Source: an uncultured Clostridia bacterium
GTDB lineage: Bacteria; Bacillota; Clostridia; Oscillospirales; Acutalibacteraceae
DNA: 64,000 nt
Reading direction: 5' to 3'
NCBI GenBank assembly: GCA_947589575.1
Contig: CANQBM010000001.1
Location: forward strand, 248,001-312,000
Below the pieces are notes generated by a model. That model was not told the DNA's origin and made no database searches. It was given only the letters and a program-made list of their open reading frames with translations. Position 1 is the stretch's first letter. Each line of letters begins with the position of its first letter. The translations under genes and the position numbers were made by a program. Below are positions 1-64,000 of the stretch, piece by piece.

Positions 1-1965
1 TGACTCAACTGTTCTTGAAATCATTTTTGATTCAATAGGCATATTCTCGTCATCGGAAAGCCTGCCCATCATCATCTGCATTCTCTCGCCGCCGAAGAGC
101 CGCATAAGGTCGTCCTCGCAGGATAGATAAAACTGGCTTTCACCGGGGTCTCCCTGACGTCCGGAACGTCCTCTGAGCTGATTGTCAATACGCCTTGAAT
201 CGTGGCGTTCTGTACCGAGAATGAACAGTCCGCCTGCCTCGCGTACCTTGTCGGCTTCCTCTTTTATCTCATTTTTATATTTTGCCTCTAATTCCTGGAA
301 AGTTTTCCGCGCGTTGAGAATTTCCTCATCATCGGTTTCGGCAAAGCCTGTCGCCTCGGCAATAAGCTCATCCGTAAACTGCATTCTCCTCATTTCTGAT
401 TTAGCGAGATATTCGGCATTACCGCCAAGCATTATATCAGTACCGCGCCCTGCCATATTTGTTGCAATGGTTACCGCGCCGAGCTTGCCTGCCTGAGCAA
501 TTATTTCAGCCTCACGCTCATGGTTTTTTGCGTTTAAAACATTATGGGGTACTTTAGCTTTTTTAAGCATTTTGGAAAGAAGCTCGCTCTTTTCAATGCT
601 GATTGTACCTACAAGTACAGGCTGTCCTTTTTCATGGCATTTTTTAATCTGTTCAATAGCGTTATAGAATTTTGCTCTTTCCGTCTGGAAAATAACATCG
701 GGATGGTCAATTCTTGCGAGCGGTTTGTTTGTAGGAATTTCAACAACATCGAGCTTGTAGATTTCGGAGAATTCGGGTGCCTCGGTAAGAGCCGTACCGG
801 TCATACCCGACAGCTTTTTGTAAAGTCGGAAATAATTTTGGAAAGTTATCGTGGCAAGAGTTTTGCTCTCGTGCTCAACCTTAACACCCTCTTTTGCCTC
901 AATAGCTTGATGCAGACCTTCGTTATATCTTCTGCCTTCCATAATACGGCCCGTAAATTCGTCAACAATTTTAACCTGGCCGTCTGTTACAACGTAGTCA
1001 ATATCCCTTCTCATTACGCCGTTTGCTTTAATGGCCTGATTGATATGGTGAAGGAGAGTTGAATTTTCCATTTCCATAAGGTTTTCTACATTAAAATATG
1101 CCTCAGCCTTTTTAACACCGTCCTGCGTAAGAGTGGCTGTCTTTGCTTTTTCGTCAACGATATAGTCGCCGTCATATGTGGATTCCGTATCCTGCTTTTC
1201 GTCCATTTTAGCAACCTTTACCATTTTAAGTGTTTTTGCAAAAGCATTTGCCTGTCTGTAAAGGTCTGTTGACTGCTCGCCCTTACCGCTTATGATAAGC
1301 GGAGTACGCGCCTCATCAATAAGAATTGAGTCAACCTCATCAACGATTGCAAATTTGTGTCCTCTCTGTACTTTTTGTTCCTTATATTGAACCATATTGT
1401 CACGAAGATAGTCAAAGCCCATTTCGTTATTTGTGCCGTATGTTATATCGGCATTATATGCTTCCTGTCTTTGTTCATTTGTCTTTTCGTGAATTATAAG
1501 ACCGACTTTAAGTCCGAGAAAACGGTAAAGCTTACCCATCCATTCCGAGTCACGCTTTGCAAGGTAGTCGTTGACTGTTACAATATGAACGCCCTCGCCT
1601 GTAAGCGCGTTGAGATAAGCGGGCAGAGTGGCAACAAGTGTTTTGCCTTCACCTGTTTTCATTTCGGCAATTCTTCCTTGATGAAGAACTATACCGCCGA
1701 TAACCTGAACCTCAAAATGTTTCATACCGAGCACGCGCCAAGCTGCCTCGCGGCATACGGCAAAGGCGTCCGGGAGTATGTCATCAAGGGTTTCGCCGTT
1801 TGCAAGACGTTCTTTTAAAACCGCCGTCTGCGCAGTCAACTCCTTATCATTCATCGCCTGATACTTTTCTTCTAACGCAAGTACTTTGTTAGATGTTTTT
1901 TTAACTCGTTTTACCTCTTTTTTTGAATAGTCTCCAAATAGAGCGGTTACAAATTTATTTGCCAT
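1..1965 (-). CDS. secA: Preprotein translocase ATPase SecA, C-terminus outside the window
   Basis: SecA is the cytoplasmic motor ATPase that drives unfolded preproteins through SecYEG. The minus-strand frame is open from the ATG at 1965 to the window edge, giving the first 655 residues. Visible landmarks are the N-terminal start [17 protein letters not shown], the Walker A region [20 protein letters not shown], the motif II region [19 protein letters not shown], the MTGTA motif, and the late helicase motif [11 protein letters not shown] followed by the [13 protein letters not shown] segment. The start has a good ribosome binding site (GAGGTG about 7 bases upstream). SecA proteins are usually 830-950 residues, so the wing/scaffold end and any C-terminal zinc motif lie outside. 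Family assignment is secure. Confidence 0.97.
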
Positions 1966-2033
1966 AAATCACACCTCGAAAAATAATACCGAACAGTATT
2001 TTAACATAAAATATTAATAATGTCACTAAAATT

Positions 2034-2639
2034 TTAGAAGTTATTATTACTGTAAATTCCTTTAATTGCAGAAAGGGCGCCGCCTGATACAGCATTTTCC
2101 GCGTCATCATTGAAACTCAAGACAAGATTTTTCTTATCCTGCTCAATATTAAGCGTCATTTCAACGGCATCGGGAAGCATTTCCGCGTTTTCAATATCTT
2201 CGCACAGCTGTTTAAGGTTTGTATCTAAAAACAAATCATCGCTTAGCTTTGAAAGAAGCTGGAATGTGGAATATTCCGACTTGAGATTTTGCGCAAATGC
2301 GCCTGCCGTTTCAGCCAGATTCTTGTTGCTGACGCAAACAGTAACAGTTTTATTATTAATATCAATATTTGATATTTCCATTTCAAGATTTCCGAATATG
2401 GCTCTTCCGAGCTCTGCAAACTGTTCATGCTTTTCCGCGTATCCGAGAATAACTGAAAGCGTTGGTGAATCAACATATTTGTTAAGACTTTCAGTATCAA
2501 ATTCTTTTAAAGCGGTTTCAACTGTTTCAACAGTTTCAGTTATATTTTCCTCGGTCATATCAGCGTTGGGTCCCGAGCAGGCTGTAAGGCTTAAACAAAT
2601 CATAACAGCGCATAACAATAAGCCGACTGCCTTTTTCAT
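2034..2639 (-). CDS. Small lipoprotein of unknown function
   Basis: I do not recognise the family. The 201-residue product starts with a typical lipoprotein signal, MKKAVGLLLCAVMICLSLTA followed by Cys (lipobox LTAC), so it is probably exported and lipid-anchored to the outer face of the membrane. The mature part is acidic, with an early stretch of alternating Glu/Thr and a soluble alpha/beta look. The ATG at 2639 was preferred over an in-frame ATG 60 bases upstream because it has an AAAGGAAG ribosome binding site and places the signal peptide at the N-terminus. It lies downstream of the divergent promoter region at 2700-2814 and ends just before secA, which is read in the same direction. A role in stress or cell-wall sensing would be a guess. 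Confidence 0.75.
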   Translation of the reverse strand: MKKAVGLLLCAVMICLSLTACSGPNADMTEENITETVETVETALKEFDTESLNKYVDSPTLSVILGYAEKHEQFAELGRAIFGNLEMEISNIDINNKTVTVCVSNKNLAETAGAFAQNLKSEYSTFQLLSKLSDDLFLDTNLKQLCEDIENAEMLPDAVEMTLNIEQDKKNLVLSFNDDAENAVSGGALSAIKGIYSNNNF

Positions 2640-2725
2640 AAAAACACTTCCTTTTAAAATTATGTTATCTATTATATATAATAAAAACTTTTTTGGCAAT
2701 ACTATTTAAAATTATTATAAAAAAA

Positions 2726-2754
2726 TTGCATATTGGAATTATATGTGGTATAAT
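2726..2754 (+). promoter_or_regulatory. SigA-type promoter for the sugar transferase
   Basis: TTGCAT at 2726-2731 and TATAAT at 2749-2754 are separated by 17 bases, about 60 bases before the start codon at 2815. Pattern match only. Confidence 0.55.
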
Positions 2755-2814
2755 CAATAAAATTCAATACACTATATTGACTTTATATTAAGAAATAATA
2801 ACAGGGACGTTAAA

Positions 2815-3432
2815 ATGAAGCGGAAATTAAAAAAATATTTCGGGCCTACTAAGATAAAAAGGCTCTTTGATATTGTAATGGCATTTGTTGCTTTAATTGT
2901 TCTTTCCCCGTTGTTTCTGATAATTTGTATAGCAAACCTGCTTACGCCGAATACAAGTGTTTTCTTTTCTCATGTGAGAAGGGGCAGGAGGGGAAAACCG
3001 TTTAGGATTTATAAATTTCAGACAATGAGGAATAATACGCCGAATGTGGCTACGGGTCAGCTTGAAAATCCGGAGCAGTATATTACCAAAGTAGGCAGAT
3101 TTTTAAGAAAAACAAGCCTTGATGAACTGCCTCAGCTTTGGAATATTCTTAAGGGAGATATGAGCTTTGTTGGACCGAGACCGTTAATTTCTTCTGAAAT
3201 GCGGGCTCACAGGCTGAGACTTGAATACGGTGTTTACCGTTTCAGACCCGGTCTTACGGGTATGGCTCAAATAAACGGCAGAGACGAAATTTCACTTATG
3301 AAAAAGGTTAAATATGATAAGTTATATTGTGATAACTGGTCGCTTAAGCTTGATTTTGTAATTCTCCTCAGAAGTGTAGGAGTATGTTTTAAGCAAGAGG
3401 GCTTTCGCGAGGGAATGGTTCACAGAAGATAA
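2815..3432 (+). CDS. Bacterial sugar transferase (undecaprenyl-phosphate phosphoglycosyl transferase)
   Basis: This 205-residue protein belongs to the monotopic phosphoglycosyl transferase family (PglC/WcaJ C-terminal type), which moves a sugar-1-phosphate from a nucleotide sugar to undecaprenyl phosphate at the inner face of the membrane and so starts glycan or exopolysaccharide assembly. Visible features are the N-terminal basic plus hydrophobic re-entrant helix (KRLFDIVMAFVALIVLSPLF), the YKFQTM segment, the catalytic TSLDELPQLWN with its Asp-Glu dyad, and FVGPRPL with FRPGLTG. Its length matches the minimal catalytic domain without the extra membrane segments of WcaJ. No other capsule gene is adjacent; galU at 32.4 kb could supply UDP-glucose. 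The sugar used cannot be told from sequence. Confidence 0.9.
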   Translation: MKRKLKKYFGPTKIKRLFDIVMAFVALIVLSPLFLIICIANLLTPNTSVFFSHVRRGRRGKPFRIYKFQTMRNNTPNVATGQLENPEQYITKVGRFLRKTSLDELPQLWNILKGDMSFVGPRPLISSEMRAHRLRLEYGVYRFRPGLTGMAQINGRDEISLMKKVKYDKLYCDNWSLKLDFVILLRSVGVCFKQEGFREGMVHRR

Positions 3433-3437
3433 TTTGA

Positions 3438-6512
<3,075 letters not shown>

Positions 6513-6539
6513 CTATAGATAAACTTATAAAAATTACAC

Positions 6540-6568
6540 TTGACATTTTAATTTAAAAGGAATATATT
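6540..6568 (+). promoter_or_regulatory. SigA-type promoter for the radical SAM gene
   Basis: TTGACA at 6540-6545 and TATATT at 6563-6568 with a 17-base spacer, about 60 bases before the start codon at 6631. This suggests the radical SAM gene is transcribed apart from lacZ. Confidence 0.6.
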
Positions 6569-6630
6569 TTCATTAAGTGTGTATGGAAATTATTTGGTAT
6601 CCTGATATGGATGAATAAGAGAGGATTTTT

Positions 6631-8058
6631 ATGAAATCTATTAAAGAGACAGCAATGACAATAGCGATTAAAAACGCTATTAAATATGCGCGTAAGGATT
6701 TCTTCAATAATGCGCCTAAAATTTTAAAACTGCTTGAAATGGCTGATGTTAAAAAAGTAAACAGGAGTACATACGCAGGACTTCATAAGGTACTTGACGA
6801 TCCCGATAACAACTGGATGATTTTTGCAAAAAAGCTTATTTGCGATACTGATATTAATGTTGTTGAAAAGCTTGTGCCCCCTGCGCTGAATGTGGCAATA
6901 AACAGTTATTCAAAAAGAATGAAGGCAATCGAAGAAAATGACTGTAATGTGCCGTGGGGAATTCTGATGGACCCCACCGCTGCCTGCAATTTAAAATGTA
7001 AGGGCTGCTGGGCTGCGGAATACGGCAAAAACAGCCAGCTTGATTATGATACTCTCGCAAGGATTATTTCCGAGGCTAAGGAGCTCGGAACATATATGTT
7101 TCTTTACACAGGCGGTGAGCCTACTATTAGAAGAACTGATTTAATGCGCCTTTGCCGTGAAAATCCCGACTGTATCTTTATGAGTTTCACAAACGGAACT
7201 CTTATTGACGACAGTTTTGCCGATGAAATCGGAGAGGTCGGCAATTTCCTGCCCGCATTTTCCATTGAGGGTTATGAGGAGGATAATGATTTCCGCCGTG
7301 GTGAAGGTACATTTAAAAAATGCACTGCTGCAATGAAACGTCTTAAGGACAGGGGAATACCTTTCGGCGCTTCTCTGTGCTATACAAGCAAAAACACAGA
7401 TGTTTTATCGTCTGACGAATATATGGATTGGCTTATTGACCAGGGTGTAATGTTTGCGTGGTTCTTTACATATATGCCTACCGGTAACGGCGCTGTAACA
7501 GATCTTATGGTATCTCCCGAACAGAGGGCAACAATGTATAAAAAGATGCACGAATGGAGGCATACAAAGCCTATATTCGCTCTTGATTTTTGGAATGACG
7601 GCGAGTATGTTCAAGGTTGTATAGCAGGCGGCCGCCACTATTTTCATATCAATGCAAACGGCGACTGCGAGCCGTGTGCGTTTGTGCATTATTCAAATGT
7701 AAACATCAAGGAATGTTCTGTTCTTGATGCGCTCAAGAGTCCGATATTTATGGCATATAAGAAAAATCAGCCGTTTAATAACAATATGCTGCGTCCGTGT
7801 CCCGTGCTTGATAATCCGGGCGCTATAAGCAAAATGGTAAGCGAAACAGGGGCTTACTCAACTGAGATGGAGCATCCTGAGAGCGCGAACGCTCTGTTTG
7901 ATAAAACGATAGATGCCGCAAAGGCTTGGAAGGTTAAGGCAGAAGAACTTTTTGACCGTGACAAGTTTATTGCTAATCATATCAAGGACGAAAATATGTA
8001 TAATTATGAAATTCCTGACGAGGAAAGACTATTCAGTGAATTTGAAAAAACAGAGTAA
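6631..8058 (+). CDS. Radical SAM protein with auxiliary-cluster-like cysteines
   Basis: A 475-residue radical SAM enzyme; substrate unknown. The SAM-cleaving [4Fe-4S] motif is CNLKCKGC near residue 118, preceded by a helical N-terminal region of about 100 residues and followed by the glycine-rich YTGGEPTIR strand. After the barrel, cysteines in QGCIAGGRHYF, GDCEPCAFVHYS and RPCPVLDNPG resemble a SPASM/twitch-type region that would bind an additional cluster. Such proteins often modify peptides or carry out coenzyme chemistry, but no precursor peptide or partner is visible beside it. It has its own promoter-like sequence upstream and a strong terminator at 8071, so it appears monocistronic. 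The start has a GAGAGGA ribosome binding site. Confidence 0.85.
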   Translation: MKSIKETAMTIAIKNAIKYARKDFFNNAPKILKLLEMADVKKVNRSTYAGLHKVLDDPDNNWMIFAKKLICDTDINVVEKLVPPALNVAINSYSKRMKAIEENDCNVPWGILMDPTAACNLKCKGCWAAEYGKNSQLDYDTLARIISEAKELGTYMFLYTGGEPTIRRTDLMRLCRENPDCIFMSFTNGTLIDDSFADEIGEVGNFLPAFSIEGYEEDNDFRRGEGTFKKCTAAMKRLKDRGIPFGASLCYTSKNTDVLSSDEYMDWLIDQGVMFAWFFTYMPTGNGAVTDLMVSPEQRATMYKKMHEWRHTKPIFALDFWNDGEYVQGCIAGGRHYFHINANGDCEPCAFVHYSNVNIKECSVLDALKSPIFMAYKKNQPFNNNMLRPCPVLDNPGAISKMVSETGAYSTEMEHPESANALFDKTIDAAKAWKVKAEELFDRDKFIANHIKDENMYNYEIPDEERLFSEFEKTE

Positions 8059-8070
8059 AAATTGCGTAAC

Positions 8071-8104
8071 AGCGTGCAGGGTTGAGCTTTGCACGCTTTT
8101 TTGC
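8071..8104 (+). terminator. Rho-independent terminator after the radical SAM gene
   Basis: AGCGTGCA (8071-8078) pairs with TGCACGCT (8090-8097), followed by a T run. It lies just behind the stop codon at 8058. Confidence 0.85.
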
Positions 8105-8139
8105 AGTTATATTCGTAATTTTTAAGGAGAGATTATTTT

Positions 8140-9417
8140 ATGAATACCGGCATACTGTGCGCTATGGTGGTTCTTGTGCTGTTCAGCTCTTTTTTTTCAG
8201 GCGCGGAAACAGCGTTTTCATCACTCAACCGTGTTAAGCTGAAAGCGATGATGAGCAATAAGAAGTCGGTCAAAAAGATTGAAAAAGCGCTTGAACTGTC
8301 AGAAAACTATGATGTTGTTTTGTCCACAGTCTTAATCGGTAATAATATTGTGAATATTGCCTGCACATCGCTTGCAACTCTCTTTTTTACAGGATTATTG
8401 GGGGATAACAGTGATCTCGGCGCGACTGTATCTACAATAGTTATGACGATTGTTGTACTTATCTTCGGTGAGGTTACGCCGAAAACCTTTGCAAAGGAAA
8501 AAGCTGAAACGGTTGCGATTGCAATTACGCCTGCAATTAGATTTTTTATTATCATTTTCACACCGCTTAATTTCTTTTTCAGAGGCTGGAAAAAGCTGAT
8601 GAATAAGATTTTTAAAACGGGTAAGGCGGATACCGTTACCGAGGAGGAGCTTAAAACATATGTTGACGAGGCTCACACCGGCGGTGAGATTGACGAAAAT
8701 GAAAGCGAGCTGATTCGTTCGTCGATTGAATTTGACGATATTGACGTCGGGGATATTTTAGTACCGCGCGTTGATGTTGAAGCTGTTGATAAATACGCAC
8801 CGTTTGGTGAAATTGAACGTGTGTTCAATTCAACAAATTTCAGCCGTCTGCCCGTGTATATTAATGATATAGATAATATTGTGGGCGTAATTCACCACAG
8901 GGATTTTGAGAGCGCAAGAAAGCGCAATTTAAAATCGCTTCGCACGGTACTGAAACCTGTACCCGCAGTATCTCCCGATACAAAGATTTCAAAGCTTCTG
9001 AGAATTTTCCAGAAAAATAAAACGCACCTTGCTGTTGTTATTGACGAATTCGGCGGGACTGAGGGTATAGTGACGCTTGAGGATATTTTAGAGGAGCTTG
9101 TCGGTGAAATATGGGACGAACACGATGAGGTTCAAAATGATATTGAGCAGATTGGAGAAAAAGAGTATATCGTTCAAGGCAGTATGTCTATAGACGATTT
9201 TTATGAATTTTTCGGTATCAATATTGAGGAAAAGGAAATTTCAACAGTCAACGGCTGGATAATGAAGAATATTGACAAAATTCCGCAGGTTGAGGACAGC
9301 TTTACCTGTGAGGGATTAACCGCGCTTGTAATGTCGGTTGACGGCAAGCGCGCAGATGAAATAAAAATTACGGTCGAGGAAGAGAATGATGTTTCTGAAC
9401 AAGAAGAAACAGTTTAA
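8140..9417 (+). CDS. CNNM/HlyC-CorC family membrane protein (DUF21, CBS pair, CorC_HlyC)
   Basis: A 425-residue membrane protein of the family annotated as hemolysin-like or magnesium/cobalt efflux (CNNM/CorC). The N-terminal DUF21 domain (about residues 1-190) has hydrophobic segments and the typical FFSGAETAFSSLN start; FGEVTPKTFAKE closes the cytoplasmic turn. A CBS pair follows (about 200-320, with DILVPRVDVEA and IDEFGGTEGIVTLEDILEE), then a CorC_HlyC domain (about 335-415, with ISTVNGWIMKNI). Characterised relatives transport or sense Mg2+; the haemolysin label is historical. Its end overlaps pth by 32 bases, so the two are translationally coupled. Ion specificity is not determined. Confidence 0.88.
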   Translation: MNTGILCAMVVLVLFSSFFSGAETAFSSLNRVKLKAMMSNKKSVKKIEKALELSENYDVVLSTVLIGNNIVNIACTSLATLFFTGLLGDNSDLGATVSTIVMTIVVLIFGEVTPKTFAKEKAETVAIAITPAIRFFIIIFTPLNFFFRGWKKLMNKIFKTGKADTVTEEELKTYVDEAHTGGEIDENESELIRSSIEFDDIDVGDILVPRVDVEAVDKYAPFGEIERVFNSTNFSRLPVYINDIDNIVGVIHHRDFESARKRNLKSLRTVLKPVPAVSPDTKISKLLRIFQKNKTHLAVVIDEFGGTEGIVTLEDILEELVGEIWDEHDEVQNDIEQIGEKEYIVQGSMSIDDFYEFFGINIEEKEISTVNGWIMKNIDKIPQVEDSFTCEGLTALVMSVDGKRADEIKITVEEENDVSEQEETV

Positions 9418-9994
9418 TAATTCATCATATGATTACATTATTGCTGGGCTTGGAAATCCCGGCACAAAGTATGAGATGACGAGGCATAACGCAGGTTTTC
9501 TTGCAATAGACCTGCTTGCGATTGAAGAGGGTTTTGACATAAAAAAGCTCAGACATCATGCGCTTGTAAGCGACACTGTAATCAGCGGTAAAAGATGCCT
9601 TGTTATGAAACCGCAGACCATGATGAATAACAGCGGTGAAGCGATAGGCGAGGCTGTGAAATTTTACAAAATACCGCCTGAAAATGTTATAATAGTATAT
9701 GACGATATTTCGCTTGACGTCGGGCAGACAAGAATAAGACGCAAAGGTTCTGCCGGCGGGCATAACGGGATTAAGAGTATAATTTCGCATCTTTCAAGTG
9801 AGGAATTTCCGCGAATTAAAATAGGCGTTGGAAAAAAGCCGAATCCCGAATATGACCTTGTATCGTGGGTGCTCGGAAGATTTCCAAAAGAGCAGGAAAC
9901 TGATTTGAAATCAGCGCTTGAAAATACAACAAAGGCGCTTCGCCTCATAGTCAGCGGTGAAATTGACAAGGCAATGAATTTGTATAACTCCTAA
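9386..9994 (+). CDS. pth: Peptidyl-tRNA hydrolase
   Basis: Pth cleaves peptidyl-tRNA released from stalled ribosomes, recycling tRNA. The 202-residue protein shows the family pattern: AGLGNPGTKYEMTRHNAGF with the catalytic His, KPQTMMNNSGEA, YDDISLDVGQTRIRRKGSAG and GHNGIKSII. About 14 extra residues precede the core. The start at 9386 lies inside the end of the upstream CNNM gene, preceded by GAGGAAGAG, so the 32-base overlap seems genuine. The mfd gene follows 13 bases later; pth-mfd is a common order in Firmicutes. Confidence 0.96.
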   Translation: MMFLNKKKQFNNSSYDYIIAGLGNPGTKYEMTRHNAGFLAIDLLAIEEGFDIKKLRHHALVSDTVISGKRCLVMKPQTMMNNSGEAIGEAVKFYKIPPENVIIVYDDISLDVGQTRIRRKGSAGGHNGIKSIISHLSSEEFPRIKIGVGKKPNPEYDLVSWVLGRFPKEQETDLKSALENTTKALRLIVSGEIDKAMNLYNS

Positions 9995-10007
9995 AGGGGC
10001 AGAGGAT

Positions 10008-13000
10008 ATGTCCTGTTTTTCTAAAGAATTTAATAAAAGCAATGATTTTACCGGCCTCAGCACGAGCATTGATACCATCAGCGCTCCTGTTGGGGCAATA
10101 GGTCTTTCCGATGTCGCAAAGTGTTTTCTTATTCATTCACTGTGCGAGAAGGGGGAAAAAGCGTTTGTTATCACTCCCGATGAAGCAGCCGCCGTTAAGG
10201 TACAGGAGTGTCTTTCACAGCTTCAGGAGGGTGTTTTGCTCTATCCGTCAAGGGAGTTTACCTTTGTAGAGGTAGCGGGTGTGAGCAGAGAGTTTGAGCA
10301 TATAAGGCTCGGTGTGTTGTCAAGAATTATAGAGGGCGATTTTTCTGCTGTCGTTATGTCTGTAAATGCTGCGTGCCAGTATACAATGCCTCCCCGTGAG
10401 CTTGAAAAAAGGAGCTTTTCAATTTCCGTAAATGATGAGCTTGATATTAAAAATCTGGTGGAAAGGCTTACTTTTGCCGGTTATGTAAGATATGACCAGG
10501 TAAACGGCACAAGCCAGTTCGCGGTAAGGGGAGGTATAATTGATGTTTTTCCTCCGTATCTTGATGAGCCTGTAAGAATTGAGATGTGGGGCGATAATGT
10601 AGATACAATTTCCTCATTTGATATAGATACTCAAAGAAGAAACAAAAGCCTTGATACGATTCGGATTACTCCCGCAAATGAAGTTCTTTTTGAAAGCGCG
10701 GATAGACTTGTAAAAAAAATAGAAGAGCTTGCAAAAGGTTTAAAGGGCAAGGCAATCAAAGCAAGAGAAAAGCTTTATGACGATTGTGATAAGCTGAAAA
10801 ATTCCGTCACTCTCAACTGCCTTGACAAATACCTTCCGCTCTGTTATAACTCAACAGGCGTCTTTGATTATTTCGAGGGCAGGCTTTTTGTAGTGGAAAG
10901 CGCGAGAGTTAAGGAAAAATGCCGGAAACAGGAACGCCTTGACATTGAGGAGCTTAAATGGTTTATTGAGGACGGAACACTTTGCAGGGGACTTGATAAA
11001 TTCAGCCTGAATTTTTCCGAGCTTACAGATATATATGAAAAATACAACGCGGTTTATATGGATTCGCTCCCGCGCGGAAGTTTTGATACGCCTGTAAAAC
11101 ATCTTGCGAATTTTACCATTCAGAACTTTAACGCATGGAACGGTACGCTTTCACAGCTTAAGGATGAGCTTTTCGGACTTGTTAACAGCGGTTACACCGT
11201 TTGTATTATGGCAGGTACTTCGAGAGCGGGTAAAGCCCTTGCCGACGACATAAGAGATATGGGCTATGACGCCGTATTTTATGAAAAGCGTCCGACAGAA
11301 TTTCAACAGAAGACAATCAATGTTATCACAGGCGCAATGCCTGCCGGATTTCAGTTTTCACAAATAAAGTTTGCGCTGATGACATATTCAATGTCATCGC
11401 AGGGTGGTAAAAAGAGCAAAAAAGTTTCTTCAAAAAATGCTTTTCATTCTCTTGACGAGCTTAATGTCGGGGACTATATTGTTCACAATATTCATGGTAT
11501 AGGTATATTTGAAGGTATTAATGCTCTTGAAATTAACAAGGTAAAAAAGGATTATATTAAAATCAGCTACGCTAAGGGTGACATTTTATATGTTCCCGTA
11601 ACCCAGCTTGATTTGGTTTCAAAATATATCGGTCCGAGGGAAGACGCAAAAGTTAAAATCAACCGCCTCGGTTCAACCGAATGGAAAAAGACCAAAGCAA
11701 AAGTACGTTCCTCCGTTAAGGATATGGCGAAGGAATTAATAGCCCTTTACGCAAAGCGAATGAGTACAAAGGGTCACGCATTTATGGAGGACAGTGACCT
11801 TCAGCGTGACTTTGAGCTGAGATTTGAATTTGATGAAACCGAGGATCAGCTCAGATGCAGTGATGAAATCAAACGCGATATGGAGAAAGAAGCGCCTATG
11901 GACAGACTCCTTTGCGGTGATGTCGGATTCGGTAAAACGGAGGTTGCGCTCAGAGCTGTGTTCAAATGTGTTACCGAGGGAAAGCAATGCGCAATTTTAG
12001 TACCTACAACTGTGCTCGCAATGCAGCACTTTCAGACAGCACTTAAGCGCTTTGAACCCTTTGCCGTCAATGTTGAAATGATTTCACGCTTTGTTACTCT
12101 GCCAAAGCAAAAGGAAATTTTAAAAAGACTTTCCGAAGGCAATGTCGATGTGCTTATCGGTACTCATAAACTTCTCGGAAAAGATATTAAATTTAAAGAT
12201 TTGGGACTTCTTATAGTCGATGAGGAACAGCGCTTCGGTGTTGCCCAAAAGGAAAAAATAAAGGAGAAATTTCCGAGAGTTGATGTTCTTACTTTGTCCG
12301 CTACTCCTATTCCTCGTACTCTTAATATGGCTATGAGCGGAATACGTGATATGAGCCTGCTTGAAGAGGCGCCCGGCGAAAGACTGCCTGTACAGACGTA
12401 TGTTGTTGAATATGATAACGATATTGTTATTGAGGCAATGGAAAGGGAAATCAACAGAGGCGGACAGTGCTATTATCTCCATAATAACATTGAAACTATT
12501 GAGCATAAAGCAATGCAGATTAAAAAAGCACTGCCTCAGGCAAAGGTGGGGATCGGTCACGGCAGAATGACTGAGGAACAGCTTTCTGCGGTTTGGAACC
12601 GGCTTTTAAACGGTGAGATAGATATTCTTGTCTGTACGACTATTATTGAAACAGGTGTTGATGTTCCTAATTGCAATACCCTTATTGTTGAAAATGCAGA
12701 TCGTATGGGGCTTGCCCAGCTTCACCAGATAAGAGGCAGAGTCGGCAGATCGTCAAGACGGGCGTATGCTTATTTTACATTTACCCGCGGTAAAGAGCTG
12801 ACCGATATTGCAACAAGACGTCTTGAGGCAATTAGGGAATATACAGAGTTCGGTTCGGGCTTTAAAATTGCTATGCGCGACCTTGAAATACGAGGTGCAG
12901 GCTCACTGCTCGGTAACAAGCAGCACGGTCATATGGAAGCTGTCGGCTATGACATGTACCTTAAACTTCTTGAAGAGGCGGTTTCTATGGAAAAGGGCGA

Positions 13001-13484
13001 GCTTAAGGAGGAAGAAACGGAGGAGAAGGAATGTCTTATAGATGTTGCGATAGACGCTCATATTCCCGAAAATTATATTGTTTCAACCTCACAGCGCCTT
13101 TCAATGTATAAGAGAATTGCTAATATCAAAAATGACGCTGACGCAAATGATGTTTATGACGAGCTTACAGACCGGTTCGGTTCTCCCCCGTCAGCCGTAT
13201 GGGGGCTTATTGAAATTGCCCTATTGCGTAATACGGCTATCTATCTTAATATCAATGAAATTATTCAGAGAAACGGCTCGCTGCTTTTTTATTCAAAAGA
13301 GGTCGATATTAAAACTGTTGCAATATTAAATGCTTTTATGAAAGGAAGAGTCACTCTTTCGGCAGGCAAAAAACCGTATATTGCAGTTAAACTGTCAAAC
13401 GACGAGTCGAATCTTGAAACGCTGAGTGAAACCCTGAAGCTTATGGCGCAGGCAAAAGAGCATACTGAAAAACAGAATAATTAA
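10008..13484 (+). CDS. mfd: Transcription-repair coupling factor Mfd
   Basis: Mfd recognises RNA polymerase stalled at DNA lesions, displaces it by ATP-driven translocation and recruits UvrA. The 1158-residue length is typical. Domain order is visible: UvrB-like N-terminal module including VRGGIIDVFPPY, CarD-like polymerase-interaction domain near residue 486 (NVGDYIVHNIHGIGIFEG), RecG-like translocase with Walker A GDVGFGKTEVALRA near residue 637, DEEQRFGV, TLSATPIPRTL and QIRGRVGRS, then the C-terminal UvrA-masking domain with IPENYI. It is co-directional with pth and ends at a hairpin terminator. Confidence 0.97.
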   Translation: MSCFSKEFNKSNDFTGLSTSIDTISAPVGAIGLSDVAKCFLIHSLCEKGEKAFVITPDEAAAVKVQECLSQLQEGVLLYPSREFTFVEVAGVSREFEHIRLGVLSRIIEGDFSAVVMSVNAACQYTMPPRELEKRSFSISVNDELDIKNLVERLTFAGYVRYDQVNGTSQFAVRGGIIDVFPPYLDEPVRIEMWGDNVDTISSFDIDTQRRNKSLDTIRITPANEVLFESADRLVKKIEELAKGLKGKAIKAREKLYDDCDKLKNSVTLNCLDKYLPLCYNSTGVFDYFEGRLFVVESARVKEKCRKQERLDIEELKWFIEDGTLCRGLDKFSLNFSELTDIYEKYNAVYMDSLPRGSFDTPVKHLANFTIQNFNAWNGTLSQLKDELFGLVNSGYTVCIMAGTSRAGKALADDIRDMGYDAVFYEKRPTEFQQKTINVITGAMPAGFQFSQIKFALMTYSMSSQGGKKSKKVSSKNAFHSLDELNVGDYIVHNIHGIGIFEGINALEINKVKKDYIKISYAKGDILYVPVTQLDLVSKYIGPREDAKVKINRLGSTEWKKTKAKVRSSVKDMAKELIALYAKRMSTKGHAFMEDSDLQRDFELRFEFDETEDQLRCSDEIKRDMEKEAPMDRLLCGDVGFGKTEVALRAVFKCVTEGKQCAILVPTTVLAMQHFQTALKRFEPFAVNVEMISRFVTLPKQKEILKRLSEGNVDVLIGTHKLLGKDIKFKDLGLLIVDEEQRFGVAQKEKIKEKFPRVDVLTLSATPIPRTLNMAMSGIRDMSLLEEAPGERLPVQTYVVEYDNDIVIEAMEREINRGGQCYYLHNNIETIEHKAMQIKKALPQAKVGIGHGRMTEEQLSAVWNRLLNGEIDILVCTTIIETGVDVPNCNTLIVENADRMGLAQLHQIRGRVGRSSRRAYAYFTFTRGKELTDIATRRLEAIREYTEFGSGFKIAMRDLEIRGAGSLLGNKQHGHMEAVGYDMYLKLLEEAVSMEKGELKEEETEEKECLIDVAIDAHIPENYIVSTSQRLSMYKRIANIKNDADANDVYDELTDRFGSPPSAVWGLIEIALLRNTAIYLNINEIIQRNGSLLFYSKEVDIKTVAILNAFMKGRVTLSAGKKPYIAVKLSNDESNLETLSETLKLMAQAKEHTEKQNN

Positions 13485-13491
13485 AATCAAT

Positions 13492-13532
13492 ACTCCCTAT
13501 ACAATATGCAATACAATATAGGGAGTTAATTA
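13492..13532 (+). terminator. Hairpin terminator after mfd
   Basis: ACTCCCTATA (13492-13501) pairs exactly with TATAGGGAGT (13517-13526). The T-richness afterwards is modest, so strength is uncertain. Confidence 0.65.
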
Positions 13533-13591
13533 TATTTTAACCTTAATTCTTTTATTATCATAGCGTGCATAAACATAGTATTGGTGATAAA

Positions 13592-13852
13592 ATGAAAAAG
13601 GTTAAATTTAAAGAAAAGGTTATGCCGGAATCATACGATTATTTTTTCGGAAAGCCGCGCCTTGAAATGGCAGGCAGGGAATGTCTTGTTGACGGTTTGC
13701 AGAGTATAGTGGAATATTCAAGCGACAAGATTATCGTCAGTCTCGGATCTCAGATAATTACGTTTTTGGGTGATGACTTGCGTATTAATTCGTTTACTCG
13801 TGAAGGCGCTGTTGTAGAGGGAAATATTATTTCAATGGAGTTTTCCTCTTGA
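13592..13852 (+). CDS. yqfC: Sporulation protein YqfC (YabP/YqfC family)
   Basis: An 86-residue protein of the YabP/YqfC family. In Bacillus the yqfCD operon is expressed in the mother cell under SigE, and yqfD (SpoIVFB-independent stage IV) mutants sporulate poorly. The family look is clear: a basic N-terminus, FFGKPRLEMAGRECLVDG, and a strand-rich end with VSLGSQIITFLGDDLRI. The ATG at 13592 has GGTGAT just upstream and was preferred to the in-frame ATG at 13565. It overlaps yqfD by 4 bases (TTGA). A SigE-like promoter may lie at 13530-13580 but I could not fix it. Confidence 0.9.
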   Translation: MKKVKFKEKVMPESYDYFFGKPRLEMAGRECLVDGLQSIVEYSSDKIIVSLGSQIITFLGDDLRINSFTREGAVVEGNIISMEFSS

Positions 13853-14820
13853 TAGGTCTTTTCAGATGGATGTATGGATATGTGAAGTTTTCTTTCACGG
13901 GAGGATTTTCCGAAAATTTTCTCACTGAGTGTTTTTCCGACGGTATTGAAATCAGGGATGTCCGTCGTACTGACGAGGGTTTTGTTGCATACTGCAATCT
14001 TAAAACTTATAAAAAGCTCCACAGATACGCTTTCCGACACGGCGGGAAGGTCAGAATTATAAAAAAAAGAGGACTTCCCATTATTCTTTTACCGCTTAAA
14101 AACCGTATCGGATTTTTTGTAGGTATGCTTGCCTTTGTTGTGATAATTTCCTTTTTAAGCTGTTTTGTCTGGAATGTTGAAATTGTCGGAAATGACAGAA
14201 TAAGCGAAACATCAATTTCGTCATATCTTGAAAATCATAATTTAAAGCGTGGCGTTATGTGGAGCAGTGTTGAAAGAGATGCAATCTGCTGGGATATGAT
14301 GAGTGAGTTTGACGATCTTTCCTGGGTACATATAAATAAAATCGGCACTACGGCGAGAGTTGAAATTAATGAAACAAGGCTTGCAGACAAAGACGGCGAC
14401 AAGGATAAGCTGAAAGGCATTAACGTATTCAGAAAAGAACTTGAGGTGGTTGCCTACAGGGAGCAGAAAGATATAGCTGTTAAAGAAATCAGAACATACA
14501 AAAGAATTCATTTTTTTTCTTTGGACATTCCGCTTTATTTGAAAAAGGAAACGGGAGAAATTTCACAACAGAGTGAAAAATATCTTACTGTAAAAGGTAT
14601 TGTCCTTCCGATCGGAATAACAGAATATGAGGAACGCTTTTTAACCTCATCATCAAAAACACTTACCGATAAAGAACTTCTTGAGCTTGCAGAAAGAAAA
14701 CTTAAATATCAGGAGCAGGAGCAATTCGACGGTTTTGAGATAATCAATAAAACGCAAAAGCATAAAATGGACGAGGATAAATGTGTTATGACTTCATCAT
14801 ATATTATAAGAAGAAAATAA
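13849..14820 (+). CDS. yqfD: Sporulation protein YqfD
   Basis: A 323-residue membrane protein of the YqfD family, needed for efficient sporulation in Bacillus. It has a short cytoplasmic N-terminal domain, a strong transmembrane helix near residues 80-105 (IGFFVGMLAFVVIISFLSCF) and a large outer domain with the family segment VWNVEIVGNDRIS. I chose the TTG at 13849, which overlaps the yqfC stop codon and has GGAG 8 bases upstream; the next ATG at 13867 lacks a ribosome binding site. Translational coupling to yqfC is likely. Confidence 0.9.
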   Translation: MIGLFRWMYGYVKFSFTGGFSENFLTECFSDGIEIRDVRRTDEGFVAYCNLKTYKKLHRYAFRHGGKVRIIKKRGLPIILLPLKNRIGFFVGMLAFVVIISFLSCFVWNVEIVGNDRISETSISSYLENHNLKRGVMWSSVERDAICWDMMSEFDDLSWVHINKIGTTARVEINETRLADKDGDKDKLKGINVFRKELEVVAYREQKDIAVKEIRTYKRIHFFSLDIPLYLKKETGEISQQSEKYLTVKGIVLPIGITEYEERFLTSSSKTLTDKELLELAERKLKYQEQEQFDGFEIINKTQKHKMDEDKCVMTSSYIIRRK

Positions 14821-14830
14821 TACATTAATC

Positions 14831-14859
14831 TTGAAAGGGATTAAGTGTTATGGTAAAAT
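14831..14859 (+). promoter_or_regulatory. SigA-type promoter of the uxuA operon
   Basis: TTGAAA at 14831-14836 and TAAAAT at 14854-14859 with a 17-base spacer. The spacer contains TTAAGTGTTA (14841-14850), which is exactly complementary to TAACACTTAA at 14978-14987 next to the uxuA ribosome binding site. Confidence 0.5.
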
Positions 14860-14878
14860 ATAGCTTAGGCAAAATGTT

Positions 14879-14999
14879 CCCCGCCAATAAGTCGGCGGGT
14901 TCTATTTTTGGAATCAGCGGGCGTGATTCAATCCCCGCTGAATAACGGGGCAAGCCCCTCACCGAAAATAATTTAAGTAACACTTAAGGAGGTAGTAAT
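14879..14999 (+). promoter_or_regulatory. Hairpin-rich leader before uxuA
   Basis: Three hairpins follow one another: CCCGCC/GGCGGG (14880-14885 with 14894-14899), TCAGCGGG/CCCGCTGA (14914-14921 with 14934-14941) and GGGG-CAAG-CCCC (14947-14958). TTAAGT-AAC-ACTTAA (14973-14987) then ends against the AAGGAGG ribosome binding site. The first hairpin is followed by a T-rich tract and may instead terminate the yqfD transcript. The stretch is more GC-rich than its surroundings. It could be a cis-regulatory RNA or a small inverted-repeat element; I recognise no known riboswitch class. Confidence 0.5.
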
Positions 15000-16070
15000 A
15001 TGCAAATGACTTTCCGCTGGTTTGGCGCCGAGAAGGATACAATATCTCTTGACCAAATCAAACAGATTCCGGGAGTAGTCGGTGTTGTTCCCGCGCTTCA
15101 CTATCTCCCTGCTGGTGAAGCATGGGAAATGGAAGACGTGCAGAAAATGTATGATGAGATTACTTCAGCGGGTCTTACAATGGAATGTATTGAAAGTGTA
15201 AATGTTCACGAAGATATAAAGCTCGGTCTGCCGACTCGTGAAAGGTTGATTGAGAATTATAAAACATCTATACGCAATCTTGCCAAGGTTGGAGTAAAGG
15301 TTATATGTTATAATTTTATGCCTGTATTTGACTGGACAAGAACGGACCTTTATATGCCTCTTCCGGATGGTTCTACCTGCCTCTGCTATGACGGAAAGCA
15401 GGTTGAGGGCAAATCACCAGAGGATATGTTCAAAGAGATTGATGATAATTCAAACGGTTACGCAATGCCGGGCTGGGAAACCGAGCGTATGGGCGAAATC
15501 AAAGAACTGTTTGAAAAATATAAAGACATCACGGCAGAGGATTTATGGGCAAACCTCAAATATTTTCTTGAGGCGATTATGCCTGTATGCGAGGAATGTG
15601 ATGTTAAGATGGCCATTCACCCAGATGATCCGCCATGGCCTATTTTCGGTCTGCCGAGAATTATTACCGGCAAGGATTCAATCGAGAGGCTTCTCAGTAT
15701 GGTACCGAGTAAGTATAACGGCATAACGCTTTGCACAGGCTCACTTGGCGCAAGCCCCGATAATGATATGGTTGAAATTATCAAGACGGCTGGGGACAGA
15801 ATTTACTTTGCCCATCTGCGCAATGTTTCAATTAACAATCAGTGGTTTAACGAAACTGCCCACGAAAGCAGCGCGGGTTCACTTGATATGTATGAAATTG
15901 TTAAGGCTTTGCAGGAGGTCGGATTTGACGGTTATGTCCGTCCCGACCATGGAAGAATGATTTGGGGCGAGGTTGCCCGTCCGGGATACGGCCTTTTTGA
16001 CAGGGCGTTAGGCGTAAGCTATTTGAACGGACTGTGGGAAGCGGTAGAGAAAAGCAGAAAGGAAAAATAA
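15000..16070 (+). CDS. uxuA: Mannonate dehydratase
   Basis: UxuA dehydrates D-mannonate to 2-keto-3-deoxygluconate in the glucuronate branch of hexuronate catabolism, in the cytoplasm. The 356-residue protein has the family start MQMTFRWFGAEKDTISL and the metal-binding TIM-barrel segments: ICYNFMPVFDWTRTDL, MAIHPDDPPWPIFGLPRI, TLCTGSLGASPDND, and FAHLRNV, ending with GYVRPDHGRMIWGE. Length and motifs match full-length bacterial UxuA. It has a strong AAGGAGG ribosome binding site 6 bases upstream. The mannonate-forming oxidoreductase follows after 1 base, so both enzymes are made together. No uronate isomerase or KDG kinase gene lies in this window. Confidence 0.96.
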   Translation: MQMTFRWFGAEKDTISLDQIKQIPGVVGVVPALHYLPAGEAWEMEDVQKMYDEITSAGLTMECIESVNVHEDIKLGLPTRERLIENYKTSIRNLAKVGVKVICYNFMPVFDWTRTDLYMPLPDGSTCLCYDGKQVEGKSPEDMFKEIDDNSNGYAMPGWETERMGEIKELFEKYKDITAEDLWANLKYFLEAIMPVCEECDVKMAIHPDDPPWPIFGLPRIITGKDSIERLLSMVPSKYNGITLCTGSLGASPDNDMVEIIKTAGDRIYFAHLRNVSINNQWFNETAHESSAGSLDMYEIVKALQEVGFDGYVRPDHGRMIWGEVARPGYGLFDRALGVSYLNGLWEAVEKSRKEK

Positions 16071-16071
16071 A

Positions 16072-16923
16072 ATGTTTAAACACGAAAACTTAAAAGGAAG
16101 AGTTGCGGTAGTTACAGGCGGAGGCGGAGTTTTATGCGGCGCATTTGCAAAAACTCTCGCTCAGCAGGGCTGTAAGGTGGCAGTGCTCGACCTTAATAAA
16201 GAGGCAGCGCAGAAATGCGCAGATGAAATAAACGCGGCGGGCGGACAAGGTATTGCCGTAGGATGTAATGTGCTTGAACCAGAGTCAATGGAAAAGGCAA
16301 GGGAAGAGATTAATGAAAAGCTCGGTACATGTGACATCCTTCTTAACGGCGCGGGCGGCAACAACCCAAAGGGTTCAACAACAAAGGATACGCTTGAAAA
16401 AATAGATCTTATTAAAAAAGACGAAAACATCAAAACCTTTTTTGACCTTGACCCTGACGGTATCAGCTTTGTATTTAACCTCAATTTCTTAGGTACGCTT
16501 ATTCCGACACAGGTATTTGCAAAAGATATGGCGGAAAAAGAAAACGGTACAATTATTATGATTACATCAATGAATGCTTACCGTCCTCTTACACGTATTC
16601 CCGCGTACAGCGCGGCTAAGGCTGCGGTCAAGAATTTTACCGAGTGGATGGCAGTTCACTTTGCGCCGCTTGGCATACGCGTTAATGCGATTGCTCCGGG
16701 TTTCTTTTCAACAAAGCAGAACGCTTCTCTTCTTTGGAACGAGGACGGAACTCCGACAGAAAGAACAGGCAAAATCCTTGCGGCTACGCCTATGGACAGA
16801 TTCGGCGAGCCCGAAGAGCTTTCAGGAACACTCCTTTTCCTTTGCGACGAGGCATATTCCGGCTTTATTACCGGCGTAAACATTGCTGTTGACGGCGGAT
16901 TTAACGCTTATTCAGGTGTATAA
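16072..16923 (+). CDS. SDR-family D-mannonate oxidoreductase (fructuronate reductase)
   Basis: A 283-residue short-chain dehydrogenase. The NAD(P)-binding motif is VVTGGGGVLCGAFA, NGAGGNNP is the second cofactor-binding motif, and the catalytic set is Ser in MITSMNAYRP with YSAAK (Tyr-x-x-x-Lys); the C-terminus FITGVNIAVDGGFNAYSGV is typical of the YjmF/UxuB-like group of Firmicutes. In that group it interconverts D-fructuronate and D-mannonate, and its position one base after uxuA supports this. The alternative is another polyol dehydrogenase of the same family. A terminator at 16937 closes the operon. Confidence 0.9.
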   Translation: MFKHENLKGRVAVVTGGGGVLCGAFAKTLAQQGCKVAVLDLNKEAAQKCADEINAAGGQGIAVGCNVLEPESMEKAREEINEKLGTCDILLNGAGGNNPKGSTTKDTLEKIDLIKKDENIKTFFDLDPDGISFVFNLNFLGTLIPTQVFAKDMAEKENGTIIMITSMNAYRPLTRIPAYSAAKAAVKNFTEWMAVHFAPLGIRVNAIAPGFFSTKQNASLLWNEDGTPTERTGKILAATPMDRFGEPEELSGTLLFLCDEAYSGFITGVNIAVDGGFNAYSGV

Positions 16924-16936
16924 ATAAAATATTACA

Positions 16937-16966
16937 GGGCGGCTTTTGCCGCCCGTACTTTTTAGG
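16937..16966 (+). terminator. Rho-independent terminator after the mannonate operon
   Basis: GGGCGGC (16937-16943) pairs with GCCGCCC (16948-16954) around a TTTT loop and is followed by a T-rich tail. Confidence 0.85.
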
Positions 16967-16977
16967 GTGAGAAATAT

Positions 16978-18585
16978 ATGGCTAAGAGCAAAAAGTCTAA
17001 AATAATTCTGAGTATTGTGATTGTTGTTTTGGCTGCTGTTATAGGATTTACGGCATACTATATTTTCGGCGTTTGCGGTATTGTTGAAAAGCGTACTTAC
17101 AGGCAAAGCGACGCGGTAAATCAAAATATCTCAACGGGCAGAACGGTGATTGATGATACCGTTACGTATCAAACAATGAACGGTTTCGGCGCTTCGGGGT
17201 GCTGGTGGAGTCAGGATATCGGTAAATGGGAAAACCGAGATGAAATCCTATCCTATCTCTATGACAGTGAAAAAGGGATAGGACTGAATATTTACAGATA
17301 TAATCTCGGAGCGGGCTCAAAAAACGACAATCATATTATAGCTGAAAACAGAAGGACAGAATGTTTTTTGCAGGCAGACGGTTCATATGATTTTTCAGCC
17401 GACAAGGACGCTCAAAACTGTCTTAAAACGGCAAAAAGATTGGCGGGAAACGATTTAAGAGTTACACTGTTTTGCAACAGTCCGCCGGTGAGCCTTACTG
17501 AAAACACGGCTGCTTATTCCTCTGCTGATAAAGACGAAAACGCACCGTGGGTAAGCAATATTGATGCGTCAAATTATGATGAATTCGCCGATTTCTGTTA
17601 TAACAGCGCGGATTATTTTTTGAGTGAAGGTTACAGAGTAACAAATGTTTCGCCTATAAATGAACCGCAGTATATGTGGCGCGCGTGGTTTAATGATGAC
17701 GGCTCATACTCCGCTAAGCAGGAGGGATGCTATTACTCAAAAACAGACTCGGCGGCAGTATATAATGCAATGGTTGACAAATTTGCGGGCTCAAAGGTCG
17801 ATGAATCAGGCTGCAAGGTTTCTATGTTTGAATCAGGCGCCATAGAGGGTGAGGGTACAACCTGCGCATCATACATTGACTGTATACTCGGCAGGGGAGT
17901 GAAATATGTTTTAAAAAACAAAAAACTCAGAAATTATTTTGATACAATAGGTATGCACTCATACTGGTCTTCGTCTAAAACAAAGCAGGAGGCAGCACAA
18001 TACCTTTCGGATAAGTATTCACAATACGATATTGCCTGCACAGAGTATTGCCAGATGGCAAATGATCAAAATACAGGTGTGTATGACCTTATCTCAAAAG
18101 AGGAAAACGGCACAAGCGGTCTTACGATTGATTACGGTGTTGCTATGGCAAAGGTTATTGTTGATGATCTTACAATTCTTAACGCTAAGGAATGGGACTG
18201 GTGGACAGCATGCTCTTATGATACTTATCCTGACGGACTTATTTATCTTAATCCTGATAATCACAAGGACATACAGACATCAAAAAGACTCTGGTGCCTC
18301 GGCAATTTTTCTAAGTTTATTGAGGAGGGTGCAACAAGAATTGCCTGCAGTTCGGGCGATGACTCGCTTGCAAGCTGCGCTTTTGTCAATAAGGATAACA
18401 GCACAGTAGTCGTTTATGTAAATAATACTGATGCAGATAAGAAAACCGCTCTTGAAAGTGCCGCCCCGTATTCTGTATATACAACAAGCGCGGATTGTGA
18501 CCTTGAAAAAACCTTATCAGGAAATGCAGGAGAAATTAATGTTTCAGTTCCGGCAATGTCAGTTGTAACGGTTGTAATGAAATAA
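16978..18585 (+). CDS. Membrane-anchored glycoside hydrolase, GH30-like
   Basis: A 535-residue exported hydrolase. A Lys-rich start and a single helix (IILSIVIVVLAAVIGFTAYY) form a signal anchor, so the enzyme faces outward. The catalytic part resembles GH30 clan GH-A barrels: NGFGASGCWWSQDIGKW at the first strand, IYRYNLGAG, the acid/base glutamate in VSPINEPQYMW, and a candidate nucleophile glutamate in ACTEYCQMAND, with a short beta-sandwich C-terminus (VVVYVNNTDADK). GH30 members act on beta-1,6-galactan, beta-1,6-glucan or glucuronoxylan. The neighbouring mannonate genes would fit a glucuronate-decorated substrate, but that is inference. It starts after a terminator, with its own AGGGTGAG ribosome binding site. 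Confidence 0.8.
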   Translation: MAKSKKSKIILSIVIVVLAAVIGFTAYYIFGVCGIVEKRTYRQSDAVNQNISTGRTVIDDTVTYQTMNGFGASGCWWSQDIGKWENRDEILSYLYDSEKGIGLNIYRYNLGAGSKNDNHIIAENRRTECFLQADGSYDFSADKDAQNCLKTAKRLAGNDLRVTLFCNSPPVSLTENTAAYSSADKDENAPWVSNIDASNYDEFADFCYNSADYFLSEGYRVTNVSPINEPQYMWRAWFNDDGSYSAKQEGCYYSKTDSAAVYNAMVDKFAGSKVDESGCKVSMFESGAIEGEGTTCASYIDCILGRGVKYVLKNKKLRNYFDTIGMHSYWSSSKTKQEAAQYLSDKYSQYDIACTEYCQMANDQNTGVYDLISKEENGTSGLTIDYGVAMAKVIVDDLTILNAKEWDWWTACSYDTYPDGLIYLNPDNHKDIQTSKRLWCLGNFSKFIEEGATRIACSSGDDSLASCAFVNKDNSTVVVYVNNTDADKKTALESAAPYSVYTTSADCDLEKTLSGNAGEINVSVPAMSVVTVVMK

Positions 18586-18591
18586 TAAACG

Positions 18592-18617
18592 CCCCGCGGA
18601 CATATTTATCTGCGGGG
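18592..18617. terminator. Bidirectional hairpin between converging genes
   Basis: CCCCGCGGA (18592-18600) pairs with TCTGCGGGG (18609-18617), with one G-T pair. It lies between the convergent GH30-like and amidase-like genes. Confidence 0.65.
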
Positions 18618-18627
18618 TATATAATTA

Positions 18628-19110
18628 TCAGTATTTGTTTGCGCCGAGTATGTGTATGCCCTGCGCGGAAGAGTAATGATATGTATTTAAATTTCTCATA
18701 TACGAGTCGCCTGTATGCGCGCAAACCAATGGTGTTTCATCGGAAAAACCCGTAACAATCAGCGTGTGATAATAATTTGTGCCGTTATAGAGTGATATGA
18801 AATCGCCGGTTTCAAGTTTATTTATCGGAACGGCGACTGCAAACGGTCCTTCCCTTTTATTGTTGAGCATAAATTTTCTAAAATATTCTGCGCCGGACCA
18901 CGCCGCTGCTCTGTCGTCAGGGGAGTTATAGTACCAACCGACATCCTTTTCATAATTCATAACGCCTGCTCCCGCGAACAGGCATTGTGACGCAAAGTTT
19001 GTGCAGTCGCCTCCCATACCGTCAAAATTCATATACATACTGTTTCTTGATTTTGCCCATTTTTCAGCGTATTTAACTGCGCCGGCTCTGTTATAGCTGA
19101 TAAAGTGCAT
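18628..19110 (-). CDS. Putative amidase-domain protein (Amidase_6 type)
   Basis: A 160-residue protein resembling the Amidase_6 family of cysteine amidases, usually involved in cell-wall or peptide hydrolysis. The core is GMGGDCTNFASQCLFAGAG with the presumed catalytic Cys, followed by a Trp/Tyr-rich region (VGWYYNSPDDRAAAW) and TNYYHTLIVTG with the presumed His. The N-terminus YNRAGAVKYAEKWAKSRN is also typical. There is no signal peptide, although family members are often secreted, so localisation is unclear. The start at 19110 has a GAGGGA ribosome binding site. It is alone between terminators. Confidence 0.75.
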   Translation of the reverse strand: MHFISYNRAGAVKYAEKWAKSRNSMYMNFDGMGGDCTNFASQCLFAGAGVMNYEKDVGWYYNSPDDRAAAWSGAEYFRKFMLNNKREGPFAVAVPINKLETGDFISLYNGTNYYHTLIVTGFSDETPLVCAHTGDSYMRNLNTYHYSSAQGIHILGANKY

Positions 19111-19186
19111 TAGTATCCCTCTTCGGTTTAATTTTGTTATATAATAATTTATGAAATACTAATTATGGATATTGCAGTTTTTCAGA

Positions 19187-19235
19187 AAAAATAAGGATTC
19201 CGAAAGTTAATTGCTTTACGGAATCCTTATTTTTT
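19187..19235 (-). terminator. Strong terminator of the 22-codon gene
   Basis: AAAATAAGGATTCCG pairs with CGGAATCCTTATTTT (arms at about 19188-19202 and 19219-19233), with a further AAAG/CTTT pairing inside the loop and T runs on both strands. On the minus strand it ends the small gene at 19264. Confidence 0.9.
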
Positions 19236-19263
19236 ATTAAGCTTGTTTGTATCTCCGTTTTTT

Positions 19264-19332
19264 TTACTTTTTAACATAAGATTTGTCGCACTCTGCAAGA
19301 ATTCTTGCGCATTTCATAAGAAGTCTGAGCAT
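19264..19332 (-). CDS. 22-residue cysteine-containing peptide with its own promoter and terminator
   Basis: An unrecognised very short gene. The ATG at 19332 is preceded by AAAGGAGAGAG at ideal distance. The peptide begins MLRLLMKCARILAECDK and ends in SYVKK; it is amphipathic and basic, with two cysteines seven residues apart. A consensus promoter lies 33 bases upstream and a strong terminator lies 29 bases downstream, so the whole transcript would be only about 170 nucleotides. Upstream, yfbR ends in its own terminator, so the unit is isolated. The arrangement is that of a real, highly expressed small gene rather than a chance frame. Possible roles (regulatory peptide, membrane-active peptide, toxin, or simply a coding-looking small RNA) cannot be separated from sequence. 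Confidence 0.65.
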   Translation of the reverse strand: MLRLLMKCARILAECDKSYVKK

Positions 19333-19364
19333 AAGTCTCTCTCCTTTCGTTTTATGTTGCACAC

Positions 19365-19392
19365 ATTATAGCACTATAATTTCAAATGTCAA
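19365..19392 (-). promoter_or_regulatory. Consensus promoter for the 22-codon gene
   Basis: On the minus strand TTGACA (19392-19387) and TATAAT (19370-19365) both match the SigA consensus exactly, 16 bases apart, with TG one base before the -10 box (extended -10). Predicted transcription start is near 19358. Confidence 0.8.
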
Positions 19393-19489
19393 TACCTTTA
19401 TAAATAAAAAATATATTAAATTTGTGTATAAATCACAATCGAATTACATAAATTATTTAATTATGACATTTATATTGTATAATATGCAC

Positions 19490-19533
19490 AAAATAAGGAC
19501 TTGTTACAAATGCAATAACAAGTCCTTATTTTA
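19490..19533 (-). terminator. Terminator of the hisS-aspS-yfbR operon
   Basis: AAAATAAGGACTTGTTA pairs with TAACAAGTCCTTATTTT (about 19490-19506 and 19516-19532). It starts immediately after the yfbR stop codon and has T runs on both sides. Confidence 0.9.
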
Positions 19534-19534
19534 T

Positions 19535-20119
19535 CTATTTTGTATGTTCGTCAAGAGTTAAATAATATCCGTCAAGGAAATTCTCTTTAAAGTACTTAAC
19601 CTCGTCAAGCTGTATTTCATCAATGATTTTTTCCTGTGCCTCTAACGCTTTTTCAAACTCAAGATTACCCATTCGGCGTTCTTCAATACATTTTATAAGC
19701 GCGCTGATTTTATCAGCCGCTTTTACAAGATGCCAAAGTTCTTTATCTTTTTCTTGCTTTTCAAACAAGGGGATATAATCGCTTTTGAATTCATCCGGCA
19801 GCATTGAAAGGAGTCTTTTTCCGGCAGTACGTTCAATATCCTTATAAACATTTTTTATGTCGCTGTTGTAATATTTTACGGGAGTGGGCATATCTCCCGT
19901 TATAACCTCGGTCGTATCGTGATAAAGCGCCAGCAGGCAGACGCGCTCGGGATTATAGCTTTTGCCGAATTTTTTATTTCCGATTAGCGCCAACGCGTGG
20001 GCAATAACAGCAACCGAGTGACTGTGCTCTGCAATGTTTTCCTTGGAAGTGTTTCTCATCAATGCCCATCTGTCGATAAGCTTCATACGATTAACCATTG
20101 CAAAAAAGTTACTGCTCAT
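19535..20119 (-). CDS. yfbR: HD-domain 5'-deoxynucleotidase (YfbR type)
   Basis: A 194-residue HD phosphohydrolase that resembles E. coli YfbR along most of its length. YfbR dephosphorylates deoxyribonucleoside 5'-monophosphates in a metal-dependent reaction. Shared segments include SNFFAMVNRMKLIDRWALMR, the EHS of NIAEHSHSVAVIAHAL, LYHDTTEVITGDMPTPVKY (the HD pair) and VKAADKISALIKCIEE. The ATG at 20119 has GGAGGG 4 bases upstream and overlaps the end of aspS by 11 bases; a longer frame upstream would lie inside aspS. Co-transcription with the two tRNA synthetases is likely. Confidence 0.9.
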   Translation of the reverse strand: MSSNFFAMVNRMKLIDRWALMRNTSKENIAEHSHSVAVIAHALALIGNKKFGKSYNPERVCLLALYHDTTEVITGDMPTPVKYYNSDIKNVYKDIERTAGKRLLSMLPDEFKSDYIPLFEKQEKDKELWHLVKAADKISALIKCIEERRMGNLEFEKALEAQEKIIDEIQLDEVKYFKENFLDGYYLTLDEHTK

Positions 20120-21905
20120 TATCTCCCTCCAAGGCTGAAATATTGATTCCGAGTTCCTTAAGCTGAATATCATCAATAACGCTCGGAGCTCCGCTCATAA
20201 GTTCGCTCGCATTCTGTACCTTTGGAAATGCCGTAACATCTCTTAAACTGTCCGCCCCGCAGATAATCATTGCAAGGCGGTCAAGACCGATTCCCATACC
20301 GCCGTGAGGAGGGGATGCGTAGTGATACGCTTCAACAAGAAAACCGAATTTTGCGTCAATTTCTTCTTTTTCCATTCCGAGAAGTTCAAACATTTTATTC
20401 TGCAAATTGCAATCTGTAATTCTCATTGAGCCTGAAGAAAGCTCCGTACCGTTTAATACAAGGTCAAACGCCTTTGCTCGTACTTTTCCTTTATCGGTAT
20501 CAAGATATTCGATACATTCCTCCATAGGCATTGTAAACGGGTGGTGCATTGCAACCCATTCTCCCGTTTCCTCATCCTGCTCAAAGAAAGGCATTTCGGT
20601 AATCCAAAGGTAATTCCATTTGCCCTTAGGAATTATATCAAGCTCTTTTGCAATAATAAGTCTGAGAGCGCCGAGAACCGACTGAGTGATTGATGTTTTG
20701 CCGGAAATGATAAATACGCAGTCGCCCTTTTCTGCGTTAAGTTCGGCAATGAGCGCATCAAGTTCGCCGTTTTTAAGAAATTTGTTAAAGGAGCAGGACG
20801 GCTCGTCTTCAGCCCAGCGTATGTAGGCAAGTCCCTTTGCTCCTATACCCTTAGCGTGTTCGGTCAATTTGTCAATTTTTTTTCTCGTATAGGTGGAGGC
20901 GGAATTTTTTGCAACAATGGCTTTGACCGAACCTCCGTCAGCAACAGCGTTTTTGAATACGGTAAAATCCGTCTTGCCGGCCCATTCGGTTATGTCGTTA
21001 ATCAGCATATCAAAACGTGTATCGGGTTTGTCCGAACCGTATTTTTCCATCGCCTGCGCAAATGTCATGCGGGGCAGAGGCATAGGAATATCCACGCCGA
21101 CCGTGTCTTTCATCAGCTTTGAAATAAAACCCTCTGCCATTTCCATAATATCCTCTGTGTCTACAAAGGACATTTCAAGGTCGATTTGAGTGAATTCAGG
21201 CTGTCTGTCCGCTCTTAAATCCTCATCTCTGAAACAGCGCGCAAGCTGAATGTAACGGTCAAATCCCGCTACCATACAAAGCTGCTTGTAAATCTGAGGG
21301 GATTGTGGAAGAGCGTAAAATTTACCATTGTGAACACGTGACGGTACAACGTAGTCCCTTGCACCTTCGGGTGTTGATTTTATCATCATCGGTGTTTCAA
21401 TTTCAATAAAATCATTATCATAAAAGTATTCTCTTGCGATTTTTGCTATTTTGTGCCGCATTAAAATATTTTGTGTAAGCTTTTGATTTCTTAGATTCAG
21501 ATAGCGGTACTTTAAGGTTGTCTCCTCTCCGACCCTTTTTGAATTTGCAATTTCAAACGGAGGGGTTTGGGATTTTGAAATAATGCGGAATTCCTTGACG
21601 TTTATTTCTATTTCTCCGGTCGGAATTTCCTTGTTTTTGCTTTCACGCTCGCATACCTTTCCTATGGCGGCAACGACGTATTCAGACCTTACCGACTGAG
21701 CCTTTGAAAAGATTTCTCTGTCTGTTGTATCATTAAAGGAGAGCTGAATAATTCCCGTTCTGTCCCTTAAATCAATGAAAATAAGATTTCCGAGATCACG
21801 CTGTCTTTGGCACCAGCCGAAGAGCGTAACCTCTTTGCCGGTGTCAGAGAGTCTAAGCTCACCGCAATAATTTGTTCTTTTTAATCCTTTAATTGATTCT
21901 GTCAT
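20109..21905 (-). CDS. aspS: Aspartyl-tRNA synthetase
   Basis: AspRS charges tRNA-Asp. The 598-residue length is that of the bacterial type, with N-terminal OB-fold anticodon domain (VTLFGWCQRQRDLGNLIFID), class II catalytic core, and the inserted GAD domain at about residues 290-420. Class II motif 2 is RCFRDEDLRADRQPEFTQID and motif 3 is GIGLDRLAMI near residue 545. It starts 2 bases after the hisS stop codon, and yfbR overlaps its end. hisS-aspS is a very common pair in Firmicutes. Whether it is discriminating or also charges tRNA-Asn cannot be told from sequence. Confidence 0.97.
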   Translation of the reverse strand: MTESIKGLKRTNYCGELRLSDTGKEVTLFGWCQRQRDLGNLIFIDLRDRTGIIQLSFNDTTDREIFSKAQSVRSEYVVAAIGKVCERESKNKEIPTGEIEINVKEFRIISKSQTPPFEIANSKRVGEETTLKYRYLNLRNQKLTQNILMRHKIAKIAREYFYDNDFIEIETPMMIKSTPEGARDYVVPSRVHNGKFYALPQSPQIYKQLCMVAGFDRYIQLARCFRDEDLRADRQPEFTQIDLEMSFVDTEDIMEMAEGFISKLMKDTVGVDIPMPLPRMTFAQAMEKYGSDKPDTRFDMLINDITEWAGKTDFTVFKNAVADGGSVKAIVAKNSASTYTRKKIDKLTEHAKGIGAKGLAYIRWAEDEPSCSFNKFLKNGELDALIAELNAEKGDCVFIISGKTSITQSVLGALRLIIAKELDIIPKGKWNYLWITEMPFFEQDEETGEWVAMHHPFTMPMEECIEYLDTDKGKVRAKAFDLVLNGTELSSGSMRITDCNLQNKMFELLGMEKEEIDAKFGFLVEAYHYASPPHGGMGIGLDRLAMIICGADSLRDVTAFPKVQNASELMSGAPSVIDDIQLKELGINISALEGDNEQ

Positions 21906-21907
21906 AA

Positions 21908-23251
21908 TTACTCCTCATTTACTCCAAAAAGCGAAGCGAAATCGAATTCTTCACCGTTAATCTCAAGATCGGCAAGCTGCTCGGAAAGGGAAATATTATA
22001 AAATCCGCTTACAAAGGTTTCAAGCGCGATTTCGGTTTCCTCGCCCGTTGTCATATTTTTAAGTTTAGCAACACCGGTTTCTACCTCATTGTCGCCGATA
22101 ACAATATTGAATTTCGCATTCAGCTTATCCGCGTATTTCATCTGTGCCCTTACCGAACGCTGATTGAGGTCGAGCAGAGCGGTAAAGCCCTCGGCTCTCA
22201 TATCCTTTACGATTTCAACTGCTTTAAGCGTTGCTTTGTCGCCGAGCGCAACTACAAAAAGATCAGGCACATTTTCGTCCGGGAACGGCGCGTTTTGCGT
22301 TTCCATTAAAAGAATAAGCCTTTCGATTCCCATAGCAAATCCGAGCGAAGGTGTTTTTTGCCCGCCGAGTTCGTCAACAAGTCCATCGTATCGTCCTCCT
22401 GCGCAGACAGTACCTTGCGCTCCAATTGATTTTGATATAAATTCAAAGACTGTTTTTGTATAGTAATCCAGACCTCTTACGATTTTTGGATTTACGGTAT
22501 ATTCAATATTCATTGCTTTTAGGTATTCCTGGACCTTTTCAAAATGCTCTTTGCACTCATCGCAGAGATAATCAATAACAACTGGAGCGTCCTTTGCAAT
22601 TTCAGAGCATACCGGGCTTTTGCAGTCAAGAATACGCATAGGGTTTCTGTCAAGTCTTTCTCTGCAGGTTTGGCAAAGCTTGTCCTTGCGTGACAAAAAA
22701 TATTCCTTGAGTGCTTTGTGGTATTCCGCCCGGCAGGTCGGGCAGCCTATCGAATTGATTTCAAGGCTTAAATCCTTGACCTGAAGCGTATCTAAAATAG
22801 ATGTCCCCAAAGCAATAAGCTCAGCGTCTGCAAGCGGTGATGCTGTGCCTAAACACTCAACACCGAATTGATGAAACTCTCTTAACCTTCCCGCCTGAGG
22901 CTTTTCATATCTGAAACAGGAATCTATGTAGCATATTTTTTGGGGAAGCGTTTCATTACACAGTCCGTTTTCAAGATATGAACGTACAACGCCTGCCGTT
23001 CCTTCAGGTCTGAGTGTTATTGAACGTCCGCCTTTGTCGTCAAAGGTATACATTTCCTTTTGAACAACGTCTGTTGTGTCGCCGACACCGCGCTGAAAAA
23101 GCTCCGTATGCTCAAATGAAGGAGTACGGATTTCCTTATATCCGAATTTTTCGGCAATGTCGAGGGCGGTAGCTTCTATATACTGATTTTTATATACATC
23201 CTTTGGCAGAACATCTTTTGTTCCTTTAACGGCTTTTGTGACAAGTGCCAT
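21908..23251 (-). CDS. hisS: Histidyl-tRNA synthetase
   Basis: HisRS charges tRNA-His. The 447-residue protein begins MALVTKAVKGTKDVLP, has class II motif 2 in RYEKPQAGRLREFHQFGVE, the HisA motif region GLDYYTKTVFEF, GGRYDGLVDELGG, motif 3 GFAMGIERLILLM and a C-terminal anticodon-binding domain. The ATG at 23251 with GGAGG 5 bases upstream was chosen over an in-frame start 72 bases upstream that would run through the mgsA terminator. A four-cysteine insert (CPTCRAEY, CQTCRERL and neighbours) at about residues 180-260 may bind zinc, as in many clostridial HisRS. No T-box was seen in the short upstream gap. Confidence 0.96.
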   Translation of the reverse strand: MALVTKAVKGTKDVLPKDVYKNQYIEATALDIAEKFGYKEIRTPSFEHTELFQRGVGDTTDVVQKEMYTFDDKGGRSITLRPEGTAGVVRSYLENGLCNETLPQKICYIDSCFRYEKPQAGRLREFHQFGVECLGTASPLADAELIALGTSILDTLQVKDLSLEINSIGCPTCRAEYHKALKEYFLSRKDKLCQTCRERLDRNPMRILDCKSPVCSEIAKDAPVVIDYLCDECKEHFEKVQEYLKAMNIEYTVNPKIVRGLDYYTKTVFEFISKSIGAQGTVCAGGRYDGLVDELGGQKTPSLGFAMGIERLILLMETQNAPFPDENVPDLFVVALGDKATLKAVEIVKDMRAEGFTALLDLNQRSVRAQMKYADKLNAKFNIVIGDNEVETGVAKLKNMTTGEETEIALETFVSGFYNISLSEQLADLEINGEEFDFASLFGVNEE

Positions 23252-23282
23252 AATTACCTCCGATAAATATTTATTTAAGAAA

Positions 23283-23330
23283 ATGGGTGAGCCTTTAGAC
23301 TTAATAAAAAAGTCTTCGCTCACCCATAAT
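23283..23330 (-). terminator. Hairpin terminator after mgsA
   Basis: ATGGGTGAGC (23283-23292) pairs with GCTCACCCAT (23318-23327), with additional AGAC/GTCT pairing inside. It lies between mgsA and hisS, both on the minus strand. Confidence 0.75.
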
Positions 23331-23335
23331 TTTTA

Positions 23336-23752
23336 TCACTTTGATGGGTTATGTCTTGGATTTACAATCTCTCTCCACTCAAAGTCACCACGCTCAACGC
23401 CCCTGATAAGAGCCTCTCCGGTTGCAATATTAGTCGCATACGGAATATTGTGTACGTCGCACAGCCTAAGCAAATCATTATCATTAGGTTCATGCGGTTT
23501 TGGTGAGAGCGGGTCGCGGAAGAAAATCAGCAAATCAATTTCATTGCAGGCAATTCGGCTTGCAATTTGCTGCCCGCCTCCCTGACTTCCGGAAAGAAAG
23601 CAATTAATTTTTAAGCCTGTAGCCTCCGCAACGAGTTTACCCGTTGTGCCTGTTGCACAAACGTCATGACGGCTGATAATTCCACAGTAGGCAATGCAAA
23701 ACTGTACAAGCAGTTCCTTTTTTGCGTCGTGAGCGATAAGCGCAATATTCAT
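23336..23752 (-). CDS. mgsA: Methylglyoxal synthase
   Basis: MgsA converts dihydroxyacetone phosphate to methylglyoxal and phosphate, a bypass of lower glycolysis used when phosphate is short or sugar phosphates accumulate. The 138-residue protein matches the family closely: ALIAHDAKKELLVQFC, CATGTTGKLVAEATG (phosphate loop), FLSGSQGGGQQIASRI, LIFFRDPLSPKPHEPNDNDL with its catalytic Asp and His, and NIPYATN. Length is complete. It follows mrdA by about 100 bases, in the order mreB-mreC-mreD-mrdA-mgsA often seen in clostridia, and may be partly co-transcribed with it. Confidence 0.97.
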   Translation of the reverse strand: MNIALIAHDAKKELLVQFCIAYCGIISRHDVCATGTTGKLVAEATGLKINCFLSGSQGGGQQIASRIACNEIDLLIFFRDPLSPKPHEPNDNDLLRLCDVHNIPYATNIATGEALIRGVERGDFEWREIVNPRHNPSK

Positions 23753-23850
23753 AAATTACCTCCGATTATATTAAACCCTTAAATAAATTTACGTATGTAT
23801 ATTAACATAAATTTATAATGTGTTCAACTATTATATAAAAAAATTAATAT

Positions 23851-25866
23851 TTATAACAATGTGCCCGTTTTTTGGTTTGCTTTAGCGTCTGTATTATTTT
23901 GGTACCAGTATTTGACTATCTCCGATGTGATTTCCGCCGTTTCACTTCCCGAGCCGGCAAGCTCAACAACTGAGCAAACAGCAATCTCAGGATTTTCATA
24001 CGGTGCGTATGTTATAAGAAAACCGTTATTTCTTTTAATTCCGTTAACAATTATCTCTGACGTACCGGTTTTACAGCCGACGTTTGTATCGAGCTGATTA
24101 AATATAAGACTCGGTCCTCCGCTTGTTGCGACCATCCGCATACCCTGATGGACATTATCAAGCGTATTTTTGCTAAGCTCTAATGTATCCGCAACAACTT
24201 TGCTTTTTTCATTAACAATACCGCTTGACGCCCGAATTATTGATTTAACAAGATGAACTTCATATCTTGTGCCGCCGTTTGCAACCGTAGAGCAGTAATT
24301 TGTAAGCTGAAGCGGAGTGAACAGATTATCACTCATACCGATTGCGGTAAGCATTGTGTCACCTATATGCCAAATTCCGCCGGCGTTTTCCCTGTTTTCA
24401 GGCGAGGAAAGATTACCTGCCGATTCAGATATTTCAATTCCTGTTTTCTGACCTAAACCAAATGCTGTTGCGTATTCGTCGACTTTGTCTATACCCACAT
24501 CTAACGCGCAGTTGTAAAAGAACATATTACAAGAATCTCTAAGAGCGGTTCTGACATTTTCAGAGCCGTGCGCAATCTTGTTAAGGCATTGAAACGGTTG
24601 ACCGAAAAAATCCTTTTTTCCCTCGCAGACGTAAGTGGTCTGATTATTAATGATGCCCGATTCAAGCGCCGCGCAGGCAGTTACGGGCTTAAAAGTAGAG
24701 CCCGGAGCGTATGTACCGAGCGCAAACCTGCTCCAAAGCGGATTACGGGGGTTTGAGGAAAGCTGCTTGTATTTCTTGTAGTAATCGTTCAAATCATATG
24801 TAGGGTATGATGCCGCGGTAAGAATTTCACCGCTGTTGCAGTCCTCAACTACAACAGCCCCGGCGGAAGAGGAGATGTCTACCTTGTCACATATTTCTTT
24901 AAGTTTCTTTTGAGCAAGCACCTGCAAGTCCCTGTCAATGGTAAGTACAACGGTATTGCCCTGAACAGGCTTTTTTGTTACTTCCTCTGTAATATTTCCA
25001 TCTTTGTCAACAGTAACGGTAAGCTCTCCCGGAACGCCTCGCAGTTCTGTTTCCATTGCCTGTTCAATGCCCGATTCACCTATCTGGTCTGTGATGTTAT
25101 AACCGTCCTGCTTTTTTTCTTCATATTCCTCAGCGTTGATTTTTCTGACAGTACCGAGAATGTGAGGAGCAATGGTTGAATCAACATACTCCCTGTATGC
25201 AACAACCTGTACGTCGGCTCCGAGATATGTTGTTTTGTCCTCCTTAATTTTAGCCACTGTTTCGTCGCTTACGTCATCTGCTATCGTAACAGGGTTTTCA
25301 TATGAGAAAAGGAGCCTTGTGAGTTCGTATCTTATATTCCCGATTTTAAGAGCGGTTTCCTTATCATATCCCTCAATTTCGTATTTCTCAATAACTGCGT
25401 CATAGCAGTTTTGCGCTGTGGCATAGGGCTGAAGATTGAGCATATCGGCGCTTTTCATAGTAGAAATCGCCTGCTCGTCATCAGTAAACTGAATTTTACC
25501 CGACTTATCAAATTTGAGCGGAAGATTCTGTGCATATTCCTCTTTGCTTGCTTCAAACAGCTTGATAAGGTTATAAATAATTCTGTTTCGCTTCTCATTA
25601 TCCTCTGAAGACGGGAAATAAACAGCGTTTAAAATTATAGAGTTTCCTTGTCTGTTTGTAACGAGCGAATTACCGTTTCTGTCAACAATTTCACCGCGTG
25701 CCGCCTCTATGGGAACAATATAGGTATCAACGGTATTATTTTGTTTTAAGTAGTATTCATTGTCGCGTATTTGTATGTTGTAGAGGTTTACCGCAAAGCC
25801 TAAAATCGATACGATAATCAGCGCAAGAGCGATAATACTTCTGCTGCTTTTATATCTGATTTTCAC
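23851..25866 (-). CDS. mrdA: Penicillin-binding protein 2, elongation-specific transpeptidase
   Basis: A class B PBP that cross-links peptidoglycan during elongation with RodA and the Mre proteins. The 671-residue protein has a short cytoplasmic start, one membrane helix (ALALIIVSILGFAVNLYNI), a pedestal/dimerisation domain with EAARGEIVDRNGN, and a transpeptidase domain carrying the SxxK motif in YAPGSTFKPVTA near residue 392, SCN in RDSCNMFFYN, and KTGTSE near residue 600. The region between 100 and 230 is longer than in E. coli PBP2. It starts 27 bases after mreD with a strong AAGGAGG ribosome binding site, forming the elongasome operon. Confidence 0.95.
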   Translation of the reverse strand: MKIRYKSSRSIIALALIIVSILGFAVNLYNIQIRDNEYYLKQNNTVDTYIVPIEAARGEIVDRNGNSLVTNRQGNSIILNAVYFPSSEDNEKRNRIIYNLIKLFEASKEEYAQNLPLKFDKSGKIQFTDDEQAISTMKSADMLNLQPYATAQNCYDAVIEKYEIEGYDKETALKIGNIRYELTRLLFSYENPVTIADDVSDETVAKIKEDKTTYLGADVQVVAYREYVDSTIAPHILGTVRKINAEEYEEKKQDGYNITDQIGESGIEQAMETELRGVPGELTVTVDKDGNITEEVTKKPVQGNTVVLTIDRDLQVLAQKKLKEICDKVDISSSAGAVVVEDCNSGEILTAASYPTYDLNDYYKKYKQLSSNPRNPLWSRFALGTYAPGSTFKPVTACAALESGIINNQTTYVCEGKKDFFGQPFQCLNKIAHGSENVRTALRDSCNMFFYNCALDVGIDKVDEYATAFGLGQKTGIEISESAGNLSSPENRENAGGIWHIGDTMLTAIGMSDNLFTPLQLTNYCSTVANGGTRYEVHLVKSIIRASSGIVNEKSKVVADTLELSKNTLDNVHQGMRMVATSGGPSLIFNQLDTNVGCKTGTSEIIVNGIKRNNGFLITYAPYENPEIAVCSVVELAGSGSETAEITSEIVKYWYQNNTDAKANQKTGTLL

Positions 25867-25893
25867 TTTGCATACCTCCTTTTTTAATCACTT

Positions 25894-26427
25894 TTATAAA
25901 TTCTGCTTATTTTCATAATTAAGACGTTTTTTAACAGGCGTAAGTATTAACCATAAAACAGGGGAAAGTACCGCCGTATAAATTGCACACGGCAGATAAA
26001 AGGTAAATAACGTCATTTCTCCCGATTCAACACCCCTTATTACAATAAAGCACAGCCAGTAAACAATGCAGTAAAGAATAATTGAAAAACCGGCTGAGAT
26101 CATGTTTGTGATAAATGTGTCTCGTGCAATATAGGATACAAGGGCAGATGACAAAAGGCATATAACCGTAATGTAAATACAATTAAATCCTAAATGAACA
26201 GCAGCGGATAAATCCCATAACAGCCCTGCGAACAAGCCGAGCAGAGCACCGCCTAAAATGTCCTCCCCGACAGCCAGAATAACTGCAACAGGCAGGAGGA
26301 GAAAACATCTTGCTCCGGAAATCTGCGGGAACAGACCCATGGTGTTTTGGAGTAAATCCGCAAGCAGGATAATAAGACAAAAGCAAAGATATTTGAATGT
26401 TTTTTGCTTTCTTGTCAGTTCCATCAT
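25894..26427 (-). CDS. mreD: Rod shape-determining protein MreD
   Basis: A 177-residue integral membrane protein with about five or six hydrophobic helices, the expected size and profile for MreD, which scaffolds the cell-elongation machinery. Recognisable parts are the LADLLQNTMGLFPQISGARC loop and GALLGLFAGLLWDLS, the conserved Gly/Asp-rich segment. The start at 26427 overlaps the mreC stop by 4 bases (ATGA), with a GGCGGA ribosome binding site; an ATG one codon later is equally possible. Assignment rests mainly on context between mreC and mrdA. Confidence 0.9.
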   Translation of the reverse strand: MMELTRKQKTFKYLCFCLIILLADLLQNTMGLFPQISGARCFLLLPVAVILAVGEDILGGALLGLFAGLLWDLSAAVHLGFNCIYITVICLLSSALVSYIARDTFITNMISAGFSIILYCIVYWLCFIVIRGVESGEMTLFTFYLPCAIYTAVLSPVLWLILTPVKKRLNYENKQNL

Positions 26428-27272
26428 TCCGCCTCGCTTTCGGCGGTAAAGCCTGTCAAAACAAGACATTTATCAAGTTTTTTAATGTCTGTTCCCGGCT
26501 CTACAACGGCATAGGTTGAAATATTTGTAGTTTCATCTTCAATGTCCCTCACGGTACCTATTATTATGTTTCTCGGCATAGTTGAGCTGATACCCGCAGT
26601 TGCGATGATTGAGCCGTAAGAAATTTTGGTTGATGAGTCAAGGTTTTCAAATTTACAGTATCCGTTTTTAGCAAGCTCCGCATCACCTGTAACGTAGCTG
26701 AGCTCTTTTGTGTTAATGTCGTATGCCGATACGCTGAAGTCTGGATCAATTATTGAGCACACAACGCTGTATGTAGGATATGTTTTTTTAACAATACCTA
26801 CAAGGTATTTGCCGTAAAGCACAGCGTCACCGTCCTTGATACCGCTTATACTGCCCTTGCTGACAGTGAATGAACAGTATGGGTTTGCGCTGTCGAGTCC
26901 TGTGACGGAAACCTCAAGATATTTGAAATCCGGATTTTCCTCCTTTAGTTCAAGCGCTTCTTTGTAAAGCTCATTCTGAGATTTTAAATTGTTGTAGTCG
27001 GCAAGCTTATCCTGTAAATTCCCAAGCTCCTTTTGCAGTTCGTCGATTTTCTGTTCGTATTGCGCATTACCTTTTGCGTTGCCGACAATTTTGTCAATGC
27101 CGTCGGACAGCTTGTCCGCAACCAAGTGCGCGGGAGTGAATATTGTGCCTATAACGCTTGACTGCGCAGTTTCGCCGTGACCGTTTACGGCGGCGAAAAA
27201 CATACCTGTCAGCATCAAGGCAATAATTACGGCTATTAACTTAAAACGACTGCTGTTAAAAAGATTTTTCAT
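26424..27272 (-). CDS. mreC: Rod shape-determining protein MreC
   Basis: MreC is a bitopic membrane protein that links cytoplasmic MreB to outer peptidoglycan synthases. The 282-residue product has one N-terminal helix (LIAVIIALMLTGMFFAAVNG), a coiled coil at about residues 60-110 (YEQKIDELQKELGNLQDKLA) and the two-lobed beta domain with VLYGKYLVGIVKKTYPTYS and GSIIATAGISSTMPRNIIIG. It starts 3 bases after mreB and overlaps mreD, as in most Firmicutes. Confidence 0.95.
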   Translation of the reverse strand: MKNLFNSSRFKLIAVIIALMLTGMFFAAVNGHGETAQSSVIGTIFTPAHLVADKLSDGIDKIVGNAKGNAQYEQKIDELQKELGNLQDKLADYNNLKSQNELYKEALELKEENPDFKYLEVSVTGLDSANPYCSFTVSKGSISGIKDGDAVLYGKYLVGIVKKTYPTYSVVCSIIDPDFSVSAYDINTKELSYVTGDAELAKNGYCKFENLDSSTKISYGSIIATAGISSTMPRNIIIGTVRDIEDETTNISTYAVVEPGTDIKKLDKCLVLTGFTAESEAE

Positions 27273-27275
27273 CTC

Positions 27276-28256
27276 TTATATTGCCCTTCTGAGTTTTATT
27301 GATGTTCCGATTGCAACGCAGTCCATAGGATTTTCCGGTATATGTACTGCAATTTTTGTTTCATTTGAAATTAAATCCGAAAGTCCTCTTAACTTGCTCG
27401 AACCGCCTGTGAGATAAATTCCCTTGTCAATAATGTCAGCGGCAAGCTCAGGCAGTGTTACCTCAAGTGTTTCCTTGATTGCAGAAATAATTTCCGATAC
27501 AGGTTCGGCAAGAACGCCGCGGATTTCAGCCGAAGTAATTTCTGCGCTTTTAGGCAGTCCGTTAATTACATTTCTGCCTCTTACCTCCATAGCGCCCTCT
27601 CCGTCATATTCGGATGCCGAGCCGATTTTCAATTTTATGTCTTCAGCTGTATTTGTTCCGATAAGCAAATCATGTTCTTTTTTGAGATAATTAATTATAG
27701 CCTCGTCAAGAGCGTCTCCTCCTACCTTTATGCTCTTACACGCAGCTATACCTCCGAGACTGATAACGGCAATATCGCAGGTGCCGCCTCCGATATCAAC
27801 GACCATTGAGCCTGTGGCGTCATATACGGGCAGACCTACTCCGAGCGCCGCCGCCATCGGTTCCTCAATAAGTTCAACATCCTGTGCTCCCGCGGAGCGT
27901 ACAGCGTCCTCTACGGCGCGTCTTTCAACCTCTGTAACATTGCTTGGAATACTTATAACCACTCTTGTTCTTGTAAAAAGATTTCTTTTGCTTGAACGGT
28001 AGATAAAATTCCTGAGCATATCGGAGGTCATATCAAAGTCGGCAATAACGCCGTCCTGAAGCGGGCGAACGGCAATGATTGAGCCGGGAGTTCTGCCAAT
28101 CATTGCCTTAGCCTCGTCACCTGTAGCGAGGACTCTTTTTGATTTTACATCAACGGCAACTACGCTTGGCTCTCTTATGATAATGCGTCCTTTTTTATCA
28201 CAAATCAGCGTATTTGAAGTGCCAAGGTCAATGCCTATATCCCTTGAAAAAAGCAT
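27276..28256 (-). CDS. mreB: Rod shape-determining actin homologue MreB
   Basis: MreB forms membrane-associated filaments that position wall synthesis. The 326-residue protein shows actin-fold motifs: phosphate 1 RDIGIDLGTSNTLI, PSNVTEVERRAVEDA, phosphate 2 VVDIGGGTCDIAVI, connect-2 region, and adenosine motif GIYLTGGSSKLRGL. It is slightly shorter than the 335-345 residues typical of MreB. It heads the mreBCD-mrdA run. Assignment as MreB rather than Mbl rests on the adjacent mreC. Confidence 0.95.
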   Translation of the reverse strand: MLFSRDIGIDLGTSNTLICDKKGRIIIREPSVVAVDVKSKRVLATGDEAKAMIGRTPGSIIAVRPLQDGVIADFDMTSDMLRNFIYRSSKRNLFTRTRVVISIPSNVTEVERRAVEDAVRSAGAQDVELIEEPMAAALGVGLPVYDATGSMVVDIGGGTCDIAVISLGGIAACKSIKVGGDALDEAIINYLKKEHDLLIGTNTAEDIKLKIGSASEYDGEGAMEVRGRNVINGLPKSAEITSAEIRGVLAEPVSEIISAIKETLEVTLPELAADIIDKGIYLTGGSSKLRGLSDLISNETKIAVHIPENPMDCVAIGTSIKLRRAI

Positions 28257-28404
28257 ACTTTTCTCTCACTTTCAAAAATGGTAGTTTTAAAATCCATACA
28301 AAAATGCCATTATAATAATTATTTTATAATGCTTATATTATATAATAGTACATTATTTATAACAATACCAAATTTGAAAATTTACAAAATTGTAAATAAT
28401 AACA

Positions 28405-29238
28405 TTAAATTTCAACCGTAAACTGATAACCTTGATTGCGTACCTCGTCAATAACTTCGGGCAATATTTCCGCGTTTGTTGCGCTTACGGCGTGAAGAAG
28501 CATTATTTCTCCGTTATGCGTATTTTCCGTTATTGTTTTAAATGCCTCGTTTTTGTCCGCCGGATTTTGTGTGTCCCAGTCCGCGTATGCAAAGGACCAG
28601 AAAATGCTTTTGTATCCGAGTGCGTCTGCAAGCGCTAATGTTTTTTCACTGAATTCACCTTTAGGGAAACGGAAAAGGGTCATCCTGTATTTAAAAACAT
28701 CTTTCATATAGTTATCAAGAAAAGCAATCTCCTCCGTTGCCTCCTGCTCGGAAACCTCATCAAGAGTGTAATGGCGGTAGGTGTGGTTTCCGATAATATG
28801 TCCTTCGTCAATCATACGCTCAATTAATTCAGGATTATCCTTTACAAAGTCGTATGTTACAAAGAAAACCGCCTTTACTCCTTTTTCCTTAAGAGTATCC
28901 AAAATCGCCGGAGTATAACCGTTTTCGTATCCCTCGTCAAATGTGAGGCATATAAATTTTTCATCATTCATAATGAAATGCGCGCCAAGCTTTTCATATT
29001 TTTTCTGCAAAGCCACAGGATCTGCGGGACGTGCGTGATTTTGCGCTCTTCCGGGTCCCCATACAACCTTTTCATTGCTGTAGTTTTTGGTGTTGACTCC
29101 CGTAATTTCGACAGTGGTTTCGGCTACATTTGTTGTATTTTCGGTACTGTCAGACGTACTTTGCGCAGTATCATTTTTAGTTGCTGAACATCCTGCCAGT
29201 AAAGCAATACACATGATTGATAATATGATTTTTTTCAT
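28405..29238 (-). CDS. PdaA-type polysaccharide deacetylase lipoprotein
   Basis: A 277-residue exported NodB-fold deacetylase. The signal peptide ends in LLAGC (lipobox), so it should be lipid-anchored outside. The catalytic domain starts with ICLTFDEGYENGYTPAIL, where the metal-coordinating Asp pair of most NodB domains is Asp-Glu as in Bacillus PdaA; GNHTYRHYTLDE supplies the two His and FRFPKGEFSE the Arg motif. PdaA makes muramic delta-lactam in spore cortex, so a role in cortex or wall modification fits a spore former, but a lipoprotein form could also act on vegetative wall. The ribosome binding site lies in the 3' arm of a hairpin just upstream. Confidence 0.85.
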   Translation of the reverse strand: MKKIILSIMCIALLAGCSATKNDTAQSTSDSTENTTNVAETTVEITGVNTKNYSNEKVVWGPGRAQNHARPADPVALQKKYEKLGAHFIMNDEKFICLTFDEGYENGYTPAILDTLKEKGVKAVFFVTYDFVKDNPELIERMIDEGHIIGNHTYRHYTLDEVSEQEATEEIAFLDNYMKDVFKYRMTLFRFPKGEFSEKTLALADALGYKSIFWSFAYADWDTQNPADKNEAFKTITENTHNGEIMLLHAVSATNAEILPEVIDEVRNQGYQFTVEI

Positions 29239-29240
29239 AA

Positions 29241-29280
29241 TAAAATCCCCCTTGACTTATTTTTGTCAAAGGAGATTTTA
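29241..29280 (-). terminator. Hairpin between mgtC and the deacetylase that covers the downstream ribosome binding site
   Basis: On the minus-strand RNA, UAAAAUCUCCUUUGAC (29280-29265) pairs along 16 positions with GUCAAGGGGGAUUUUA (29256-29241), including two G-U pairs. The 3' arm contains AAGGGGG, the ribosome binding site of the gene starting at 29238. It may terminate mgtC transcripts, block translation, or both. Confidence 0.7.
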
Positions 29281-29293
29281 TTATTTGTGGTAA

Positions 29294-30016
29294 TTAATTG
29301 TCTATTTTCCAGCCTGCCGAAATGATACCCGGATCTTTGCCGATATGAATTAACAGATTTTCAACAATTTCATCGTTTTTCTTTGCGGTAGTTACGTACG
29401 CGCGGATTTTAACGTTTGAATCGTCAGTGGTAACGCTTTCCAAATTATGGAGTAAAATATCATTTTTATTTCTTATAGTTTTAACCAAATGCGAGCGTAT
29501 ATCCGTTTCGCTTTCCTCAGTGCATTTTATGGAAATTTTATAAAGACATTCAGCTCTGCTTTCCCGTTGCTTATTGTAACTTTTTCTTTTATCAATATAA
29601 GTAGAAAGCGGGTGCAGTACCAAATGCAATAATACAATCGCGAAGGCGACTGTTATGGAAAACAATATGTTTGACGCGGTACACAATATACCTATCGCGG
29701 CAGTTGTCCAAATAGTTGCGGCTGTTGAAAGTCCTCTAATGTTTGTACCGTCGCGAAGAATAAGACCCGCGCCTAAAAAACCTATTCCGCAAACCACCTG
29801 CGCCGCAATACGCGTTATATCAACGTTTGAGTCATGAGCAATATAGGAAAACGCGGAATATGAGTAAGCTCCGACGCACACAATAACATTAGTAAGAATT
29901 CCTGCCTGATGCTTTGTCCACTGCCTTTCAAGACCTACGATAAATCCTAAAACAATCGCAATAACCAGCCTTAATGAAAAACCCTGCAGTGTTGTAATAT
30001 CAAGTATTTCAGGCAT
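29294..30016 (-). CDS. MgtC/SapB family membrane protein
   Basis: A 240-residue MgtC-family protein: about five transmembrane helices in the first 140 residues followed by a soluble ACT-like domain. The family signatures are LVIAIVLGFIVGLERQ, GIGFLGAGLILRDGTNIRGL with the conserved Asp, and STAATIWTTAAIGI. MgtC-like proteins are linked to magnesium limitation, ATP synthase control and virulence, but most of the SapB/YhiD group is uncharacterised. Its start codon shares one base with the prfB stop (TAATG), so it is probably translated by coupling. Confidence 0.9.
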   Translation of the reverse strand: MPEILDITTLQGFSLRLVIAIVLGFIVGLERQWTKHQAGILTNVIVCVGAYSYSAFSYIAHDSNVDITRIAAQVVCGIGFLGAGLILRDGTNIRGLSTAATIWTTAAIGILCTASNILFSITVAFAIVLLHLVLHPLSTYIDKRKSYNKQRESRAECLYKISIKCTEESETDIRSHLVKTIRNKNDILLHNLESVTTDDSNVKIRAYVTTAKKNDEIVENLLIHIGKDPGIISAGWKIDN

Positions 30017-31137
30017 TATTGATTTTCAGCTCCCTCAACAGATTTCATTTTTAAATACGCATTTATAAAACCGTCGATTTCACCGTCCATAACCGCGTTT
30101 ATGTTACCCATTTCAAAGCCTGTTCTGTGGTCCTTAGCCATTGTGTACGGCATAAATACGTATGAACGTATCTGGCTTCCCCATGCTATTTCTTTCTGGT
30201 CGCCCTTGATGTCCTCAATTCTCTCAAGGTTTTCTCTTTCCTTGATTTCAACAAGTTTTGATTTAAGCATACGCATAGCAACTTCACGGTTCTGGTGCTG
30301 ACTGCGTTCAATCTGGCATGATACTACAATTCCCGTCGGAATATGAGTAAGTCTTACTGCGGATGAGGTTTTATTTACTTTCTGTCCGCCTGCGCCTGAC
30401 GCGCGGTAAACGTCCATTTTTATGTCTTCCTCACGGATTTCAACCTCAACATCATCGTCAATTTCAGGCATAACCTCAAGAGAGGCAAAGGATGTGTGGC
30501 GCCTTCCCGAAGAGTCAAACGGTGAAACACGGACAAGCCGGTGTATTCCCATTTCTCCCTTAAGATAACCGTAGGCATTTTCTCCCTCAACAAGTATAGT
30601 TGCGCTCTTTATCCCCGCAACGTCACCGTCAAGATAATCAAGAGTCGATACTTTGTAGCCGTGTCTTTCGCCCCAGCGGTTATACATTCTAAACAGCATT
30701 TCAGCCCAGTCCTGAGCCTCTGTTCCGCCTGCGCCCGCATGGAATGTAAGAAGCGCGTTGTTATTGTCAAACTCTCCGCTCAAAAGAGTTGACAGAGTGA
30801 GGGTTTCAAGCCTTTTCTCAATATCGTCAACCGCCTGCGTACATTCGGCAAGAAGCTCCGTATCCTCTTCCTCGTCGGCAAGTTCAATCATAACAAGCGT
30901 ATCGTCATAATCGTTTTTAACACTTTCATATGACGCAACTTTTGACTTAAGAGAGCCTATTTTCTGCATCGTTTTCTGACTTTCTTCCATATTATCCCAA
31001 AAGTCAGGTTTACCGCTTTTTTCTTCAAGCTCTGCAATTTCTTTTTTTAAAACGTCTATTGCAAGAGCTTCCTTAAGATTTTTTACTGTTTTTTCGGATT
31101 CAAGTAATCTAAATTTGAGTTCCTCGTATTCAATCAT
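30016..31137 (-). CDS. prfB: Peptide chain release factor 2, without programmed frameshift
   Basis: RF2 recognises UGA and UAA stop codons and triggers peptide release. The 373-residue protein carries the stop-reading SPF motif in RVSPFDSSGRRHTSF and the catalytic GGQ in RASGAGGQKVNK, with the coiled N-terminal domain complete. In most bacteria prfB has an in-frame UGA near codon 25 that is bypassed by +1 frameshifting; here the frame is continuous from ATG through the entire region (RLLESEKTVKNLKEALAIDV), so this autoregulation is absent. The ATG has GGAG 9 bases upstream. Confidence 0.96.
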   Translation of the reverse strand: MIEYEELKFRLLESEKTVKNLKEALAIDVLKKEIAELEEKSGKPDFWDNMEESQKTMQKIGSLKSKVASYESVKNDYDDTLVMIELADEEEDTELLAECTQAVDDIEKRLETLTLSTLLSGEFDNNNALLTFHAGAGGTEAQDWAEMLFRMYNRWGERHGYKVSTLDYLDGDVAGIKSATILVEGENAYGYLKGEMGIHRLVRVSPFDSSGRRHTSFASLEVMPEIDDDVEVEIREEDIKMDVYRASGAGGQKVNKTSSAVRLTHIPTGIVVSCQIERSQHQNREVAMRMLKSKLVEIKERENLERIEDIKGDQKEIAWGSQIRSYVFMPYTMAKDHRTGFEMGNINAVMDGEIDGFINAYLKMKSVEGAENQ

Positions 31138-31203
31138 ACTGTGTTCTCCAAGAAATATTTATTTTATTTGTTAAATTTATATTCATAATATTATATACAA
31201 AAT

Positions 31204-31232
31204 ATTATATACAAACTGCAATTATATTTCAA
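31204..31232 (-). promoter_or_regulatory. SigA-type promoter for prfB
   Basis: Minus strand TTGAAA (31232-31227) and TATAAT (31209-31204), 17 bases apart, about 65 bases before the prfB start. Confidence 0.6.
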
Positions 31233-31268
31233 GTTTTAAAAACGCTTAATAATATTTTAATGAAAAGA

Positions 31269-31298
31269 TTGATTTATTATACCGATATAATGTATAAT
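31269..31298 (+). promoter_or_regulatory. SigA-type promoter for the zinc-ribbon protein and galU group
   Basis: TTGATT (31269-31274) and TATAAT (31293-31298), 18 bases apart, followed 30 bases later by the start codon at 31329. Confidence 0.5.
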
Positions 31299-31328
31299 AA
31301 ATTAATTAAATAAAGAAAGGACAAGTAA

Positions 31329-32399
31329 ATGTTTATTAATTCAAATGAAAAGTGCCCTGTTTGCGACAGAAATTTCAATAACGAAGATGATATAGTAATT
31401 TGTCCTTATTGCGGTACTCCTCACCATAGGGAATGTTATTATTCACTCGGTCATTGTTTTAATTTTGATAAACATAAAGAGGGATTTGATTATAAAGGCG
31501 CCGAATCAAATGGAGCGGATGATAATTTGCATGAGGATAACGGGATAAATAATACTTACAGCCGTCCTAATCAGGAAAGCGAATATTATCATCAGCCTTA
31601 TTCAAATGATGACGGCAAAACAGTTTGCCCTCAATGCGGCGCAGAGATAAACAGGGACGCTCCGTTTTGCAGTCAGTGCGGCGCAAGGCAGAACAATCCT
31701 CAATATAAGGAATACAGTCCTTTTAACGAATTTAATATTAACAATACCGCCCGGCAGAAATATGAGAAAGATACCCGTACTATAGACGGAAAGAGTTTAT
31801 CCGATGTTGCCGCGGTTGTCAGAACAAATACCGAAAAATTTATTCCTAAATTTTTGAAAAACAAAAAAGTGTCTTGGAACTGGAGCGCGTTTATTTTCGG
31901 ACCGTATTACCTTTTGTTCAGAAAAATGTATAAACAGGGAATAATTTTTCTTGCTCTTAATTTAATTGTTAGTTTTATAGCAAACGGTTTGTTTGCCGAT
32001 GAGGCGGCTGCATTCGTTTCCTTTCTAAATGAAAATTATCAGAACATTTATACTAATCCGGGTAATGAGCTGATTAATCAATTTACGGAAATATACCGCA
32101 GTATTTTGCCGATGATGCTTATAATTATCGGAGCGAATTTTATACTGCATTTAATAATAGCTATGTTTTCCGACAGCTTTTACAGAGCAAAAACACTTGA
32201 TGTACTTAACAAGGTGGATAATAATTTAGCAGACGGCGGTTCCTTTACCTCAACCATGCCGATGTCAGAGGATTTACCGCTTTCCCAGTCAGATATGAGA
32301 AAATTATATTTAGGAAAATTGGGCGGAACAAGCATTTTTTCACCGATTATTGCTTATCTTGCTCTTGATTTAATAACATCTTTAATTTCACGTTTATAA
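31329..32399 (+). CDS. RING-like/zinc-ribbon protein with C-terminal membrane domain (DUF2628-like)
   Basis: A 356-residue protein of unknown role. Residues 1-45 form a prokaryotic RING-like zinc site (CPVCDRNF, CPYCGTPHHRECY), residues 98-118 a zinc ribbon (CPQCGAEI, CSQCGARQ), and from about 175 a membrane region with NWSAFIFGPYYLLFRKMYKQ, the hallmark of DUF2628 proteins, and two or three further helices. Between them is a low-complexity, Asn/Tyr-rich linker. Such proteins are common in clostridia but have no established function; a role in sensing or membrane stress is only a guess. It begins a run of five closely spaced co-directional genes ending in tadA. Confidence 0.8.
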   Translation: MFINSNEKCPVCDRNFNNEDDIVICPYCGTPHHRECYYSLGHCFNFDKHKEGFDYKGAESNGADDNLHEDNGINNTYSRPNQESEYYHQPYSNDDGKTVCPQCGAEINRDAPFCSQCGARQNNPQYKEYSPFNEFNINNTARQKYEKDTRTIDGKSLSDVAAVVRTNTEKFIPKFLKNKKVSWNWSAFIFGPYYLLFRKMYKQGIIFLALNLIVSFIANGLFADEAAAFVSFLNENYQNIYTNPGNELINQFTEIYRSILPMMLIIIGANFILHLIIAMFSDSFYRAKTLDVLNKVDNNLADGGSFTSTMPMSEDLPLSQSDMRKLYLGKLGGTSIFSPIIAYLALDLITSLISRL

Positions 32400-32411
32400 G
32401 GAGGAAAAACT

Positions 32412-33287
32412 ATGAAAGTAAAAAAAGCGATTATTCCGGCGGCAGGTATGGGTACAAGAGTACTTCCTGCGTCAAAGGCAGTTCCAAAGGAAATGCTTAA
32501 CATTGTTGACAAACCCGCAATTCAGTATATAGTTGAAGAGGCTTTCGCGTCAGGGATAGAGGATGTTCTCATTATTACCAACAGAGGCAAAGGGGCTATT
32601 GAGGACCATTTTGACCATGCTTTTGAGCTTGAGGCAAAGCTTAAAGGGAACGAAAGCAAGAAAAAAATTTATGACGATGTAATGCAGTGCTCTGATTTCG
32701 GCAACATTTATTTTATCCGTCAGAAAGAAACGAAAGGTCTCGGCCACGCCGTTCTGTGCGCAAAGAGCTTTGTCGGGGATGAGCCGTTTGCCATATTGTA
32801 CGGAGATGATGTTATCATTTCGGAAATTCCTGTGACAAAGCAGTTGTGCGACGCTTATGAAAAATACGGCAAGGGCACAGTAGGTGTTAAAGAGGTTGAG
32901 GGAATGGCAATTACAAAGTATTGCTCGCTTGAGGTTGAGCATATTGAAGATAATTGCTTTAAGTGTACGGATATGATTGAAAAGCCGTCACCGGAAGAAA
33001 TTATGTCTAATTACTCTATTTTAGGCAGAGTTGTTATGCCTCCGGAAATATTTGCTATTCTTGAGAAGACTCCTCTCGGAGCGGGTAATGAGCTTCAGCT
33101 TACAGACGCTATGAAAACACTTGCCAGGGAAAAGGGTGTTGTCGCTGTTGATTATGAGGGTACGCGCTATGATATGGGTAACAAATTCGGTATACTTCAG
33201 GCAAATATTGAAGTCGGCTTAAAACACCCTGAAACCAAGGATGAGCTTAAGGCATATCTTAAAAAAATTGCAGAGGAATTAGACTGA
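32412..33287 (+). CDS. galU: UTP-glucose-1-phosphate uridylyltransferase
   Basis: GalU makes UDP-glucose from UTP and glucose 1-phosphate, feeding glycan, glycolipid and galactose metabolism. The 291-residue enzyme has the nucleotide-binding start AIIPAAGMGTRVLPASKAVP, PKEMLNIVDKPAIQY, LGHAVLCAK, FAILYGDDVI and the end segment EGTRYDMGNKFG. Length is typical. It follows the zinc-ribbon gene by 12 bases with AAGGAGG. UDP-glucose would also link the Leloir pathway with the beta-galactosidase at 3.4 kb. Confidence 0.97.
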   Translation: MKVKKAIIPAAGMGTRVLPASKAVPKEMLNIVDKPAIQYIVEEAFASGIEDVLIITNRGKGAIEDHFDHAFELEAKLKGNESKKKIYDDVMQCSDFGNIYFIRQKETKGLGHAVLCAKSFVGDEPFAILYGDDVIISEIPVTKQLCDAYEKYGKGTVGVKEVEGMAITKYCSLEVEHIEDNCFKCTDMIEKPSPEEIMSNYSILGRVVMPPEIFAILEKTPLGAGNELQLTDAMKTLAREKGVVAVDYEGTRYDMGNKFGILQANIEVGLKHPETKDELKAYLKKIAEELD

Positions 33288-33289
33288 TT

Positions 33290-33919
33290 ATGATTAAAAT
33301 TGAACGCGCGAGCGTATTGAATTTTGATAATGCCATGAGGGGAGCGCGAAATCCTCTGAATTCATGGTCAAGATATGATTCATACTATGATGAGGACGGG
33401 AATTTCGTCCTTGGTGAAAATGATTTAAGCCTTGCCAAGCGCCTTTGCAAGGCGGGTACAGACCATAGAAAATTTGTCAGAATGATATTAGTTAGCGTTG
33501 ATGTTACGGCGCCTTTGTACTGGTGGAAGGAATATGATACATATAAGGTGGGTACCGTTGCAAACTCGACATCAACTATGCACAAGATAACGTCCAAACC
33601 GTTTGAGCTTTCCGATTTTTCGGTTGACCATATGAACGAGGAAGGCGTCAAAGCTATGGTAAAGCTGATTGATGTTCTTGAGAATTTAAGGCTTCGTTAT
33701 GTTGAAACCAAGGATAAGGAACTTTGGTATACTATTATACAGCTCCTTCCGAGTTCATATAATCAGATGAGGACGTGTACGCTCAATTATGAAAATCTAT
33801 GCAATATTTATTACGCAAGGAGAAATCATAAACTCGCGGAATGGCACACTTATTGTGACTGGATAAGCGGATTACCTTATTTCGCGGACTTCTTTATGCA
33901 GGAAGAGGAAAAGGATTGA
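33290..33919 (+). CDS. Conserved protein of unknown function, faintly ThyX-like
   Basis: I do not recognise a named family. The 209-residue cytoplasmic protein has no membrane segment. Two blocks look strongly conserved in style: HRKFVRMILVSVDVTAPLYW with WWKEYDTYKVGTVANSTST, and PSSYNQMRTCTLNYENLCN followed by RRNHKLAEWHTYCDWI. Their order and character recall flavin-dependent thymidylate synthase (an Arg/His-rich motif after a beta-strand, a Ser-rich loop, then a late Asn/Arg helix), but the ThyX signature RHRxxSxNExSxRY is not present. It starts 2 bases after galU and 4 bases before the CPBP protease. The ThyX resemblance is inference by eye only. Confidence 0.6.
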   Translation: MIKIERASVLNFDNAMRGARNPLNSWSRYDSYYDEDGNFVLGENDLSLAKRLCKAGTDHRKFVRMILVSVDVTAPLYWWKEYDTYKVGTVANSTSTMHKITSKPFELSDFSVDHMNEEGVKAMVKLIDVLENLRLRYVETKDKELWYTIIQLLPSSYNQMRTCTLNYENLCNIYYARRNHKLAEWHTYCDWISGLPYFADFFMQEEEKD

Positions 33920-33923
33920 TAAA

Positions 33924-34946
33924 ATGTCTCAATACTATTATAACCCGTTTGGAAACAACAGTGATGTTAATGAGGCAGTACAAAGAGAATATTATAAGAA
34001 ACTAAGAATTAAACAGGAAAAGCGCGAAATAAGAATGATAAGCCTTTCATTAGGCTGCGCAATTATTGCCTATCTCGCAGTTCAATTATTGGCAAATACT
34101 TTCCTTTATGCCTTTGGGCTTAATGAACTTTATATGAATAACCCTGTTTTTCAGAGTGCCTTTACAATAATAGGCGTGTCCTTTGCTTCGGTTGCGGTTC
34201 CGTTTGGTTTAGTTGCTCTTATAAACAAAAAAAGGTATATTTCACCTGTTATTCCGTCAAACAAACTTAAAGCTTCAAGGGCGTTTGCGTGGATTTGCTT
34301 TGGTATGGCTTGCTGCTGCGTGTGTCAGATAGTAGTATCGTATATAGTCGTATTTTTTGAAACGGTATTAGGATTAAAACTAAAGTCAAATGATGTTTCA
34401 CAGCCTGATTCAATCTTTGCTTGTGTTATGAATCTTATCGCCCTTGCAATCGTTCCCGCAATTTGTGAGGAATTTGCTATGAGATGCTGTTCTCTTCAGC
34501 TTTTGAAAAAATACGGCAACGGCTTTGCTGTAGTTGCCGTAAGTATCATTTTCGGTATTCTTCACGGTAATGCTGTTCAGTTTATTTTTGCTTTTGTAAT
34601 CGGACTTGTTCTCGGTTTTATTACTGTCAGAACTGACAGCATTGTTCCCGCAGTTTTTATTCATGCATTTAATAACGGTATGTCAGTTGTTCAGCTTACA
34701 TTGAATTATGCGGTAAGCGAAAAAATTTCGTCAAAAGTTGCAGTCGTTATCTACCTTCTGTGGTTGGTTATAGGCATAATTTCAGGCGTTTATTTGTTGA
34801 TGAAAAAAGAGTTGATTAAACAAAAAAGCAAATGCGACTGCGTACTGACAACAGGGCAGAAGTTTATATCATTCCTTTTCCCGTGGATGATTATTCCGCT
34901 TTTTATATTAATATTTATTACAGCGCAGACCGTTACTAAAATATAA
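33924..34946 (+). CDS. CPBP-family intramembrane metalloprotease
   Basis: A 340-residue polytopic membrane protein with about eight helices. The CPBP (Abi/CAAX-protease) motifs are in place: EEFAMR near residue 182, FGILHGN near residue 211 and HAFNNG near residue 247, which supply the Glu and His residues that bind the catalytic metal. Bacterial members process or degrade membrane proteins, and some give immunity to self-made bacteriocins. No bacteriocin gene is adjacent. A soluble, charged N-terminus (KLRIKQEKREIRM) precedes the first helix. It is 4 bases after the unknown gene and 1 base before tadA. Confidence 0.87.
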   Translation: MSQYYYNPFGNNSDVNEAVQREYYKKLRIKQEKREIRMISLSLGCAIIAYLAVQLLANTFLYAFGLNELYMNNPVFQSAFTIIGVSFASVAVPFGLVALINKKRYISPVIPSNKLKASRAFAWICFGMACCCVCQIVVSYIVVFFETVLGLKLKSNDVSQPDSIFACVMNLIALAIVPAICEEFAMRCCSLQLLKKYGNGFAVVAVSIIFGILHGNAVQFIFAFVIGLVLGFITVRTDSIVPAVFIHAFNNGMSVVQLTLNYAVSEKISSKVAVVIYLLWLVIGIISGVYLLMKKELIKQKSKCDCVLTTGQKFISFLFPWMIIPLFILIFITAQTVTKI

Positions 34947-34947
34947 A

Positions 34948-35400
34948 ATGAATGATATTTTTATGAAAAGGGCGATTGAGCTTGCTAAGCTCAGCGCGAT
35001 TGAGAAAGAGGTACCCGTCGGCGCCGTTGTTGTCAAGGATAATGAGATAGTCGGCGAGGGAAGAAACAGACGGGAAACAGGTAAAAACGCGCTTTACCAT
35101 GCGGAGCTTGAGGCGATCGGAAATGCCTGTAAAAAGCTCGGCGGATGGAGATTGTGGCAGTGTGATATTTATGTTACGCTTGAGCCTTGTCCGATGTGTG
35201 CCGGAGCGATTATAAACGCAAGAATAAAAAGAGTTTATTTCGGCGCATTTGATAAAAAGGCGGGATCATTTGGCTCGGTTGCGGATTTTAATTCTATACC
35301 ATATAACCATAAGCCTGAAATTATATCCGGTATAATGGAAGAGGAATGTTCAGATTTGCTTACAGGATTTTTTAAAAATTTAAGACAAAATAAACAATAA
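34948..35400 (+). CDS. tadA: tRNA-specific adenosine deaminase
   Basis: TadA deaminates adenosine 34 of tRNA-Arg(ACG) to inosine. The 150-residue protein has the zinc-deaminase motifs HAELEAI (His plus catalytic Glu) and PCPMCAGAI (two Cys), preceded by KEVPVGAVVVKD and followed by RVYFGAFDKKAGSFGSV. Length and motifs are typical. It starts 1 base after the CPBP gene and is probably translated by coupling. In Bacillus the SRP RNA gene follows tadA; I looked for one downstream and did not find it. Confidence 0.95.
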   Translation: MNDIFMKRAIELAKLSAIEKEVPVGAVVVKDNEIVGEGRNRRETGKNALYHAELEAIGNACKKLGGWRLWQCDIYVTLEPCPMCAGAIINARIKRVYFGAFDKKAGSFGSVADFNSIPYNHKPEIISGIMEEECSDLLTGFFKNLRQNKQ

Positions 35401-35455
35401 TAGAAAGCACGGTTAAAAGTGAACAAGTCTGTAAAAAATGGACAATAGAAAAAAG

Positions 35456-35495
35456 AGCCCTCTTGATTTTGAATAAACATCAGGAGGGAATTTTT
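35456..35495. terminator. Hairpin after tadA, with a T-rich tail
   Basis: CCCTCTTGAT (about 35458-35467) pairs with ATCAGGAGGG (35479-35488) with one G-T pair, followed by AATTTTTA. It would terminate the galU-tadA transcript. The 3' arm contains AGGAGGG upstream of an ATG at 35496, so it could equally shield a ribosome binding site. Confidence 0.7.
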
Positions 35496-35582
35496 ATGTC
35501 AAGAAGGTTTCAGACATATATTAATAATAAAATGTATCTTCTTTTAAGTAATACTGATATATTCAGCTTTACTGTAAAATAA
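35496..35582 (+). CDS. Possible 28-residue peptide between two hairpins
   Basis: A short frame from ATG 35496 to TAA 35582, starting MSRRFQTYINNKMYLLLSN. AGGAGGG lies 7 bases upstream, but this is also the 3' arm of a terminator-like hairpin, and a second hairpin follows the stop codon. The peptide is basic and resembles nothing I know. It could be chance, a remnant, or a real small gene whose ribosome binding site is occluded. Confidence 0.25.
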   Translation: MSRRFQTYINNKMYLLLSNTDIFSFTVK

Positions 35583-35587
35583 AATCA

Positions 35588-35622
35588 AAGCTCCGATACT
35601 TGTTATATCGGAGCTTCTTTAT
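35588..35622 (-). terminator. Hairpin terminator downstream of the SASP gene
   Basis: AAGCTCCGATA (35588-35598) pairs with TATCGGAGCTT (35606-35616) around a short loop. T runs on both sides make it usable from either strand. Confidence 0.8.
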
Positions 35623-35697
35623 TGCCATTCACGCAATTAAATTTGAGTTTTAAACTCAAAATAAGAAAGAAATGAAAAAATAAAGCTAAAGCTTTAC

Positions 35698-35889
35698 TTA
35701 TTTCATACCTTCCTCGTAAGACTTAATCATCTTCTTAACCATCTGGCCGCCTACTGAACCTGCCTGCTTTGAAGTAAGGTCACCATTGTAACCGTTCTTA
35801 AGGTTAACACCAACCTCTGCAGCAGCTTCCATCTTGAATCTGTTAAGAGCTTCCTTAGCCTCTGGAACTACATTCTTATTGCTTGACAT
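35698..35889 (-). CDS. Alpha/beta-type small acid-soluble spore protein
   Basis: A 63-residue DNA-binding protein that saturates and protects the chromosome in the dormant spore and is degraded by the Gpr protease at germination. The family is evident from PEAKEALNRFKMEAAAEVG (the Gpr cleavage region, normally around the Glu in this helix) and GYNGDLTSKQAGSVGGQMVK. The ATG at 35889 has AAAGAGGTG 8 bases upstream. It stands alone, as SASP genes usually do, and would be expected under SigG in the forespore; I could not fix a clear SigG promoter in the AT-rich region 35900-36030. Confidence 0.95.
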   Translation of the reverse strand: MSSNKNVVPEAKEALNRFKMEAAAEVGVNLKNGYNGDLTSKQAGSVGGQMVKKMIKSYEEGMK

Positions 35890-36205
35890 TTGAATACACC
35901 TCTTTTACTGTTTATTGCAAGAATGAAAAATGAAATTTGCTTAACAAAAATCATTTCTCACACTTGCAAATATAGTTTATGACGTGTATTTGTTTTTAAT
36001 ATTGAAAAATTTTGACAATAAAAAAGTATAAAAAAAGATAAATCAGTTTGGCTTTTGTAGTTTTTAAGGTTTAAAAATAAAATATTTTATTTCTAAAAAT
36101 AGGCTTTTCTTGTTTGCAATGTTTAATATTGAATACCCCTGTAAAGACATTTTGCTGTGCATTACAGGGGCAAGATTTTACATAAACATAATTCAGTTAT
36201 AAAAC
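35890..36205. other. AT-rich intergenic region between the SASP gene and the adhesin
   Basis: About 316 bases without a gene I can support. It should contain the SASP promoter at its left side. At 36136-36144/36062-36170 only the adhesin hairpin described separately stands out. No RNA gene was recognised. Confidence 0.5.
36136..36170 (-). terminator. Hairpin after the thioester adhesin gene
   Basis: CCCCTGTAA (36136-36144) pairs with TTACAGGGG (36162-36170). The T tail on the minus strand is weak. Confidence 0.6.
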
Positions 36206-39085
36206 TTATTTATTTAACTGTTTCTTTTTGTATACTGAAATATAAGCGACAATTCCGAAGAGAGAGGAAATGGCAATCGACCACATTAATATTTCGGAAG
36301 AATAATTACCTGTTGACGGTGATTTGGTTTTTGTGTAATCGGTCAATTTGTTTGAGTTTGTGCGGTTATCTGTATTATTGCCATTTGCTTTGTTGTTCAA
36401 ATTATCTTTTGAATTATTGCTTACATTTGCGTTTGAGGCAGTATTGTTTTTATTGTTACTGTTATTGTTACCGTTATTATTACCGTTATCGTTTACGCTG
36501 TTGTTTACTGTTGCTTTATCAATAAACGTGTTTACAAAATCGGCTGTGTTTTCAATATCACTGCTTATTTTTCCGGTAACATCACCGCTGGATTTGTAAT
36601 TCTCGGTTTCGTTTTCCGTAACCGTATATGATATTCCCGCAGGTATGCCTGAAATAGTTACACTTTCACCGCCTGCTAAAGTAATAACGCCAACATATTT
36701 TCCGCTTTCATTGCGGGTGAAGGTGATTGTTTCCGTATGGATAGACATTCCGTCGTTGTCGGTACAAGTTGCTCCGTTCCAGTCTGCTTTCAATGCAACT
36801 TCATCGCCGAAAACTTTATCAATATTAACAAGATCCTCAGTTTTACTGTCAAGAGTAATATTGAACGAAAAATGCTCATCAGTCTGGTTACCTACAACAG
36901 TTTTATTTACTGTCAGACTGTTTAAGCTATACAGCGTATTAACAAAACTTGCCGTGCTTTCAACTCCGTTTTCTATCTTGCCTGAAACTTCACCGCTTGA
37001 CTCATATCCCATTGAATTGCTTTCCGTAACCGTATACGACATTCCGGCAGGGATTTCGGACAAGGTCACGCTTTCGCTGTCCGCAAGGGAGATTTCGGCA
37101 ATATATTTTCCGCTTTCATTGCGGGTGAATGTAACTGTCTTAGGATGAAGAGTTTCATTACTGTCGTCTGACCAATTTGCGTTTGAAACAATTTTATCAC
37201 CAAAAATTTTATCAATATTAACAATCTCTTCGGTTTCCCCGTCAAGAGTAATGCTAAATGAAAAATGCTCGTTTGTCGGAATACCGATAACGGTTTTATC
37301 CACAGTCAGACTTCCCAAATCATATTTTTTATTTGTAAAGTCCGCTGTTTTGTTAATATCACTTACTATATTACCCTTAATATCACTGTTTGCGTCATAC
37401 CCTTTAGAATCAGTTTCTTTAAGCATATATGACATTCCGGCAGGTACACCTGAAATGGTTGCGCTTTCACCGCCTGCCAGGAAAATATCAGCGATATATA
37501 TTTTGTCCGAAGTACGTTTAAAAGTAATCTTTTGATTGTGGAACTTATCTCCGCTTGCGCTAACGCAGTCTTTATTGCTGTAATCAGCATTTAAAACAAT
37601 TTCATCACCGAAAATTTTATCAATATTTGCGAGTGAAGCTGTTGCGCCGTCAAGAGTAATGCTGAACGAAAAATGCTCGTCAGTCTTATTACCTGCGACA
37701 GTCTTGCTGACAGTAAGACCTCCGACATCGTAATCGTTTGTTACATTGACATAACCGTTTGACTTAACATCGTAGTGGTTAGATGAGCCGTTATTGGATT
37801 TATATCCATCAGCAGTTTTTGTTTCAACAAAGTAATATTCGTGTTCGGGATTTAATAAGTCAACCTTTATTTTTCCGTTTTTATCGGTTGTGTAAGAGCC
37901 GGCAGATTTGCCTGTTTCCTTATCATATAATTCAAATGTTGAACCTTCTATAGTTTCACCGTTTTTGCCTTTTACGTTCAAGGTAACTCCCGCGCTTATT
38001 TCCTTAAGGCTGATTGAAGTTTCGGCATTTACGTGAGTGCTTCCGGAACCTCTGCCCACAAAGCTTTGTGAGGTTGTATGACTGTCAGCCTGATAGAAAT
38101 AAACGCCGTTAGAAATATTTTGAGTACCGTTTAGCGAAAGCTTAATATCATTTTGTACGTCGTTTGTTTTTAATGATATTGTGTAAGTATTGCCCGTATT
38201 TGCGATATTATTTAAGTTTTCTCTGTATATTTCACTACCGTTTTGCGACGCGGTTAATATTAGATTACCTGTGGTGCTTGTGCTTTCTAATGTGAATGAA
38301 ATTGTTACTTCATATCCGCCGGTGCTTGAACGGCTTGCGGATACAATATTATAACCTGTCAGGAAGTGGTCGTTATTGATAATGATTTCATCCGGCGACG
38401 GATTTTGGGCGTGTTTCTCGCTCAGATTAAGAAGGTACTGACGAACCGCCATAATATTTTCATAGGTAGTTGCGCTGTAACCGTTTTTAAGGTCGCCGTG
38501 CGGGTTTGGCTCGTTTCCGACTCCGCTTTCCATCTGATATGTGCCGTAGGCTGAGGTGTTAATTTTTGCGGACTGACTGTAATAGCTTGATATTTTTACA
38601 TCTCCGCTGTTTCCGTATTCCCAAATAGCTAATTGTGTGCCTGAGAGCGCCTCCGCAGCGTTTAAGGTTGATTTACCTGTTGCTTTTTTAAGGGCTTCAA
38701 GCGTGCTGTTTGTATTATCCGGCCAGAAGCCGTTATTAACGATTGTACGCACCTTTCCGGCAGCTGTACTGTCTTTAAAATATGTAACGTCCTCAAGGTT
38801 CAGTCGCTTATACATTGTATTTTTTACAGCGCTTGTGCTCAAGTCGATACAGTAGGTAGCAAATTCCGCGCCGTCCTTTTCTAAAAGATAAGTTGCGGGA
38901 AGATAATTGCTTGAACTTCCAGTTTCCTTATATTTATGAATACTGCGCGCATACCAGTTTGTGTATCTGTACTCATAAGGAGACGGGTCGCTGTTTGCTG
39001 CAAATGCGGTTAGTTGTAACGAGCAAACACACATCATAAGAGCAAGAAACAGTGCTCCTAACTTGATAATTTTTGATTTTTTCAT
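36206..39085 (-). CDS. Sortase-anchored thioester adhesin with repeated B-type stalk domains
   Basis: A 959-residue surface protein. A signal peptide (ending in QLTAFA) is followed by a thioester domain: Cys in ATYCIDLSTSAV near residue 78 and Gln in SGTQLAIWEYG near residue 155 should form the internal Cys-Gln bond used for covalent host adhesion. A CnaB/SpaA-like domain lies at about 352-440 (GSTFELYDKETGKSAGSY). Three tandem repeats of about 130 residues follow (about 455-587, 588-717, 718-852), each opening with LTVxKTV and ending near ADFVN. An Asn-rich linker (858-913) leads to SPSTGN, a membrane helix and a basic tail, an (S/P)PxTG-type sorting signal. No sortase gene is in the window. 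Confidence 0.9.
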   Translation of the reverse strand: MKKSKIIKLGALFLALMMCVCSLQLTAFAANSDPSPYEYRYTNWYARSIHKYKETGSSSNYLPATYLLEKDGAEFATYCIDLSTSAVKNTMYKRLNLEDVTYFKDSTAAGKVRTIVNNGFWPDNTNSTLEALKKATGKSTLNAAEALSGTQLAIWEYGNSGDVKISSYYSQSAKINTSAYGTYQMESGVGNEPNPHGDLKNGYSATTYENIMAVRQYLLNLSEKHAQNPSPDEIIINNDHFLTGYNIVSASRSSTGGYEVTISFTLESTSTTGNLILTASQNGSEIYRENLNNIANTGNTYTISLKTNDVQNDIKLSLNGTQNISNGVYFYQADSHTTSQSFVGRGSGSTHVNAETSISLKEISAGVTLNVKGKNGETIEGSTFELYDKETGKSAGSYTTDKNGKIKVDLLNPEHEYYFVETKTADGYKSNNGSSNHYDVKSNGYVNVTNDYDVGGLTVSKTVAGNKTDEHFSFSITLDGATASLANIDKIFGDEIVLNADYSNKDCVSASGDKFHNQKITFKRTSDKIYIADIFLAGGESATISGVPAGMSYMLKETDSKGYDANSDIKGNIVSDINKTADFTNKKYDLGSLTVDKTVIGIPTNEHFSFSITLDGETEEIVNIDKIFGDKIVSNANWSDDSNETLHPKTVTFTRNESGKYIAEISLADSESVTLSEIPAGMSYTVTESNSMGYESSGEVSGKIENGVESTASFVNTLYSLNSLTVNKTVVGNQTDEHFSFNITLDSKTEDLVNIDKVFGDEVALKADWNGATCTDNDGMSIHTETITFTRNESGKYVGVITLAGGESVTISGIPAGISYTVTENETENYKSSGDVTGKISSDIENTADFVNTFIDKATVNNSVNDNGNNNGNNNSNNKNNTASNANVSNNSKDNLNNKANGNNTDNRTNSNKLTDYTKTKSPSTGNYSSEILMWSIAISSLFGIVAYISVYKKKQLNK
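36530..37720 (-). repeat. Three tandem ~130-codon repeats in the adhesin stalk
   Basis: Each unit encodes LTVxKTV, a T(D/N)EHFSF(S/N)ITLD segment, NIDKxFGD, an aromatic-rich middle, then SxSxxPAGMSYxxxE and xxADFxN. Units start at about 37720, 37320 and 36930 on the minus strand. They are similar but clearly diverged, so old duplications. Confidence 0.8.
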
Positions 39086-39210
39086 TTCAAAACCTTCCTT
39101 CTTCGTTAATTTTATAATCAGCGCATAAGCAATATGTTTTGTTACTGTTACAAAGTTGATTCTTAAGTTTGATTTTGCATATTAATGTATTAAATTAAAA
39201 TTTTGCAGAT

Positions 39211-39239
39211 ATTATAGAATTGTAATTTATAATTGTCAA
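39211..39239 (-). promoter_or_regulatory. Consensus promoter of the adhesin gene
   Basis: Minus strand TTGACA (39239-39234) and TATAAT (39216-39211) match the consensus exactly with a 17-base spacer. It gives a 5' untranslated region of about 120 bases. Confidence 0.75.
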
Positions 39240-39314
39240 TAGTTAAAAATATTAATAATAAAAATCTATATACATAATGAAAAATATTGTATTTTTATAC
39301 AAAATCTATTTATA

Positions 39315-39342
39315 TTGACAATATAATTTATGGTGTTATACT
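39315..39342 (+). promoter_or_regulatory. SigA-type promoter for the DinB-like gene
   Basis: TTGACA (39315-39320) and TATACT (39337-39342) with a 16-base spacer, about 48 bases before the start codon at 39390. Confidence 0.6.
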
Positions 39343-39389
39343 TTAAAATGTGATGATTTATATGTATATAAATGCAGGAGATGAAAAGT

Positions 39390-39878
39390 ATGATTGATAT
39401 TATCAGGGACAGGACAATAGCGTTAATGGACAATTTCAGAAGGACAATACTTACGGCGGATTTAAACAGTCGGTTATATAATCAGCCGTTATGGAAACAT
39501 ATCTATCACGCTTTATACTGGTTTGATTATTGGTATTGTACGCCTGAAAATTATTTGGGCGCGAAATTTCATATGGAAAACTTGCACTCACTTGACATTA
39601 AATCGGATATTCAGGTAAGCGAGGTGGCTTTGCTTGAGTATTTTGAGAGCGTGAAAGAAAAAACTGTAGCTTATTTGGATAATCTGAACGAAAAAACGCT
39701 TAACAAAATTGCAAAAGATTGCGAGGATAAAACAAGGTTTGCGTGTATATTAGGTCAGTTTGCACACTGCTATACGCATTTGGGAAATGTGAACGCAATG
39801 ACTATTGAAAAAACAAATAAGTGGGTATACATTCCCTGCAGAGAGTGTGATACAGTAAAGCCATTGTTTGAGGAATAA
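39390..39878 (+). CDS. DinB-like four-helix protein
   Basis: A 162-residue protein with the helical profile of the DinB/YfiT metal-binding superfamily. The likely metal histidines are in WKHIYHALYWFDYWY (near residue 40) and AHCYTHLGNVNAM (near residue 138). Members include thiol transferases and many proteins of unknown activity. The ATG at 39390 was chosen because GGAG lies 9 bases upstream; two earlier in-frame ATGs overlap that site. The GNAT gene follows after 22 bases. Function unknown. Confidence 0.7.
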   Translation: MIDIIRDRTIALMDNFRRTILTADLNSRLYNQPLWKHIYHALYWFDYWYCTPENYLGAKFHMENLHSLDIKSDIQVSEVALLEYFESVKEKTVAYLDNLNEKTLNKIAKDCEDKTRFACILGQFAHCYTHLGNVNAMTIEKTNKWVYIPCRECDTVKPLFEE

Positions 39879-39900
39879 AACAATTAAGGAGAATATTGTT

Positions 39901-40383
39901 ATGATAAAAATGTTAATTGCACAGCCTGAAAATATTGATGACATAACAAGGCTCAGGATTGAAATGCAAATAGAAGATTGGAATAAAACCTTATCTGATG
40001 ATTTTTCCTGCTATGCTGATGATTTTGCAGTTATAACAAAAAGACATTTGATTGAAAAGCTAAATAAGTCGATATTTTTTGGCGTTATGTATTTTGATAA
40101 TAAGCCGATTGCTATATGTGCGCTGGAGGAGCTTTCAGAACTTCCTCAAATTACTGTATGTACAGAAAAAAACGGCAGACATTGTTGCCTTGTCAGCGTG
40201 TACACGAAGCCTGATTTTCGTGGTGCAGGTTACCAGCAGAAATTAATAAAGTATTTACTTAAGTTTGCAAAACGGCATGGATTTAATGATATTACATTAA
40301 CTGCTAATACTCCTGACGCAATTCATATTTATGAAAAGATTGGATTTAAGCTCATATCAAACAAATACTTTTTAAATTTATAA
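39901..40383 (+). CDS. GNAT-family N-acetyltransferase
   Basis: A 160-residue acetyltransferase of the GNAT fold. The acetyl-CoA binding loop is in VYTKPDFRGAGYQQKLIKYL near residue 105, followed by the typical ITLTANTPDAIHIYEKIGFK strand-helix. Substrate unknown; relatives acetylate amines, antibiotics or protein N-termini. The ATG at 39901 has AAGGAG 9 bases upstream and was preferred to a longer frame that would overlap the preceding gene. Confidence 0.85.
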   Translation: MIKMLIAQPENIDDITRLRIEMQIEDWNKTLSDDFSCYADDFAVITKRHLIEKLNKSIFFGVMYFDNKPIAICALEELSELPQITVCTEKNGRHCCLVSVYTKPDFRGAGYQQKLIKYLLKFAKRHGFNDITLTANTPDAIHIYEKIGFKLISNKYFLNL

Positions 40384-40394
40384 GGTGGACTTTT

Positions 40395-40484
40395 ATGGAA
40401 GAAATTGTACTTGGTAATGTAATGGTTGACTGTGATGATGAGAAAAAGCTCAGGTATTACATCTTGCTTGATGAATTGTTTTGA
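40395..40484 (+). pseudogene. Truncated VOC/glyoxalase-like gene remnant
   Basis: A 29-codon frame starting MEEIVLGNVMVDCDDEKKLR looks like the first strand and helix of a VOC-superfamily (glyoxalase-like) protein, then runs out of family-like sequence and stops. It has a ribosome binding site (AAGGTGG) and follows the GNAT gene by 11 bases, so it was probably the third gene of that operon. No continuation was recognised in another frame before the terminator at 40543. Confidence 0.5.
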
Positions 40485-40542
40485 TTACCGGCAAAAAACT
40501 CAGAGTTATCAGAGTTAAAAGTAAATAATAATTAAATTAAGT

Positions 40543-40602
40543 GACAGTATACATCTAAGTCTGGATATTATTTTCTCTTTTGCCGTATACTGTCATTTTT
40601 TT
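40543..40602 (+). terminator. Long-loop hairpin terminator before the rnf operon
   Basis: GACAGTATAC (40543-40552) pairs exactly with GTATACTGTC (40585-40594), followed by ATTTTTTTATTT. Confidence 0.8.
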
Positions 40603-40655
40603 ATTTAATTATGAATACAAATAAGCGGTATTATCTCAAAATATATATTATTTAA

Positions 40656-40684
40656 TTGATAGTTTGCTATGTTTATGTTACAAT
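40656..40684 (+). promoter_or_regulatory. SigA-type promoter of the rnf operon
   Basis: TTGATA (40656-40661) and TACAAT (40679-40684) with a 17-base spacer, about 45 bases before the rnfC start codon. Confidence 0.6.
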
Positions 40685-40728
40685 GAAAAATGTTGAAATA
40701 TGTAAATTCCCGAGGAGGATATTCATTA

Positions 40729-42051
40729 ATGAAGCAAAAATCTTTTAAAAAAGGTGTTCACCCTTATGAGGGTAAGGAATTGTCCGAAAATTGCCCCATA
40801 AAGCGCATAGATGCTGAAAAAATTATGGTTTATCCTTTATCCCAGAATATAGGCGCGCCTGCAAAGGCAGTCGTAGCCGTTGGTGACAGAGTGCTTAAGG
40901 GTCAGCTTATTGCTGAGGCGGGAGGATTTATTTCGGTACCGGTTTTCAGCTCGGTATCGGGTACTGTTAAAGCGATTGAAAAAAGACTTGTTGTAAACGG
41001 CAGTAAGTGCGACTGTATAGTTATAGAAAATGATAATGCCTATGAGTCAGTCGACGGCTTGGGTAAAGACAGAGAGCTTGACAGCTTATCGGCGGAAGAA
41101 GTTATTGATATTATTAAGGGCGCGGGCATAGTCGGTCTAGGCGGCGCGGGTTTTCCTACCGGTGTCAAGCTTTCGCCTAAAAACGCAGATGATATTGATA
41201 CTCTTATCATTAACGGCTCGGAGTGTGAGCCTTATCTTACGTCTGATTACCGATTGATGATAGAAAGAGGCGACGGGATAATTAAGGGTATCAAGGCGGT
41301 GCTTAAAGCACTTCCAAATGCCAGGGCGGTTATCGGTATTGAAAACAATAAGCCGGAGGCTATCAGAATTCTTGAGGAAAAGACAGCGGACGATGATAAA
41401 ATAAGCGTTTGTCCGCTCAGGACGAAATATCCGCAGGGCGGTGAAAGACAGCTTATTTATGCGATTACAGGCAGGAGGATTAATTCCAAAATGCTCCCCG
41501 CGGATTTAGGCTGTGTAGTTGTAAATGCCGCAAGCTGTTATGCGATTTACGAGGCTGTTTACAAAAATATGCCTTTGATACATAAGGTTATGACTGTTAC
41601 CGGAGAGGCTGTTAACTCCCCGTGCAATCTTGATGTTCCGCTCGGTGTAAGCCACAGTTACGTTTTGGAATCGGCAGGAGGAGCTAAGGAGAATGTAGTA
41701 AAGTTTATCTCCGGCGGACCTATGATGGGTATGGCAATGAGCAGTCTTGATGTTCCCGTTGTTAAGACGTCATCATCAATTCTTGCATTTTCAAAAGATG
41801 ACGTTGCCGAAATTACGGAGTCAGCGTGTATACATTGCGGAAGATGTGTAAAGGTGTGTCCTGAAATGCTTGTTCCTCAAATGATGGCAAAAGCGGTAAA
41901 GACACAGAACATTGAAAGATTTGACAATATCGGCGGCATGGAATGTATTGAGTGCGGTTGCTGCACATATGTATGTCCCGCGAAAATTCCGCTTACACAG
42001 ATGTTTAAGCTCGGGAAAGTCAAAGTACGAGAAATGCGTACAAAAAACTGA
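40729..42051 (+). CDS. rnfC: Rnf complex subunit C, NADH- and cluster-binding
   Basis: RnfC is the NAD-side peripheral subunit of the ion-pumping ferredoxin:NAD+ oxidoreductase. The 440-residue protein has the N-terminal KGVHPYEGKELSENCPIKR, the NADH/FMN-type GLGGAGFPTGVKLSPK loop, the NGSECEPYLTSDYRLM segment, and two [4Fe-4S] motifs near the end (CIHCGRCVKVCPEM and CIECGCCTYVCPAKIP). The ATG at 40729 has GAGGAGG upstream. It is first in the gene order C-D-G-E-A-B typical of clostridia. Confidence 0.97.
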   Translation: MKQKSFKKGVHPYEGKELSENCPIKRIDAEKIMVYPLSQNIGAPAKAVVAVGDRVLKGQLIAEAGGFISVPVFSSVSGTVKAIEKRLVVNGSKCDCIVIENDNAYESVDGLGKDRELDSLSAEEVIDIIKGAGIVGLGGAGFPTGVKLSPKNADDIDTLIINGSECEPYLTSDYRLMIERGDGIIKGIKAVLKALPNARAVIGIENNKPEAIRILEEKTADDDKISVCPLRTKYPQGGERQLIYAITGRRINSKMLPADLGCVVVNAASCYAIYEAVYKNMPLIHKVMTVTGEAVNSPCNLDVPLGVSHSYVLESAGGAKENVVKFISGGPMMGMAMSSLDVPVVKTSSSILAFSKDDVAEITESACIHCGRCVKVCPEMLVPQMMAKAVKTQNIERFDNIGGMECIECGCCTYVCPAKIPLTQMFKLGKVKVREMRTKN

Positions 42052-42072
42052 GGAAGGGGAGGATTGTGTTTT

Positions 42073-43014
42073 ATGTATAATGTTTCAGTTTCACCGCACG
42101 TGAGAGAAAAAAGTACGACTAAAACGGTTATGCGTGATGTTGCTGTTGCTGTTCTTCCCACTCTTGCTTTTGGTGTTTACCGTTTCGGATTAAACGCATT
42201 ATTTATAATTTTAATCTGCGTTGCCGCATGCGTTCTGAGCGAGCTTTTATTTGAGCTGATTTCTAAAAAGCCCATAACTATATTTGATTACAGCGCGATG
42301 GTTACAGGGCTTATCCTTGCCATGAATCTTCCTCCGACAGCAGTTTGGTGGATACCTGTTATCGGCGGAGTATTCGCTATTATTGCTGTTAAAATGCTTT
42401 TTGGAGGTCTTGGTCAGAATTTTATGAATCCCGCGCTTGCGGCAAGGTGCTTTCTTCTGATTTCATTCACATCGCGAATGAATGATTTTACGGTTGACGG
42501 TGTATCCGGCGCCACTCCGCTTGCGCTTCTTAAAGCAGGTGAAAGCACCGATTTTCTCACACTTTTCTTAGGCTTTCACGGCGGCTGTATCGGTGAGGTA
42601 TCAGCGCTTGCCATACTTATAGGCGGATTATATCTGATTGTCAGAAAGGTTATTTCAGTAAGAATTCCGCTTACATATATTTTATCAACACTTGTATTTA
42701 TTTCTGTAATAAACGTTGTTACGGGCAACGAGGTTACAATTTCATATCTTGCGGGTCATATTCTCTCCGGCGGTCTTCTTGCGGGAGCGTTCTTTATGGC
42801 TACAGATTATGTCACCAGTCCGATTACTTCCAAAGGTCAGATTGTCTACGGTATAATTATTGGATTTATGACGGCGCTGTTCAGAACTCTCGGCTCAACC
42901 GCTGAAGGCGTTTCATATGCCATTATCATAGGAAATCTTCTTGTACCTATTATAGAAAAGATTACAATTCCAAGGCCTTTCGGCTGTGAGAGAGCGAAAG
43001 GAGACAGTGAGTAA
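42073..43014 (+). CDS. rnfD: Rnf complex subunit D, flavinylated membrane subunit
   Basis: RnfD is an integral membrane subunit of the Rnf pump, with about nine or ten helices in its 313 residues. The FMN-accepting threonine is expected in VDGVSGATPLALLK, the S/T-G-A-T motif modified by ApbE, whose gene is at 46.8 kb. Other family parts are FDYSAMVTGLILAMNLPPT and LLAGAFFMATDYVTSP. I chose the ATG at 42073, three codons into a longer frame, because of spacing to the GGGGAGG site. Confidence 0.95.
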   Translation: MYNVSVSPHVREKSTTKTVMRDVAVAVLPTLAFGVYRFGLNALFIILICVAACVLSELLFELISKKPITIFDYSAMVTGLILAMNLPPTAVWWIPVIGGVFAIIAVKMLFGGLGQNFMNPALAARCFLLISFTSRMNDFTVDGVSGATPLALLKAGESTDFLTLFLGFHGGCIGEVSALAILIGGLYLIVRKVISVRIPLTYILSTLVFISVINVVTGNEVTISYLAGHILSGGLLAGAFFMATDYVTSPITSKGQIVYGIIIGFMTALFRTLGSTAEGVSYAIIIGNLLVPIIEKITIPRPFGCERAKGDSE

Positions 43015-43016
43015 CT

Positions 43017-43655
43017 ATGAAAAAATCAAGTATTTTAATAAACACACTTGTTCTTTTTGCGGTAACATTTGTTGCGGTGTCAGCGCTTGCGGTAGTTAAT
43101 CAAATTACAAAGGAACCTATTACCCAGGCTGAAATTAACGCAAGAGAGCAGATTTACAAAATTGTTTACCCCGACGCTGAAAATTTTACGGATATTGAAA
43201 ACGCCGAAAATTTAATTGAAAATTCGGATAAAATGCTTAAAAACGCCGGCTATGACGGTTGTTTTATAAACGACGCTCTTGCCGTAACAGATAAAAACGG
43301 CAGTATTAAAGGATATGTAATTGCCGCGACATCTCCGAGCGGATACGGCGGGGATTTGCAGATTGCTTTGGGAATTACACTTGATTCAGAAATTACAGGA
43401 TTTAATATTGTATCTCACAGTGAAACGGCAGGTCTCGGTTCAAAATGCACGGAGTCCGGCTTTACATCACAGTTTACAGGAAAATCTGCCAAAATTCTTA
43501 AATACACTAAAACAGGAGCGTACGCCGATAATGAGATTGACGCAATAAGCGGCGCCACAATCACAACAAATGCGGTAACGGAAGCGGCTAACGCGGCTAT
43601 AATGTTTTATCATGAAAATCTGGCTGATAATAATACAAATCTGAAAGGGGAGTGA
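43017..43655 (+). CDS. rnfG: Rnf complex subunit G, covalent FMN carrier
   Basis: RnfG has one N-terminal membrane helix and an outward FMN-binding domain. The flavinylation site is in DAISGATITTNAVTEA near residue 185, with GYGGDLQIALGI and ETAGLGSK as the other parts of the FMN_bind fold. At 212 residues it is complete. It begins 2 bases after rnfD. Confidence 0.96.
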   Translation: MKKSSILINTLVLFAVTFVAVSALAVVNQITKEPITQAEINAREQIYKIVYPDAENFTDIENAENLIENSDKMLKNAGYDGCFINDALAVTDKNGSIKGYVIAATSPSGYGGDLQIALGITLDSEITGFNIVSHSETAGLGSKCTESGFTSQFTGKSAKILKYTKTGAYADNEIDAISGATITTNAVTEAANAAIMFYHENLADNNTNLKGE

Positions 43656-43660
43656 GATAA

Positions 43661-44332
43661 ATGAAAGCTGTTTTAGAAAGACTTTATAACGGAATTATTA
43701 AAGAAAATCCTACGTTCGTTTTGATGCTTGGAATGTGTCCCACTCTTGCAGTAACAACAAGCGCCAAAAACGGTTTGGGTATGGGGCTTGCAACAACGGC
43801 TGTTCTTGTAATGTCGAATTTCCTTATCTCACTTTTGCGTAAGGTTATTCCAAACGGTGTAAGAGTGCCCGTTTACATTATTATTATTGCGTCCTTTGTA
43901 ACTATTGTTGAAATGCTTATGCACGCCTACTTAACGTCGCTTTATGATAATCTCGGAATTTTTATTCCTCTTATTGTTGTAAACTGCATTATTTTCGGAA
44001 GAGCCGAAACATATGCCTCTAAAAGCAATCCGCTTCTCTCAATATTTGACGGGATAGGAATAGGTCTCGGTTTTACAATCGGACTAACAATAATCGGTAT
44101 TGTGAGAGAGCTTCTCGGTTCAGGTACAATTTTCGGAATTAAGGTAACGCCGCAGAGCTTTGAGCCTGTATCAATTTTTGTTATGGCGCCGGGTGCGTTT
44201 TTTGTGCTTGCGGTTTTATGTGCTGTTCAGAATAAGCTTAAGCTCAAGGGAGCTAACCGCCATGTTAAGCAGACAGGCGCCTGCAACGGCAACTGCGGTG
44301 AATGCGCTTTTAAAGAGGGAGGTAAAGAATAA
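43661..44332 (+). CDS. rnfE: Rnf complex subunit E with a cysteine-containing tail
   Basis: RnfE is a six-helix membrane subunit homologous to RnfA. The family start ENPTFVLMLGMCPTLAVTTS with its conserved Cys, and GIGLGFTIGLTIIGIVREL are clear. The 223-residue protein ends in an unusual soluble tail after the last helix, containing CNGNCGEC, which could bind metal or a cluster. Rnf/NqrDE-type subunits in Proteobacteria lack it. It overlaps rnfA by one base. Confidence 0.95.
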   Translation: MKAVLERLYNGIIKENPTFVLMLGMCPTLAVTTSAKNGLGMGLATTAVLVMSNFLISLLRKVIPNGVRVPVYIIIIASFVTIVEMLMHAYLTSLYDNLGIFIPLIVVNCIIFGRAETYASKSNPLLSIFDGIGIGLGFTIGLTIIGIVRELLGSGTIFGIKVTPQSFEPVSIFVMAPGAFFVLAVLCAVQNKLKLKGANRHVKQTGACNGNCGECAFKEGGKE

Positions 44333-44910
44333 TGGTTAAAACTTTATTTTTAGTCCTCCTTACTACTGCCCTTATCAATAATATTGTACTAAGCCAGTTT
44401 TTAGGCATATGTCCGTTTTTGGGCGTATCCAGGAATATTAAAACTGCGGCAGGTATGGGCGGCGCGGTAATATTTGTTATTACAATTTCGTCGGCTGTTA
44501 CAAGCCTGATTTACGATTATATTCTTGTTAAGCTCAATTTAACATATTTGAAAACGATTGCGTTTATAATGGTAATAGCGTTTCTTGTTCAGCTTGTTGA
44601 GTCGTTTTTAAAAAAGTCTGCGCCCGCTCTTTATAAGAGTCTTGGTGTATATTTACCGCTTATCACAACAAACTGCGCTGTGCTTGGTACTGCCCTGACA
44701 AATGTTCAGCAGGCTAATGATTTTGTTACAAGTGTTGTAACAGGACTTGGCACGTCAGTTGGATTTTGTATTGCGATTGTTATTATGGCGGGCATCCGTG
44801 AAAAGACTGAAACAAACGATTTTCCGGAGTCATTTAAGGGAACACCTGCGGTTCTTTTGACGGCATGCCTGATGTCGATTGCTTTTTACGGTTTCAGTAT
44901 GTTTAAATAA
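44332..44910 (+). CDS. rnfA: Rnf complex subunit A
   Basis: A 192-residue six-helix membrane subunit, inverted-topology partner of RnfE; together they hold a [2Fe-2S] cluster in the membrane through their conserved cysteines. The motifs are NNIVLSQFLGICPFLGVS and TTNCAVLGTAL. It overlaps rnfE by one base (TAATG). Confidence 0.96.
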   Translation: MVKTLFLVLLTTALINNIVLSQFLGICPFLGVSRNIKTAAGMGGAVIFVITISSAVTSLIYDYILVKLNLTYLKTIAFIMVIAFLVQLVESFLKKSAPALYKSLGVYLPLITTNCAVLGTALTNVQQANDFVTSVVTGLGTSVGFCIAIVIMAGIREKTETNDFPESFKGTPAVLLTACLMSIAFYGFSMFK

Positions 44911-44933
44911 AGTACATAAGGGAAAGGGAAAAT

Positions 44934-45734
44934 ATGAACATAAATGAGATTATTATCGCGGTTGCCGTATTATGTATACTCGGTATAATAATCGGTCTCG
45001 TTTTAAGTATTGCCGAAAAGGTATTTCACGTTGAAGTCAATGAGCTTGAGGTTGCTGTTCGTGATGCGCTGCCGGGCAGTAATTGCGGCGGCTGCGGATA
45101 CGCGGGATGTGACAGCCTTGCCAAAGCCATTGCAAACGGCGACGCCGATGTATCCGCCTGTCCTGTAGGGGGGATTACCGTTGCGCAGAAGATAGCTGAA
45201 ATTATGGGCAAAGAGGTCGGCGACATTGAAAAGATGGTTGCGTACGTAAAATGCGACGGTACTTATGAAAAAAGGGAAACCGACTATAATTATTTTGGTA
45301 TTGACAGTTGTATATACGCGGCAAAAATGCCCGGCTCAAGTCCGTATTCGTGCAAATTCGGTTGTCTGGGATTTGGTTCGTGCGCAAAGGTTTGCGACCG
45401 TAGGGCTATAAGAATTATAGACAGAAAGGCAGTAGTTGATGAAAGTCTTTGTGTCGCCTGCGGTAAATGCTTAAAAGTTTGTCCGCACGACCTTATTGAA
45501 TTAGTTCCTGCCGCGTCAAAGCACAGGGTACAGTGTTCCTCACTGTCAAAGGGCAAGGATGTCAGAAATGCCTGCACCGCGGGCTGTATTGCCTGTGGAC
45601 TTTGCTGGAAAAACTGCCCTGCGGATGCAATCGTTTTTGAAAATAACATTGCAAAGATTGATTATTCTAAATGTACTCAGTGCGGATCTTGTGTTGAAAA
45701 ATGCCCGAGAAAGATTATTAAAATTTATGAGTAG
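44934..45734 (+). CDS. rnfB: Rnf complex subunit B, ferredoxin-side electron entry
   Basis: RnfB accepts electrons from reduced ferredoxin. The 266-residue protein has an N-terminal membrane helix, the [4Fe-4S] domain GSNCGGCGYAGCDSLAKAI near residue 55, a Cys-rich middle (FGCLGFGSCAKVC) and ferredoxin-like motifs CVACGKCLKVCPHDL, CIACGLCWKNCPADA and CTQCGSCVEKCPRKI. It is the last gene of the rnfCDGEAB cluster; the tandem lipoprotein follows 70 bases later. Confidence 0.96.
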   Translation: MNINEIIIAVAVLCILGIIIGLVLSIAEKVFHVEVNELEVAVRDALPGSNCGGCGYAGCDSLAKAIANGDADVSACPVGGITVAQKIAEIMGKEVGDIEKMVAYVKCDGTYEKRETDYNYFGIDSCIYAAKMPGSSPYSCKFGCLGFGSCAKVCDRRAIRIIDRKAVVDESLCVACGKCLKVCPHDLIELVPAASKHRVQCSSLSKGKDVRNACTAGCIACGLCWKNCPADAIVFENNIAKIDYSKCTQCGSCVEKCPRKIIKIYE

Positions 45735-45804
45735 CAGTTAAAATATTTTAAGTTTGTATTTCATACTATATTATATACGCATCATTAGTATAGGGGAGAG
45801 GATT

Positions 45805-46773
45805 ATGATAAAACCAAAAAGGCTTGTTGCAGCGGGTCTTGTCTGTTTACTCGTTTTGTCTTTCGCCGCATGCAGCAACTCATCAAATGTTAAAAACACG
45901 GGAGCGCCTGCGGCAAAAACCGGTTATTCCGTAGTCAGTAAGATTTCCGATGTTACGGAAACTACGCTTACTATTGATTCGGTTTGTGCGGGTGTTCTTG
46001 TTGACGCGGACGGAAAAATCATTGACTGTAAGATTGACCAGGCGCAGATAAAGCCTGATCTTGCTCAGAATGACGGAGATGTAACCGATCTAAGAACAAA
46101 ACTTGAGAAGAAGGAAGATTACTCATTAAAAAGCGCTTCTTCGATTGAAAAAGAGTGGTACGAGCAGATAGCTGTATTTGAAGCATTTGCTAAGGGAAAG
46201 AATGCGGATGAAATTACGGGATGCGTTAGCGGAAACGGTTATGCTTCAGACGCTGATTTAAAGGCTGGATGCACAATCAATATTTCTGATATTTCCAAGG
46301 CAGTTGCTGACGCGGTGAAAAACGCGCAGGATCTCGGAGCAGTTTCAACGGATACATTAAGTCTTGCCGTATCAACAGAGAAATCCAATAATAGCAATGG
46401 TACAAATCTTCAGTTCGATTTAAATTATGCTGTTGTAACTCTTGATTCAAATGACAGAATTACATCATGCTTAATTGACGCCTCACAAGCTAAATGCGCT
46501 GTGAATAAAGGAAAATTTACGGTTGAGGATAGTGCGTTTCCGACAAAGAAGGAGCTTAAGGAGGATTATGCTCTTAAAGAAGCCTCGTCAATTCATAAAG
46601 AGTGGTATGAACAGGCGGCTGCGTTTGAAATGTTTTCAAAAGGAAAAACAGCGCTTGAACTTGCGCATATCGTTGGAGCGGATGGCTATTCATCAGACGC
46701 TGATTTAAAAGCCGGCTGCACGATAGCGGTTGATTCCATTGTTTCAAACGTGTCAAAGGCAGCAATAGCTTAA
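45805..46773 (+). CDS. Tandem-repeat lipoprotein, diverged FMN-binding-like domains
   Basis: A 323-residue lipoprotein (signal ending in SFAAC) made of two repeats of about 150 residues. Each contains a two-strand start (VDADGKIIDCKIDQAQIK / LDSNDRITSCLIDASQAK), LKxASSIxKEWYEQxxxFE, a Gly/Ala/Asp-rich turn and DLKAGCTIxxxxIxxxVxxA. The last part parallels the FMN-attachment segment of RnfG (DAISGATITTNAV) in position and helix context, but reads AGCT rather than SGAT: the threonine is kept, alanine is replaced by cysteine, in both repeats. By position between rnfB and apbE and by its lipid anchor it resembles the PplA-type extracellular electron shuttles of Firmicutes. That it carries flavin is inference. 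Confidence 0.75.
   Translation: MIKPKRLVAAGLVCLLVLSFAACSNSSNVKNTGAPAAKTGYSVVSKISDVTETTLTIDSVCAGVLVDADGKIIDCKIDQAQIKPDLAQNDGDVTDLRTKLEKKEDYSLKSASSIEKEWYEQIAVFEAFAKGKNADEITGCVSGNGYASDADLKAGCTINISDISKAVADAVKNAQDLGAVSTDTLSLAVSTEKSNNSNGTNLQFDLNYAVVTLDSNDRITSCLIDASQAKCAVNKGKFTVEDSAFPTKKELKEDYALKEASSIHKEWYEQAAAFEMFSKGKTALELAHIVGADGYSSDADLKAGCTIAVDSIVSNVSKAAIA
45962..46765 (+). repeat. Two ~150-codon repeats in the Rnf-linked lipoprotein
   Basis: The copies run from about 45962 to 46310 and from about 46430 to 46765. Shared strings include KEWYEQ, FxxFxKGK, GYxSDADLKAGCTI. The spacing of the shared motifs is the same in both. Confidence 0.75.
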
Positions 46774-46799
46774 AAAGAGAGCTTAGGCTCTCTTTTTTG
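46774..46799 (+). terminator. Terminator between the lipoprotein and apbE
   Basis: AAGAGAGC (46775-46782) pairs with GCTCTCTT (46787-46794) and is followed by TTTTG. It separates the Rnf-lipoprotein unit from the apbE unit. Confidence 0.85.
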
Positions 46800-46828
46800 T
46801 TGAAAGAAAATAATCTTTCTGTTATAAT
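46800..46828 (+). promoter_or_regulatory. SigA-type promoter of apbE directly behind the terminator
   Basis: TTGAAA (46800-46805) and TATAAT (46823-46828) with a 17-base spacer. The start codon is at 46838, so transcription would begin about 3 bases before it. Confidence 0.65.
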
Positions 46829-46837
46829 TTTACTATT

Positions 46838-47902
46838 ATGAAAAAATCTTTTTGTGTAATTTTAGCTTTGGCTTTTTCTCTTGTCTGCTGTTCCTGCACA
46901 GACAGTTTGAGCAATAATGGAAAAGAGCGTTTTTCATCAAGTTTTTTTGATTTGTTTGATACCGCCTCAAGTGTTATCGCTTATGACAACAGTCAAAAGG
47001 ATTTTGATAAACACTTTGAGCAGTTTCATAAAAAGCTTGAGGAATATTACAGACTCTATGATATATATAATTCATACGATGACGTTGTAAATCTTTATAC
47101 TCTTAATAATCAGGCAAAAGACGGACCTGTTAAGGTTGACGGCAGAATTATTGATTTACTTGAATACTGCAAATATGTATATGATTTAAGCACAGGCAGA
47201 ACAAATATCTGTTTCGGTACTGTTTTGTCAATATGGAGCCAAAGCCGTAAGCGCGGTATTGATAATCCCGACGAGGCGGCGCTCCCCGATATGAAAGAGC
47301 TTAAAGCCGCCGCTGAGCATACCGGTATTGACAGTCTTGTTATTGACAGGGAGAAAAGCACTGTTTATTTTTCAGACCCTGCGATTAAGCTTGACGTCGG
47401 CGCTGTGGCAAAGGGCTACGCTGTGCGTGAGGTGTGCAGATGGGCAAAAGAAAATCTTTGGTCCTCAGCCGCTATAAGCATCGGCGGAAATGTCTGTACA
47501 TTCGGATATAAAAATGATGACGGTAAAACTTTATGGAATATAGGAATTGAAAATCCCGATTTATCTGCAAACGATTATCTTGAAAATGTAAAAATCACTG
47601 ATTTGTCTGTTGTTACTAGCGGTGATTATCAACGATATTACACAGTAGACGGTAAAAGATATTGTCATATAATCAATACTGAAACACTTATGCCGAGCGA
47701 ATATATGTCAAGCGTTTCGGTAATATGCGATGACAGCGCGCTTGGCGATGCTCTGTCAACAACACTGTTTAATATGACAATAGAGCAGGGGAAAAAGATG
47801 ATTGAAAAGATGCAGGGCGTTGAGGCTGTATGGGTGGATAAAGAATATAATAAAACATACAGTGCGGGATTTGAAAAATATATTGAAGGACAGAAACAAT
47901 GA
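46838..47902 (+). CDS. apbE: FAD:protein FMN transferase ApbE
   Basis: ApbE moves FMN from FAD onto a threonine of its client proteins outside the membrane, forming the covalent flavins of RnfG and RnfD. The 354-residue protein has a lipoprotein signal (MKKSFCVILALAFSLVCCSC), FFDLFDTASSV, the AVAKGYAVREVCRWAKE helix, SIGGNVCTFG and VVTSGDYQRYYTVDGKRYCH, which are the FAD- and metal-binding segments. No ribosome binding site is visible, while the promoter -10 box lies 9 bases before the ATG, so a near-leaderless transcript is predicted. It overlaps the next gene by 4 bases. Confidence 0.95.
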   Translation: MKKSFCVILALAFSLVCCSCTDSLSNNGKERFSSSFFDLFDTASSVIAYDNSQKDFDKHFEQFHKKLEEYYRLYDIYNSYDDVVNLYTLNNQAKDGPVKVDGRIIDLLEYCKYVYDLSTGRTNICFGTVLSIWSQSRKRGIDNPDEAALPDMKELKAAAEHTGIDSLVIDREKSTVYFSDPAIKLDVGAVAKGYAVREVCRWAKENLWSSAAISIGGNVCTFGYKNDDGKTLWNIGIENPDLSANDYLENVKITDLSVVTSGDYQRYYTVDGKRYCHIINTETLMPSEYMSSVSVICDDSALGDALSTTLFNMTIEQGKKMIEKMQGVEAVWVDKEYNKTYSAGFEKYIEGQKQ

Positions 47903-48267
47903 AAAAGGCGGATTTTATTTTAATTGCCGTTGTGATTGCCGTTGCGGGACTGATGCTCTTTTTCCTTTATGGTTTAAACGGCAACGCAGGTTCATATGTT
48001 CAGATTGAGATTGACGGGAAAATAGTTGAGACTCTGCCTCTTAATACTGATATAACACACAAAATCACTACGGACAACGGCGGAGAAAATACACTTGTCA
48101 TTAAAGACGGTTACGCAAAAATGACAGCGGCAAACTGTCCCGACGGTATTTGCGAAAATCATATGAAAATAAACAGAAACGGCGAGTCAATTATTTGCCT
48201 TCCTCATAAATTAGTTATAACCGTAGTGAACGAAAATGATTCAGACGAGGTTGATGCTGTGTCATAG
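47899..48267 (+). CDS. NusG domain II-like exported protein, EetA-like
   Basis: A 122-residue protein with one N-terminal membrane helix (FILIAVVIAVAGLMLFFLYG) and an outer domain of the NusG_II type (VQIEIDGKIVETLPLN, CPDGICENHMKINRNGES, ICLPHKLVI). Paralogues of this pair with a Gx-type transporter are EetA and EetB of the flavin-based extracellular electron transfer locus first described in Listeria. Here it is coupled to apbE and followed by the Gx gene, so a role in moving electrons between membrane and outer flavoproteins is plausible but not proven. Confidence 0.8.
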   Translation: MKKADFILIAVVIAVAGLMLFFLYGLNGNAGSYVQIEIDGKIVETLPLNTDITHKITTDNGGENTLVIKDGYAKMTAANCPDGICENHMKINRNGESIICLPHKLVITVVNENDSDEVDAVS

Positions 48268-48285
48268 GCGAAGGAAAGGGAATTT

Positions 48286-48792
48286 ATGAAAGCGAATAGA
48301 GCAAAAAAAATTGCCCTCTATGGTATGATGGTAGCGCTTGCTTTTACTTTCAGTTACCTTGAGAGCCTTATACCTTTTGATTTTGGTATTCCCGGCGTAA
48401 AACTGGGGCTTGCTAATCTTGTAGTAGTTGTTGCGATTTATATGATGAAGCCTGCCGAAGCGTTTTCAATAGCTGTTATAAGAATATTTCTTGCGGCTTT
48501 AACTTTTGGAAACGCTTACAGTCTTGCATACAGTCTTTGCGGAGGCTTGCTCAGTTTTATTGTTATGTATTTTGCAAAAAAAACACGCCTTTCGGAAGTT
48601 GGCGTGAGTATGCTCGGCGGAATTTTTCACAATACCGGCCAGATAATTGTTGCCGCTCTTGTTATGAAAACAGCGAGGATTGTATATTATCTGCCCGTTC
48701 TTTTGATTGCGGGACTTATAACAGGCTTTCTGATAGGCATATCAGCGAAGCTGATAATTGACAGATTTAATAAAATAGAAAAAACTCGGTAG
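48286..48792 (+). CDS. Gx transporter family membrane protein, EetB-like
   Basis: A 168-residue membrane protein with about five or six helices of the family once called heptaprenyl diphosphate synthase component I. Family segments are ALYGMMVALAFTFSYLESLIP, GVKLGLANLVVVVAIY and LGGIFHNTGQIIVAALVM. In Listeria-type EET loci this protein (EetB) pairs with EetA. Substrate and direction are unknown. Ends the apbE unit; a bidirectional terminator follows at 48870. Confidence 0.8.
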   Translation: MKANRAKKIALYGMMVALAFTFSYLESLIPFDFGIPGVKLGLANLVVVVAIYMMKPAEAFSIAVIRIFLAALTFGNAYSLAYSLCGGLLSFIVMYFAKKTRLSEVGVSMLGGIFHNTGQIIVAALVMKTARIVYYLPVLLIAGLITGFLIGISAKLIIDRFNKIEKTR

Positions 48793-48869
48793 ATTCCCTG
48801 CCGACGCATAAGGAAGTAATTTGAAAACATCATTCAAATACAACCGAATAGTCGTCAGCAAAGGCAAAA

Positions 48870-48910
48870 GGCGGCACAGAGAGCAGAAATGCTTTCTGTG
48901 CTGCCTTTCT
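48870..48910. terminator. Bidirectional terminator between eetB-like and ABC genes
   Basis: GGCGGCACAGAGAGCA (48870-48885) pairs with TGCTTTCTGTGCTGCC (48890-48905) with two G-T pairs. Long stem, T-rich on both sides, between converging genes. Confidence 0.85.
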
Positions 48911-48934
48911 TGCGTAAGAATAATTGCGTTATGT

Positions 48935-49651
48935 TTATTTCAGTTCTGTATGCCGTATGAGCACATAAGAACCAAGTCCGAAAACAGCACCTATCACTAT
49001 GAATGTAAGTATAGGGTACACAAGATTAACTGTTCCGTTATTCATAAACCCAAAGGTATTCAGCACAAGTCTTCCAATCCTGCTCACAAGCTCCGAGGAT
49101 AATACCAATCGAAACAATGCAGCGATCAGCAGAATGACACCGGCAAGACTAACACCTATTAAAAGTGAGGCTGTTTTCCCGACTTTATTGACGACCAATG
49201 CCGCCAGATAGAAAATACTGCAAAACATCATATACACGAAAGTCAACCAAAGCCAGTTGGTCAGCAGATTCCCGTATCCGTAAAGCGTTCCGAAAATTGT
49301 GAAGTGTTTAATAAAATGATGAAGAACGTTCCCGAGCAGGGTATCTATCAAAGCCATTGCGGCGGACACTAAAAAGAAGCTGCAAAATGTTGAAATAAAA
49401 ATGTATCTGCGGGGAAAGCCGTTCTGTAAAAACGCCTTAAAGTCCTCCTTGAAACTCAGAGCCCCCATAATGCTTACAAACACAGCCGACGCCATTTCCG
49501 CCCCGCTGGAGTTTGTCTCAACATTTCCTGTGCAAAGCACAACAATCGCCATAATCAAAGCGAAAAAACCGTATTCCACCAGATAGAAAATCGTAAGCGG
49601 TCTGATTTTGGTCAAACACCCATAAGAGATAGCAGATGTCAGCTTATTCAT
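48935..49651 (-). CDS. ABC transporter membrane subunit (ABC-2-like)
   Basis: A 238-residue polytopic protein with about six hydrophobic helices and no recognisable substrate motif. It starts 7 bases inside the end of the ABC ATPase gene and forms a GntR-ATPase-permease cassette of the YtrA/YtrBCEF style, where cell-envelope antibiotics often induce expression. What it exports is unknown. Its family is inferred from size, topology and position. Confidence 0.75.
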   Translation of the reverse strand: MNKLTSAISYGCLTKIRPLTIFYLVEYGFFALIMAIVVLCTGNVETNSSGAEMASAVFVSIMGALSFKEDFKAFLQNGFPRRYIFISTFCSFFLVSAAMALIDTLLGNVLHHFIKHFTIFGTLYGYGNLLTNWLWLTFVYMMFCSIFYLAALVVNKVGKTASLLIGVSLAGVILLIAALFRLVLSSELVSRIGRLVLNTFGFMNNGTVNLVYPILTFIVIGAVFGLGSYVLIRHTELK

Positions 49652-50513
49652 TTTCTTCGCCGCCTTTCTCAGTCATTTTGATAAACAGTTTTTGAAGATT
49701 CATTGCAGAAATTTGCAAATTGCTTTCTTTGGGTAAGGCAGTTTTTTCGCCCAATATATAGGCGATTTTAAGACCGCCCAGTTCCTCGCTTCCGATTACA
49801 TTCCTGCCCACGCAGTAGTTTTCGAGCTCAGCTGCCGAGCCGGAGATGCTATACCCTTTTTCCAATAAGTCTTCCACGCTTTCCTGAAGAAGAACCTTTC
49901 CTTTATCAATCAAAACCACTTCATCGATAATGTTGGAAACCTCTTCAATTAAATGCGTTGCGATGATGAAGGTACGCTCTCCTTCTTCAAATTCTTTCAG
50001 GAGCAGACTGTAAAAAAGCTCTCTGTGATTTGCGTCAAGACCAAGCACCGGCTCATCGAAAATGACGTAGGGAACCGATAGGGACAGTGCGATGACTAGT
50101 TTGAAAATAGATTGATAGCCCTTAGATAGAGCCTTAAATCTCTTGTTTACATCAAGATGGTACTTTTCGGAAAGCGCCAGCGCTTTGTTCAGGTCAAAAT
50201 CCGCATAAAAACGCTTTGTCCACTTAAAATGTTCACTTACCTTCAAATCCCTGTCATATAGATCCGTTTCGCTCATACAGAATATTTTATCGTGAACAGC
50301 CATATTTTCTTTTGCCGGAATACCGTCAATCAGGATTTCCCCTCGGTCTGCAAAAATACGATTGGAGATAATGTTAATAAGCGTTGATTTACCTGCTCCA
50401 TTTCTACCTAAGAGCCCGTAAATCTTTCCGAACTCAAAAGAAAGCGACACATTGTCAAGTGCGGTGACATCCTTATATCGTTTTGTAATACCTTTAATCT
50501 GAATGGCTTCCAT
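49644..50513 (-). CDS. ABC transporter ATP-binding protein
   Basis: A 289-residue ABC ATPase with Walker A GLLGRNGAGKSTLINI near residue 35, signature ALSKGYQSIFKLVIALSL (LSKGY in place of LSGGQ), Walker B YVIFDEPVLGLDA and a switch His in IATHLIEE. The unusual LSKG signature is common in the GntR-linked YtrB/YhcG group. A variable C-terminal part of about 70 residues follows the ATPase domain. It overlaps the regulator gene upstream by about 20 bases. Confidence 0.92.
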   Translation of the reverse strand: MEAIQIKGITKRYKDVTALDNVSLSFEFGKIYGLLGRNGAGKSTLINIISNRIFADRGEILIDGIPAKENMAVHDKIFCMSETDLYDRDLKVSEHFKWTKRFYADFDLNKALALSEKYHLDVNKRFKALSKGYQSIFKLVIALSLSVPYVIFDEPVLGLDANHRELFYSLLLKEFEEGERTFIIATHLIEEVSNIIDEVVLIDKGKVLLQESVEDLLEKGYSISGSAAELENYCVGRNVIGSEELGGLKIAYILGEKTALPKESNLQISAMNLQKLFIKMTEKGGEENE

Positions 50514-50880
50514 TCTGATAACCCCTTTCTATCAGTAAGATAATATCTTCTTTGGTCATTTGCAGTTTTGTCGCTTCTTCAATCAAAGCATCTATATACT
50601 GTTCATAAAATCGGCTTTGCCTTTTCTGTCGTATTTTTTCGACGGCGCCAGCCATAACAAACATACCAAGACCTCGTTTTTTATAGATGATTTCTTCATC
50701 CACCAGTATGTTCATTCCTTTCAGGACGGTATGAGGATTGACACTGAGTAAAGCCGAAATCTCATTCGTTGACGGGATTTGCGTTTCTTCGGGAAACACA
50801 CCCGTGAATATCCTGTCCTCAAGTTGCTCTGCTATCTGAATGAAGATAGGCTTTTCTATGCTTGAATTGACATTCAACAA
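50494..50880 (-). CDS. GntR-family regulator, YtrA type
   Basis: A 128-residue transcription factor: an N-terminal winged helix (KPIFIQIAEQLEDRIFTGVF, then STNEISALLSVNPHTVLKGM) and a short helical C-terminus, the YtrA subgroup that usually represses its own ABC operon and is relieved by envelope-active drugs. The start is uncertain: an ATG at 50886 sits directly against GGAG, whereas the TTG at 50880 has a 6-base gap; I prefer the TTG. A palindrome at the promoter fits autoregulation. Confidence 0.85.
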   Translation of the reverse strand: MLNVNSSIEKPIFIQIAEQLEDRIFTGVFPEETQIPSTNEISALLSVNPHTVLKGMNILVDEEIIYKKRGLGMFVMAGAVEKIRQKRQSRFYEQYIDALIEEATKLQMTKEDIILLIERGYQNGSHSD

Positions 50881-50899
50881 CAGCATCTCCTTTCATTGC

Positions 50900-50926
50900 T
50901 AGTTAGGTAGTTAAGTAACTAACTAC
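50900..50926. promoter_or_regulatory. Palindromic operator of the GntR-ABC operon
   Basis: GTAGTTA (50907-50913) and TAACTAC (50920-50926) are exact inverted repeats 6 bases apart, nested with TAGTTAG (50900-50906) and CTAACTA (50919-50925). They lie at the predicted transcription start. Confidence 0.6.
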
Positions 50927-50932
50927 AACACA

Positions 50933-50961
50933 AGTATATTCGTAAAGACGGCTCTTGTCAA
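50933..50961 (-). promoter_or_regulatory. Promoter of the GntR-ABC operon
   Basis: Minus strand TTGACA (50961-50956) and TATACT (50938-50933), 17 bases apart. Confidence 0.7.
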
Positions 50962-51170
50962 TACCCATCTCGCAAAATTCAAAAAATTTTTGAAAAAGGT
51001 ATGGCAAACATTTATTGTGTATTGTATAACTAACTGCTTTTCTTGGAGAGATGCAACTGAATACATCTTTTCACATCTATTTGAGAGGACGGCTCTAAGC
51101 CGGACAGCGCCGCACAAAAAGTCAGGAAAATATAAAACAGTATTGCTATAATTATATTGAGAAAAAGAAT

Positions 51171-51413
51171 TTATTTTATTTCCTGCTCTATATCGTTGAA
51201 TAAATCATCATTAAAGAATTCTCTTATTGAAATTTCCAAGCCGTCGCAAATTTTTTGCAGTGACACAACGCCTGGATTCCGGCTTTTTGTATTAAGCATG
51301 CTGTAAATCGTTGACGGATTGACGCCGCTGATATTACCGAGTGCGTTAATAGCTATTTTACGCTCTTTGCAGAGATTTATAATCCTTTGAGCGACAGCGT
51401 CTTTAATTTTCAT
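51171..51413 (-). CDS. Small Cro/C1-type (XRE) DNA-binding regulator
   Basis: An 80-residue protein that is essentially one helix-turn-helix domain: RIINLCKERKIAINALGNIS with the recognition helix NPSTIYSMLNTKSRNPGVVS, then a short acidic tail. The ATG at 51413 has AGGGTGG upstream. It is divergent from the ABC/Fec cluster beginning at 51663; a 14-base palindrome between them is a candidate binding site. What signal it senses is unknown. Confidence 0.85.
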   Translation of the reverse strand: MKIKDAVAQRIINLCKERKIAINALGNISGVNPSTIYSMLNTKSRNPGVVSLQKICDGLEISIREFFNDDLFNDIEQEIK

Positions 51414-51474
51414 TTTTACCACCCTTTATATTATTGTGATAAAAAAATTGTAAAATAATTTACGATATATCGAG

Positions 51475-51488
51475 TGGGATATATCCCA
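51475..51488. promoter_or_regulatory. Palindromic operator between the XRE gene and the ABC/Fec cluster
   Basis: TGGGATATATCCCA is a perfect 14-base palindrome lying 8 bases before the -35 box of the plus-strand promoter. It is the best candidate site for the adjacent XRE regulator. Confidence 0.55.
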
Positions 51489-51496
51489 AATTTTTA

Positions 51497-51525
51497 TTGA
51501 CAATATGAATATACTACTGTAAAAT
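51497..51525 (+). promoter_or_regulatory. Promoter of the ABC/Fec cluster
   Basis: TTGACA (51497-51502) and TAAAAT (51520-51525) with a 17-base spacer. It gives a leader of about 130 bases before the first start codon at 51663. Confidence 0.7.
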
Positions 51526-51662
51526 ATTTTATATAAGATTATGATAAAAATTATGAATGCTCAGTCAACGTATATATTCCAAAAGAATGAGAAAAAATTT
51601 TAGACATTTTATTTATTATATTCGTCTTAACCGTTGAGAAATAAATTATATCCGGAGGAGAA

Positions 51663-53438
51663 ATGAAAGAAAATTTAAAGTATATGCTGAAAAACTGGAT
51701 TGCATGGGACAGGAAAAGTCTTTTATACTTTTTTATCCGTGTTCCTGCTATGGTGCTTCAGCCGATTATAACAGCCTACATACCTAAGGCGATGATAGAC
51801 TGTATCAATGAGGGTGTAACAGTCGGCAGGCTTACTTTTGTTGTTGCGCTTTTGAGTGTTCTCGTTGCGCTAACAACATGGCTCACCCCTTTTATGCAGG
51901 AGCTTTTAAACGGCAGCGCAAGAATCATACGTATGCGTTATGCCGTTATGGCATTCAATAAAAATCTGATTGAAGATTATATAAATGTTGAAAGCCTTGA
52001 AGGCAGGGAAAAGAATAAAAGGGCAATGGAGTTTTACAGAAGCTACTATTCTTCAGCAGCCGATTTTCTTGACACCTGCAATCAGTTTTTGGTTTGTATT
52101 GCGGGCGTTATAACTTCTCTTGCTCTCATTTATAAAATCAATTTAATTATGATACTGATTATCATTGCAAGCTGTGTTGCGGAGTTCTTTTTGCTTAAAT
52201 ATCTTAACAAAAAAGAAAAAGGCGTTAAGGATTCAAGAAGCAGTATTTTTGTTAAGTTTGATTATTATTACTCTTTGAGCAAAGAGCTGACCGCCGCAAA
52301 GGATATCAGGCTTTACAGCTTTGCTGACTACTTTTTATTTGCAGTCGCAAGGCTTATTAACGGTTTGGAGGATATAACCTCAAAATATATGCACCAAAGT
52401 GTTAAGGTTGGCGGAACAAGAGCCCTACTCAACCTTGCCCGTGAGCTTGTTGCATATGCTTATCTTACATATTTAGTGTGTGAAAACAGGCTTTCCGTTT
52501 CTGATTTCATATTTTATTTCGGCATTATAACGGGCTTTTCAAACTGGATAATTAATTCCGTATTTTGCTACTCAAATATAGAGAGATGCTGCAATGATTG
52601 TGCAGAATTTCGTAAATTTGTTGAAAGCGAAGAGAAAAGTAAAAATAAGCCTGATATTGATTTCAGCAAAATTGATAGTATCGAATTCAAAAATGTTTCT
52701 TTCACATACCCTTCAGCCGAAAAGAGCACAATAAACAATATGTCATTTAAGGTGAATAAGGGAGAAAATATTGCGATAGTAGGTGAAAACGGAGCAGGTA
52801 AAACAACGGCAATTAAACTTCTCTGCGGTCTTTATTATCCCACAGAGGGCGTTATTCTGATTAACGGAAAAAGCAGCCGTAATTTTTCATCAGACAGCTA
52901 TTTTGATTTGTTTTCGGCAGTATTTCAGGATTATTATTTCCTGCCTATGACTGTGGCGGAAAACATCTGCGCAACTGCTGATTATGATAAAGAAAAGCTG
53001 TTCTCAGCCCTTGAAAAAGCAGGAATTATGGATAAAATCAACAGTCTTGGCAGGAAAGAAAACACCCTTATGGTTAAGGATGTTTACAAGGACGCTGCTG
53101 ATTTTTCAGGCGGTGAAAAGCAGAAATTATTGCTTGCAAAAGCGATTTATAAAAACGCGCCTGTTCTTATTCTTGATGAGCCTACTGCCGCGCTTGATCC
53201 GATTGCGGAAAATGAACTATACCTGAAATACAATGAAATGACGGATAATAAAATATCATTTTTCATATCTCACCGTCTTTCCTCAACACGCTTTTGTGAC
53301 AAAATTTTATTTATAAAAGACGGTACTATTACCGAAAGCGGAACACACGAGGAGCTTATGGCCTTAAAGGGCGCTTATTACAGAATGTACCAACTCCAGA
53401 GCTACTATTATAAAGAGATAGGAGGCGAGGCGGTATGA
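51663..53438 (+). CDS. ABC transporter, fused membrane and ATPase domains (YbtP/Q-like half)
   Basis: A 591-residue half transporter: six membrane helices in the first 320 residues, then an ATPase domain with Walker A GENGAGKTTAIKLL near residue 380, signature DFSGGEKQKLLLAKAI, Walker B VLILDEPTAALDP and switch His in FISHRLSS. It overlaps the second half transporter by 4 bases. Paired exporter-fold ABC proteins next to FecB/C/E genes resemble siderophore importers of the YbtPQ type, so uptake of an iron chelate is plausible; export of a peptide or drug is the alternative. Confidence 0.88.
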   Translation: MKENLKYMLKNWIAWDRKSLLYFFIRVPAMVLQPIITAYIPKAMIDCINEGVTVGRLTFVVALLSVLVALTTWLTPFMQELLNGSARIIRMRYAVMAFNKNLIEDYINVESLEGREKNKRAMEFYRSYYSSAADFLDTCNQFLVCIAGVITSLALIYKINLIMILIIIASCVAEFFLLKYLNKKEKGVKDSRSSIFVKFDYYYSLSKELTAAKDIRLYSFADYFLFAVARLINGLEDITSKYMHQSVKVGGTRALLNLARELVAYAYLTYLVCENRLSVSDFIFYFGIITGFSNWIINSVFCYSNIERCCNDCAEFRKFVESEEKSKNKPDIDFSKIDSIEFKNVSFTYPSAEKSTINNMSFKVNKGENIAIVGENGAGKTTAIKLLCGLYYPTEGVILINGKSSRNFSSDSYFDLFSAVFQDYYFLPMTVAENICATADYDKEKLFSALEKAGIMDKINSLGRKENTLMVKDVYKDAADFSGGEKQKLLLAKAIYKNAPVLILDEPTAALDPIAENELYLKYNEMTDNKISFFISHRLSSTRFCDKILFIKDGTITESGTHEELMALKGAYYRMYQLQSYYYKEIGGEAV

Positions 53439-55258
53439 GAAAAATAAAAACTATTTTTTCCGCTTTTAAGGAAATGCACCGCCTTGAAAAAAGGCTTATA
53501 CCTATATCAATAATAGTTGCAATCGTTATGGCTGTTATGCCTTTTGTAAATATTTGGTTTACATCAAAAATTATTGATTTGCTGGATATGGGTGCTGGAA
53601 TGAATGAGCTTTTCCTTTATATCGGTTTGGCGGTTGGTATAAATCTTGTGTTGTTTTTCTTTAACTATTTTCTTGGCGATATGTATTTTATGTATCGGTC
53701 GCTGATGTATAATAAAGAGCTACAAAATATATCGGAAAAACTTTATAAAATTGAATATCAAAGGCTTGAGGACGGAAATTTTAAGGAGCTTGTGCATAAG
53801 CATTCAGAGGCACAGGACAGAGTGTTTTCCTCATTTGTTCAGTTTAGCTGGATGATGCGTGATTTTGTTTCGGGCATGATAACATTAATAATTTCCGTTG
53901 CAGTTATTTTCCCTTTGCTTAGAATCGGTTTTAAAACAACAGGTAATACATATTTTGAAAAGCCCCTTTTTTTGTTTACTATTTTCTCAGCAATAGCAGT
54001 AATGACTGTTATCATTCTGATTGTCGCATTAAGGATGAATAAAATGTGGTTTCAAGCCTCCGATGAATATTCAAGGCTTGACAGAATTTTTTATTATTTC
54101 CTAAATATGTTTTCAGATTACAACACAGGCAAGGAAATCAGACTTTACAAAGAGCAAAATCTGATTGAGCATACTGCAACGGATAAAATATTAACCGACG
54201 GCGAAAGAGTGCTTAAAAAGGCATCACTGAACAGTGCAAAATCAAGCTCTTTTGTAGCTGTTCTCGGCGCGATAGTCGGCTTTGGAATTTATCTTTTCAT
54301 CGGTGTAAAGGGACTTTATGGCTTATTCGGTATCGGTTCTCTTGTACTTTACTGCGGCTCATTTATGCAGATTATTAACGGTATTATGAAAATGGCTGCC
54401 ACCTTTGGCAAAACCGAAGAAATGACGCCGCTTGTGAATTATTACTTTGAAATAATGAACGCTAAAGACGATATGGTCTATGGCAATCGTGAGCTTAATT
54501 TAAAAGACAAATTTGAAATTGAATTTAAAAATGTTTCATTTAAATACCCGAGCGCTGACAACTATTCGCTGAAGAATATAAACATTAAAATAAATAATGG
54601 CGAACACCTTGCGGTAGTCGGCAGAAACGGAAGCGGTAAAACAACTTTTATAAAGCTGATGTGCCGTCTTTATGATGTAACAGACGGTGAGATACTCATT
54701 AACGGTATCAATATAAAGGAATATTCAAAGGACAGCATTATTAGCTTATATTCAGTTGTATTTCAGGATTTTCAAATGTTCTCCATTCCGCTTAAGGACA
54801 ATGTCTGCGCCGGTGAGGAATGTGATAAGAATAGATTATATAACTGCCTTGATAATTCAAATATTCTTGAAAGAGTAAAGCAGATGCCTGAAAAGGAAAA
54901 TACCTGTCTTTATAAGAATATTGATGAGAACGGTGTTGAAATTTCGGGAGGTGAGGCGCAGAAATTTGCCCTCGCAAGAGCATTATACAAGGATGCACCC
55001 GTTGTTATTCTTGACGAGCCGACCGCTGCGCTTGACCCGATTGCGGAAAATGAAATATACAGCCGTTTTAATTCGTTTGTTGAAAACAAAACAGCAATAT
55101 ATATTTCACACAGGTTATCAAGCTGCGCTTTCTGCGACAGAATTGCGGTGTTTGACAAAGCTGAATTAGTTGAAATGGGAACACATTCAGAGCTTATGAA
55201 TAAAAACGGAAAATATGCTGATTTGTGGAATGCACAGGCAAAATACTATATAAGCTAA
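53435..55258 (+). CDS. ABC transporter, fused membrane and ATPase domains (partner half)
   Basis: A 607-residue partner of the preceding half transporter, with six helices and an ATPase domain: Walker A GRNGSGKTTFIKLMCRLYD near residue 400, signature EISGGEAQKFALARALY, Walker B VVILDEPTAALDP and ISHRLSSC. Both halves keep all catalytic motifs, so the heterodimer should have two working ATP sites. It is translated by coupling. Confidence 0.88.
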   Translation: MRKIKTIFSAFKEMHRLEKRLIPISIIVAIVMAVMPFVNIWFTSKIIDLLDMGAGMNELFLYIGLAVGINLVLFFFNYFLGDMYFMYRSLMYNKELQNISEKLYKIEYQRLEDGNFKELVHKHSEAQDRVFSSFVQFSWMMRDFVSGMITLIISVAVIFPLLRIGFKTTGNTYFEKPLFLFTIFSAIAVMTVIILIVALRMNKMWFQASDEYSRLDRIFYYFLNMFSDYNTGKEIRLYKEQNLIEHTATDKILTDGERVLKKASLNSAKSSSFVAVLGAIVGFGIYLFIGVKGLYGLFGIGSLVLYCGSFMQIINGIMKMAATFGKTEEMTPLVNYYFEIMNAKDDMVYGNRELNLKDKFEIEFKNVSFKYPSADNYSLKNINIKINNGEHLAVVGRNGSGKTTFIKLMCRLYDVTDGEILINGINIKEYSKDSIISLYSVVFQDFQMFSIPLKDNVCAGEECDKNRLYNCLDNSNILERVKQMPEKENTCLYKNIDENGVEISGGEAQKFALARALYKDAPVVILDEPTAALDPIAENEIYSRFNSFVENKTAIYISHRLSSCAFCDRIAVFDKAELVEMGTHSELMNKNGKYADLWNAQAKYYIS

Positions 55259-55302
55259 TCGGTATTGACTACTGATAATATTCAAAATATTTTTTGAAAT
55301 AT

Positions 55303-55336
55303 ATCCCCCCACCCCGCTTGTGAGGGGATTTTTTTT
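55303..55336 (+). terminator. Short hairpin with long T run after the ABC pair
   Basis: ATCCCC (55303-55308) can pair with GGGGAT (55324-55329), followed by eight T. The stem is short, so read-through to the Fec genes is likely. Confidence 0.55.
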
Positions 55337-55399
55337 ATGCTATTTTATTTGCAGAAATACTTGACCTTGATTTTAAAAATTATTACAGACAGGGGGGTG

Positions 55400-56467
55400 A
55401 TGAGAATAAAACCAAAAAAATTTTTAAACCGTGAAAAGCCAAATATGCCTTTAATCATTCTAATTTTAGCTATATTTTCTCTCTTAACTATACTTTTAGC
55501 AGTCGGAATCGGTCCTGTTTCGGTTGCGCCGGGAGTGACAGCGAAAATACTGCTGAGTAAAATTCCGATTATCAACGGGCTTATTTTTCAAACATGGGAA
55601 CAGCTTGATGAAAATATTGTGCTCGGTCTACGTTTGCCCCGTGTCTGTCTCGGTATGATTGTAGGCGCGTCTCTCGCAGTCTGCGGCGTTACTATGCAGG
55701 CGATTGTACGAAATGATTTGGCTGAGCCGTTTACTCTCGGTGTATCGTCCGGAGCGGCTGCTTTTGCCACGCTCGGAATGTTGTTCGGCACATTTTCGTT
55801 TTTAGGCACATATTCTCTTTCAATAAGCGCTTTTATCGGCTCAGCGGTTACAATTATCTTTGTATATGTTATTTCAAGGGTGCAGGGACGCATAAATATT
55901 ACACAGCTTTTGCTGTTTGGTGTTGCGGTTTCAATGATAATGGACGGCGTCACAAGTATAATAAAATTAGGCGCTCCTAATGCTCTTGGGCTGCACAATG
56001 CGGAATTTTGGATGTCCGGAAGTCTTGCGGGAGCAAAGTGGGGATATTTAAAGCTCCCGTTTGTTGTGCTTTTGCTTTGTATGATATTTTTAATGATAAA
56101 CTACCGCGGGCTTAATTTGCTTTTGCTCGGTGATGAAAGCGCAGGCGCTCTCGGCGTGAATGTCCGCAGACTGCAAAAGGAGCTTGTTTTTGCCGCGTCG
56201 CTTATGGCAGGCGTGACAATAGCCGTCAGCGGTACAATCGGCTTTGTCGGTCTTATGGTTCCTCATTTTACACGTTTGCTCGTAGGAGGAGATCACAAAA
56301 AGGTGCTTCCTGTTTCAGCGCTTCTCGGCGGTATTCTTGTTGTTTGGGTGGATGTGGCGGCAAGAGTAATTATTGCGCCTGAGGAGCTTCCTGTAGGCGT
56401 TCTCACGGCTGTTATCGGAGGCCCTGTATTTATTTGGATGCTTAAAAGAAACAAGAAAGGGATATGA
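55400..56467 (+). CDS. FecCD-type metal-chelate ABC permease
   Basis: A 355-residue permease of the FecCD/BtuC type with about ten helices, which moves ferric siderophores, haem or cobalamin. Family landmarks are LRLPRVCLGMIVGASLAVCG, MQAIVRNDLAEPFTLGVSSG, and GFVGLMVPHFTRLLVGGDHK, which contacts the ATPase. It is full length. The start at 55400 is chosen from a crowded GGGGGG ribosome binding site; an in-frame GTG one codon earlier is possible. Overlaps the ATPase gene by 4 bases. Confidence 0.93.
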   Translation: MRIKPKKFLNREKPNMPLIILILAIFSLLTILLAVGIGPVSVAPGVTAKILLSKIPIINGLIFQTWEQLDENIVLGLRLPRVCLGMIVGASLAVCGVTMQAIVRNDLAEPFTLGVSSGAAAFATLGMLFGTFSFLGTYSLSISAFIGSAVTIIFVYVISRVQGRINITQLLLFGVAVSMIMDGVTSIIKLGAPNALGLHNAEFWMSGSLAGAKWGYLKLPFVVLLLCMIFLMINYRGLNLLLLGDESAGALGVNVRRLQKELVFAASLMAGVTIAVSGTIGFVGLMVPHFTRLLVGGDHKKVLPVSALLGGILVVWVDVAARVIIAPEELPVGVLTAVIGGPVFIWMLKRNKKGI

Positions 56468-57243
56468 AAATGCGCCTTCAGGTTAAAAATCTTACCTTTT
56501 CATACGGTAAAAAAACAGCGGTCGAGGATATTAATCTTGAGGTCGGCAGGGGAGAATTTGTCGGGCTTATAGGTCAAAACGGAAGTGGAAAATCCACTGT
56601 GTTAAAAAATATTTACAGGGGGCTTACTCCCGACAGTGGTGAGATTATCCTTGACGGTGAAAATTTACTGAAAATGCCGTATAAAAAATCCGCGCTCAAA
56701 ATGGCTGTGGTGGGTCAGGAAAATGAAATACCGTTTAATTTTTCCGTAGAAGAAATTGTCGCGATGGGACGCAGTCCGCATAAAAAACTTTTTGATATTG
56801 ATAATAGCGACGACAGGAGAATAGTTCACCACGCGCTTGAACATGTCGGTATGGCAGATATGGCTAAAAGCAGCTATGTGAATCTTTCGGGAGGGGAAAA
56901 GCAGAGAGTTATAATAGCAAGAGCGGTAGCGCAGGAAAGTGATTTTCTTATTCTCGACGAGCCGACTAATCATCTTGACGTCAGCTACCAAATGCAGATA
57001 TTTGATTTTATTAAAAGGCTGAATGTAACCGTTTTATCAGCAATTCACGATTTGAATATGGCGGCGCTTTACTGTGACCGCATTTATGTTTTGAAAGGCG
57101 GAAGAATTTTATTGAAGGGTACTCCGGAGGAAATTCTTACACCTGAAAATATTTTTGATATTTTCGCGGTACGCAGTTCGGTTGTAAAAAATTCCGTAAC
57201 AGGCAAAATTTCAATTACATATCTGCCTGCTCAAGTTAAATAA
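56464..57243 (+). CDS. FecE/BtuD-type ABC ATPase
   Basis: A 259-residue ATPase with Walker A GLIGQNGSGKSTVLKNIYRG, the Q-loop in VVGQENEIPFNFSVEEIVAMG, signature NLSGGEKQRVIIARAV, Walker B FLILDEPTNHLDVSYQ and switch His in SAIHDLNMAALYC. It energises the upstream FecCD-type permease. Substrate not determined from the ATPase itself. Confidence 0.95.
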   Translation: MKMRLQVKNLTFSYGKKTAVEDINLEVGRGEFVGLIGQNGSGKSTVLKNIYRGLTPDSGEIILDGENLLKMPYKKSALKMAVVGQENEIPFNFSVEEIVAMGRSPHKKLFDIDNSDDRRIVHHALEHVGMADMAKSSYVNLSGGEKQRVIIARAVAQESDFLILDEPTNHLDVSYQMQIFDFIKRLNVTVLSAIHDLNMAALYCDRIYVLKGGRILLKGTPEEILTPENIFDIFAVRSSVVKNSVTGKISITYLPAQVK

Positions 57244-57255
57244 AAGGAGATTAAA

Positions 57256-58245
57256 ATGAAGAAAACAGTTAGTTTATTGCTTGCTTTGTCTATGTTGTTT
57301 GCAGTAACAGCGTGCAGTAATCAGCATGAGAATAAAAAAAGTAATGAAAGTATAAGCAGCACACAAAATCAGTCAGCTGACAGCATATACCCCGTGACTG
57401 TTGAAAATTACGGAAGAAATATTACCGTTACCAAAAAGCCTGAAAAGGTGTTGACGCTCGGTCCTAACTGTACTGAGCTTTTTGCCGCTTTGGGCTTGGA
57501 GAATTATGTAATAGGAAGGTCTTTGGTAAATCACAGCCGGGGTCCGCTTGATGAATATGCAAATGATGTGAATAACATTCCTATCCTTAATTATTCCTCC
57601 GCTGCACGTGAGTCAATACTGACAAGCGGGGCTGATTTTATCTATGCAATAGACTGGGAAATCAGCGAGGAGGGCTGTAATATTGACGAGGTATCAGACT
57701 ACGGAATGACTGTGTATGTGAACTCGGCGTCAACACTTGATGAGCAGTATCGGGAAATTATCGACATCGGAAAAATTTTCGGCATTGAAGAGAAAGCGAG
57801 GGCGTTTGTTAATGAACAGAAAACGCGCATATCAGCAGTTCAGGAAAAAATCAAGGGAGAAAAGCCAGTTAATGTTTTAGTGTATGACAGCGGAAACGAC
57901 GGAGTGTTCACTTGTTCGGGCGTTAACTTTGAATCCCTTTTGATTGAGCTTGCAGGCGGTAAAAATATGTTTTCCGATTTGGCTGAAAAGCAGTGGGTAA
58001 CAGTAAGCTATGAGGAGGTACTTAAGCGAAAACCCGATGTTATATTAATTCATGATTACGATTCGCCGTCGGTTGAAGAAAAGATTGCGGAAATTAAGTC
58101 AAATCCTGCTCTTTCACAGCTTGACTGTGTAAAGAATGAACGCTTTGCCGTCATTACACTTGAAAGCGTTTTGCCGGGAAACCGCATGGCATATGCGGTT
58201 GAAAATATGGCTAAAGCTTTTTATCCCGATGCTTTTAAAAAATAA
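57256..58245 (+). CDS. Metal-chelate ABC substrate-binding lipoprotein
   Basis: A 329-residue lipoprotein (signal ending in FAVTAC) of the FecB/BtuF class. It has the two-lobe fold with a connecting long helix (EIIDIGKIFGIEEKARAFVN) and the start YPVTVENYGRNITVTKKPEKV followed by LGPNCTELFAALG. A specific ligand is not evident; siderophore, haem or corrinoid are all possible. With the permease and ATPase upstream it completes the importer. A strong bidirectional terminator follows. Confidence 0.9.
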   Translation: MKKTVSLLLALSMLFAVTACSNQHENKKSNESISSTQNQSADSIYPVTVENYGRNITVTKKPEKVLTLGPNCTELFAALGLENYVIGRSLVNHSRGPLDEYANDVNNIPILNYSSAARESILTSGADFIYAIDWEISEEGCNIDEVSDYGMTVYVNSASTLDEQYREIIDIGKIFGIEEKARAFVNEQKTRISAVQEKIKGEKPVNVLVYDSGNDGVFTCSGVNFESLLIELAGGKNMFSDLAEKQWVTVSYEEVLKRKPDVILIHDYDSPSVEEKIAEIKSNPALSQLDCVKNERFAVITLESVLPGNRMAYAVENMAKAFYPDAFKK

Positions 58246-58330
58246 AGATAATTTAAAAAATATTTTTCATACACGCTGATAAAATTTAACGGCTTGTATT
58301 TAATTTTAATATTTTAAAATTGGAAATAAA

Positions 58331-58372
58331 AAAAGCAGAATTGACATAAAATCAATTCTGCTTTTAAATTTT
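58331..58372. terminator. Bidirectional terminator between the Fec genes and the surface-protein operon
   Basis: AAAAGCAGAATTGA (58331-58344) pairs exactly with TCAATTCTGCTTTT (58352-58365), with A/T runs on both sides. Confidence 0.9.
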
Positions 58373-58388
58373 TAATTACGGTTCAGAA

Positions 58389-58550
58389 TTAAAATTCTTC
58401 CAGACTCGCCATATTTGGTCCGTCTATACCTGGGTCACCGACTACGACGTGGTCGCCGCCCTGAAGACCTGAGTCAGTAAATACTCCGCTTTCCGAGGAG
58501 TTATTGAGGAAAAGAATCTCAATTTCAGGTTCCGCGTAATTCTTCTTCAT
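58389..58550 (-). CDS. 53-residue peptide downstream of the giant secreted protein
   Basis: A short gene just outside usual size limits. ATG at 58550 has a strong AAGAGGAGG ribosome binding site 8 bases upstream. The product begins MKKNYAEPEIEILFLNN, continues through SSESGVFTDSGLQGG and ends in an acidic Asp/Gly/Pro-rich tail; it has no cysteine, no obvious signal peptide and no membrane helix. The start resembles many small clostridial peptides of the pattern MKKxYxxPxxEI. It lies 18 bases after the giant-protein stop codon and ends close to the terminator, so it is part of that operon. Leader-type modified peptide, partner, or secreted factor are possibilities; function unknown. Confidence 0.65.
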   Translation of the reverse strand: MKKNYAEPEIEILFLNNSSESGVFTDSGLQGGDHVVVGDPGIDGPNMASLEEF

Positions 58551-58568
58551 ATATATACCTCCTCTTTT

Positions 58569-61500
58569 TTATGCGCCTTGAGTATATGTCTTAACCGGTG
58601 AATAAACAGTAACATCTTTATTGGTAGCCTGGTCATGGTATATTGCGTATGCGACATAACTGAATGTTGAAGGCATAGAGCCGAATGTTACAGAAACCGC
58701 AAACTGATTATCGCCTATAATCTTAGAACAGGAGAAATTATATATTTTAGCTGTACTACTAACCATATTTAAGGTCAGGCTATCTTTATTATTGCCGGTT
58801 GCATCAAGAACAATTCCATATTGTTTTGGTTTAGCATTATCGGGGAATGCGAATGTACCTACAAGCTGAGCGGTATTGCCGTCAATTATAGGCGTTTTAA
58901 TTACTGATACTTGATTTTTCTTCAAATTATGTTCAGTCAGGTAATTGTCATCTACAGCTCTTAATGTAATATTCTGACAGGTATAGAATGCGTAGCTGTC
59001 ACCATAAGCAATAACTTCAGGTGAAGCGCTCTCATAGGTATCAGCGTCAACAAACGCTGCCGCGCCGTCAACAGTTACTCTTACTCGTACATTGTAGCCA
59101 TATGCTTTTTCACTCTGACTACCGCCGCTTAGGTCAAGAACTTTAACAGTATATTTGTCGCTTGCCTGACCGAGGCTGGAAATCTCATAATTGATTATAA
59201 CTTCTGTATCATTATTAAATGTATAGTTGCCGTTCGGTTCAATAGTTGTTCCTGCGCCTTCATCTGCACCGTCTTTAACTGTGAGATTTTTTACGGTGTA
59301 GAACATAAATTTAGGAACAGGAGCTGTGCTCATATTGTACGCTTTATTTTTAGTCGCATAGTCAACGGCTACAATTCTGTTATCCTGATTGTCACGGAAT
59401 GTAACCTTAACAACCTGCTCGTCTGATTCTGTTGCTGAAACGTAAACCGTAGTGTTGCCTCTTACATCAAACTCGTATTCGGCAGCTGTTGTTATTAAAC
59501 GTTTTTCAGTCTGTTTATCTGTACCGTTTGCTTTAACTGTTGTTGAGAAAGCAGCCTTATTTCCTTCATCAAAGCTTTTAACTTTAACTATATCGCCGTA
59601 ATGGAAATCAGCCTTGCCTTCATCGCTGTTTGGTGCGGTCAGACTTCCGTCCTTATCGGTGAGATAATATATATTACCGTCTTTGTCAATTACTGTAACA
59701 GAATATGGATACTGGTTATCAGTTATTGCTGTTTCGATGTTTCCGGTTGCTCCATCAACTTTATTCATATCATAACAAACGATTGAGGCGCCGTTAACGC
59801 TGATTGATTCTTGAGGAAGAGGATTCTCTTTTACAATTTTCTGAATTTCCTCAATATTATAAGCGTCAGCGTTCAGGTTCTGAACAGTATTCAAAGCGGC
59901 GGTGTAAAAGCTAATATCTGCTTGTTTCTTTGTTTCCGGATTAATAAGGTCGTTATAGAATTTTATATATTCGGATACTTCCTTATTAATCTTAGCCTGA
60001 TTATCAGCTGATACATTTGCTCTCTCTTCTATGGTTGAATTGAGATATTCAAATCTCGGTCTGCCCTTAAATATATCGTCGTCTGTAGTTGTAGGCAATA
60101 AAGCGTCTGCAATTTCCTTAACAGCTTCAGATTTGAAATAATAAATGTTTTTGCTCGGCTCATTATTCTCATCAAGTCCCTGAAGTAATCTGAGAACGCT
60201 GTACTTTGCATCATCATAGCTGTATGTTTTACCGCCGCTGCTAATGTTATCAAAATCAGCGCGTTTTGAGCTATTCTGATTAAGTGCCTCACACGCATTC
60301 CAAAGATCAGTGTATCTTTGCTGGAATACTTCTGCCATTTGCTGGGCGCTAAGGCTTGCGTCAATCTCATCATCAGCTTTGCTGAGCGCAGTATTTAAAT
60401 TGTCTATTACCGACTGAGTATAGGATGAAGTATCTACTAACTTTTCATTTACGCGCTGGATTAATAAAAGAAGAGGCGTAATGTCAATAACAGTTGCTGT
60501 TGTGGTGTATGTTGCAGTAGTTCCTTCAGGGGTTTTGTTTGTAGCAGCCTGACCGTATCTTGTGGCACCAAATGCACCAGACGCTTTATTTTTAAAAGTA
60601 AAGACAATTCCTAATGATTTTTCCGCTTTATATTCGGTAATAGTTGGAAGTGTGCCGGCCGTTAAACTGCTATAGGAAGTATTTTCAGGAAGGCTAAGAG
60701 TATAATCAGCTCTCATTTCTGTTGTATTTCTAAAAGTGTGAACACCGCCGGCATTTGCACCATTATTAACATTTGCAGGTGTATTAACGCTGTCAACAGT
60801 GCCGAGATCGTCGTCCCATAGATTTTGACCGGGTGTATAGTCAAAATTAGTATTTCCAATCCAAGTGTTATCCCCATGTCTGCCAAAGGAATTTCCCGAA
60901 TTGTTACCACCGCTTATTACGTGAATACCTGAAACTACAAAATCAGCTCCGTTAGCGTTGGCAGTAAGACTGCCGGTGTAACCATCATTACCAAGATTAT
61001 CATTAGTATGACCGTTATTTCCGGTATAATCTATTTTCCAATCTGCATTAGTAGCGAGATTAAAGTTTACAGCGTCAAGCATCTGGGCATCTACTTTACT
61101 ATCACTACTATCAGTAACTGTTGTATTACTCCATGTCATACTGACGTCGCCAAGGTCAAAATTGGCTTTATCTGCGGTCGTTCTTAAAAATACTCTGTTG
61201 TTAACGGTTCTGTTAAAAGCAAAATTATAAGGATGTGAAGAATTCGCTGTATATTGGAGAGATACAGGGGCAACTTCTGAATCTGAACTTATAATTGTAC
61301 CGTTAACGTTTTCAAGATTAAATGCAAATGAAGGAACTAAGCTGTTAATAGCATCATACAATGACAAAACAACTTCTTTGTACTCATCTGCAAGGTCACG
61401 CGCATAATTCTGTCTGCCGGGTTCGCTGAGCTTATGAAGACTGTTAGTTTCATTTGCAAAGTATTTCGCGTTATCATAAGCGGAAAGTAATTGTACAGAG

Positions 61501-63404
61501 TTAGAATATTTTTCTTTTTCATTTATATATCCTTCTGCAGCGGACATCGCTGTAGTGTATGAATAATTGTCAGCATATTTTACTTCAGCATTCATATTGA
61601 CAGGAATATCTCTGATAGTATCCGCAACAGCTAATACCTCATCAAGTACCTTCTCAAAGTTTTCATCATTATCTTCAAGCTGATACCTGCCGTGAGGATA
61701 TTGGTCTTCCGCGCCCCATACTGCAATTTTTGCATGCTTGATTGCTTCTTTGATGGTATCTACGTTATAATTTTCGCCTAATAAATCATTATAGGCAGTG
61801 AAGTCAAAGAAGTTTTGATTATCAATTACATACTGCGCGTTGTCCATTGTAGCCTGAAGCAAAGTGGTATCAACACGCGCAACCTCACCCTGAAGCAGGA
61901 AGGTTTGGAGCGCGTCAGCAGTAGATTTTACCGTTTCAAGACTGTCATCTTTTGGATAATTTCCGTCAATAGCTGTATTCATAGCGGTAAGAGCTTTGTC
62001 ATAAGCAGCTACAAAATCGCCCCAGTTTGTATATACATCGTCAAGCGGCTCGGGTGTTCCGAGATCTGTTGCGTAATGCTCCTCGTATTTTAATCTCTGG
62101 GAATCAATAGCGTCCCTTAATGCCTGATATTCGGCAGGGTCGGGAGTGCTTGAAACGCTGTCAAGAGCTTCAACTGCTGACTTAATAGCATTTGAAGCAT
62201 TTGTAACAGCAGTTTCCATATCACTTGAATAATCATAACTATTAATATCAAGGTTTATTGCATCATTAAATTTCTGAATTACGTCATCAAGTCCGCCTGC
62301 GGCATATGTGTTGACTGCGCCGATATTGAGCTTCTGGCTGTTTCTTTCAACTGCCTGAGTCAGAGCGTTATAGTTTACAACGTAAATTTTAGCAGAATCA
62401 TTTGTAATAAAGCCGTTAGTTCTGTTTGGAGCAGCGCCGGCGCCTACATACCATGTAGGTGTAATAACTTTTGAATACTGTTTGTTTGCGATAGTGTTGA
62501 TTTTTATACCATTAAAAACAGCTATGCCTCCTACGCTTCTGTCAGCAGACTGCATACTTCTTACGCCGCTGGTATAATCACTGCCTACATATCTTAATTG
62601 GTCTTCAGTTCTCTCGCCTTCAATAAAATGCCAAAAGCCCCATTTAAAACCATCGGCACTTGTTCCCCAGGTACCTATCCAATAGGTTTTGTCACCAAGT
62701 TTACTGTCAAGGAAGGTGTTCTTTCCTTTTTGATAGCCTAAAGAAATATCAACAGAATCCCTGCTTGAACCGCTGCCATTATTAGGATATATACTATAAA
62801 GGAAGTCACCGCTTGATTTAGCGCCCACGGGAACTATTGCGGGATCAGAGTCACCATTATAATATACAACGGTATTACCGTGATGAACATCCACCTTAAT
62901 ACCGCTAACGGTTACATCACCTGACGGGGTTGTTGGAATAGGTTCAGCATAAAGAATATTGTTGAAGTAAGGCGATTCATAATCTGTAAACTTATTGCCT
63001 TCAGTGGTGTCAATCTGTGACGGATAAGCTTCCTCTATATTTGAGCCCGGCTTCCACGGCGTCATCTCTCCTGTCGCTGTTGTAAGAGCTCTAGTTGCAT
63101 CCTGCATATTAGTTAAATCGGTGGTACTAAATCTGGCATTAGTATACATATATTTATCGTATTGTTTAACCGCTTCACGATATGCATTATACGCTTCGGG
63201 CATCTTATTGTAAATCGTACCGTCCATTTTGGTTTCGTAACTTTCTATTGCGTTACTAAGAGCAGACGCGGCGCGTGCACACTGCGGATCTTCTGCCCAA
63301 TGCGTATGTTCTTCATCAGCAAATACTACCAAAGGCAATGACGTGATTACCATAAGCATTGAAAGGACAGCGCAAAGCATTTTCTTTGTTAATCTGACTT
63401 TCAT
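58569..63404 (-). CDS. Giant secreted repetitive surface protein
   Basis: A 1611-residue exported protein. The ATG at 63404 has an ideal AAGGAGG ribosome binding site and begins MKVRLTKKMLCAVLSMLMVI, a classic signal peptide ending at VFA; an upstream in-frame ATG is not used. After the acidic start (HTHWAEDPQCARAAS) come several helical segments with repeated short motifs such as AYNAYREAVKQYDKYM, AYDKALTAMNTAI and TALSKADDEIDASLSAQQM, resembling FIVAR-type modules, alternating with beta-rich domains; the last ~400 residues are beta-rich. No LPxTG-like signal, membrane helix, cell-wall binding or dockerin module is visible at the C-terminus (it ends in VKTYTQGA), so it is probably released or held non-covalently. 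It shares an operon with a 53-residue peptide. Confidence 0.85.
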   Translation of the reverse strand: MKVRLTKKMLCAVLSMLMVITSLPLVVFADEEHTHWAEDPQCARAASALSNAIESYETKMDGTIYNKMPEAYNAYREAVKQYDKYMYTNARFSTTDLTNMQDATRALTTATGEMTPWKPGSNIEEAYPSQIDTTEGNKFTDYESPYFNNILYAEPIPTTPSGDVTVSGIKVDVHHGNTVVYYNGDSDPAIVPVGAKSSGDFLYSIYPNNGSGSSRDSVDISLGYQKGKNTFLDSKLGDKTYWIGTWGTSADGFKWGFWHFIEGERTEDQLRYVGSDYTSGVRSMQSADRSVGGIAVFNGIKINTIANKQYSKVITPTWYVGAGAAPNRTNGFITNDSAKIYVVNYNALTQAVERNSQKLNIGAVNTYAAGGLDDVIQKFNDAINLDINSYDYSSDMETAVTNASNAIKSAVEALDSVSSTPDPAEYQALRDAIDSQRLKYEEHYATDLGTPEPLDDVYTNWGDFVAAYDKALTAMNTAIDGNYPKDDSLETVKSTADALQTFLLQGEVARVDTTLLQATMDNAQYVIDNQNFFDFTAYNDLLGENYNVDTIKEAIKHAKIAVWGAEDQYPHGRYQLEDNDENFEKVLDEVLAVADTIRDIPVNMNAEVKYADNYSYTTAMSAAEGYINEKEKYSNSVQLLSAYDNAKYFANETNSLHKLSEPGRQNYARDLADEYKEVVLSLYDAINSLVPSFAFNLENVNGTIISSDSEVAPVSLQYTANSSHPYNFAFNRTVNNRVFLRTTADKANFDLGDVSMTWSNTTVTDSSDSKVDAQMLDAVNFNLATNADWKIDYTGNNGHTNDNLGNDGYTGSLTANANGADFVVSGIHVISGGNNSGNSFGRHGDNTWIGNTNFDYTPGQNLWDDDLGTVDSVNTPANVNNGANAGGVHTFRNTTEMRADYTLSLPENTSYSSLTAGTLPTITEYKAEKSLGIVFTFKNKASGAFGATRYGQAATNKTPEGTTATYTTTATVIDITPLLLLIQRVNEKLVDTSSYTQSVIDNLNTALSKADDEIDASLSAQQMAEVFQQRYTDLWNACEALNQNSSKRADFDNISSGGKTYSYDDAKYSVLRLLQGLDENNEPSKNIYYFKSEAVKEIADALLPTTTDDDIFKGRPRFEYLNSTIEERANVSADNQAKINKEVSEYIKFYNDLINPETKKQADISFYTAALNTVQNLNADAYNIEEIQKIVKENPLPQESISVNGASIVCYDMNKVDGATGNIETAITDNQYPYSVTVIDKDGNIYYLTDKDGSLTAPNSDEGKADFHYGDIVKVKSFDEGNKAAFSTTVKANGTDKQTEKRLITTAAEYEFDVRGNTTVYVSATESDEQVVKVTFRDNQDNRIVAVDYATKNKAYNMSTAPVPKFMFYTVKNLTVKDGADEGAGTTIEPNGNYTFNNDTEVIINYEISSLGQASDKYTVKVLDLSGGSQSEKAYGYNVRVRVTVDGAAAFVDADTYESASPEVIAYGDSYAFYTCQNITLRAVDDNYLTEHNLKKNQVSVIKTPIIDGNTAQLVGTFAFPDNAKPKQYGIVLDATGNNKDSLTLNMVSSTAKIYNFSCSKIIGDNQFAVSVTFGSMPSTFSYVAYAIYHDQATNKDVTVYSPVKTYTQGA

Positions 63405-63509
63405 ATAAATATCCTCCTTAAAAAGACTAAATTTATCCGTCTTAATAAAAACAAAACAGAAGGCAGGAAACCTGACCTGTTTCTTTTGTGCCCGATGCAA
63501 TGTTTAAAT

Positions 63510-63521
63510 AAGACATGTCTT
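63510..63521. promoter_or_regulatory. Perfect palindrome in the leader of the giant surface protein
   Basis: AAGACATGTCTT is a 12-base perfect palindrome about 47 bases downstream of the -10 box; AGACAT recurs at 63531. A candidate operator for an unknown regulator. Confidence 0.35.
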
Positions 63522-63567
63522 GATATAAACAGACATAATACGCCTATTTATATTTTGATACGTAATA

Positions 63568-63596
63568 ATTATAATATATAAAGAACTGATTGTCAA
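63568..63596 (-). promoter_or_regulatory. Consensus promoter of the giant surface-protein operon
   Basis: Minus strand TTGACA (63596-63591) and TATAAT (63573-63568) match the consensus exactly with a 17-base spacer. It leaves a leader of about 155 bases. Confidence 0.75.
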
Positions 63597-63798
63597 TTAG
63601 ATTTAAATGGATGCACGTCAAAATAATTAACAATTTTTTTACATTTTTTTAGTCAGTTTGTACAATTAGATTCAACATTGTTGAGAAATGCTGTTAATAT
63701 ATTATTATATTTTATTAAAAACTATATTTTAAAATATGACTCTTGCGGAGGTCGTGACACTGTCAAAATCAAGTGGACTTGCTTAATTTTAATTAAAC
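63597..63798. other. AT-rich intergenic stretch
   Basis: No gene supported. Contains the upstream side of the surface-protein promoter and poly-T tracts; no RNA gene recognised. Confidence 0.4.
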
Positions 63799-63837
63799 AA
63801 AAAGCGGTACAGGTTATTTACTCTGTACCGCTTTTTT
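63799..63837 (-). terminator. Terminator overlapping the end of the VanZ-like gene
   Basis: AAAAGCGGTACAG (about 63800-63812) pairs with CTGTACCGCTTTT (about 63823-63835). The stop codon of the minus-strand gene lies in the loop. Confidence 0.85.
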
Positions 63838-64000
63838 GTCTGAAAATTTTTTAATTGTAATATAAATTACTGCGCCTGCAAGACCGCCTAATGTATTATA
63901 CGCCAGGTCGGATATTTGAAAAGTTCCTAAGCTGAATATCAACTGTGTAAGCTCGATAAACAATGATACGGAAAATGAAATGACACACGAATATACCAAA
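63814..64000 (-). CDS. VanZ-like family protein, N-terminus outside the window
   Basis: The last 61 or so residues of a minus-strand membrane protein that begins beyond the right edge. SVSLFIELTQLIFSLGTFQI and SDLAYNTLGGLAGAVIYITI match the end of VanZ-like proteins, which have the pattern E-x-x-Q and D-x-x-x-N-T-x-G around two membrane helices. VanZ gives low-level teicoplanin resistance in enterococci; most chromosomal homologues have no known role. The gene ends at its own terminator. Confidence 0.8.
   Translation of the reverse strand, partial: LVYSCVISFSVSLFIELTQLIFSLGTFQISDLAYNTLGGLAGAVIYITIKKFSDKKAVQSK

Follow-up and report, generated by a model that had tools for sequence, protein, structure and literature searches.

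The peptide gene and its surroundings in the window

Within the window, the 64-kb stretch of DNA analyzed as a whole, a compact transcription unit on the minus strand encodes an undescribed 22-residue peptide that belongs to no Pfam or NCBIfam family. Such a unit had been the core of the original prediction, and it is supported by our analysis; its exact TTGACA and TATAAT boxes with a 16-base spacer and extended TG, its ribosome site, ATG, 22 codons and stop are all read directly from the sequence. The unit and its neighbors are as follows.

19387..19392, minus strand: -35 box TTGACA (sequence and promoter scan)
19365..19370, minus strand: -10 box TATAAT, preceded by TGC (extended TG), with a 16-base spacer (sequence and scan)
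19333..19358, minus strand: 5' leader, short form without a 5' hairpin; transcription presumably starts a few nucleotides past TATAAT
19337-19347, minus strand: ribosome site AAAGGAGAGAG (sequence)
19332-19330, minus strand: ATG start codon (sequence)
19264..19332, minus strand: ORF of 22 codons plus stop, product MLRLLMKCARILAECDKSYVKK (homologs, purifying selection, Cys8)
19266-19264, minus strand: TAA stop codon (sequence)
about 19186-19235, minus strand: intrinsic terminator hairpin (transcript fold)
19490..19532, minus strand: inverted repeat, the terminator of the upstream yfbR gene, which insulates the peptide unit (by eye)
19535..20176, minus strand: yfbR-like 5'-deoxynucleotidase, the left neighbor ("site 1"; PF12917, E 3e-79)
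18628..19110, minus strand: Amidase_6 protein, the right neighbor (PF12671, E 6e-37)

The exact string TTGACA-N16-TATAAT occurs once in the window, as the promoter of the peptide gene, and three sites with at most one mismatch are present against 0.77 expected (three or more in 2 of 100 shuffles). A stronger argument against chance than this rarity is that 44 of the 80 genus genomes have kept the gene. A strong terminator hairpin is present, as had been claimed, although it pairs a little more than the 15 base pairs first given, with 17 contiguous and 4 inner pairs in the RNA folding of the transcript; it was missed by a simple terminator scan because its loop exceeds the length that the scan allows. 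The transcript as a whole folds with a z-score of -4.5 (0 of 200 shuffles equally stable), mostly owing to this terminator, which looks bidirectional because an A-run precedes it and a T-run follows it. The insulation of the unit by a yfbR terminator at 19490 was likewise borne out by the inverted repeat at 19490-19532, read by eye. The two terminators (19490-19532 and 19186-19235) have AAAATAAGGA in common at the start of the stem, and both are flanked by A- and T-runs, so that both may act bidirectionally. The Amidase_6 right neighbor is common to the window and a close relative (L067), and the other examined loci have different right neighbors. A search of the whole window against Rfam gave no match at gathering score, and locally only sub-threshold matches.

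Homologs and their range

A search with the single sequence found matches in 25 of 60 relatives (E up to 1), and three of its 30 loci (L026, L029, and L030) were dropped because their E values were at least 0.018 and the match had no start codon. A profile built from 39 sequences then identified 48 members, spread over 44 of the 80 genomes of the genus, including 30 of the 51 of high quality. No member was found in 36 of the 80 (21 of the 51 high-quality ones), and the gene is therefore dispensable in the genus. A 49th row of this search lay inside a 471-aa frame and was taken as chance.

Outside the genus, the profile search of 394 genomes of the order yielded no accepted member, with nine of the 12 weak matches read. 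At E up to 0.1, matches occurred in 14 of the 394 genomes: four within the genus (three strong, and one, G025, with a weak match only) and ten outside it, all weak (best E 0.005). The weak rows that were read are L055, L056, L057, L059, L060, L062, L064, L065, and L066, leaving out L058, L061, and L063. L064 and L066 are the beginning of a 478-aa frame containing "MKCAIILAGG," which we take to be GlmU-like, L055 and L059 have "MKCA[AV]IIAEY" inside long frames, and the remaining rows look like chance frames; all weak matches outside the genus were treated as chance. Among 398 genomes of the phylum (E up to 0.01), the window's own genome was the sole match, both genome sets being samples from larger groups. 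In a pattern-limited scan, 27 carrier loci were recorded under the names Eubacterium sp., Clostridium sp. CAG:678, Oscillospiraceae, Ruminococcaceae, Clostridiales, and Clostridia. The sample names of carriers include rumen, deer, goat, and rabbit, and the CAG records are presumably from the human gut.

In viral contigs, ten stretches fit the family pattern, which covers type A only (see below), and none was confirmed as a relative. Among PHROGs, phrog_5430 was weakly matched in 11 of 39 members (best 0.0069; in two members, residues 2-14 align with 29-41 of 52), phrog_30717 in three (best 0.0053), and three further families no better than 0.06; the matches were treated as chance and a phage or mobile origin was not adopted. 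PADLOC gave no match, NCBIfam no matching family, and Pfam hmmscan of 27 members (E up to 10) only TarS_C2 in two members (best 0.075). A sequence search of the PDB returned a single match (E 1.9), taken as chance, and motif strings of the peptide had no match in open-access papers.

Selection on the reading frame

The frame is under purifying selection at the protein level. Its conservation among relatives, on which the original prediction had staked itself, was found in two forms: all 48 profile matches are free of internal stops, and pN/pS lies between 0.22 and 0.32. The higher value is pooled over all pairs of 42 members (pS 0.75, pN 0.24) and the lower one comes from 142 close pairs, which are preferable because synonymous sites are close to saturated when all pairs are taken together. 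Codon-position entropy in the same members is 0.67/0.48/1.45, with the third position varying most. Five close pairs, each of different loci (L047/L020, L015/L011, L003/L040, L046/L008, and L034/L027), differ over codons 2-20 by two to five substitutions, all of them synonymous. Past about codon 21 conservation stops, and the 3' sequence varies freely between species.

The 42 members of this test set were chosen from the 48 with a motif in which Cys8, Ile11, and Ala13 are set, and these three residues are for that reason invariant within it. The six members outside the motif were read separately: all six have Cys8, one has Val11, another has Val9 and Val13 and lacks Ala18 and Tyr19, and one is truncated by a contig end. 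We are almost certain that this is a real protein-coding gene.

Expression signals across the family

A sense-strand promoter matching the consensus at 11 or more of its 12 bases precedes the ORF in 37 of 42 members, and the same number fit TTGAC[AT]-N16-TA[TC]A[AC]T and so have the 16-nt spacer; for some of the remaining five, the 110 bases examined include too short an upstream stretch. The ribosome site is kept along with the ORF. Of the 40 members with enough flank, 37 have a terminator-like hairpin no more than 200 nt from the stop, a count made without a shuffled control. Clear-promoter members have either a short leader without a 5' hairpin (12 of 37, the window's included) or a long one (25 of 37), and 22 of the 25 long leaders fold better than 95% of 300 shuffles. 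A significant 5' hairpin is thus present in 22 of 37, typically with its stem at the inferred first nucleotides, and the stem differs in sequence between species while its shape is constant. These leaders were folded one by one, and a MAFFT alignment of 21 of them, in which the hairpins were not lined up, was left unused. Stem-loops at the 5' terminus are a known means of message protection, and on this ground we read the hairpin as a stabilizer.

Antisense promoters, scored as sigma-70-type sites in the 42 members against mononucleotide shuffles, were at chance: no member had a site of at least 11/12 (0.6 expected), four had one of 10/12 (5.3 expected), and 26 had one of 9/12 (21.1 expected, sd 3.7). 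The sense promoter looks vegetative, and the cassette as a whole appears suited to making much peptide at a constant level. Abundance, which the original prediction had argued from the promoter, would fit both the promoter of at least 11/12 (37/42) and the 5' hairpin (22/37).

A tRNA search of own-genome loci with similar promoters found none. A second tiny ORF, of 28 codons (MGFLFGSICYSVAVIAGAKWCAKGKKKR; G000:C3:111599-111752, L097 from position 1501), lies behind a strong TTGACA/TATAAT promoter and, by eye, just upstream of an ABC-transporter ATPase-like gene; of the 80 genus genomes just three gave a match to this ORF, one of the matches having an internal stop. At G000:C12:8701-8729 (L100), a strong promoter-like site is followed by an inverted repeat with no evident ribosome site or ORF nearby, possibly a small RNA.

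Chromosomal sites and patchy presence

Members occupy two main chromosomal sites. Site 1, that of the window, holds 12 of 42 members, eight with yfbR directly upstream and four recognized only by neighbors on the side of what is presumably a KDPG-aldolase gene. Site 2 holds 24 of 42 and lies behind a SIR2 gene, usually together with a gene that we take to encode a putative lipoprotein; to its right is a phosphoglucomutase gene, an MFS_2 transporter gene, or a gene we regard as DUF3343-like, and one member was placed by this right side alone. The remaining six members are elsewhere or of undetermined site. YfbR, SIR2, PGM, and MFS_2 were named by Pfam and most other neighbors by eye; neighbors at the recurring sites look housekeeping or metabolic, ten proteins having been checked against Pfam, one of them without a match. 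In 6 of 28 loci, the first downstream ORF of 60 aa or more is convergent with the peptide gene.

Four genomes (G006, G036, G066, and G085) have two copies, in each case one of type A and one of type B. Three type-B second copies (L202, L203, and L204) define a third site, behind a C_GCAxxG_C_C gene and facing an S1-domain gene, as checked with Pfam on the L204 copies; L203 has one additional gene between the C_GCAxxG_C_C gene and the peptide gene. The C_GCAxxG_C_C gene, which encodes a putative redox protein, is thus near the type-B gene in three of the four two-copy genomes. With the conserved cysteine of the peptide, this neighbor makes a redox link tempting.

In a yfbR tree of 73 of the 80 genomes (four without a match and three with cut-off genes were left out), carriers and non-carriers are intermixed yet clustered, with 15 changes for the state "none" against 23.8 in shuffles. 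Two peptide-free species (L117 and L121) have yfbR, the hairpin, and an amidase like that of the window with no peptide unit between them, by eye. When 1,300 bases past yfbR (1,191 in one genome) were scanned in 22 genomes, the peptide was present in G079, G100, and G102, and no family-like ORF was seen in the other 19, five of which (G013, G024, G076, G094, and G095) have a promoter-like site there. We infer that the gene has long been part of the genus, that genomes can do without it, and that, as an intact unit, it can maintain itself at new locations; it may also have been passed from one species to another.

Conserved residues and predicted structure

Members are 20-31 residues long and follow the consensus M-x-K-L-L-x-K-C-A-x-I-L-A-x-x-D-x-A-Y-V. 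Cys8 is present in 48 of 48, Ile11 and Ala13 are each present in all but one, and Asp/Glu16, Ala18, and Tyr/Phe19 are near-invariant; the divergent member G079 lacks Ala13, Ala18, and Tyr19. Both cysteines noted in the original prediction are in the window peptide, and only the one at position 8 is conserved, Cys15 occurring in 2 of 40 distinct peptides. Two types can be distinguished, which we refer to as type A (DKAYV/DRAYV-like) and type B (DPAYV).

Of the 40 distinct peptides, 36 carry a net charge of +1 to +3. Residues 1-13 are amphipathic, with a mean hydrophobic moment of 0.51, a value that 3% of shuffles reach on average, and 0.69 in the window peptide, whereas residues 1-20 have an unremarkable moment (0.34, reached by 13% of shuffles). 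Mean hydrophobicity over residues 1-20 is 0.23, with several charges, and conservation by angle on a single ideal helix was not significant (P 0.12). An AlphaFold2 model, made for a 31-residue relative with 20 aligned sequences rather than for the 22-residue window peptide, has helices at 2-14 and 17-29 (mean pLDDT 85.7, pTM 0.39). The helix break falls at residues 15-16 of that relative, and type B has Pro17. A fold search found no similar solved structure.

Proposed function and alternatives

The reading that we favor, with a confidence just short of even, is that of an abundant, genus-restricted cytoplasmic small protein, encoded by a monocistronic gene and acting in trans by docking on a partner. 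The strong cassette would give a high, steady amount of peptide, whose conserved core, judging from the model of the 31-residue relative, would fold as two helices, one of residues 2-14 and one from residue 17 on, with the conserved Asp16 at the turn, where it probably caps the second helix. In the least certain step, the peptide would act in trans and stoichiometrically, docked on a partner protein, and Leu5-Cys8-Ala9-Leu12-Ala13-Asp16-Tyr19 would form much of the contact; Cys8 would be either buried in it or a point of redox chemistry or attachment. Action in trans is suggested by the several sites (12/42, 24/42, and 6/42) and by the convergent downstream ORF in 6 of 28 loci. The retention of specific residues (Cys8 in 48/48; Asp/Glu16, Ala18, and Tyr/Phe19) would count in favor of partner binding. 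Against it count the absence from 36 of 80 genomes, the angular test (P 0.12), the residue losses of G079, the origin of the model in a 31-residue relative and its pTM of 0.39, and the amphipathicity of residues 1-13, which fits a membrane peptide equally well.

A membrane-surface peptide is the main rival to partner binding, and a fairly unlikely one in our estimation: its N-terminal helix would lie on the inner membrane face, as in SpoVM, or it would be exported and membrane-active, as the phenol-soluble modulins are. The length of 20-31 residues, the charge of +1 to +3, the N-terminal moment (0.51; 0.69 in the window), and the strong expression signals suit it, but simple membrane binding needs no Cys8, Asp16, Ala18, or Tyr19, and over residues 1-20 the moment does not stand out (0.34). 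Among the roles named in the original prediction, a regulatory or a membrane-active small protein is still a candidate. SpoVM is a 26-residue amphipathic helix of spore formers whose partner is SpoIVA. The family resembles it in length and in the amphipathic N-terminal helix, and differs from it in the absence of a SpoVM Pfam match, the vegetative-looking promoter, Cys8, and the two-helix model; nor does it track SpoIVA, which the genus does have, in 35 of the 44 carriers of the peptide and 31 of the 36 non-carriers (Fisher P 0.56). Phenol-soluble modulins are similar in length, N-terminal amphipathic helix, and strong expression signals, whereas the present peptides have conserved Cys8, Asp16, and Tyr19 and single-gene units beside which no recurring transporter was seen, the MFS_2 protein found at part of site 2 being of the sugar-transporter type. 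A modified peptide or signal precursor of the PqqA or RiPP kind, with Cys8, Asp16, and Tyr19 modified, would also agree with the reactive Cys, Asp, and Tyr side chains that so short a chain (22 residues) conserves, and with the high expression expected of a precursor. PqqA, a cofactor precursor of similar length, likewise combines a conserved acidic residue with a Tyr in very few residues. We consider such a precursor improbable, as there is no NCBIfam family match and no recurring maturation or export gene was seen among the neighbors of the sites, most of them named by eye, although an unlinked enzyme is possible.

A regulatory or dual-function RNA, with the RNA as the main product, would account for the short transcript, the strong promoter and terminator, and, in 22 of 37 members, the significant hairpin at the 5' end; selection, however, tracks codon positions, the sequence past codon 21 is free to vary, and the window has no Rfam family at the gathering cut-off. 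We rate it very unlikely, and the earlier suggestion of a regulatory RNA with a coding look is not supported. Another early suggestion, a type I toxin restrained by an antisense RNA, draws on the tiny size of the ORF, on the promoter and terminator that it has to itself, and on its patchy presence. It is not supported either: antisense promoters are at chance in the 42 members, the average hydrophobicity seems low for a membrane span, and no relative was confirmed in viral contigs (with the type A pattern only); we regard it as extremely improbable. A short ORF followed by a terminator is also the arrangement of an attenuator leader, in which ribosome stalling controls the next gene. We give this reading almost no chance: the downstream genes differ, the peptide occurs in at least three contexts, and the reading is close to refuted because convergent next genes (6 of 28 loci) cannot be a target.

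Significance of the family

Most likely, this is a new small-protein family of a general kind that is already known. According to the Global Microbial smORF Catalogue (PMC11364881), undescribed genus-restricted small proteins are numerous. Set beside such proteins, the present family is alike in being a very short, conserved coding gene, domain-free and genus-restricted, and differs in that its cassette, 5' hairpin, paralogs, and chromosomal sites are worked out here for one family. The surprise is limited because undescribed genus-specific small proteins are common. A bolder proposal, rather unlikely in our view, would make these a new class of two-helix proteins in anaerobic gut Clostridia, ultra-small and very abundant, in which a single conserved cysteine would serve as a redox or covalent-attachment switch on a shared partner, expressed from a maximal cassette that mostly includes a 5' RNA stabilizer of changing sequence and constant shape.

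What has been gained is a very small, well-supported protein family of gut and rumen bacteria. Expression signals close to consensus made it visible in the bare sequence, which shows that tiny genes of this sort can be recognized by their promoter-to-terminator cassette. With one conserved cysteine, presence and absence in sister species, and two paralogous types, the family offers a precise target for learning what tiny, abundant proteins do.
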